A DNA stretch of 32,992 nucleotides from Clostridiales bacterium GWE2_32_10 (GTDB lineage Bacteria; Bacillota; Clostridia; Lachnospirales; UBA12420): NCBI GenBank assembly GCA_001797255.1, contig MGOW01000075.1, forward strand, positions 8,472-41,463, given 5' to 3'. Below the pieces are notes generated by a model. It did no database searches. It was not told the origin of the DNA and saw only the letters and a program-made list of their open reading frames with translations. The translations under genes and the position numbers were made by a program. Positions 1-32,992 of this stretch are shown piece after piece (the first letter of the stretch is position 1; each line of letters opens with the position of its first letter).

Positions 1-84
1 ATTTTCAATAAATCCCTTTGTCCTTTCTACTGCCTCACAAATTCTATCTATCTCTATTATATCAAGTCCTATTCCCACTATCAT
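1..84 (-). CDS. acpS: Holo-[acyl-carrier-protein] synthase, N-terminal part (runs off the left edge)
   Basis: Only the first 28 codons are in the window. The translation begins MIVGIGLDIIEIDRI, the characteristic start of AcpS, with the Mg-binding Asp in the GxD motif (D8). AcpS transfers 4'-phosphopantetheine from CoA to the conserved serine of acyl carrier protein, activating it for fatty acid synthesis. The ATG at 84 follows a purine-rich AAGGGGG ribosome-binding site about 9 nt upstream. A promoter-like sequence lies at 112-140, so it probably starts its own transcript downstream of the chemotaxis receptor gene. The family is normally about 120-130 residues, so roughly three quarters of the gene is outside the window. 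Confidence 0.9.
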   Translation of the reverse strand, partial: MIVGIGLDIIEIDRICEAVERTKGFIEN

Positions 85-111
85 ACTTATATTCCCCCTT
101 AGCTTATTATT

Positions 112-140
112 ATTGTACCTTATAAAAACAAAAAAAGCAA
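112..140 (-). promoter_or_regulatory. Predicted sigma-A promoter of acpS, overlapping the upstream terminator
   Basis: On the minus strand TTGCTT (135-140) and TACAAT (112-117) are 17 nt apart, a good match to -35/-10 spacing, and lie about 28 nt before the acpS ATG. The -35 box shares bases with the 3' arm and T-tract of the terminator hairpin at 137-153. Prediction from sequence only. Confidence 0.55.
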
Positions 141-161
141 GTAAACTACTTGCTTTTTTGT
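129..161 (-). terminator. Intrinsic terminator after the chemotaxis receptor gene
   Basis: A perfect 7-bp stem GCAAGTA/TACTTGC with a 3-nt loop (137-153) is followed on the minus strand by a run of Ts. It lies about 20 nt after the receptor stop codon. The other side is also A/T-rich, so it could act in both directions. Confidence 0.8.
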
Positions 162-173
162 CGATTCTCTTTT

Positions 174-2252
174 TTATACTTTAAATTTTGATATTGCCTT
201 TTGAAGCTCTTGGGCTAGAGTAGCTAAATCCATACTTGCTGCTGAAACTTCTTTAAATGATGTTACTTGCTCTTCCGCAGACGCGGATACTTCCTCTGTA
301 CTCGCTGCATTTTCTTGAGCTATTGCCGATAAATCTTGCATTATTTTAAGAATATTTTCTTTGTTTCCAATCATTTCTTTACTTGTACCATTTAAGTTTT
401 CTATTGCCCTATCTGATACTTTGATACCTTCTGATATTTCGCTGTATTTTTTCTCTGTAATTTTAACACTTTCTATTTGCTCCTCTATTACCTTCAAAAC
501 TTCTTTTATAGTTTCTACTGATTCTTTTGAATCTCCTTTTAATGCATCTACTGCATTATCTATTATTTTAGTCGAATCTGTTGATTGCTCTGCAAGTTTT
601 CTTATCTCCTCTGCGACAACTGCAAATCCCTTCCCATGTTCCCCTGCTCTTGCTGCTTCTATTGCTGCATTCAAAGCTAGTAAATTTGTCTGTTCTGCTA
701 TTGTATTTATCACTTTACTTGTTTCACCTATATTCTCTGAACTCTTATTTGTTTTAATAATCTTATCATATACAGATTTAATAGCGCTTTCACTTGTTTT
801 AGTTTTCTTAGTTAAATTATCCACTACTTCTAAACCTTCATTTACTACCTTGTTTATTTTTAATGAAGCGTCATTTAAATTCATCATATATTTTTGATCT
901 TCGTCCATTAAGCTTCCTAACTTGTTAAGCTTTTCTGATCCTTCGGCTGTATTTTCTGCTTGGCTTGTTGCTCCCTTTGCAATATCTTCAACAGTTTTCG
1001 AAATTTCTTGAGCTGATGTAACAGCTTGGTCTGATGTTGCTGTCAATTCCTCTGATGCTGCTGCAAGCCTTTCAGATGAATTAGATACTTTTATAACCAT
1101 TTCTCTCATGTTTTTCGTCATATCTCTCATTGTATTACTTATTTTTCCTATCTCATCCTTACGTTTTAAATATTTATCATCAATCTCCACAGTCATATCT
1201 AAATTCGCAATAGTATTTAAATTATTTATTAACTTATTAAATGCTATCACAATTACCCTAGATATAAATATAGCTATAAGTGTTCCTAAAATAGCAATAG
1301 CTACTAAAGAAATATATACATCTATTCGAAGCTCTTCTGCATGTTTTAATACCTCATCCTTGCCTACCTCTATAACAAGCCCTTCTATAGCATCTCCAAA
1401 CATTACAGTAGTAAGACTTCCATAAACTAAATTACCCATATAATTTTTATATTCATACATATCAATAAAATTCAAATCTTTGTCTACTATAGGTCCTTTT
1501 AGTTGTTCATATGCCTTTGTCTGTATAGACTTCTTCAATATACCATCCTTGTACTCACCTTGTTTTGCATCAGATAATAATAACCCTGTTTCATTTATAA
1601 CATAGATATCAGCACTTGCTCCTAAAATTTCAAGTCCTTGACTAATCATCTCATCTAGCTTATCTTGATTAATCATCATATTAATAGTTCCTATAAGCTT
1701 ATGATTATTTGTTTCATATACAGGTGTCGATAAAACAAGAATCTCATCCATTACATATTCAGAATAAAACAAATCCGACCAATTTTGAACACCTTTCATT
1801 GATGTTTTTATGTACTCTCTATCATCAAGATTTACATTCTCAAGTTCTTTTTTTAATGTTGCTGAATATACAACATTTCCCTTTATATCAGTTGAAAATA
1901 TATCTGTATATCCATACATTTTTAGTGCATACAATAAAGCATCATCAATACTTTTATAATGCATTTCCCAGTCACGTCCATCACCATTTTGATTATAGTA
2001 TATTAATCCCTCATGTAATCTTTTTGTGTTTGCTAATACCTCTCCATTTACTTTTCTTTCATTAAAATATCTATTTAAAGAATCTTTAGATAAATTAGCA
2101 TACAAAATATTACTTTTCTTCACTTCTTCTTTTATATTACCTTCACCTTTATATAATACATATATTGCTATAACAAATATCGGAAGAATCCCTGTTATAA
2201 AAAACATCATAAGTAATTTGTTTTGCATTTTTAAATTCTCAAATTTCATCAT
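174..2252 (-). CDS. Methyl-accepting chemotaxis protein (transmembrane receptor)
   Basis: 692-residue membrane chemoreceptor. A first membrane segment spans about residues 13-34, followed by a roughly 270-residue extracytoplasmic sensor region of Cache-like character, a second membrane segment at about 311-332, then a HAMP-like linker and a long helical signalling domain. The highly conserved hairpin tip, [19 protein letters not shown] followed by [15 protein letters not shown], is intact at about residues 519-555. This part contacts CheA and CheW. The ligand cannot be read from the sequence. The start ATG at 2252 has AAAGGAG about 9 nt upstream (a second ATG follows directly). It has its own strong promoter and terminator, so it is probably a single-gene transcript. 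No other chemotaxis genes are in the window. Confidence 0.95.
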
Positions 2253-2325
2253 ATTAAATCGCTCCTTTTATTAATATTTAGATATAATATTTATTTTTAT
2301 ATCTTACTCTTAAGACTCTTATTAT

Positions 2326-2353
2326 ATTATACTATTTTTTAGAATTTTGTCAA
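2326..2353 (-). promoter_or_regulatory. Predicted sigma-A promoter of the chemotaxis receptor gene
   Basis: On the minus strand TTGACA (2348-2353) and TATAAT (2326-2331) are consensus hexamers separated by 16 nt. They lie about 75 nt upstream of the receptor start codon and just after the rpoC terminator. Confidence 0.75.
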
Positions 2354-2382
2354 TATAAAACATAAAAATAAATTGTTTATTC

Positions 2383-2409
2383 TAAAATAAAAAGCAAGCT
2401 ATGCTTGCT
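2383..2409 (-). terminator. Intrinsic terminator of rpoBC, overlapping the rpoC stop codon
   Basis: A 7-bp stem AGCAAGC/GCTTGCT with a 3-nt loop (2393-2409) is followed on the minus strand by TTTTATTTT. The rpoC stop codon TAG (2399-2401) lies at the loop, so the last codons form one stem arm. Confidence 0.8.
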
Positions 2410-5400
2410 CTACTTCTTCTATTTCTCTTTTCTCTACACGTATCTCATCATATTTTTCCATACCTGTACCAGCCGGTATTAACTTACCTAAGATGACATT
2501 CTCCTTGAGTCCTATAAGTTCATCCATCTTACCTTTAATAGCTGCCTCTGTTAGCACTCTCGTAGTTTCTTGGAATGATGCTGCTGATAGGAATGAATCT
2601 GTAGCAAGTGAAGCCTTCGTAATACCTAGAAGCACATCTTTAAATACTATCGGTTGTAAGTTTTGCTCTAACAGTTCTTCATTTTTATTCATGACTTCTA
2701 TCCTATCAACAAATTTTCCAGGTAGGTAAGTACTATCCCCGCCTTCATCTATTCTAACTTTTCTAAGCATTTGTCTTGTTATAATCTCTATATGCTTATC
2801 ACAAATGTCAACTCCTTGCAAGCTATACACCTTTTGAACTTCTTTTAAAATGTACTGTTGGACAGCCTCAAGTCCGTTAATCTCTAGAATATCATGTGGA
2901 TTTATGCTACCGTCTGTCAATCTATCACCCGCAACTATTTCTTGCCCATCATACACTTTTATTTTCGAGTCAAATGGTATCAAATAATTCTTAGTATCTT
3001 CCACATTTTCAGTTATTATAGTAATCTCTCTCTTTTTATTTACCTCTTTTAGCTTTACAGCCCCTGATTTTTCTGAGATTATAGCCATACCTTTTGGTCT
3101 ACGAGCTTCAAAGATTTCTTCAACTCTCGGAAGACCTTGAGTTATATCTTTACCCGCAATACCGCCCGTATGGAAAGTACGCATTGTAAGCTGTGTACCA
3201 GGCTCTCCAATAGATTGAGCAGCTATAATACCTATCGCCTCGCCCTTCTTAACTGGTTTACCTGACGACATGTCTGAACCATAGCACTTATTACATACAC
3301 CATTGCTAGATTCACATGTAAATACTGTTCTAATATATACTTTTTCTATACCTGCCCTTACTACTAAATCAGCCTGCTTCTTATTTATCATAGTATCCGC
3401 AGGAACTATTATTTCTCCCGTGTTCGGATCTGCTATATCTAGTATTGACCATCTTCCATTAATACGATTTTCTAATGACTCTATCATTTCATTTCCATCT
3501 TTAAATGCTTCAATCCAAACTCCCTTAGCTTCACGTTCTTTAAAACAATCATCATCACGAGTTATCAAGTCCTGCGAAACATCAACAAGGCGTCGTGTTA
3601 GATAACCTGAATCAGATGTACGAAGAGCTGTATCCGCCATACCTTTTCTAGCACCATGTGCTGAAATAAAGTATTCTAATGCATTTAAACCTTCTTTAAA
3701 ACTTGATTTGATAGGTAGTTCAATAGTTTCCCCTGATGTGTCTGAGAAATTACCACGCATACCAGCCAATTGTTTTATCTGTGCCCTACTACCACGAGCT
3801 CCAGAATCAGACATCATAAATATATTATTAAATTCGCCTAGATATCCCATAAGAGCATCTGTCACTTTTTCAGTTGTCTGTTCCCATATAGATACAACTT
3901 GGCTATGTCTTTCTTTATCTGTTAATAATCCTTTTTTATAGAGTGAATCTAATTTCTCAACCTTCTTTTCTGCCTCAGCAAGTATTTCATATTTTTCTGG
4001 AGGAACTAACATATCTGAAATTGAAACACTTATCGCTCCTTGTGTTGAGAACCTATATCCTACATTTTTTATTCCATCTAACATTTCTACAACGTCTATA
4101 GATTCGTGTGACTGTATAGCTCTATCTATTATTTTCTTAAGTTGCTTTTTATTAACTAAGAAATTTATTTCATACTTAAACATTTCATCTTCCTTAGTTC
4201 TATCAACAAATCCTAAATCTTGAGGAATTGCTTCATTAAATAAAATTTTACCTGGAGTAATTTCGACTATCTTAGATATCCTCTCACCATTTATATCCAT
4301 TGTTCTACGAACATTTATTTTTGAATGCATTGTAAGTTCATGATTATAGTAAGCCATCAATGCCTCATCTTTATCTTTAAAATATCTACCTTCGCCTTTT
4401 TCTCCCTTTTTATCAAGCGTCATATAGTAGCAACCCAAAACCATATCTTGAGTAGGCACAGAAACCGCAGTCGCATCCGATAATTTTAGTAAATTATTTG
4501 AAGATAGCATTAAAAATCTACACTCAGCTTGTGCCTCAACTGAAAGTGGCACGTGAACAGCCATCTGATCTCCATCAAAGTCTGCATTATATGCTGTACA
4601 AACAAGAGGATGAAGCCTTATCGCTTTTCCTTCTACTAAAATAGGTTCAAATGCTTGGATACCTAATCTATGAAGTGTAGGTGCACGATTTAATAGAACT
4701 GGATGTTCTTTTATAACATTTTCTAGTATATCCCATACTTCAGGATGCAATCTTTCAACCATCTTTTTGGCTGATTTTATATTATGTGCTACTCCCTTTT
4801 TAACTAATTCTCTCATAACAAATGGCTTAAATAATTCTATTGCCATTTCCTTTGGTAATCCACATTGATAAAATTTTAGTTCTGGACCTACAACTATAAC
4901 TGAACGTCCTGAGTAGTCAACCCTTTTTCCAAGTAGATTTTGACGGAATCGCCCTTGTTTTCCTTTTAACATATCAGATAAAGATTTTAGTGGTCTATTC
5001 CCAGGACCAGTTACTGGTCTTCCTCTTCTTCCATTATCTATTAGTGCATCAACTGCTTCTTGTAACATTCTTTTCTCATTTCTTACAATTATATCAGGTG
5101 CACCCAACTCTAATAACCTTTTTAATCTGTTATTTCTATTAATGACCCTTCGATATAAGTCATTCAAATCAGACGTAGCAAACCTTCCTCCATCTAACTG
5201 TACCATCGGTCTAAGCTCTGGAGGTATAACTGGTACTACATCAAGTATCATCCACTCGGGTTTATTTTTCGACTCATAAAATGCTTCAACAGCTTCAAGT
5301 CTTTTGATAATCCGTAGTTTCTTTTGTCCACTAGCAGAATACAAATCTGACCTTAGCTCGTTAAATTCTTTTTCTAAGTCTATGTTTTGTAATAATTCTT

Positions 5401-5944
5401 TTATAGCTTCTGCTCCCATTCCTACTTTGAAAGCTTTTTCGCCATAATTTTCTACTGCTTCCCTATATTCATTTTCGGATAATAATTGTTTATATTCAAG
5501 TCCTGTATTTCCTTGTTCTAGAACAATATAAGAAGCAAAATACAACACTTTTTCAAGCGAACGAGGTGACACATCAAGTAAAAGTCCCATTCTACTAGGT
5601 ATTCCTTTAAAATACCATATATGTGATACAGGAGCAGCAAGCTCTATATGCCCCATTCTTTCACGCCTAACTTTAGACTTTGTCACTTCAACGCCACATC
5701 TGTCACAAACTACACCTTTATATCTCACTCTTTTATATTTACCACAAAAACATTCCCAGTCCCTTGTAGGCCCAAATATTCTTTCACAGAAAAGCCCATC
5801 CCTTTCAGGCTTCAAGGTTCTATAGTTAATAGTTTCTGGCTTCTTCACTTCACCTTTCGACCATTCTCTAATCTTTTCTGGCGATGCTAACTTTATTTTC
5901 ATTACATCAAATGAATTTGAATATTTTTTTGTTGTATTAGACAT
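2399..5944 (-). CDS. rpoC: DNA-directed RNA polymerase subunit beta'
   Basis: 1181 residues, the usual Firmicutes length. The N-terminal zinc-binding region has the cysteine pairs CFC and CDRC (about residues 70-88). The catalytic Mg-binding loop [12 protein letters not shown] is at about residues 450-461. The second zinc site (DDC plus [11 protein letters not shown]) is present, as is the trigger-loop region around [13 protein letters not shown]. It forms the active-site clamp of RNA polymerase with RpoB. The gene lies 49 bp after rpoB with no terminator between, so the two are co-transcribed. The start at MSNTTKK has a GGAG about 10 nt upstream. No ribosomal protein genes follow; a chemoreceptor gene comes next instead. 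Confidence 0.99.
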
Positions 5945-5993
5945 CCGAATTTCACTCCAATCTTTTTAAGATATGTTTATTAATTTTTATTTT

Positions 5994-8900
5994 CTAGAAC
6001 AAGTCGTCTTCATCAACTATATTAATGCCTTCATTACTAGCAAGTTCATCTGGTGTTATATATTGTACAGAAAATGATATTTCATTATCATCGTCCTTAT
6101 TATTATTCATCTTTTCATCTTTATTCTCAAAGAACGTATCTTCTATATCATCATTTTCTATTTCTTTTATATCGAATTCTTGATCTTGTGCTTTGTCATA
6201 AACAGTTATATCTAGACCTAATGCTTGTAGTTCTTTTAATAAAACTTTAAATGATTCTGGTATTCCTGGTTTAGGGATATTTTCTCCCTTAACTATTGCT
6301 TCATAAGTTCTAACACGTCCCACAACATCATCAGATTTTACAGTTAAAAGTTCTTGTAATGTGTACGCAGCACCGTATGCTTCAAGTGCCCAAACCTCCA
6401 TCTCTCCAAATCTTTGACCACCAAATTGCGCTTTACCTCCAAGTGGCTGCTGAGTTACAAGAGAATATGGTCCTGTCGAACGAGCATGTATCTTATCATC
6501 AACTAAATGATGTAGCTTCAAATAATGCATATACCCAACAGTTACAGCATTATCAAACTCCTCCCCCGTTCTTCCATCTCTAAGCCTTATCTTTCCATCT
6601 TCGCTTATTGGCACATCTTTCCATTCTGCCCTATGCTCTTTATTAGTCTCTAAATATTCAAATAATCCTTCGTCTAATCTATCTTTCCATTTTTCTACAA
6701 ATACTTCCCATTTATCATTTGCATAATCATTAGCCAAATTTAGAGTTTGAATAACCTCAGGTTCCTTTGCACCGTTGAACACCGGTGTAGATATTTTTAT
6801 TCCAAGTGCCTTTGCTGCAAGCCCTAAATGAACTTCGAGTACTTGCCCAATATTCATACGCGATGGAACTCCAAGTGGATTTAACACTATATCAAGTGGT
6901 CTACCATTTGGCATATATGGCATGTCTTCTACAGGTAATACCCTTGAGATAACCCCTTTATTACCATGACGACCAGCCATCTTATCCCCAACTGAAATTT
7001 TTCTCTTTTGAGCTATATAAACTCTAACAACTTCATTTACTCCAGGTGGCAATTCATCACCATTATCTTTTGAGAATACATGAACATCAAGTATTATACC
7101 TGCTTGACCATGTGAAACCCTAAGGGATGTATCTCTAACCTCTCTTGACTTTTCTCCAAAAATGGCTCTAAGCAATCTTTCTTCTGCAGTAAGCTCTGTC
7201 TCACCCTTTGGAGTTACCTTACCAACTAATATATCTCCAGGCAATACTTCTGCTCCTATACGTATTATTCCTCTCGCATCTAAATCCTTTATTGCCTCAT
7301 CGCCTATATTAGGAATATCTCTAGTTATATCTTCAGGTCCGAGTTTTGTATCCCTTGATTCTGTTTTATATTCTTCAATATGAATAGACGTATAGACATC
7401 CTCTTGAACTATTTTTTCATTAAGTAGTATCGCATCCTCATAATTATAGCCTTCCCATGTCATAAATCCTATTAGCACATTTCTACCTAGTGCTATTTCT
7501 CCATCCTTTGTAGAAGGACCATCCGCAATAACATCTCCCTTTTTCACCTTCTGTCCTCTGTCTACAACTGGTATATAATTTATGCAATTTGTGTGGTTAC
7601 TTCTTTTAAACTTTAATGGCTCATACTTGTCATATCCTGAATTAATATTTTTTATTATTATTTCGGTAGCCGAAGATTTAGTTACAATACCATCCTCTTT
7701 TGCTACTATTACAGCTCCCGAGTCCACTGCTACTTTATGTTCTAGTCCAGTACCTATAAATGCTGCCTCCGTTTTAATAAGTGGAACTGATTGGCGTTGC
7801 ATATTTGCACCCATTAACGCACGATTGGCATCATCATTCTCTAGGAAAGGTATCATAGCTGTAGCCACAGAAAACATTTGCTTTGGAGATACTTCCATTA
7901 AGTCTGCTCTATACTTACTTATTTCAATAAATTCATCTTTCTTATGTCTACCTGTTACTTTATCATTTACAAAGGTTCCATCCTCATTAAGTGGCTCATT
8001 TGCTTGAGCAACTACATATTTCTCCTCTTCATCAGCAGGCATATAAATTATTTCTTCTGTGACTATTGGTTCAGATCCTGTTTTATCTATTTTTCTATAC
8101 GGAGTCTCAATAAATCCGTATTCATTTATCTTTGCATATATCGAAAGTGAGTTAATAAGTCCTATGTTCGGTCCTTCCGGAGTCTCTACCGGACACATTC
8201 TACCGAAATGTGTATAGTGAACGTCTCTTACCTCAAACCCTGCCCTTTCTCTTGATAATCCCCCTGGTCCAAGAGCTGATAAACGTCTTTTATGAGTAAT
8301 CTCTGAAAGTGGATTGTTTTGATCCATAAACTGTGATAATTGAGAGCTTCCAAAAAATTCTTTTATTGCAGCTGAAATAGGCTTTGTATTTATAAGTACT
8401 TGCGGAGTAATTATATCAATATTTTGCAAGTTCATTCTCTCTCTAACTACCTTTTCGGTTCTGGTTAAACCTATTCTAATCTGATTTTGTAATAACTCTC
8501 CAACACATCTTATTCTTCTATTTCCTAGGTGATCAATGTCATCTTTTTTCCCTACACCATATTCTAAATGAATTATATAATTTATACTAGCTAAAATATC
8601 CTCCACTGTAATATGCAAAGGTAATAAAGCTTTCATGTTATTTTTGATTGCATTCTTTAATTCTTTTTCATCTGTGTATTTACTAATCAAATCTCTAAGA
8701 ACAGGCAAATACACTCTTTCCTTTATACCTAATTCTGAAACATCTATATCTAAATAACTATTTATATCAACTGTCAAATTAGACAATACCTTAGTTACAG
8801 TATCCTCTGCAAATACCCCAAACGAATGTATACCCGCATCCTGTATTTGATCAGCCAGTTCTTCATTTATAACTTCACCTTCACTTACTATTATCTCTCC

Positions 8901-9815
8901 TGTAAGTGGGTTAGCTATCGTTTCTGCAGCTTTAAAACCTGCAACTCTATTTCTTAACATAAGCTTTTTATTAAATTTATATCTTCCAACCTTAGCAAGG
9001 TCATATCTTCTATCATCAAACATCATATTGGTAAATAAGCTTTCTGCACTATCTACTGTAGGTGGTTCGCCTGGTCTTAGCTTTTTATATATTTCAACAA
9101 GACCCTCTTCTCTAGTTTTCGCTACATCCTTTTCAAGAGTTGCAAGTATCTTAGGATCTTCACCAAATAAATCTTTTATTTCTTGATCTGAGTTTATCCC
9201 CAAAGCTCTAATAAGGCATGTAACTGGTAATTTTCTAGTCCTGTCAACCCGTGCATAGAATATATCCTTTGAATCAGTTTCATACTCTAACCAAGCTCCC
9301 CTATTCGGTATAACTGTTGATGTTATTAACTGCTTTCCTAATTTATCATAATCTATTTTATAATAAATCCCTGGTGATCTTACCAACTGACTTACAACAA
9401 CACGTTCAGCCCCATTTATAACAAATGAGCCTGTTTCTGTCATAAGCGGAAAATCAGCAATAAAAATATTTTGTTCTTTTATCTCTTGAGTTTCCTTATT
9501 ATAAAGTCGCACCTTAACTCTAAGAGGTGCTGCATAAGTCATGTCTCTTGCTTTGCATTCTTCAATAGAATACTTAATCTTATCTTTTTCTATTTGAAAA
9601 TCCATGAACTCTAAAACTAAATTATTGTTATAATCAATTATAGGAGATATATCATAAAAAACCTCTTCTAACCCTTCTTTGATTAACCATTTATAAGATT
9701 CTTTTTGAATATCTATAAAATCCGGCATTTCTGCAACTTCTCCTGTCCTTGCATAAGACATACGAATTGCGTTACCAGATCTCTCAGGCTTGATACGAAC
9801 TTTTTTCATCAACAT
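5994..9815 (-). CDS. rpoB: DNA-directed RNA polymerase subunit beta
   Basis: 1273 residues. The rifampicin-binding segment beginning [17 protein letters not shown] is at about residue 487, followed by [16 protein letters not shown]. The positions matching E. coli Q513, D516, H526 and S531 are all the sensitive-type residues. Other conserved blocks include [10 protein letters not shown] and [24 protein letters not shown]. The C-terminus carries an extra stretch of about 70 residues rich in Asp, Glu and Asn, beyond the conserved end that packs against RpoC. The start may be the ATG at 9815 or the in-frame ATG at 9809 (MKKVRIKPE); AAGGAG is 4 or 10 nt upstream respectively. Transcribed with rpoC from the promoter at 9908-9936. 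Confidence 0.99.
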
Positions 9816-9907
9816 TTCACTCCTTAGTCATATTTTGTAATTTTTTCTTTTTATGTAAATTTTATACATTTTTTACAGTCTCTACGAGCATATAAGTACA
9901 TTCTATT

Positions 9908-9936
9908 ATAATAACATAAAAATGCAAGTGAGTCAA
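9908..9936 (-). promoter_or_regulatory. Predicted sigma-A promoter of rpoBC
   Basis: On the minus strand TTGACT (9931-9936) and TATTAT (9908-9913) are 17 nt apart, with a TG one base before the -10 (extended -10). A second TATAAT-like box overlaps it by 3 nt. This gives an untranslated leader of roughly 85-90 nt before rpoB. I see no clear attenuator or riboswitch fold in the leader. Confidence 0.7.
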
Positions 9937-9970
9937 GCAACTTGTGAAAAAAATTTTTTAAAAGGTTACT

Positions 9971-11062
9971 TTAAATTCCTGGTGCATTATTTTCTATTTT
10001 TGTTTGCTCATTACTTTTTATGGTTGGATTTTGTTCAGCCCCTGCAAAAATTCCATTTATATATTCTATATCACTAATATTTTGTTCATTACTTACTCTT
10101 TTTTGGGCATAACACATCGCTAGAATGTCAGGTACATTTTTTGCAATATAATATTCATTAAACCCTTGCTCTCGTTCTATATCTTTTTTTTGAGATTTAT
10201 CTAATAATGTAATTCTAGATATCGTCTTACTTCTGTGTTTGTCGTTTTCTCCACCTATAGTAAAATCACCATTATACTGTTCTATAGCTATAATTGTTTT
10301 TAACATATCAGGATTATTTTTATATTCTGGATGATATTTTAATAACTCTTTCTCATTTCGTTCATATTTTTTAGAGTTATTTATTACATTATCTCTTATA
10401 TACAAAATATCTATTGCACACATAGCTGCTGCAGTTCCAAAACTTCTAGCAAAAACATCAAAAGTATTACTATTAGGTATCTCTATTTCATTTTTAAAAA
10501 TATCTCTTAAATGTCTTTCAACATAGCTCCACTGTCCATTTGTCGATCTACGTTTAACTCCACCAAGTTTTTTATATAAATTTTCTACTGTATATACCTT
10601 TATCATTTGGAATGGTCCGATAGCTCCCGCGGTAGAATCATTTAAATCAGTACCACCACCACTTTCTATGCTATATAAGACAGTAGCCGCAATATTCATA
10701 ATCCGCATATCATCTATAGTTTTAATTATCCCTTCTTCATATAAGATTTGATTTACATGTTCTATTATTTTCTCTTTTTCCATTGCGCTTTGAAGATTTT
10801 TTAAATTATTATAACCTACTTCCTCTCTCATTTCATCAGTCAATTTTATTTCAGATAATTTTACATATTCTTCTTTAATTACACCTGTTCCATTAATCAT
10901 ATTTGATTTTGTATCTGTAATAGTAGTTTTAATATTCCCTATATTATTGTCCATATTACCTACATTCGACAGCGGTGAATGTGTAACAACAGATGCAAGA
11001 AATGTCCCAACCGTTATTAGTTTCTTAATTGCAACACCAACAACATTTAAACTTTCATTCAT
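9971..11062 (-). CDS. Putative secreted lytic transglycosylase-like (lysozyme-fold) protein
   Basis: 363 residues. The N-terminus (VGVAIKKLITVGTFLASVV) looks like a signal peptide or membrane anchor. The segment SIESGGG (about residue 133) followed by STAGAIGPFQMI matches the catalytic-Glu and GA-G-QM pattern of SLT/lysozyme-like transglycosylases. A later AIEQYNGD resembles the family's AYNxG motif. Such enzymes cleave peptidoglycan glycan strands. The N-terminal 100 and C-terminal 60 residues match nothing I recognise. I chose the ATG at 11062, which has AGGTGA 5 nt upstream, over a GTG 9 nt earlier. It has its own consensus promoter and sits directly upstream of rpoB with no obvious terminator between. 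Exact substrate unknown. Confidence 0.65.
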   Translation of the reverse strand: MNESLNVVGVAIKKLITVGTFLASVVTHSPLSNVGNMDNNIGNIKTTITDTKSNMINGTGVIKEEYVKLSEIKLTDEMREEVGYNNLKNLQSAMEKEKIIEHVNQILYEEGIIKTIDDMRIMNIAATVLYSIESGGGTDLNDSTAGAIGPFQMIKVYTVENLYKKLGGVKRRSTNGQWSYVERHLRDIFKNEIEIPNSNTFDVFARSFGTAAAMCAIDILYIRDNVINNSKKYERNEKELLKYHPEYKNNPDMLKTIIAIEQYNGDFTIGGENDKHRSKTISRITLLDKSQKKDIEREQGFNEYYIAKNVPDILAMCYAQKRVSNEQNISDIEYINGIFAGAEQNPTIKSNEQTKIENNAPGI

Positions 11063-11097
11063 ATATATCACCTACTTTCATTTAATTCAGCTTTTTA

Positions 11098-11126
11098 AGT
11101 ATACTACTTTTTACATATTTTGTCAA
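11098..11126 (-). promoter_or_regulatory. Predicted sigma-A promoter of the transglycosylase-like gene
   Basis: On the minus strand TTGACA (11121-11126) and TATACT (11098-11103) are separated by exactly 17 nt, about 35 nt before the ATG at 11062. This is one of the best consensus promoters in the window. Confidence 0.8.
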
Positions 11127-11138
11127 TATTTTAAAACA

Positions 11139-11182
11139 GAAAAAAATGAGCATTTAGATGTTTAATCCTAAATATCCATTTT
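11139..11182 (-). terminator. Probable terminator after tRNA-Arg
   Basis: Imperfect hairpin: on the minus strand ATGGATATTTAG pairs with CTAAATGCTCAT around a 3-by-3 internal mismatch, then a T7 run follows. It lies about 40 nt after the tRNA 3' end and just ahead of the next promoter. Confidence 0.55.
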
Positions 11183-11218
11183 TCTATTGAGTACGTATTA
11201 TACCATCATTTTTTCAAC

Positions 11219-11292
11219 TGCACGCGGCGGGAGTCGAACCCACGGCCTCTCCCTTAGGAGGGGAGCGCTCTATCCTACTGAGCTACGAATGC
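11219..11292 (-). tRNA. tRNA-Arg, anticodon CCT
   Basis: A 74-nt cloverleaf read on the minus strand. It has a 7-bp acceptor stem starting GCATTCG, a D-stem GCTC/GAGC, an anticodon stem CTCCC/GGGAG with loop CTCCTAA (anticodon CCT, reading AGG), and a T-stem GTGGG/CCCGC with loop TTCGACT. The discriminator base is A, and CCA is not encoded, so it must be added after transcription. The acceptor stem has one non-pair (T5 opposite C68) and a T4-G69 wobble. It lies 70 bp after the DUF3881-like gene and may be co-transcribed with it. Confidence 0.93.
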
Positions 11293-11304
11293 ATACTAGA
11301 GGTT

Positions 11305-11338
11305 AGAAGTCAATTAGCTTCTCAGCGTGATGACTTCT
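11305..11338 (-). other. Inverted repeat between the DUF3881-like gene and the tRNA
   Basis: AGAAGTCA and TGACTTCT form a perfect 8-bp inverted repeat around an 18-nt loop. No T-run follows on the minus strand, so it is not a standard terminator. It could be a processing hairpin ahead of the tRNA or chance. Confidence 0.35.
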
Positions 11339-11362
11339 TTATCCTCACAATTTTTTCAATTT

Positions 11363-12202
11363 TTAGAATATTACTTTTCCCTGCAGCCAACAAGTTCCTG
11401 TAAATCTCATACCAACTGTTGGTATTCCTAACAAGTCTTTTTTGTTTATGCATATCTCTGCGTCCATACCCATAACTTTCAAGCTTAGTATATAGATTTG
11501 TTCTTTTGATTCATTATTTTTTATTATTTTTTTATCTACTATCTTTCCTAGTATATTATACACTGTTTCAACTTCCGTTTGGATAATGTATGTATCCATA
11601 ACAGTGTATAAATCGCTTTCTTTTATGCTTTCTAGAATATATTCTCTTTGTTCTTCTAATTCGTATTCATCTTGCGCATATTTTGGATTTCCTATTATAT
11701 AGTCTTCATAATCTTGATACCTTTCATTATCTACAGCACTTGGAAAAATTATTTTTCCGCTTGCTACAAGTCCTACAACTTGAATGCCTTTAAATATAGC
11801 ATTTTTGCTTTTTTTATTTTTCATGTATTCAACAACATTTTGAAGTGAGAAAGACAGTTCTAAATTTGTTCTAGGATCTATAAAATTAACTTGATATTCT
11901 TTTTCTTTATCTTTCATTATCAGTTCTTCCACTTCAATAGTCTCTATTTTAAGCATTTTTGTAGAATCAACATATGGTACAAAGTCCTTAACAACAAATT
12001 TATTTTTTTTGTCAAGCTCTCCTCTAACAATAATACCCATATTTTTTTTATAATTTCTAACTTTTTCAATATAAACACTACTATTTTTATTTTTTATTTC
12101 TTTGGAATTAGAAGGATTATTTACTATTTCACTAACTAATTTATATTTTTGGTCAAATGTACTATATCTACTAAGCCCAATACAATTAAAATCAAATCTC
12201 AT
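11363..12202 (-). CDS. Conserved protein, possibly DUF3881 family
   Basis: 279 residues with no signal peptide, membrane segment or known catalytic motif. The N-terminus (MRFDFNCIGLSRYST) and the C-terminal end (GMRFTGTCWLQGKVIF) resemble my memory of DUF3881, an uncharacterised clostridial family. That assignment rests on recognition alone. The protein is soluble, rich in Lys, Glu and Ile, and probably a mixed alpha/beta fold. The start ATG at 12202 has a GGGGGGATT ribosome-binding site. It is preceded by a 21-bp palindrome (12221-12241) that might be an operator or hairpin. Its neighbour downstream is tRNA-Arg. Function unknown. Confidence 0.6.
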   Translation of the reverse strand: MRFDFNCIGLSRYSTFDQKYKLVSEIVNNPSNSKEIKNKNSSVYIEKVRNYKKNMGIIVRGELDKKNKFVVKDFVPYVDSTKMLKIETIEVEELIMKDKEKEYQVNFIDPRTNLELSFSLQNVVEYMKNKKSKNAIFKGIQVVGLVASGKIIFPSAVDNERYQDYEDYIIGNPKYAQDEYELEEQREYILESIKESDLYTVMDTYIIQTEVETVYNILGKIVDKKIIKNNESKEQIYILSLKVMGMDAEICINKKDLLGIPTVGMRFTGTCWLQGKVIF

Positions 12203-12220
12203 ACTAATCCCCCCAATCTC

Positions 12221-12241
12221 AAATCATGATTGTCATGATTT
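12221..12241. promoter_or_regulatory. Perfect 9-bp inverted repeat upstream of the DUF3881-like gene (candidate operator)
   Basis: AAATCATGA and TCATGATTT are perfect inverted repeats around a 3-nt spacer. The site lies 19 bp upstream of the start codon, just before the ribosome-binding site. The symmetry suits a dimeric DNA-binding regulator. In RNA it could fold into a hairpin next to the Shine-Dalgarno sequence. Confidence 0.45.
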
Positions 12242-12287
12242 ATAGTTTGCAAAATAATTAAAATAGCTTTTCAGTAATAACTTCTAT

Positions 12288-12316
12288 ATTTTATCATATT
12301 ATTTAAAATTTTTAAA
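12288..12316 (-). promoter_or_regulatory. Weak candidate promoter of the DUF3881-like gene
   Basis: On the minus strand TTTAAA (12311-12316) and TAAAAT (12288-12293) are 17 nt apart, with a TG one base before the -10. It is a weak match in a very AT-rich stretch. The 196-bp gap 12203-12398 otherwise holds only the palindrome and the terminator of the upstream gene. Confidence 0.35.
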
Positions 12317-12356
12317 GTACTTTATGAAAAATTTTTATTATTTTTTTAAAATTATT

Positions 12357-12394
12357 AAAATATACTACAATCATTAACGTTTGTAGTATATTTT
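12357..12394 (-). terminator. Strong terminator after the coiled-coil protein gene
   Basis: A perfect 14-bp stem AAAATATACTACAA/TTGTAGTATATTTT with a 10-nt loop begins 4 nt after the coiled-coil protein's stop codon. Both ends are A/T runs, so it can work in either direction. Confidence 0.85.
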
Positions 12395-12398
12395 ATGC

Positions 12399-12845
12399 TT
12401 AATTTACTTGAAATTTTACTTTTATTTTATCTTCAAACATTTTATCTATTTCTGCTTTTTTATCTTTCTTTGCATTTTCTATTTGACTATCTATATCCTG
12501 TTTAGCACTCGTCACTTCGTCTGAAATAATTTTGTTTATCTCATCTTCTTTTTCTTTGATGTAAGTATTCATTTCTCCATCTAAACTCGATATCTGTTGA
12601 TTTACATAGCTATTGAGTTGTGATTTTACGTCATCTCTCTTTTGAGTTACATAATTATCAACATTTGTTTCATATTTTGAGTCTAATTCATTTACTTTAG
12701 TATCTGTTAAATTTAGATAGTAACTTTTTATACTCGCCATGTTATCTAAAATTAATTGTACCAAGGGCGAAGCAGGCTCCGCTATTGCATTTGCTCCAAA
12801 AATTATAGAAAACAACAAAACAACTAAAGCTATCTTCTTTCTCAT
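12399..12845 (-). CDS. Small secreted coiled-coil protein, function unknown
   Basis: 148 residues from the ATG at 12845, chosen because GAGAGG lies 4 nt upstream; an in-frame TTG at 12863 is less likely. Residues 1-22 (MRKKIALVVLLFSIIFGANA) are a typical signal peptide, with likely cleavage near AIA/EP. The rest is nearly all charged helix rich in Lys, Asp, Glu and Ser, with heptad-like spacing and few aromatic residues. This suggests a long extracytoplasmic coiled coil. There are no Cys residues and no LPXTG or lipobox, so it is likely released or loosely attached. It has its own promoter and a strong terminator. No family recognised. Confidence 0.75.
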   Translation of the reverse strand: MRKKIALVVLLFSIIFGANAIAEPASPLVQLILDNMASIKSYYLNLTDTKVNELDSKYETNVDNYVTQKRDDVKSQLNSYVNQQISSLDGEMNTYIKEKEDEINKIISDEVTSAKQDIDSQIENAKKDKKAEIDKMFEDKIKVKFQVN

Positions 12846-12915
12846 TATACCTCTCACCCCCAAAGACAGTATGCAATATTAATTAGTAATTAGCATAAGT
12901 CTAATTCCTAATCCA

Positions 12916-12944
12916 ATTATACACCATCTTTAGGTTATAGTCAC
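12916..12944 (-). promoter_or_regulatory. Predicted promoter of the coiled-coil protein gene
   Basis: On the minus strand GTGACT (12939-12944) and TATAAT (12916-12921) are 17 nt apart. The -35 overlaps the last codon and stop of plsC. A second candidate, TTAGAC-17-TAATAT, lies about 30 nt further downstream. Confidence 0.5.
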
Positions 12945-13684
12945 TGGTAATTTATTTCTTTTAACCCATTTACTATTATATCCCTAACTTTATTATGCAA
13001 TTCATTTTGTTGTTCTTTATTCATAGTTTTAGTTTCTATAGGTTCATGTACTTTTATTTTTATTTTGGCTGGTCTTATTTTACCTTTATTTGCTTCCATG
13101 ACCTTATATGAGCCCTCTATTGATATTGGTATAACTGTAGATCCCGATTTTATAGCAAGCTTAAAGCTTCCAGCCTTAAACTCTCCTACACTCCCACCCT
13201 TACTTCTTGTTCCTTCAGGGAATATCGTCATGGCGTTACCTGCTTTTATATATTCAATTGCCTCAATTATTATCTTGGCTGATTGCTTTATATTTCCTCT
13301 ATCTATGAATAAGCACCCCATATTAGCCATCCATTCACCTAAAAACGGTACTTTTCTTAATTCTTTTTTTGCTATAAAGCTTATTTTCCTATTAAGCACA
13401 TTTACTAATGTTATAACATCAAAATTACCTTGATGATTAGATATAAATACAACTGATCCATCACTAGGCACATTTTCTGTCCCCGTTACCTCAAAGGTAA
13501 CACCACATATTCTAAGTATATTGGTTACTTTTTTATAATATACTTCCTTCACAAAGAAATCATCTATCTTTTTACTATTACCTTCCTTTATCCATCTTCG
13601 CATTTTATTTGTGCTAAATACACTGGTAATAAATAACGCCCATATGCAATACATATAAAATATTATCGTCCTAATATTAATCAC
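12941..13684 (-). CDS. plsC: 1-acyl-sn-glycerol-3-phosphate acyltransferase (PlsC family)
   Basis: 247 residues, typical for the family. A hydrophobic N-terminal segment (about residues 5-24) anchors it to the membrane. The catalytic block I NHQGNFD (83-89) has the HxxxxD dyad, and block III FPEGTRS (155-161) binds the phosphate. It acylates lysophosphatidic acid to phosphatidic acid in phospholipid synthesis. The start is a GTG whose last bases overlap the TGA of the PspC-domain gene, which implies translational coupling. It appears to be the last gene of the operon that begins with the SbcC-like ATPase. Confidence 0.93.
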   Translation of the reverse strand: MINIRTIIFYMYCIWALFITSVFSTNKMRRWIKEGNSKKIDDFFVKEVYYKKVTNILRICGVTFEVTGTENVPSDGSVVFISNHQGNFDVITLVNVLNRKISFIAKKELRKVPFLGEWMANMGCLFIDRGNIKQSAKIIIEAIEYIKAGNAMTIFPEGTRSKGGSVGEFKAGSFKLAIKSGSTVIPISIEGSYKVMEANKGKIRPAKIKIKVHEPIETKTMNKEQQNELHNKVRDIIVNGLKEINYQ

Positions 13685-13878
13685 ATCCCTTTTACATCAT
13701 TCCTTGACATAAGTGCCCAACATATAAAATAAATAATCAGACCTGACCCCAAACCAGGAAGTGCAAGTAATATAAAAATTATTCTAACAACAGTTGAATC
13801 TATACCAAAATACTCAGCAATACCTCCACACACACCAGCTAATTTTATATCTGTTTTTGATAACATAAGTTTTTTCAT
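13681..13878 (-). CDS. Small PspC-domain membrane protein
   Basis: 65 residues from the ATG at 13878, chosen because GAGGAG is 7 nt upstream. The sequence has the PspC domain pattern: a short basic start, AGVCGGIAEYFGIDSTVVRI, then one hydrophobic segment (LLALPGLGSGLIIYFICWALM) and a short tail. PspC proteins are small inner-membrane proteins linked to envelope stress in other bacteria. The role in Clostridia is not settled, and no pspA-like gene is in the window. It is followed with a 4-bp overlap by plsC, so a membrane-related function is plausible. Confidence 0.88.
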   Translation of the reverse strand: MKKLMLSKTDIKLAGVCGGIAEYFGIDSTVVRIIFILLALPGLGSGLIIYFICWALMSRNDVKGM

Positions 13879-13913
13879 AAATTTTCTCCTCTCTTTTTTA
13901 GTTTTCAATATTT

Positions 13914-14521
13914 TTATAAATTTTCAGTTAATACAAACCTCCACAGCTTATCCTTATACTCCTCTGCATAATCTATGCCAATCCGCTTTGTTTTTGTGAT
14001 GCTTAACTTTTGCTTTTGCTGGTTTTCACATATATATAAGTCATCCCCTAGTAAATCTTTATTATTCATTGATTTATCTATATTCAAAGCTTTACATAGC
14101 TTTCCAGGACCATTCGAAATATTATCTAGCTGATGTTTAGTATGTTTTCACTTTTACTATTATACCTGTTTTTAAATGCAATTTCAAGTCCTTTTTTAAT
14201 TTTTATTCCACGAATAAGTACAGCACACGGATTACCTATATCTTCGGTAACTACATTCAAACAATAATACATACCATAAATCAGATATACATACGCATGT
14301 CCCGCCTCACCATATAGAGTTTCTGTTCTATTAGTTCGCCTATCTCCATATGCATGACACGCTTTATCAGATACTCCACAGTATGCTTCTGTTTCGGTTA
14401 TGATTGCTACTATCTGGTTGCCGTCGTATTCTCGTATTAGTAGCTTGCCGATGAGGTCTTTTGCTACTTTTAGAGTGGGGCGGTTGTAGAAATCTTTGGG
14501 TAGTTTTTTTATGTTGTTCAT
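13914..14521 (-). pseudogene. 3-methyladenine DNA glycosylase (AAG/MPG family), interrupted by a one-base frameshift
   Basis: The first frame (14126-14521, 131 residues) carries the AAG hallmarks: ETEAY with the catalytic Glu (E45), ACHAYGDRRTNRTETLYGE, and AYVYLIYGMYYCLNVV. It then runs into a stop. The missing C-terminal third is present in another frame, directly continuing as KHTKHQLDNISNGPGKLCKA and ending RIGIDYAEEYKDKLWRFVL at a TAA at 13914-13916, with no internal stop. Adding one A to the A4 run at 14145-14148 restores a single 202-residue protein, the normal family length. AAG enzymes excise alkylated purines. The damage is recent, or is a homopolymer sequencing error. The start codon overlaps the DUF559 stop (ATGA), and its ribosome-binding site lies in repeat A. 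Confidence 0.9.
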
Positions 14522-14919
14522 CTCGGACTCACCCCTAACCCCTCTCTAAAAGAGAGGGGGACATCTAACTTTTGAGAGATTGTGTTTATTAGTTTTTCTT
14601 TCGCAGTTAATTCTTCATTTTTTATTCTTATTACTTTAATTCCCAAAGTGGTAATTAAATGGTCTCTTAATTTATCATATTCTTTTGTTTTATCGTGAAT
14701 ACTACCATCAATTTCTATTACTATCTTCTTCTCCTCACAATAAAAATCTGCTATAAAATATCTTTCTTGACCATAATACTCAATTTTTATAAGATGTTGC
14801 CTAAAAAATTTCAAATTACAAAATTTTCTACCTCTAACAATTTCCCAAAAAACTTTTTCAGATTTAGTCTGCTCTTTCCTTAACTTCCTCGCCAACTCCC
14901 TAGCCTCTAAATAAAACAT
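14518..14919 (-). CDS. DUF559 endonuclease-domain protein (Vsr-like / PD-(D/E)XK fold)
   Basis: 133 residues. Residues about 5-115 match the DUF559 pattern: RELARKLRKEQTKSEKVFWE, then FRQHLI, YFIADFYC (D58), IVIEIDGSIH (E69, D71), YDKLRD and GIKVIRIKNEEL. The family is related to very-short-patch repair endonucleases; the substrate is unproven. The start ATG at 14919 has a strong AGGAGG. The last 13 or so residues (PLSFREGLGVSPR) are encoded by inverted repeat A, so they are probably not part of the catalytic fold. The gene lies almost wholly between the two inverted repeats at 14525-14555 and 14953-14983, within an operon of unrelated genes. Its stop overlaps the start of the glycosylase gene by 4 bp. 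Confidence 0.85.
   Translation of the reverse strand: MFYLEARELARKLRKEQTKSEKVFWEIVRGRKFCNLKFFRQHLIKIEYYGQERYFIADFYCEEKKIVIEIDGSIHDKTKEYDKLRDHLITTLGIKVIRIKNEELTAKEKLINTISQKLDVPLSFREGLGVSPR
14525..14555 (-). repeat. Repeat A: 31-bp terminal inverted repeat with internal hairpin
   Basis: This is the exact reverse complement of 14953-14983. It includes most of a 21-nt hairpin (14539-14559) with a 9-bp stem CCCCTCTCT/AGAGAGGGG and AAA loop. Read on the minus strand it ends in GGGGTGAGT, which lies 6-7 nt before the glycosylase ATG and works as its ribosome-binding site. The same bases code for the C-terminus of the DUF559 protein. Confidence 0.92.
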
Positions 14920-14952
14920 ATTTTCCTCCTTTTTCTCCTAATCTCATTCCCA

Positions 14953-14983
14953 TCTCTTTTAGAGAGGGGTTAGGGGTGAGTCC
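14953..14983 (+). repeat. Repeat B: 31-bp terminal inverted repeat, opposite orientation
   Basis: Exact inverted copy of repeat A. Its internal hairpin continues to 14949 with one mismatch. On the other side GGGGTGA (14973-14979) pairs with TCACCCC (14984-14990) around a 4-nt loop, giving a second hairpin that contains the stop codon of the SbcC-like gene. Confidence 0.92.
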
Positions 14984-17590
14984 TCACCCCAGCTCCACAA
15001 CATTCTCCGTCACACTCTGGAACGTATCATCGTGGCTCACAATAATCAGCTGCCTAAAATTCGACCCTACCGACTCAATCACCTCAGCCAATCTCTCACG
15101 TCTACTTGCATCCATATTTATAGTCGGCTCATCAAGTATACCTATTCCAATCTTAGTCATAAGCTCTAGCATCGCTAGTCTTATAGCAAGGGCTGCGGTT
15201 ATTTGTTCTCCACCTGATAGCTGTTTGAATTCTTTCCTTATCTCTGTCCCACCTAGAATATCGTATAGAACCAGCTCGTAGTTTTTCTCCCACTCTAGTT
15301 TACTGCTGTCTATCGCTATTTTGCTGTATATTTCGGATGCTTTGTTGCTTATCCTTTTGATTAGGATCTCCGATATATGATCAGGTGCACTTTTTATTAT
15401 GTTTCTTATTTTTCGTATAACCTCATTTATTTTTTGCATCTTTTTTATTTTAACTTCATCTTCTTTTATAGTTTTCTTTACTCCTTTTAGATACTCTACC
15501 TCTTTGTTATATTTGGCGTTCTGCTGTTCTAATGTCTTTAGTTGTTCCTCTTTCTTTATTATTTCCTGCTTAGCAATTTCATATTTATATTTTTCCGTCT
15601 CATATTTATCTTTATCAAATGTTTTAGCTACCTCTTCTAATTCAGTTACAATTTTTCTAAGTACCTCATCCTTCTCAGCTTTATCCGTTACAAAAGCTTT
15701 GTGTTCCGAAACTAAAGTATCATATTTCCCAGCTTCAACCTTATTTATGATATATAGCTCATATGCTGGTTTTAACTGGCTTATTTTATTATCCATTTCA
15801 AGCTTCTTAATCTCTATATCCTTATATTTTTGTATATCTGCTGTCATCTTTTCTTTATCACTTCCAAGCTTTTCGAGTGCTTGCAGCCATTTATTCTTTT
15901 CCTCTTCCTCTTCCTTTATTTTGGATTGCTTAGCCTGATACTCTACCTTCTCTTTATCTAACTGCTTTTGTCTTTGATCTATCTCTGTTTTTTGTTTTCC
16001 TGCCTCCATACTTGCATCGGTATAGATTTTACTCATTTCTTCATATTTTTGCTTGTAGATTCTAAACATTTCATCTTCATCTATTACATCTAAAGATATA
16101 CTTTGCATCCTTAATATAATACTTTGTCTTAAACTTTCTATTTCATTTGTTATCTTCTTTATTTCTTCGTCTGAACTTTTCGACTCATCAAATTTACTAG
16201 ATATAAGTTCATTTGCTTTAGTTTTTATGATATTCACGTTTGCTAAAATGTTTTCATTTACACTTTCATCATCCTCTATTCCTTTTGCTGCTTTTTTTAT
16301 ATCTTCTATTCGGTTCAATTCTTTTTTGGGTTGTTCAAAGCTTTTCAAAAGCTTTAGAATATCTTTTTTTAGATGTGTCATTTTCATTATGCTTTCTGAT
16401 ATATATTCAACATTTACTTTCATTGATTTTAGTTCATTCTCAAGCTTTACTACATCCTCTGCTTTATTTATCACTATTTGCTTTAACCTTTCGATTTCTG
16501 TATTTTGTTCGATTAGCTCATCCTTTTTTTTGAGCAATTCTAGTCTTTGTATGTTCATAAACTTCTCTTTTTCATCTATTTTTGATTTTCCTGATTCTAT
16601 TCGCTTGTCTATTTGCATTAATGCCTCTTTTGCAGATAAAAATTCTTTAAATTTTTCTTCGCATACTTTCCTATCGACCTCTATCTTCAAATATTCAGTA
16701 TACTTACTTTCGTTTTCTCTAATCAAATTTAATGCTTTTTTAGAATTGTTTATATCCCTCTCTTTTTGCATAATATAGCCTAACAGCTTTTCTAATTGTA
16801 ACTCTGCTATTTTTTTATCGTTTTCTAATTTTTCAAAGGTTTTCTTTTTTTTATCTAGCGACTCATACTCTATCTTTAGGTTCTCGAAATTCTTTTTTAT
16901 TACAGTATATAGGTCTTTTTCTATCTTATCTTTATTCCTTAAATTCTGATACTCAATTTCAAGCTCATCTAATTTTTTAGTTTCTCCTAGCTTTATATTT
17001 ATATCATTTTCTAAATCTCTAATGTTAACCGCAATTCCTTTTTCTAACTGTATATTATCATACGCCCGCCTGTAGCTTTCTAGTTTAAAAATAGGATCAA
17101 AAATTCCCTTACGAGTTCTTTCGCTCTCAAGAAAAGCAACACTAAACTCACCTTGTGGTACACTTATTATATTAGTATATATATCACTTATATTATCATC
17201 TATGTAAAAATCAAGATGGTCTTTTAGCCACGCCCGCACCTCTTCATCTTTTGAAACTATAGCTATCTCTTCTGTATTATCAGACTTTTTTATGCTCCAG
17301 GTATTACCCGCACCTGAAACTGAAATCTTCCTATCTGCTATATATTCCTCACCATTTTTATCTACAAAAAATACTCTTACCTGTCCCTTTTTCTCACCTT
17401 TTCTGATGAAATACTGATCAAAGTTTTGTCGTGAGATTTTGTAATCAAACAAAGCAAAACCAATACTTTCTATAATAGTAGTTTTACCCGCCCCATTTTT
17501 ACCTGATATAAAATTAACACCATCAGATAATTCAATCACAACTTCATCATATTTCTTTATATTAAAAAGCTCAATCCTCTTAATTTTCAT
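14984..17590 (-). CDS. SbcC/Rad50/SMC-like coiled-coil ATPase without a zinc hook
   Basis: 868 residues from the ATG at 17590, chosen for GGAGG 5 nt upstream; another ATG 12 nt earlier is inside that site. The N-terminal ATPase half has Walker A GKNGAGKTT (residues 30-38). The C-terminal half has the ABC signature LSGGEQ (about 790), Walker B IGILDEP (about 812) and the switch histidine IVSHDD. Between them lie about 600 residues of Lys/Glu-rich coiled coil. SbcC and Rad50 carry a CxxC zinc hook at the coil apex; here the central region has no cysteine pair. No SbcD/Mre11 nuclease gene is adjacent. It likely acts in DNA repair or chromosome handling. It is the first gene of its operon, and its stop codon lies at the edge of repeat B. 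Confidence 0.85.
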   Translation of the reverse strand: MKIKRIELFNIKKYDEVVIELSDGVNFISGKNGAGKTTIIESIGFALFDYKISRQNFDQYFIRKGEKKGQVRVFFVDKNGEEYIADRKISVSGAGNTWSIKKSDNTEEIAIVSKDEEVRAWLKDHLDFYIDDNISDIYTNIISVPQGEFSVAFLESERTRKGIFDPIFKLESYRRAYDNIQLEKGIAVNIRDLENDINIKLGETKKLDELEIEYQNLRNKDKIEKDLYTVIKKNFENLKIEYESLDKKKKTFEKLENDKKIAELQLEKLLGYIMQKERDINNSKKALNLIRENESKYTEYLKIEVDRKVCEEKFKEFLSAKEALMQIDKRIESGKSKIDEKEKFMNIQRLELLKKKDELIEQNTEIERLKQIVINKAEDVVKLENELKSMKVNVEYISESIMKMTHLKKDILKLLKSFEQPKKELNRIEDIKKAAKGIEDDESVNENILANVNIIKTKANELISSKFDESKSSDEEIKKITNEIESLRQSIILRMQSISLDVIDEDEMFRIYKQKYEEMSKIYTDASMEAGKQKTEIDQRQKQLDKEKVEYQAKQSKIKEEEEEKNKWLQALEKLGSDKEKMTADIQKYKDIEIKKLEMDNKISQLKPAYELYIINKVEAGKYDTLVSEHKAFVTDKAEKDEVLRKIVTELEEVAKTFDKDKYETEKYKYEIAKQEIIKKEEQLKTLEQQNAKYNKEVEYLKGVKKTIKEDEVKIKKMQKINEVIRKIRNIIKSAPDHISEILIKRISNKASEIYSKIAIDSSKLEWEKNYELVLYDILGGTEIRKEFKQLSGGEQITAALAIRLAMLELMTKIGIGILDEPTINMDASRRERLAEVIESVGSNFRQLIIVSHDDTFQSVTENVVELG

Positions 17591-17631
17591 ATTTACCTCC
17601 ATTCAGCTATACCTAATTTTATTATACAACC

Positions 17632-17660
17632 ATTATATCTAAATAAACTAAAAATTTCAA
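17632..17660 (-). promoter_or_regulatory. Predicted sigma-A promoter of the SbcC-like gene operon
   Basis: On the minus strand TTGAAA (17655-17660) and TATAAT (17632-17637) are 17 nt apart, about 40 nt upstream of the start at 17590 and just after the rnj terminator. Confidence 0.75.
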
Positions 17661-17693
17661 GCATATTCTAATCTTTTCTTATTATTTTACCCA

Positions 17694-17722
17694 ACACAAA
17701 AACTCCCGCATATGCGGGAGTT
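17694..17722 (-). terminator. Intrinsic terminator of rnj
   Basis: A perfect inverted repeat AACTCCCGCAT/ATGCGGGAGTT (17701-17722) starts 2 nt after the rnj stop. It is followed on the minus strand by TTTTTGTGTT. The GC-rich stem stands out in this AT-rich region. Confidence 0.9.
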
Positions 17723-17724
17723 TG

Positions 17725-19389
17725 CTATACTTCCATTATTATTGGTAGTATCATTGGGCTTCTTTTTGTTTGTTTCCATAGGAATTCTCTTAATTTTTCT
17801 TTTATACTAGTCTTTATATAAAACCATTCTCTTACATTCAGATTTTGACATTCATCAAGTACTTCATGGATTAGTGCTTTAACATCATCCATCAATGTTT
17901 CTGACTCTCTAACATATACAAATCCTCTTGAAATAACATCAGGTCCTGATATTATTTCTCCTGTTTTTCCGTCTATAGTAACAACTGCCACTATAAGTCC
18001 ATCCTGTGATAAATGCTTACGGTCTCGTAATACTATATTCCCTACATCTCCAACACCTAGACCATCTACAAATACTTTTCCTGCTTGAACCACTCCAGCT
18101 CGTTTTGCAAAATTCGATGTAAGTTCAAGCACTTCTCCAAGATTAAGTATAAATATATTTTTAGAATTCATACCCAAACTCTTAGCTAATTCTGAATGAG
18201 CTTTTAGATGTCTATATTCTCCATGCACAGGTATAAAATATTTTGGCTTTAGCAAAGTATGAAGAAGCTTTAGTTCCTCTTGGTATGCGTGACCAGAAAC
18301 GTGAGTATCTTCTTTTATTACCTCTGCACCTTTTTTGTACAATTCATTTATAACCTTTGATACTGTCTTTTCATTTCCTGGTATAGGAGTAGAACTAAGT
18401 ACTACCTTATCCCCCGCTTTAATTTCAATCTGTCTATGTTCCGAATTTGCCATCCTTGATAAAGCTGACATCGGTTCACCTTGACTACCTGTAGTTATTA
18501 TAACTAGTTGGTTATCTGCATACTTATTAATCTCATTTACATCTATAATAATGTTTTGTGGCAAATTTATATATCCAAGCTCTGTAGCAGTATTCATAAC
18601 ATTTAACATACTTCTACCTGATATAGCAACTTTCCTTTTGAATTTATTGGCGGCGTTAATAATTTGTTGTATTCTGTGAACATTTGATGCGAATGTTGCA
18701 ACTATAATTCTACTATTTGTTGACTGAGTAAATATTTCATCAAAAACTTTACCTAAAGATGTCTCTGACATACTATAGCCTTTTCTCTCAGCATTTGTGC
18801 TATCACACATAAATGCTAAAACACCTCTTCTACCTAATTCTGCAAACTTTGCAAGATCAATCACCTTATCTCCTTCTATCGGAGTATAGTCTATCTTGAA
18901 ATCCCCTGAGTGTACAATTATACCTACAGGTGTGTGTATTGCTAAAGCTATAGAATCTGCTATACTATGGTTAGTTCTTATAAATTCAATCGTAAAATTT
19001 TTAAATCTTATACTTTTCCCAGACTCAACATTAAATTTCTTTACTGTCTTATCTAAATCGTGTTCTTTAAGCTTGTTATCAACAAGCCCAAGTGTTAATC
19101 TAGTACCATATATGGGTATATCAATTTGTTTAAGCACATACGGCACGGCACCTATATGATCCTCATGCCCATGTGTAAGAATTAACCCTTTAATCTTATG
19201 TTTATTATTTATTAAATACGTTATATCAGGTATAACTAAATCTATCCCTAACATATCATCTTCCGGAAAAGCTAGACCTGAATCTATAATTACCATTTCA
19301 TCATCATACTCTATAACCGTCATATTTTTTCCTACTTCTTCCAATCCGCCCAATGGAATAATTTTTAATTTTTGTGTTTGTACTAACAA
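17725..19389 (-). CDS. rnj: Ribonuclease J
   Basis: 554 residues, normal for RNase J. The metallo-beta-lactamase motif HGHEDHIG (73-80) binds the catalytic zinc ions. Other family blocks are DSTNAERKGYS, TGSQGEPMSAL, VSGHA and PVHGEYRH (beta-CASP), followed by a C-terminal domain. It degrades and processes RNA with 5' exonuclease and endonuclease activity. The start is a TTG at 19389 with GGGGGAG 5 nt upstream. The usual family opening (KIIPLGGLEEVGKNM) begins soon after, and the next ATG would remove it. It has its own promoter and a strong terminator, but no terminator separates it from rsmB upstream. Confidence 0.96.
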   Translation of the reverse strand: MLVQTQKLKIIPLGGLEEVGKNMTVIEYDDEMVIIDSGLAFPEDDMLGIDLVIPDITYLINNKHKIKGLILTHGHEDHIGAVPYVLKQIDIPIYGTRLTLGLVDNKLKEHDLDKTVKKFNVESGKSIRFKNFTIEFIRTNHSIADSIALAIHTPVGIIVHSGDFKIDYTPIEGDKVIDLAKFAELGRRGVLAFMCDSTNAERKGYSMSETSLGKVFDEIFTQSTNSRIIVATFASNVHRIQQIINAANKFKRKVAISGRSMLNVMNTATELGYINLPQNIIIDVNEINKYADNQLVIITTGSQGEPMSALSRMANSEHRQIEIKAGDKVVLSSTPIPGNEKTVSKVINELYKKGAEVIKEDTHVSGHAYQEELKLLHTLLKPKYFIPVHGEYRHLKAHSELAKSLGMNSKNIFILNLGEVLELTSNFAKRAGVVQAGKVFVDGLGVGDVGNIVLRDRKHLSQDGLIVAVVTIDGKTGEIISGPDVISRGFVYVRESETLMDDVKALIHEVLDECQNLNVREWFYIKTSIKEKLREFLWKQTKRSPMILPIIMEV

Positions 19390-19465
19390 AATTTCTCCCC
19401 CTTTTATATTCTCGCTTTATAAGTTTAAAACCAAAGTCCAAAACCCGCTCAATAAATTCTAATAT

Positions 19466-19495
19466 ATTATAACATATAAATGCACTAAAAAGCAA
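19466..19495 (-). promoter_or_regulatory. Predicted promoter of rnj
   Basis: On the minus strand TTGCTT (19490-19495) and TATAAT (19466-19471) are 18 nt apart, with TG one base before the -10 (extended -10). It lies about 77 nt upstream of the TTG start. Confidence 0.65.
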
Positions 19496-19504
19496 TAGCA
19501 AAAT

Positions 19505-20830
19505 TTAAAAAAGTTTTTTAGTATGCTTCATTTTAGCTATAAAAAATCCATCGGTATCATAAATATGTGGCAGTAGTTCAATATACCCTTGTTTGAGATT
19601 ATCTGAAATATCTAATTTGAAATCGAAATTTTTTATAAACCAGTTTATGTTGTCCATATTTTCACGCTTCGATAATGTACATGTGCTATATAATAGCACC
19701 CCATTCGGCTTTAAGTATTCTTGTGTTATTTTTAGTATATCTCTTTGCAATTTTACTAATCCTTCCATATCTTTCTCTGTCCTATTTAGCTTTATATCCG
19801 GCTTTTTTCTAACTATTCCAAGCCCTGAGCAAGGAGCGTCGATGATTATTTTATCAAATTTGCCTTTTAAGCTTTCATCAAAAATTGTAGCATCACCAAT
19901 TTCTACCTTCACTATATCAAGCCCTAATCTGATTTTTCCATCATTTATCATATCTAATTTATGTTCATATATGTCTTTTGAAATTATTTCACCTTTATTA
20001 TTCATTTTTATTGCCGCAGTAAAGCTCTTTCCGCCAGGTGCTGCACATATATCTAAAACCGCCTCCCCTTCATTTGGGGCCAAAACATCTATTGCAATCA
20101 TCGAGCTTTCATCCTGTACATGAAAATAACCCTTTACATACTCATCTAGCTTAGTTATATTAGCTGTACCAGAAAGTCGTAAATTATTTTCTATATGTTT
20201 ACCTCTTTTCACATTAATATTCTTATTTTCAAATAACTTTATAAGTTCCTCTGTGCTTATTTTTGTGGTATTTACACATATACTTACTTCTGGTTCATTA
20301 TTTAAAAATTCACACATTGCAAGAACTGTATCATAATCATATTCAGTAGTCCACATTTCTATAATCCATTTAGGATAAGAATACATTATTTCTAGGTATT
20401 CTTTTGTATTCTTTTTAGGAAACTCTATTTTATCCTTATTTCTTATTATATTTCTTAGTACCGCATTTATAAAGCCCTGAATGTACTTAGGGCACAGATT
20501 TTTGCTTATATTAACAGCTTCATTACAGGCTGCACTTTCAGGTACTCTATCCATAAAAAATAGCTGGTAGACTCCACTTCGTAGTATATTTAGAGCATCC
20601 ATATCCATTTTAGCGAGCTTTATCTTAACAAATTTGCTTAATATATAATCTATGAATATAGTATTCTTGATAGTACCATTTACAATCTGTGTAATAAAAG
20701 CTCTGTCTAAGCTAGACAATTCCTCATACTCGTCTAACCTTCGCCTCAAAACCACATTATTATAGCCACCTTCACTAAAAACCTCAGTAAGCACACAGAC
20801 AGCCACTTCTCTAGGATTTATCTTGCTCAT
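19505..20830 (-). CDS. rsmB: 16S rRNA (cytosine-967-C5)-methyltransferase
   Basis: 441 residues from MSKINPREVAV. An in-frame ATG at 20842 sits directly against the AAAGGA and is less likely. An N-terminal NusB-like helical RNA-binding domain (about 1-140) is followed by a SAM-dependent methyltransferase domain. The domain has VLDICAAPGGKSF (SAM binding), DAPCSGLGIVRKKPDIK and LLYSTCTLSKREN; the two Cys in PC and TC are the catalytic pair of RNA m5C enzymes. It methylates 16S rRNA during ribosome assembly. The start overlaps the end of the trmR-like gene by 20 bp, so the two are translationally linked. Confidence 0.93.
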   Translation of the reverse strand: MSKINPREVAVCVLTEVFSEGGYNNVVLRRRLDEYEELSSLDRAFITQIVNGTIKNTIFIDYILSKFVKIKLAKMDMDALNILRSGVYQLFFMDRVPESAACNEAVNISKNLCPKYIQGFINAVLRNIIRNKDKIEFPKKNTKEYLEIMYSYPKWIIEMWTTEYDYDTVLAMCEFLNNEPEVSICVNTTKISTEELIKLFENKNINVKRGKHIENNLRLSGTANITKLDEYVKGYFHVQDESSMIAIDVLAPNEGEAVLDICAAPGGKSFTAAIKMNNKGEIISKDIYEHKLDMINDGKIRLGLDIVKVEIGDATIFDESLKGKFDKIIIDAPCSGLGIVRKKPDIKLNRTEKDMEGLVKLQRDILKITQEYLKPNGVLLYSTCTLSKRENMDNINWFIKNFDFKLDISDNLKQGYIELLPHIYDTDGFFIAKMKHTKKLF

Positions 20831-21512
20831 ATAATTTATCATTCCTTTCCGTATACTCTAGTTTTTTGCTTATTATAATCCCATCTCCAACAGGTATAAG
20901 AGTACTTTCAAACTCTAAATTATTCATTACCATTTTTATAAATTCTCTCATTCGTTTATATATTGTTCTATTTCGCCTATCTATTGCACCTTTTTCAAGT
21001 GCTACCAGCCCTTTATAGAGAATATTATCTGCTATAATTAGTCCACCATCTGCAAGTATAGGTAGACTATCCCGGTAAAATGTATCATACTGACCTTTTG
21101 CTGCATCAATGAATATTACATCAAATTCCCCTGATAATTTTCGCATTTCTTCTTTTGCATCTCCATATATAAGCTTTATACTATCTTCTAATCCTAACCT
21201 TTTTATATTTTCGGTTGCTTTTTGGTGCATAGAGTTATTTCTTTCTATTGTTATTATTTTGCCATCTTTATCTAAATGCTTACTCATCAAACACGCCGAA
21301 AATCCAACTGCTGTGCCTATCTCTAGTATTCTCTTAGGTCTCTTTATAGCAAGCAAGGTAAGTATAAGACTAGCCACCTCTGGCTTGACAATAGGTACGC
21401 CATCTCTTTCTGCCTCAAGCCTTATCTGCTCTAGCTCTACACTTAAGTCAGGCTGAACTTGCCTTATATATTCCTCTATATATTCATATACTACTTTATT
21501 TTCTACCGCCAT
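20811..21512 (-). CDS. trmR: SAM-dependent O-methyltransferase, TrmR-like (tRNA 5-hydroxyuridine)
   Basis: 233 residues, O-methyltransferase family 3. It has the SAM-binding motif ILEIGTAVGFSACLM, the acidic residue in IITIERN, and the metal-binding FDVIFIDAAKGQYD and ADNILYKG. In Bacillus subtilis the gene next to mltG (yrrL) is yrrM/trmR, which methylates 5-hydroxyuridine in tRNA wobble positions. The same adjacency here (31 bp after mltG) supports this call over a catechol-type methyltransferase. The start ATG has GGGGTGAG 5 nt upstream. The trhP-type hydroxylation genes that accompany it in Bacillus are not in the window. Confidence 0.78.
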   Translation of the reverse strand: MAVENKVVYEYIEEYIRQVQPDLSVELEQIRLEAERDGVPIVKPEVASLILTLLAIKRPKRILEIGTAVGFSACLMSKHLDKDGKIITIERNNSMHQKATENIKRLGLEDSIKLIYGDAKEEMRKLSGEFDVIFIDAAKGQYDTFYRDSLPILADGGLIIADNILYKGLVALEKGAIDRRNRTIYKRMREFIKMVMNNLEFESTLIPVGDGIIISKKLEYTERNDKLYEQDKS

Positions 21513-21543
21513 GTTTTCTCACCCCAATCTTTTTTATAAATTA

Positions 21544-22590
21544 TCACCTCTCGCTAGACACTAACCACTGTTTTTTCGCCTTTACATGTTCCTCAAAGGT
21601 TTTCGAAAACTGGTGTTCACCTGTTTTTTCATTCTTCAATACAAAATAATAGTAATCATTCTCCTCCGGATAAAGTGCTGCTAGTATGGAATCCATGCCT
21701 GGATTGCTTATAGGTCCTATTGGCAGTCCATTATTTTTGTATGTGTTATACGGTGAATCTATTTCTAAATCTTTATCGTATAATCTTTCTTTTATCTTTC
21801 CTTGTGCATACTGTACTGTAGAGCACATTTCGAGTTTCATGCCCTTTTTTAACCTGTTATACATTACACCAGCAACTTTTCTTCTTTCTTCTGGTTTTTT
21901 CACTTCACGTTCTATTATAGATGCAATAGTTATTACTTGATCTACTGTATAACCAAGCTTTATTGCTTTATCGTGGTATTCTGGTTTAAAATGTTTGTCA
22001 AAGCTTTCGAGCATTTTTGATATTACCTCTTTTGCGTTTACTTTTTCACTTAAATCGTATGTATTCGGAAATAAATATCCTTCAAGCTTGTTAGCCCTAG
22101 TAGGTAAATTGTTCAAAAACCTATATTTTTTCGTATCAAATATATTCATTTCATCTATAAACTCTTGCACGGTGCAAATACCTTTTTCTTCTAGTCTTTT
22201 GCCTATTTGAGCTATTGTATATCCCTCTGGTACAGTTAGCCTATTATCTAGTTTTTGCCTTCCTTTTTCTGTTATTAAATACTTCATTATCTGCTCGTTT
22301 GTCATGTTCATACTAAGTTCAAACATACCTGAATTATATTTACCATCGTAGTGGTATAGTTTACTTTTCAACCTAAATATATCCTCATTTATTATAAGAT
22401 TTTTTAATTTTAGTACCTTTGCGATACCTTTCGTAGCTGCTCCCTTTGGAATAGTGATTTCAATAATTGTACTATTTCTACTATTTTCAGTAGGAACATT
22501 CTTATATAAATATAAAATATAATTATATCCACAGATAAATATTATAACGATAACTATAATCCACAAAATTAATTTTATATTTCCCTTCAT
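21544..22590 (-). CDS. mltG: Endolytic murein transglycosylase MltG
   Basis: 348 residues. A single N-terminal membrane segment (about 7-28) is followed by a LysM-like region (about 40-130) and the YceG/MltG domain. The catalytic Glu is in ITIASIIEREVK. The family signatures MYNRLKKGMKLEMCSTVQYA and SPYNTYKNNGLPIGPISNPG are both present. The enzyme cuts nascent peptidoglycan strands in the membrane-proximal zone and sets their length. The start has GGGGGGATTAGG just upstream. It lies 15 bp after uvrC and leads into the trmR-like gene, the same order as in Bacillus. Confidence 0.95.
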   Translation of the reverse strand: MKGNIKLILWIIVIVIIFICGYNYILYLYKNVPTENSRNSTIIEITIPKGAATKGIAKVLKLKNLIINEDIFRLKSKLYHYDGKYNSGMFELSMNMTNEQIMKYLITEKGRQKLDNRLTVPEGYTIAQIGKRLEEKGICTVQEFIDEMNIFDTKKYRFLNNLPTRANKLEGYLFPNTYDLSEKVNAKEVISKMLESFDKHFKPEYHDKAIKLGYTVDQVITIASIIEREVKKPEERRKVAGVMYNRLKKGMKLEMCSTVQYAQGKIKERLYDKDLEIDSPYNTYKNNGLPIGPISNPGMDSILAALYPEENDYYYFVLKNEKTGEHQFSKTFEEHVKAKKQWLVSSER

Positions 22591-22605
22591 CCTAATCCCC
22601 CCAAG

Positions 22606-24450
22606 TCAATTCCTAAAATATTTCCACACATTTTCTGCTATCTTTTTATTCATACCATCGACTTTTTCCATTTCCTCTACTGTCGCTTTCTTTATTTTAT
22701 CGAGAGAACCAAAGTATTTTAGTAGCCTTATTCTTCTCGTTTTGCCTATACCCTCTATTTTGTCAAGCTCTGATACAAATTCTGTTTTTGTGTATGCTTG
22801 TCTGAAATATTCGATGGCAAATCTATGCACTTCATCCTGTATTCTTACAAGTAGCTTAAAAACCTCGCTATCTTTATCCATTATCATTTCTTTTCCTTTA
22901 TAGTATAGACCTCTGGTATTGTGTTTATCATCTTTTACTATGCCACAGGCTATAATGTCAAGTTCAAAATTTCTAAGTGCTTGTTCCACTATATTTAGTT
23001 GCCCCCGCCCACCATCTACTAATACTAAGTCTGGTAACTTATTAAACTTATATTGTTTTTTTTCATCTGTATCTTCGTTAAAATAATTCATAAATCTTCT
23101 TTCTATTACTTCCTTCATACAAGAATAATCATCAGGTCCTATAACAGACCTAATCTTAAATTTTCTATAGTCGCTTGGCTTCTTCAATCCATTTTCATAT
23201 ACAACCATAGATGCAACATTGTATACGCCTTGAATATTTGATATATCATATGCCTCTATTCTGTCTAGATCATAATCAATATCTAGCATTTGCTTTAGTG
23301 ATTGTAATGCCTCTTCCCTTTTTTCTTTCTCTGACTTAAGCTTTTCCCCAAATTGTCTTAGCGTTATTTGGGCGTTTTGCTTTGCAAGCTGTAGCAATTT
23401 GTATTTTTTCCCTTTTTGAGGTATTAGTATATTCACTTTATGCCCAGCCTTCTGTGTTAAAAACTCTTCAAGTCCGAGCTTATCTTCTACATCCTTTTCT
23501 ATTATTATCTCACTCGGTATTAGATTAGTTTCTACATAGTATTGCTTTAAAAAAGCATTTTCTATCTCTTCTTCTTCTTCAAATTTGGTATTATTTATAA
23601 AATAATGTTCACGACCGACAAGTTTACCTTCTCTCATATAAAACACTTGTGCTACCCATTCTTCATCTATATTATAAAAGGCTATTATATCCTGATTAGG
23701 TAGAGTTTCATCTTGCATTTTTTGTTTTTCTGTTATATTTTCAATTTCAGTTATATAATCACGATATTTAGCCGCCTCTTCAAAGTTATAATTTCTCGAA
23801 GCATCCTTCATCTTGTTCTCCAAAACCTCAAGTACATGCTTTGTCTTGCCATCTAAAAAATTAATTATTTCTTTTACTCTGTTATCATATACTTCCTCTG
23901 ATATTTTTCCTGTACAGGGCGCGTCACAAAGACCTATATGATAGTTAAGGCAAGGTCTAAATTTTTTTGATACATTACCTAAACTTAGCTTACACATTCT
24001 TATTTTCCAAACTTTATATATCACTTCTATGAGTTTTTTCATATAATCTAGGTCTGTATATGGCCCAAAATATTTAGACTTGTCCTTCACATAATTCCTA
24101 GTATAATAAATTCTTGGAAACTTCTCATTCAGAGTCATTTTTATATACGGATATCTTTTATCATCTTTAAGTAATATATTATATTTCGGTTTATTAGTTT
24201 TAATAAGATTACATTCCAAAATAAGTGCTTCACTTTCTGAATCAGTAACTATATACTCAAATTCAGAAATATTCGGCACCATTTTTCTTGTTTTTATATC
24301 ATGTCTTTCAAAATTTATAAAATACTGACTTACCCTTTTTCTTAAATCCTTTGCTTTGCCTACATAGATTATTTCTTCATTTAAGTTTTTCATTATATAT
24401 ACGCCTGGTCTATGAGGTAATTTAGCTATTTCTTCCTTTATATTAAACAT
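22606..24450 (-). CDS. uvrC: Excinuclease ABC subunit C
   Basis: 614 residues, the normal length. The GIY-YIG nuclease domain at the N-terminus (RPGVYIMKNLNEEIIYVGKA) makes the 3' incision. A UVR motif (NYNFEEAAKYRDYI, about 200-235) binds UvrB. The RNase H-like C-terminal nuclease includes LPDLVLVDGGRGQLN. Tandem helix-hairpin-helix motifs (EGIGKTRRIRLLKYFG and VDGMNKKIAENVWKYF) finish the protein. It acts in nucleotide excision repair. A cysteine cluster (CKL, CLNYHIGLCDAPC, about 150-180) is typical of UvrC. It sits 14 bp after the YvyF-like gene in the long operon. No uvrA or uvrB is nearby. Confidence 0.98.
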   Translation of the reverse strand: MFNIKEEIAKLPHRPGVYIMKNLNEEIIYVGKAKDLRKRVSQYFINFERHDIKTRKMVPNISEFEYIVTDSESEALILECNLIKTNKPKYNILLKDDKRYPYIKMTLNEKFPRIYYTRNYVKDKSKYFGPYTDLDYMKKLIEVIYKVWKIRMCKLSLGNVSKKFRPCLNYHIGLCDAPCTGKISEEVYDNRVKEIINFLDGKTKHVLEVLENKMKDASRNYNFEEAAKYRDYITEIENITEKQKMQDETLPNQDIIAFYNIDEEWVAQVFYMREGKLVGREHYFINNTKFEEEEEIENAFLKQYYVETNLIPSEIIIEKDVEDKLGLEEFLTQKAGHKVNILIPQKGKKYKLLQLAKQNAQITLRQFGEKLKSEKEKREEALQSLKQMLDIDYDLDRIEAYDISNIQGVYNVASMVVYENGLKKPSDYRKFKIRSVIGPDDYSCMKEVIERRFMNYFNEDTDEKKQYKFNKLPDLVLVDGGRGQLNIVEQALRNFELDIIACGIVKDDKHNTRGLYYKGKEMIMDKDSEVFKLLVRIQDEVHRFAIEYFRQAYTKTEFVSELDKIEGIGKTRRIRLLKYFGSLDKIKKATVEEMEKVDGMNKKIAENVWKYFRN

Positions 24451-24464
24451 AAAACCACATCCTA

Positions 24465-24908
24465 TTAATGTTGATAATTATGTTTATGATTATGATTATC
24501 TTCATTTACATATATCCTTGAATCCCTTGTTGCTCTTCCCATTTCTTCTGTTTTATTAACATTTGCACCTGATGTATTTAAAAGTCTCTTAGTTTCCCTT
24601 TTTAGATCCGATAGGCAATCTTCACAATACCTGCCACTTTTTATTTTCGCACCACACTTTTCGCATGTTAGAAGTTCTGAAAGCCCTTCAACAGATTCAA
24701 GCCTATCTTGTTTTAGAAAATTTATAATAGTTCTAACCGAAACTCCTGTAACTTCTGATACCTCATGTGCTGAGCAATTCGGATGTTCATATATATAATC
24801 TTTCACTAACTTAAACTCCTCTTCTTCCTTCTCAATACATTCAGGACAAAGTAGATTATTCACATAACCAAATAATCTTCCACATCTCCTACAATTTTTC
24901 AACTCCAT
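24465..24908 (-). CDS. YvyF-like zinc-ribbon protein (flagellar-operon-type TIGR03826 family)
   Basis: 147 residues from the ATG at 24908, chosen because GGGGG is 8 nt upstream; a TTG two codons earlier is less likely. It has an N-terminal zinc ribbon CRRCGRLFGYVNNLLCPEC (CxxC...CxxC), a helix-turn-helix-like segment (SAHEVSEVTGVSVRTIINFL, about 48-67), and a second zinc ribbon CEKCGAKIKSGRYCEDC. The C-terminal tail is His/Asn rich. The N-terminal half resembles YvyF, which lies in the Bacillus flagellar operon near flgM. Here it lies between the prepilin peptidase and uvrC, not among flagellar genes. It might be a regulator, but no target is evident. Confidence 0.72.
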   Translation of the reverse strand: MELKNCRRCGRLFGYVNNLLCPECIEKEEEEFKLVKDYIYEHPNCSAHEVSEVTGVSVRTIINFLKQDRLESVEGLSELLTCEKCGAKIKSGRYCEDCLSDLKRETKRLLNTSGANVNKTEEMGRATRDSRIYVNEDNHNHKHNYQH

Positions 24909-24923
24909 AATCAATACCCCCTT

Positions 24924-25655
24924 TTATAAATGTCCCATAACCAACATTACATACACTCCCATTGCTAAAAACGTTCCAAATGGTATTGGTGTTTTTCGGT
25001 TTGCCTTTTTAGTTATTAATAATATTACACCATAAATACTTGCTAATACACTACTTATAAGTAAAACATATGCAATCCTTTCCACCCCAAACATAAGCCC
25101 TATTGGAAATATAAGCTTCACATCTCCTCCACCCATACCACCACGGCTGAATACCATAAGTAACAAAAATATCAAAAACACCCCAAAAGCAGCTATTAGT
25201 CCATCATATATAATCCAATAAACATTACTTTGCACAGATGAATATATTCTATATGAAAGAGCAGCTAATAAGGTTAATATTACTAGTCTATCTGGTATTA
25301 TTTGGTGTTCATAATCTATAAACGCTATTAATATACATATGGAAGCCATTGTCGCAAATATGTAAAAATTTACTGCTAGATCATATTTATAAAACAATAT
25401 TAAATATAATACTGCATTTAACACTTCCACCATCGGGTACTTTATACTTATCTTAGACTTACATTTTCTACATTTTCCTTTAAGCATAAGATAGCTTAAT
25501 ACTGGTATTAAATCATACCATCTAATCTTTTCACTACAGCTTGTACAATGTGAAGAACCTAATACAACAGATTCCTCCCTTGGTATTCTGTATATACAAA
25601 CATTTAAAAAACTTCCAACCATAAGTCCTACTAATATAATTAATGCTATCGTCAT
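24924..25655 (-). CDS. pilD: Prepilin peptidase / methyltransferase (A24 family)
   Basis: 243 residues with about seven to eight membrane segments. The zinc-binding cytoplasmic loop has two CxxC pairs (CTSC and CRKC, about residues 38-67). The two catalytic Asp are in FIDYEHQIIPD and in GGMGGGDVKL, the GxGD motif. It cleaves the leader of type IV prepilins and N-methylates the new N-terminus. The start ATG has GGGAGGAG 6 nt upstream. It follows pilT by 30 bp. Because no pilin, pilB or pilC gene is in the window, it may serve pili or competence pseudopili encoded elsewhere. The symbol could equally be comC. Confidence 0.93.
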   Translation of the reverse strand: MTIALIILVGLMVGSFLNVCIYRIPREESVVLGSSHCTSCSEKIRWYDLIPVLSYLMLKGKCRKCKSKISIKYPMVEVLNAVLYLILFYKYDLAVNFYIFATMASICILIAFIDYEHQIIPDRLVILTLLAALSYRIYSSVQSNVYWIIYDGLIAAFGVFLIFLLLMVFSRGGMGGGDVKLIFPIGLMFGVERIAYVLLISSVLASIYGVILLITKKANRKTPIPFGTFLAMGVYVMLVMGHL

Positions 25656-25685
25656 ATGTTGCTCCTCCCTATCTCTATAATAAAC

Positions 25686-26762
25686 TCACATTCCCATCAT
25701 ACTTGTAACATAATTAGTATCTTGAGAGTATTTTAATATATCTTCTTTTGATATAAACCCATTTTTATATAGATTTAGCAAGGAAGCGTCCATTGTTTGC
25801 ATCCCCTCTTGCGACCTTGTTTGTAGTACACTCTTCATTTGATGTGTATTGCCTTCTCGTATTAAATTCGCAATTGCAGTGTTCGATATTAAAATTTCAG
25901 ATGCAAGTACTCTTCCAGTTCTGTCTTTTCTTTCGATAAGCTGTTGTGAAATTATCCCTGATAGTATCATAGATAATTGAAATCTAACTTGACTTTGTTG
26001 GTTTGCTGGGAATACGTCAATTATACGTTCGATGGTTTGCGGTGCATTCATTGTATGTAGTGTTGAAAGAACTAAATGACCAGTCTCCGCTGCTGTTATC
26101 GCTGTAGAAATAGTTTCGATATCCCTCATTTCCCCCACCAATACCACATCTGGATCTTCACGCAAAGCTGCCCTTAGTCCACTTGCAAAGCTTTCTGTAT
26201 CTTTTTCTATTTCTCTTTGATTTATTATACTTTTCTTGAATTTGTATTGATATTCTATAGGATCTTCAAGAGTTATTATATGCGAGTTTCTATTTTTATT
26301 TATATAATCAACCATAGACGCGAGAGTTGTAGATTTACCAGCTCCTGTTGGTCCTGTTACTAAAATAAGTCCCTTTGTCTTTTCAACAAGTTTCAAAACA
26401 GAAATAGGTAATCCTAGGTCAACTACACTAGGTATATTTTCTGGTATAAGCCTCATGGCTGCTGCCATTGTACCTCTTTGCCTGTACACGTTAACTCTAT
26501 GCCTATTTTGTCCTATTGCATACGCCATATCTATTTCACCTGTTTGCTGAAATCTTTCTCTATTTATAATGTTTGAATTTAATACTGGCATAATTAAGCC
26601 CTCTACTTCATCTTTCTCTAGTTTATCAGACATTTGATAAATTAACTCCCCGTTAATCCTAAAAGCCAGTGGATATCCAACCACAATATGTACATCTGAT
26701 GCACCTTTTTCTTTAGCATCCATTAAAATTTCATTAATATCCCCAATATTATCATAATTCAT
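25686..26762 (-). CDS. pilT: Type IV pilus retraction ATPase PilT
   Basis: 358 residues from the ATG at 26762, chosen because GGAGG is 8 nt upstream; an in-frame ATG directly after the holA stop is inside that site's leader. Walker A is GPTGAGKSTT, the Asp box is THIITLEDPIE-like, Walker B is DVVLVGEMRD, and the His box is TGHLVLSTLHT. The PilT-specific AIRNLIRE-type motif appears as AIANLIREGNTHQM near the C-terminus. The hexameric ATPase pulls pilin subunits out of the pilus. It directly follows holA, with no pilus structural genes adjacent. Confidence 0.95.
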   Translation of the reverse strand: MNYDNIGDINEILMDAKEKGASDVHIVVGYPLAFRINGELIYQMSDKLEKDEVEGLIMPVLNSNIINRERFQQTGEIDMAYAIGQNRHRVNVYRQRGTMAAAMRLIPENIPSVVDLGLPISVLKLVEKTKGLILVTGPTGAGKSTTLASMVDYINKNRNSHIITLEDPIEYQYKFKKSIINQREIEKDTESFASGLRAALREDPDVVLVGEMRDIETISTAITAAETGHLVLSTLHTMNAPQTIERIIDVFPANQQSQVRFQLSMILSGIISQQLIERKDRTGRVLASEILISNTAIANLIREGNTHQMKSVLQTRSQEGMQTMDASLLNLYKNGFISKEDILKYSQDTNYVTSMMGM

Positions 26763-26777
26763 AGTTTCATCCTCCAT

Positions 26778-27782
26778 TTATTTTCTAGCTACTTCTATTA
26801 TAAAAAGTTCTAAAGCAAGCCTAGGATTTAATATTCCTTTTTTTATAGACAAGTCTATATCTAAACACCTATTAAGTATACACTTTAAATTGGTGTTTGT
26901 AAAGTGTTCCGATTGTTTCTTACATTCTATCACTATAAATTTTCGACTTTTAGTTATCTCTGTTATTTCATCAATACTATAGCCTTTATCAAAAAGCATT
27001 TTCACATCAGCAATAAACATAAATTGTCTTGAAATCATATATAAAATCCTTTGCACTGGTTCCTGCATATATATAAGATTTGTATATGTATTCATTGCCT
27101 TTGTTAGATTTTTTTGCCCTATTCCATCAAGTAGATCAAATATTTTAGAGTCGATAGATTGAGTACATATTTGATCTATATCATTTATTCTTATGTTATT
27201 TTCAAACCCCTTAAAGCTACTCAGCTTATTAATTTCACTCAGTATATTGTTCATATCAAAGCCAATCTTACGTAGCATATAAGTAGCAGTTTTAGTATCT
27301 ATATCTTTTTCAAGTTCCCTAAATTTTTTTTGAATCCATTTTACTAAGATACTTTCTTTTTGAATTTCACAATTTACAATCCTACATACATCTTGATTTT
27401 TTAAAATATTATTAAATTTACCCTGCCCTTTTTCTAAAGCGTGTTCTTCGATTATCAAACATGTTGTATCTGATATTTTAGCCATACTATCAGATAATTT
27501 TTGCAATAAAGCTTTAGACTTTTTATCAAATAATCCAATATTCCTAAGATACACAACTCTTTTATATGCAAATATTGGCAAGGTCTCCATGCTTTCTAGT
27601 ATTCTTTCTACATTTGCTGTTTTATCATCGAACATATCATAATTCAAGTCCCTCGAAACTTTATCAACGATAGCTTCTAATAATTTATTAATATAAAAAT
27701 TCACTAAATATTTTTCTGAACCATAAAAATAGTATATATTTTTTATTTTATTTTCCTTTATATCATCCAAAACCTCATTCAC
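26778..27782 (-). CDS. holA: DNA polymerase III subunit delta
   Basis: 334 residues, the usual length. The start matches HolA (IYYFYGSEKYLVNFYINKLL), followed by a non-catalytic AAA-like domain and a C-terminal collar domain (about 210-330, ending NPRLALELFIIEVARK). Delta opens the sliding clamp within the clamp-loader complex. The start is a GTG at 27782 with GAGGTGA about 7 nt upstream. Its stop is immediately followed by the pilT leader, and it lies 77 bp after rplI. In many Firmicutes holA sits beside comEC and rpsT; that context is absent here. Confidence 0.93.
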   Translation of the reverse strand: MNEVLDDIKENKIKNIYYFYGSEKYLVNFYINKLLEAIVDKVSRDLNYDMFDDKTANVERILESMETLPIFAYKRVVYLRNIGLFDKKSKALLQKLSDSMAKISDTTCLIIEEHALEKGQGKFNNILKNQDVCRIVNCEIQKESILVKWIQKKFRELEKDIDTKTATYMLRKIGFDMNNILSEINKLSSFKGFENNIRINDIDQICTQSIDSKIFDLLDGIGQKNLTKAMNTYTNLIYMQEPVQRILYMISRQFMFIADVKMLFDKGYSIDEITEITKSRKFIVIECKKQSEHFTNTNLKCILNRCLDIDLSIKKGILNPRLALELFIIEVARK

Positions 27783-27859
27783 TCACTTCTCACCTCTCGC
27801 TTTATCTGTCATTGTTATGAATACACACCCTAGAGGATGACATAGCAAACAAGACAGGG

Positions 27860-28306
27860 TTACTTTCCATTTACCTCTACCTTTATATCTGTCACAACTT
27901 CATTATGAAGCTTTACTTTTATTGTATATATACCTATATTTTTTATATTATCTGTTAAATTTATTTTTCTTTTATCTACTTCTACTCCTGCCTGTTTTTC
28001 TATAGCTTCTGCTATTTCTTTAGATGTTACTGAACCAAATATTTTCCCGTTTTCTCCTGCCTTTATTAGTACCTTAAATGTTTTACTGTTTAATAATTCA
28101 GCTTTGCTTTTTGCTTTATCAAGCTCTGCTTTTTCTCTCTTTTTCTCTGCATTTTTCTTTTGGTCTACCTCGGCCATGTTTGCTTTTGTAGCTTCTACAG
28201 CAAGCCCTTGTGGTAATAAATAATTTCTTGCATATCCATCACTTGCCTCAATCAGATCTCCTACTTTTCCTAATTTTTTTACTTCCTTTTTAAGTATCAC
28301 TTTCAT
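27860..28306 (-). CDS. rplI: 50S ribosomal protein L9
   Basis: 148 residues. The N-terminal rRNA-binding domain (MKVILKKEVKKLGKVGDLIEASDGYARNYLLP-type start) contains the family signature GYARNYLLPQGLA. A long charged linker helix (about 40-75) leads to the C-terminal domain. It binds 23S rRNA at the L1 stalk base. The ATG overlaps the gdpP stop by 4 bp (ATGA). The gdpP-rplI order is the classic Firmicutes arrangement, but dnaB, which usually follows rplI, is replaced here by holA. Confidence 0.98.
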   Translation of the reverse strand: MKVILKKEVKKLGKVGDLIEASDGYARNYLLPQGLAVEATKANMAEVDQKKNAEKKREKAELDKAKSKAELLNSKTFKVLIKAGENGKIFGSVTSKEIAEAIEKQAGVEVDKRKINLTDNIKNIGIYTIKVKLHNEVVTDIKVEVNGK

Positions 28307-30321
28307 CTTCTATCATCTCCTTTAAAATATTCATCAATACTTTTCTTTAGCTTCATGCGAACCTCCTCTATTGTCATACCTTTTATTTGTGCCCCTGCAG
28401 CGGTAAAATGACCTCCACCACCAAGCTTTTCTGCAATAAGCTCTACATTCATCTCACCTAATGACCTTGAGCTAAGTAATATCTTATTACCATCATAACA
28501 TAAAACAAATGATGCCTTTACTCCAGTTATATTTAGAAGTTCATCAGCAAGTTGAGATATCATCAAATAGTCATTCTCATCTCTGTTTTTAAATATCGTT
28601 ATAGCAAAATGTTCTTTATATATTTCAGTTGTTCCTACAGCTTCGGCTCTCGCCTTATATGAATCTAAATCATTTTGGAATAACACCTTCACCCTTGTAC
28701 TATCTGCTCCATTTCTTCTTAGAAATGCTGCTGCTTCAAATGTTTTTACGCCTGTTTTAAATGTAAAATTTTTAGTATCTACTATTATACCTGCAATAAG
28801 TGCATCCACTTCAACTTCCTTAAGCTCGACCTTATCAGAAATGTACTGAATAAGCTGTGTTACAAGCTCTGATGTCGATGATGCATATGCTTCTTGATAT
28901 GCAAGTATAGGGTTTTCTATTGTTGTACCGCTTTTTATATGATGATCAATAACAACTATTTTTTTTGCAACTTCAAACAGTTTTGGTGCATCAACATAGG
29001 TTGGATTATTGACATCAACTACAACAAGTAATGTATCCTCGTCAAACTTTTGCAAAGCCTCCGCTGTTCTTATAAATGTGTCCCTTGCATACTCTCCTGA
29101 ATTTTCTATCTTTTCAAATAATGCTTCTATAGCTGCCGTAACTTCATTTAGAACAATATGTGCTTTTTTACCTAGCATCTCAACTGCTCTATACATCCCG
29201 AGTGCTGCTCCAAGTGAATCTAAATCTGGATTTCTATGTCCCATTATAATTACTCTATCAACATTATTTACTAGTTCCCGAAAAGCGTAAGCTTTTATTC
29301 TAGCTCTAGCTTTACCACCTGTTGTGTTATCTACATCCTTTTTATTTTTTCCACCAAAAAACTCATAATTTTCACCATCTTTTATTACAGCCTGATCTCC
29401 ACCACGTCCTATAGCTAAATCCAGTGCATCCTTTGAGTATTCAGATGTTCCTATAAGATTAGTCCCATCTACTCCTATACCTATACTTAACGTAACCGGC
29501 AGTTCATTCCCTATACTAATCTTTCTTATATCATCAAGAATCATAAATTTATTAGTAATAAAGCTTTGTAACCTATCTTTATGGAATACAAACATAAATT
29601 TATCTCTTTCTATCTTTTTTACTATTGCATCCATATCTTGCCCAAGCTTACCAAGCTTTCTTTCTATCAAACCTATAAGCATAGGACTTTTCACTTCTTC
29701 TATACTATCTATAACCTCTTGAAAATTATCAATAAAAAAATATCCTATTACTAATTTATCCGCCTCATATACCTCTCTCAGCTTATTATATTCTGTAATA
29801 TTTATAAAATATAGTGTTATAAGATTTTCAACATCGTCATCTTCTTCTATTTTAATTATTTTTTTCTCTAAATGATAAATATTATTATCTATAATAATTT
29901 CCTTAGATATTGTTAGATTTTCTATAATATCCTCTACATTAATATCAGGAAATATAGTAGAAATATTTTCTTCATGTAATTTCTTATCTCCTAATATATT
30001 TTTGCATTTATTATTAACCCATTTTACATCCCCATGTATATCAATAACCATGTAAGGTACTGGGGATTTAAGATTGGCATCCTTTTTATATTTTACAACG
30101 TCGTCCTCATACTGCGTTACTGCGTTATATATATTCCTTTTAAAATCGCTTGAGGTTATCAAATAATGACTATAAAGCGCCCCTACTATACATACAGAAA
30201 TTAAAGCAACCTGTGGCTCATAAAGTAGCCATATAGAATTTGTGCATATTAATATCAAAAAGAAAATATATACAACTCTATTATTTTTCTTTACTAACTT
30301 CTCAATCTTCTTATAATCCAT
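28303..30321 (-). CDS. gdpP: Cyclic-di-AMP phosphodiesterase GdpP (YybT)
   Basis: 672 residues, the family length. Two membrane segments lie at about 17-36 and 38-56. A PAS-like domain (about 80-170) and a degenerate GGDEF domain (about 175-310, no GGDEF signature) follow. The DHH domain has MGHRNPDLDSLG (about 360), VVVDVNNP and VVIDHH (about 455). The DHHA1 end has GGGGHFTAAGAQIKG (about 632). The catalytic metal ligands are all present. It hydrolyses c-di-AMP, and so affects cell wall and potassium balance. The start has GGAGGTGAGT 4 nt upstream, and a second copy of that sequence occurs 21 bp further upstream at the end of repeat C. Translationally coupled to rplI. Confidence 0.96.
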   Translation of the reverse strand: MDYKKIEKLVKKNNRVVYIFFLILICTNSIWLLYEPQVALISVCIVGALYSHYLITSSDFKRNIYNAVTQYEDDVVKYKKDANLKSPVPYMVIDIHGDVKWVNNKCKNILGDKKLHEENISTIFPDINVEDIIENLTISKEIIIDNNIYHLEKKIIKIEEDDDVENLITLYFINITEYNKLREVYEADKLVIGYFFIDNFQEVIDSIEEVKSPMLIGLIERKLGKLGQDMDAIVKKIERDKFMFVFHKDRLQSFITNKFMILDDIRKISIGNELPVTLSIGIGVDGTNLIGTSEYSKDALDLAIGRGGDQAVIKDGENYEFFGGKNKKDVDNTTGGKARARIKAYAFRELVNNVDRVIIMGHRNPDLDSLGAALGMYRAVEMLGKKAHIVLNEVTAAIEALFEKIENSGEYARDTFIRTAEALQKFDEDTLLVVVDVNNPTYVDAPKLFEVAKKIVVIDHHIKSGTTIENPILAYQEAYASSTSELVTQLIQYISDKVELKEVEVDALIAGIIVDTKNFTFKTGVKTFEAAAFLRRNGADSTRVKVLFQNDLDSYKARAEAVGTTEIYKEHFAITIFKNRDENDYLMISQLADELLNITGVKASFVLCYDGNKILLSSRSLGEMNVELIAEKLGGGGHFTAAGAQIKGMTIEEVRMKLKKSIDEYFKGDDRR

Positions 30322-30346
30322 GCAAACTCACCTCCAAAAAATCGGT

Positions 30347-30379
30347 ACTCACCTCCAACCCCTCTCTTAAAGGGAGGGG
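30347..30379 (-). repeat. Repeat C: solo, diverged copy of the DUF559-cassette repeat
   Basis: Reads ACTCACC...AACCCCTCTCTTAAAG on the plus strand, closely matching repeat A in sequence and layout. The hairpin at 30359-30379 has a 9-bp stem (CCCCTCTCT/AGGGAGGGG, one T-G wobble) and a 3-nt loop. It lies in the same orientation as repeat A relative to its downstream gene. It ends on the minus strand in GGAGGTGAGT, identical to the gdpP ribosome-binding site at 30326-30335. No nuclease gene accompanies it. Confidence 0.8.
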
Positions 30380-30403
30380 ATCCTACATCCCACTTTCCGT
30401 TTC

Positions 30404-31105
30404 TCATATCTCATTTCCCCCTTCTCTTTTTATAATTTTAACATTGAACATACTTCCAAAGATGCCTATAAACCAGTAAACTTTTGGAAATATTAATATT
30501 AAAACTATATTTACCATCTTTAATATAGTTCGTTGTTTTGGCTCCCTTGCATTTATCATACTGCCTACTACCGCAATTCCGAAAGTTATTAATACAACTG
30601 CTATTATCAAGTTTATATTATCTAATGTTTTTACAAAAGCATAATTTTCTTCTGAATTTATAAAAATAATTATACAAGAAACAATTAAAGCAAATATCGG
30701 AATTATTTTGCTTAATTTAATAGCTTGTGTAATCTTCATTTTTGTGTTATATATACTATTCTGAATTCTTACGTGAATAACCGATATTATAAATATGGCT
30801 ATCAAAACCAAAGCCGGAAAATAATATGTCAACATATATTTACTTTCTTCTAAGTAATCTTTAAATTTATAATATTCAGTCTTAGCATCGTCTTCTGAAA
30901 TATTAAATTTACTTGGTTCGCTTAATATTTTTTCAGAATCAACATTCAGCTCATAAAAGAAGTCATCTACTTTATTATTATAGTATTCATATAAGTTAAA
31001 ATCCTTAAAAATATTTAAAAACAGAAATATTACACATGCTATAAAAATATATATCAAAAAATATTTTCTAACCTCATATTCCACATCAATCAATTTTCTC
31101 TCCAT
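30404..31105 (-). CDS. Multi-pass membrane protein, function unknown
   Basis: 233 residues with about five hydrophobic segments: roughly 15-33, 91-113, 133-149, 162-182 and 194-220. A soluble acidic loop rich in Asp, Glu, Lys and Tyr separates the first two (about 34-90). The start ATG at 31105 has a weak GGAAACGAGGT leader. In Firmicutes the gene before gdpP is often yybS (DUF2232), a larger membrane protein. This protein occupies that position but is shorter and I cannot confirm that family from sequence. It is likely to be transcribed with gdpP, with repeat C between them. Confidence 0.7.
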   Translation of the reverse strand: MERKLIDVEYEVRKYFLIYIFIACVIFLFLNIFKDFNLYEYYNNKVDDFFYELNVDSEKILSEPSKFNISEDDAKTEYYKFKDYLEESKYMLTYYFPALVLIAIFIISVIHVRIQNSIYNTKMKITQAIKLSKIIPIFALIVSCIIIFINSEENYAFVKTLDNINLIIAVVLITFGIAVVGSMINAREPKQRTILKMVNIVLILIFPKVYWFIGIFGSMFNVKIIKREGGNEI

Positions 31106-31140
31106 GTTAGACCTCGTTTCCAGATTATTTATTATATATT

Positions 31141-31185
31141 ATTTATTTTAACATACTTTTTCTAAAATTTCTACAATTAATTTAA
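31141..31185. repeat. Direct repeat copy 1, upstream of the membrane protein gene
   Basis: Matches 32822-32866 at 40 of 45 positions without gaps, including a perfect 21-nt block at the start. On the minus strand it contains TG-T-TAAAAT (31145-31150), a plausible extended -10 for the gene at 30404-31105. Confidence 0.75.
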
Positions 31186-31219
31186 TTTTTTTAGTAAATA
31201 TATATGCTGTCATCCTATT

Positions 31220-32800
31220 TCACACAACAATCTCAAAGATCCTCTTCCCTTCTACCTCATGCCACTCCCTAGTATATTTCTTCCTCTTTCTAAAATTAAA
31301 CATAACCATATATCCTATATCCGTATTCTTTATCTCCAAGTACTCTGCAAGCTGTTTGTGTCCTTTATCCTCACGTGCTTTTCCGTACCATTTTTTTAGT
31401 TCTATTATAAATCTTTCTCTGTTATAAGTTACTATTATGTCAATCCTTTTATTCGTTCTTGTTTCCACTTCTACATCGTAAAATCCTACCCCATTTATTA
31501 TCGGCTTTACAAACATTAGAAATAACATTCGCCCTTCTTTTTCTACAAATTTTTCAGTTTCTTGTCTGTATTCTTCTTTCATTAGCTCTTGAAATTTATA
31601 TAATACTTGCTCCATGTCTAGGTTCCCATCTGGTTTTACAAACTGGTTTCTTGTTTCGTAGTTTAAACTCACCTTTGAGCTTATTATTCTTTTTGCTATC
31701 ATATAATTATATATTCTTATTTCAAATATTCTATTATGTACTTCTATTTTCTTGCTTTCGCTTCTCTTTATTATACCATACATCGTAGCTTTATTTGTAT
31801 GGTATTCGTCAATATTGTAATCTATATTTTCTCCATTTATTATTATTCTTTCTATTATGCTATATAGTTCGCTATCATTTTCTAAATTTTTTATCAAACT
31901 TTCAAATAAAGTGTTACTTTCCTCTAATATTATTTTTATAGCCTCTTTTATCCCTTCTTTGTCCCATTTTTTATCTAATCTTTCATCTATTAGCTTACAT
32001 ATTTTACTTACCAAAAATGGATATCCGCTTGTGTAGTAATATATTTCCTCACTCATTTCCACTATATTCATACCTATATTGTAGTCATTTTCGTATTCTA
32101 CTAGCATTGTCGCTATTTCCTCTGGATTAAAACTCATATCTACAATAAAATCTTCCGCCACATTCCATGGTGAGTTGTATGTGCCTTTATCCATTAATTT
32201 CGCTTCTTCTTCTGTTAGAATTCTTCTTTCTTTTATATGCATCTTCAAGGTTTTAACATCGTGTACTCCTGCTAGTATTACTGATTTAAATGTCTTGTCT
32301 AGCCCAATTTTTCTCGAGTTATATTTGTCTCTAAGAATAGCCAAAAAATCTAGAAATAACACATTATTACTTGCCTTATCTACCTCATCTATCATCAGCA
32401 CTATTTCTTTTTTACTTTTCATACATATCTTTGTAATCACATCTGACAACTCATTTAGATTCTGTATATCCTTAAAACTTTCTATAAAATCTGATAATTC
32501 ATTATCTTGAGAATGCATTCTTTTAGCTATCATATGTAATAACGCTAACGAGAATTTTTGTTCCGTTTTATATACATCTTCCCCAAAATCTTCTAGGCTT
32601 CCTGCAATTATCATATATTTATCCTGCAACGTCATAAATAGGTTAGCCATAGTCGTAGTCTTCCCATACTGCCTTGCCCTATTTATCGTAAAATACATTC
32701 CACCTGCTATCATTTGCTCTATCTTCGCTAACTTTTTACTCGTATCTACCATATAATGCTCTTCTTTAATACACGTTGTAGTTATATTAAATTTTTTCAT
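31220..32800 (-). CDS. AAA-like ATPase fused to a C-terminal PD-(D/E)XK nuclease domain
   Basis: 526 residues. The N-terminus has the pattern YFTINRARQYGKTTT (about 36-50), a P-loop in which the first Gly of GxxxxGK is replaced by Arg. Walker B is EIVLMIDEVDK (about 132-142). A helical region follows (about 215-400). The C-terminus has RIDIIV (about 451) and FIIELKKW (about 464), the D...ExK core of PD-(D/E)XK nucleases, and a conserved AEYL-like helix. Such proteins occur in many copies in gut and anaerobic bacteria; their role is unclear. The gene stands alone, bracketed by the 45-bp direct repeats. The ATG at 32800 has a weak GGTGAGTG leader (possible accessory gene). Confidence 0.82.
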   Translation of the reverse strand: MKKFNITTTCIKEEHYMVDTSKKLAKIEQMIAGGMYFTINRARQYGKTTTMANLFMTLQDKYMIIAGSLEDFGEDVYKTEQKFSLALLHMIAKRMHSQDNELSDFIESFKDIQNLNELSDVITKICMKSKKEIVLMIDEVDKASNNVLFLDFLAILRDKYNSRKIGLDKTFKSVILAGVHDVKTLKMHIKERRILTEEEAKLMDKGTYNSPWNVAEDFIVDMSFNPEEIATMLVEYENDYNIGMNIVEMSEEIYYYTSGYPFLVSKICKLIDERLDKKWDKEGIKEAIKIILEESNTLFESLIKNLENDSELYSIIERIIINGENIDYNIDEYHTNKATMYGIIKRSESKKIEVHNRIFEIRIYNYMIAKRIISSKVSLNYETRNQFVKPDGNLDMEQVLYKFQELMKEEYRQETEKFVEKEGRMLFLMFVKPIINGVGFYDVEVETRTNKRIDIIVTYNRERFIIELKKWYGKAREDKGHKQLAEYLEIKNTDIGYMVMFNFRKRKKYTREWHEVEGKRIFEIVV

Positions 32801-32821
32801 TTATCACTCACCAACCCTTTT

Positions 32822-32866
32822 ATTTATTTTAACATACTTTTTTAAATATTTCCATAATTAATTTAA
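32822..32866. repeat. Direct repeat copy 2, upstream of the ATPase-nuclease gene
   Basis: Same 45-nt sequence as 31141-31185 with five mismatches. On the minus strand TAAAAT (32826-32831) with TG one base before it, and ATGGAA (32850-32855) 18 nt upstream, could serve as the promoter of the ATPase gene. Confidence 0.75.
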
Positions 32867-32992
32867 AAATTTTTCTTGAAATGTTTTTTGATTCGTTACA
32901 GTTCAGAGGGCAATGTCATTTAGTTAACGTAAATGTAATAGTATTCCTGATGTTTAATTTATATCGTATATGCGTAAAGTAGAGGTTTTATG
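32867..32992. other. Non-coding right end of the window
   Basis: No supported gene. The last three bases are an ATG on the plus strand preceded by AGAGG, so a plus-strand gene might begin at the edge. A 6-bp inverted repeat CATTTA/TAAATG lies at about 32917-32935. Nothing else stands out. Confidence 0.3.

Follow-up and report, generated by a model that had tools for sequence, protein, structure and literature searches.

A candidate minimal mobile unit: a DUF559 nuclease gene between inverted repeats of the BoxC/PIT type

Among the described repeats, the closest to those considered here are the BoxC/PIT elements of Escherichia coli, whose triplex motif (TMECO) takes the form CCCTCNCCC-N3-6-GGGNGAGGG-N3-GGGNGAGGG, in which the second loop is TTA or CCG (Holder et al. 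2015, PMC4666352). The same authors reported that inverted pairs in E. coli always combine one TTA and one CCG loop type, that the motif folds as a triplex in vitro, that it occurs in more than 260 genomes, and that BoxC/PIT elements block DNA polymerase in vitro (PMC4666352). No mobility function was found near the motifs, and both their mechanism and their origin were left unanswered (PMC4666352).

A comparable arrangement of repeats and enzyme is present in REPtrons, which consist of REP or REPIN sequences and a RAYT (TnpAREP) gene. Small repeats composed of a palindrome and a tail, also organized as inverted pairs (REPINs or BIMEs), occur throughout the genome, a single enzyme gene is situated between its own repeats, and the enzyme and the repeats co-evolve. 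REPtron tails are GTAG or CGTC, and the enzyme employs a Y1 HUH tyrosine. Palindromes are also inserted within proteins, as in the case of the Rickettsia palindromic elements. In addition, certain CGTC-tagged palindromic repeats are said to exist without a dedicated transposase (PMC3733652).

The window analysed in this study is a stretch of 32,992 nucleotides from Clostridiales bacterium GWE2_32_10 (contig MGOW01000075.1), and it contains two triplex-type repeats arranged as inverted copies on either side of a single small gene. Segment 14525-14555 is the exact reverse complement of 14953-14983, and the match extends to 35 nt at 97% when the full repeats are considered (14525-14559 on the forward strand and 14949-14983 on the reverse strand, at a spacing of 389 nt). 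Each arm comprises one hairpin and a 14-nt outer tail. In the left arm, the tail GGACTCACCCCTAA (14525-14538) precedes the hairpin CCCCTCTC-TAAAA-GAGAGGGG (14539-14559), and in the right arm the hairpin (14949-14969) is followed by the tail TTAGGGGTGAGTCC (14970-14983). Read on its G-rich strand, the repeat is CCCCTCTC-loop-GAGAGGGG-TTA-GGGGTGAG, such that the outer tail equals TTA-GGGGTGAG, and both arms are of type A (a ‘TAA/TTA’ second loop). The sole gene between the arms encodes a DUF559 nuclease of 133 amino acids (14518-14919, reverse strand; PF04480, E 1.3e-27). An earlier note on this DNA had reported exact 31-bp arms, an inner hairpin in each, and one small DUF559 gene between them, all of which proved correct. 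The same note described the gene as bounded by the repeats, and this can be retained only in the sense that the arms flank it; the gene does not sit in a closed cassette, because the reading frame crosses the left repeat, which encodes the C-terminus PLSFREGLGVSPR.

The unit lies tightly against both of its neighbours, which are context and do not belong to it. The TGA stop codon of the nuclease gene overlaps the ATG of the downstream gene for a methylpurine DNA glycosylase (MPG; 14126-14521, reverse strand; PF02245, E 9.4e-43), and the right arm terminates directly at the stop codon of the upstream gene for an SbcC-like SMC ATPase (14984-17602, reverse strand). Given this overlap, the abutment on the other side and the frame running through the left repeat, the unit is fitted between the two genes with neither of them broken at the junctions. 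A degenerate core pattern has three matches in the window, against 0.01 expected, namely both arms and a solo core, CTCACCTCCAACCCCTCTC, at 30348-30366 on the forward strand. At the SbcC/glycosylase junction, two congeners (G001 and G002) offered no clean empty site to compare with the window copy. Both retain the SbcC orthologue (L176 and L177), and the glycosylase region is located on other contigs; the junction has therefore been rearranged in these genomes, and a comparison of empty and filled sites is uninformative. Target-site direct repeats are not evident for the window copy, although inverted ends are present, and the same is true of a copy in another genome (G846).

Two further observations concern the window itself. 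In frame, the MPG open reading frame covers no more of the profile than positions 1-115 of 181, and MPG-like sequence seems to resume in another frame near 14060-14120, which suggests a frameshift (a pseudogene or an assembly error). Separately, the region from about 31220 to 32800 matches many places in the congener G001 (contigs C29, C30, C32, C41 and C42), and thus is a member of a multicopy family there.

The nuclease is of the stand-alone YcjD type, matching PF04480 over its full length with 96 bits against a cut-off of 20.6. Residues R14, E21, W25, Q41, D58, F59, V67, E69, D71, G72, H75, D82 and R85 are invariant in all 59 aligned members, and the window protein possesses the family-invariant E21, D58, E69, D71, H75 and D82. 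An AlphaFold2 model of the protein has a mean pLDDT of 81, with the repeat-encoded tail (126-133) disordered. The nearest structures by Foldseek are NGO0050 (3hrl) and the homing endonuclease I-Bth0305I (3r3p), which we take to be a Vsr-like EDxHD enzyme, following the class given in PMC9403480. The relationship to the latter group is supported by hmmsearch (3r3p, 7.7e-5) and by the Foldseek values (probability 1.00, E 1.4e-3). Judged from the model, the protein is a PD-(D/E)XK nuclease with a Vsr/EDxHD-like fold, and homing activity has not been demonstrated for it. The Vsr-like fold proposed earlier is thus right in general, and can be refined by naming the Vsr-like EDxHD homing endonucleases as the closest fold. 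A role as a defence gene was also considered and rejected, as PADLOC gave only weak matches.

The repeat is dispersed through the source genome. Its core, CTCACCCCTAACCCCTCTC, occurs 44 times in 1.87 Mb when up to three mismatches are permitted, with 22 copies on each strand, and a reversed control pattern has no matches in this genome. Copies often form inverted pairs of 112 bp, and alignment of nine pairs of 112-122 bp revealed a partly conserved interior. In eight of these nine pairs the loop types are mixed, one arm carrying TAA/TAG and the other CAG/CGA/CGG. Of 30 sampled repeat sites, 23 fall outside open reading frames of at least 120 amino acids. The genome encodes one short stand-alone DUF559 protein; two further DUF559 domains reside in long helicase-like proteins and are not accompanied by such repeats. 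Neither the repeat nor any DUF559 was found in two congeneric genomes. An RNA family was also considered and rejected, as Rfam gave no match.

These features identify the window repeat, by its sequence definition, as a member of the BoxC/PIT/triplex-motif family, with the reservation that the in vitro fold has been shown only for the E. coli motif. It has the three-block design of BoxC/PIT/TMECO and, like that motif, a TTA second loop (type A, with type B being CCG-like), mixed-type inverted pairs, and a mostly intergenic, dispersed, multicopy distribution. Of the earlier suggestion of an undescribed mobile cassette, the reading as a mobile unit is supported, whereas its repeats cannot be called undescribed. 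What differs from the published account of the motifs, near which no such partner was found (PMC4666352), is that a nuclease partner is now proposed.

We examined the generality of this association in 80 DUF559 loci, drawn from a wide range of bacterial phyla and from one archaeal genome. Within these loci, the strict core is 40 times denser at distances of up to 400 bp from DUF559 (69 matches in 87 kb) than elsewhere (24 in 1229 kb). A motif-free test detected inverted repeats around 43 of 78 DUF559 genes versus 11 of 976 random positions. In an enlarged set, 94 of 177 distinct DUF559 genes (53%) are flanked by inverted repeats that score at least 14, versus 19 of 1756 random positions, and among other small genes at the same loci the corresponding fraction is 4/439 (0.9%; odds ratio 123, p 2e-55 versus DUF559). 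No clear flanking inverted repeat exists for about 45% of DUF559 genes. The location of the arms at gene borders might suggest that they are merely ordinary terminator-like hairpins found at gene ends by coincidence. This proposal is scarcely credible, since it is statistically refuted by the gene-end control (4/439 versus 94/177) and does not account for the conserved third-strand tail or for the genome-wide copies. The three outcomes by which the earlier note would have been refuted did not arise: the repeat is dispersed in the genome, the congeners have neither unit nor repeat, and flanking repeats are common among DUF559 homologues.

The association also holds at the level of whole genomes. 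The repeat is present in 40 of 50 DUF559-bearing genomes, with up to 218 copies, whereas the reversed control yields single matches in a few of the same genomes only. Among 398 genomes of the phylum to which the window belongs, more than one exact TTA core was found only in G000 and G263 (98 copies), each of which has one of the eight strong short DUF559 proteins of the phylum. In 369 Gammaproteobacteria, at least ten copies are present in 25 of 78 genomes with a strong DUF559 match versus 9 of 291 others (odds ratio 14.8, p 5e-12), and odds ratios for co-occurrence in this class range from 8 to 17. The CTCACCC-type core is missing from 25 of the 78 gammaproteobacterial genomes with strong DUF559, for which other repeat types or decay are possible explanations. 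Six gammaproteobacterial genomes carry 10-73 copies without a DUF559 match, and therefore repeats can exist in the absence of a detected nuclease. Several genomes are fragmented metagenome-assembled genomes, and relatedness was only partly controlled. Records of the window protein on mobile replicons are rare (27 plasmid and 2 phage), indicating that it is mainly chromosomal. As a separate observation, one betaproteobacterial DUF559 gene (L093, 9570-10800) is embedded among repeat cores that are arrayed in tandem on both sides of it, about 15 in all and every one in the same orientation.

The co-occurrence statistics would fit equally well if DUF559 resolved triplex or hairpin obstacles formed by the repeats, such that repeat-rich genomes retain the gene and any mobility is incidental; the in vitro block to DNA polymerase by BoxC/PIT elements (PMC4666352) is compatible with such a function. 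We judge this to be distinctly improbable, because it leaves unexplained why repeats lie beside and around the nuclease gene itself, as well as the bounded duplicates and in-frame insertions of gene plus repeats that are described below.

The DUF559 gene of E. coli is ycjD, which encodes 117 amino acids in strain K-12 and which many strains lack. A BoxC element lies just beyond its 3ʹ end and a second copy, inverted and degenerate, extends over its C-terminus; in a divergent allele, the C-terminal BoxC is complete. Among 59 genomes sampled evenly down a ranking, those with ycjD have a median of 22 repeat places, versus 8.5 in those without it (p 8e-10). Phylogroup confounds this contrast and the correction for relatedness is incomplete, and so we treat it as support, not proof. 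The E. coli genomes that lack ycjD (about 2,000) were considered as a source of empty sites and rejected; the alleles examined hold a TetR/RND-efflux island at this place, which implies replacement and thus offers no simple empty site. The fabI-sapF interval is dimorphic in this species (L050, 3041-3407, versus L335, 4195-12211), with ycjD and BoxC in about 62% of genomes and, in the remainder so far as examined, a TetR/RND/MFS efflux island.

Evidence of movement comes from intragenomic copies of the gene plus its repeats in which homology ends at the limits of the unit. Genome G529 has such a pair (98%, 534 bp) and a third copy at about 90%, and bounded copies were also found in G818 (90%, 626 bp) and G846 (84%, 513 bp). 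The three G529 units (L245, L246 and L212) possess extra outer terminal inverted repeats with arms of about 80 bp, and inspection of their borders revealed 9-bp direct repeats (GTTTGTAAC; GTTTTTAAC/GTTTGTAAC; GTGCAGATT). They are situated in palindromic repeats of that genome, for example GGTCAAGGTTTGTAACCTTGACC, and the G529 unit has no match among plasmids. Target duplications are known from this one lineage only, and its outer terminal repeats are ones that something else could move in trans. The terminal inverted repeats and direct repeats do resemble those of a classical element, and Legionella segments have been described that hold a transposase and DUF559 together (PMC12308824). It is therefore conceivable that the unit behaves like a MITE, with a transposase encoded elsewhere acting in trans and DUF559 being mere cargo. 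We find this unlikely: in these lineages it is the nuclease gene that the repeats enclose, the repeat type follows the nuclease clade across phyla, and the repeat varies in sequence with its architecture held constant.

Units have also entered genes. On a Synechocystis plasmid, a unit splits a gene for a DUF1156 DNA methylase, whose counterparts in Nostoc, Planktothrix and Calothrix are uninterrupted. Other units reside in frame and without stop codons inside MetH, leucyl-tRNA synthetase, UvrA and BioF, as well as inside HsdR (in an archaeon), HsdM, HsdS and several DNA methylases. Those in housekeeping enzymes (L086, 9948-10380; L098, L078, L080 and L309) derive from both isolate and metagenome-assembled genomes. 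Alignment to the solved MetH and BioF structures shows that the unit leaves both flanking halves of the host protein intact, and the in-frame repeats code for linkers such as PSPAGGRGAGGEG. The MetH insertions of Flavobacterium cucumis and of a Cytophagales genome occupy the same inter-domain linker. On a Pseudanabaena galeata plasmid (L338, 1879-6312), DUF559 is annotated in a 4.9-kb coding sequence beside the BREX gene brxC, and it is probably an in-frame insertion into a gene of the BREX locus.

The shared MetH linker is suggestive, and no more than that, of homing. A free-standing DUF559 might cut empty sites and land in or near pre-existing BoxC sequences, where it does no harm, with the repeats themselves spreading by other means. 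Its nearest fold is that of the homing endonuclease I-Bth0305I, DUF559 has been termed an EDxHD homing endonuclease (PMC9403480), and insertion sequences that target REP elements are known (PMC1525189). The unit shares with EDxHD homing endonucleases (I-Bth0305I), and with DUF559 proteins such as YcjD and NGO0050, a relationship of fold and sequence and the habit of insertion within genes. It differs from them in that no intron or intein is recognised, and in that its flanking dispersed repeats are also found without the gene. We consider homing into BoxC sites quite unlikely, given that the repeats are inverted on the two sides of the gene and are not halves of one interrupted repeat, that nuclease-bearing genomes have many more dispersed repeats, and that the repeat sequence co-evolves with the nuclease.

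Evidence for this co-evolution, and for the repeat structure involved, was obtained by comparing lineages. The stem varies (GAGAGGGG, GGAGGGG, AAAGGGGG, GGGAGAAGG, GGGGGAAGG and others), and the tail tracks it as a mirror image (GGGGTGAG, GGGGTGG, GGGGGATTT, GGATGAGGG and GGATGGGGG); in some lineages the second loop contains an additional small hairpin. Across 55 families, the mirror match between tail and arm is 0.890 for a repeat's own tail versus 0.754 (sd 0.012) for shuffled tails, and none of 10,000 shuffles reached 0.890 (p<1e-4). Selection on a third strand is the simplest explanation of the covariation between arm and tail, and its compensatory nature suggests that a triplex may be what the enzyme reads. 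Such covariation also widens the BoxC/PIT/TMECO family to variants such as AAAGGGGG...GGGGGATTT. On the nuclease tree, the repeat type changes 21 times, versus 37.4 times with shuffled labels (0 of 200 shuffles as low). Repeats with AAAGGGG map to one supported nuclease clade (9 of 12 members; branch 96 starred), which draws its members from Gammaproteobacteria, Nitrospirae and Deltaproteobacteria. When only pairs from different phyla or classes were compared, a Mantel test gave a weaker but positive correlation (rho 0.20, p 0.007). The tree rests on few columns and has many open forks, and the associations are not fully corrected for relatedness.

On balance, we regard the feature as most probably a copy of a widespread minimal mobile unit, in which a DUF559 gene is framed by inverted BoxC/PIT-type repeats, with the activity of the unit being inferred. 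Sequence comparison has established the association and its specificity, the dispersed copies, the bounded duplicates, the insertions into genes, the covariation and the co-evolution; movement of the repeats by the nuclease itself is inferred and has not been shown. The repeats could fold as a hairpin with a G-rich third strand, forming an intrastrand triplex. We infer that the nuclease would recognise the repeat, most likely in a folded single-stranded state such as could arise on the lagging strand, and would nick or cut beside the tail. Host repair or replication would then insert the DNA, whether released or copied, at another site. In this way the unit may spread within and between genomes, together with its non-autonomous derivatives, which include solo repeats and inverted pairs of about 112 bp. 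Insertions at gene borders and in inter-domain linkers presumably survive since translation can pass through the repeats in frame and meets no stop codon there.

A selfish unit of a nuclease and hairpin-bearing repeats, as the earlier note had proposed by analogy with REP elements and RAYT enzymes, is thus supported, with its autonomy remaining an inference. The unit matches the REPtron in its small palindrome-plus-tail repeats and their inverted pairs, in the single enzyme gene between its own genome-wide repeats, and in the co-evolution of the two. However, its enzyme is a PD-(D/E)XK/Vsr-like nuclease and not a Y1 HUH protein, its tail is a G-rich third strand and not GTAG or CGTC, and it is also found in frame within genes. 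Because the enzyme belongs to PF04480, has a PD-(D/E)XK-type fold and is no HUH enzyme, the unit falls outside the definition of a REPtron, although it seemingly works like one. Its repeats resemble the CGTC-tagged repeats in having no RAYT partner, and differ in tag and stem sequences and in their proposed link to a nuclease, no such link having been drawn for the CGTC-tagged repeats (PMC3733652). Insertion of a palindrome within proteins is likewise common to the unit and the Rickettsia elements, with different tags and stems.

No text in the open-access literature was found to join DUF559 or YcjD with BoxC, REP or triplex repeats; subscription journals were not covered, and a prior description is not excluded. 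We incline to the broader view that DUF559 proteins may be the mobilising enzymes of BoxC/PIT/triplex repeats across prokaryotes. They would then constitute a minimal mobile system of a distinct kind, in which the triplex is recognised by a single Vsr-like enzyme that carries itself, along with non-autonomous repeats, to new places, in-frame positions within essential genes among them. The nuclease is the first good candidate for the agent by which BoxC/triplex repeats spread, and it provides BoxC with a testable partner (YcjD) and the triplex design with a reason. The odd in-frame nuclease insertions in MetH, LeuRS, UvrA and restriction genes are accounted for in the same way. Such an activity would supply a function for DUF559, a common ‘domain of unknown function’, and would add a REP-like selfish system in which neither the nuclease nor the repeat structure is related to its counterpart in REPtrons.
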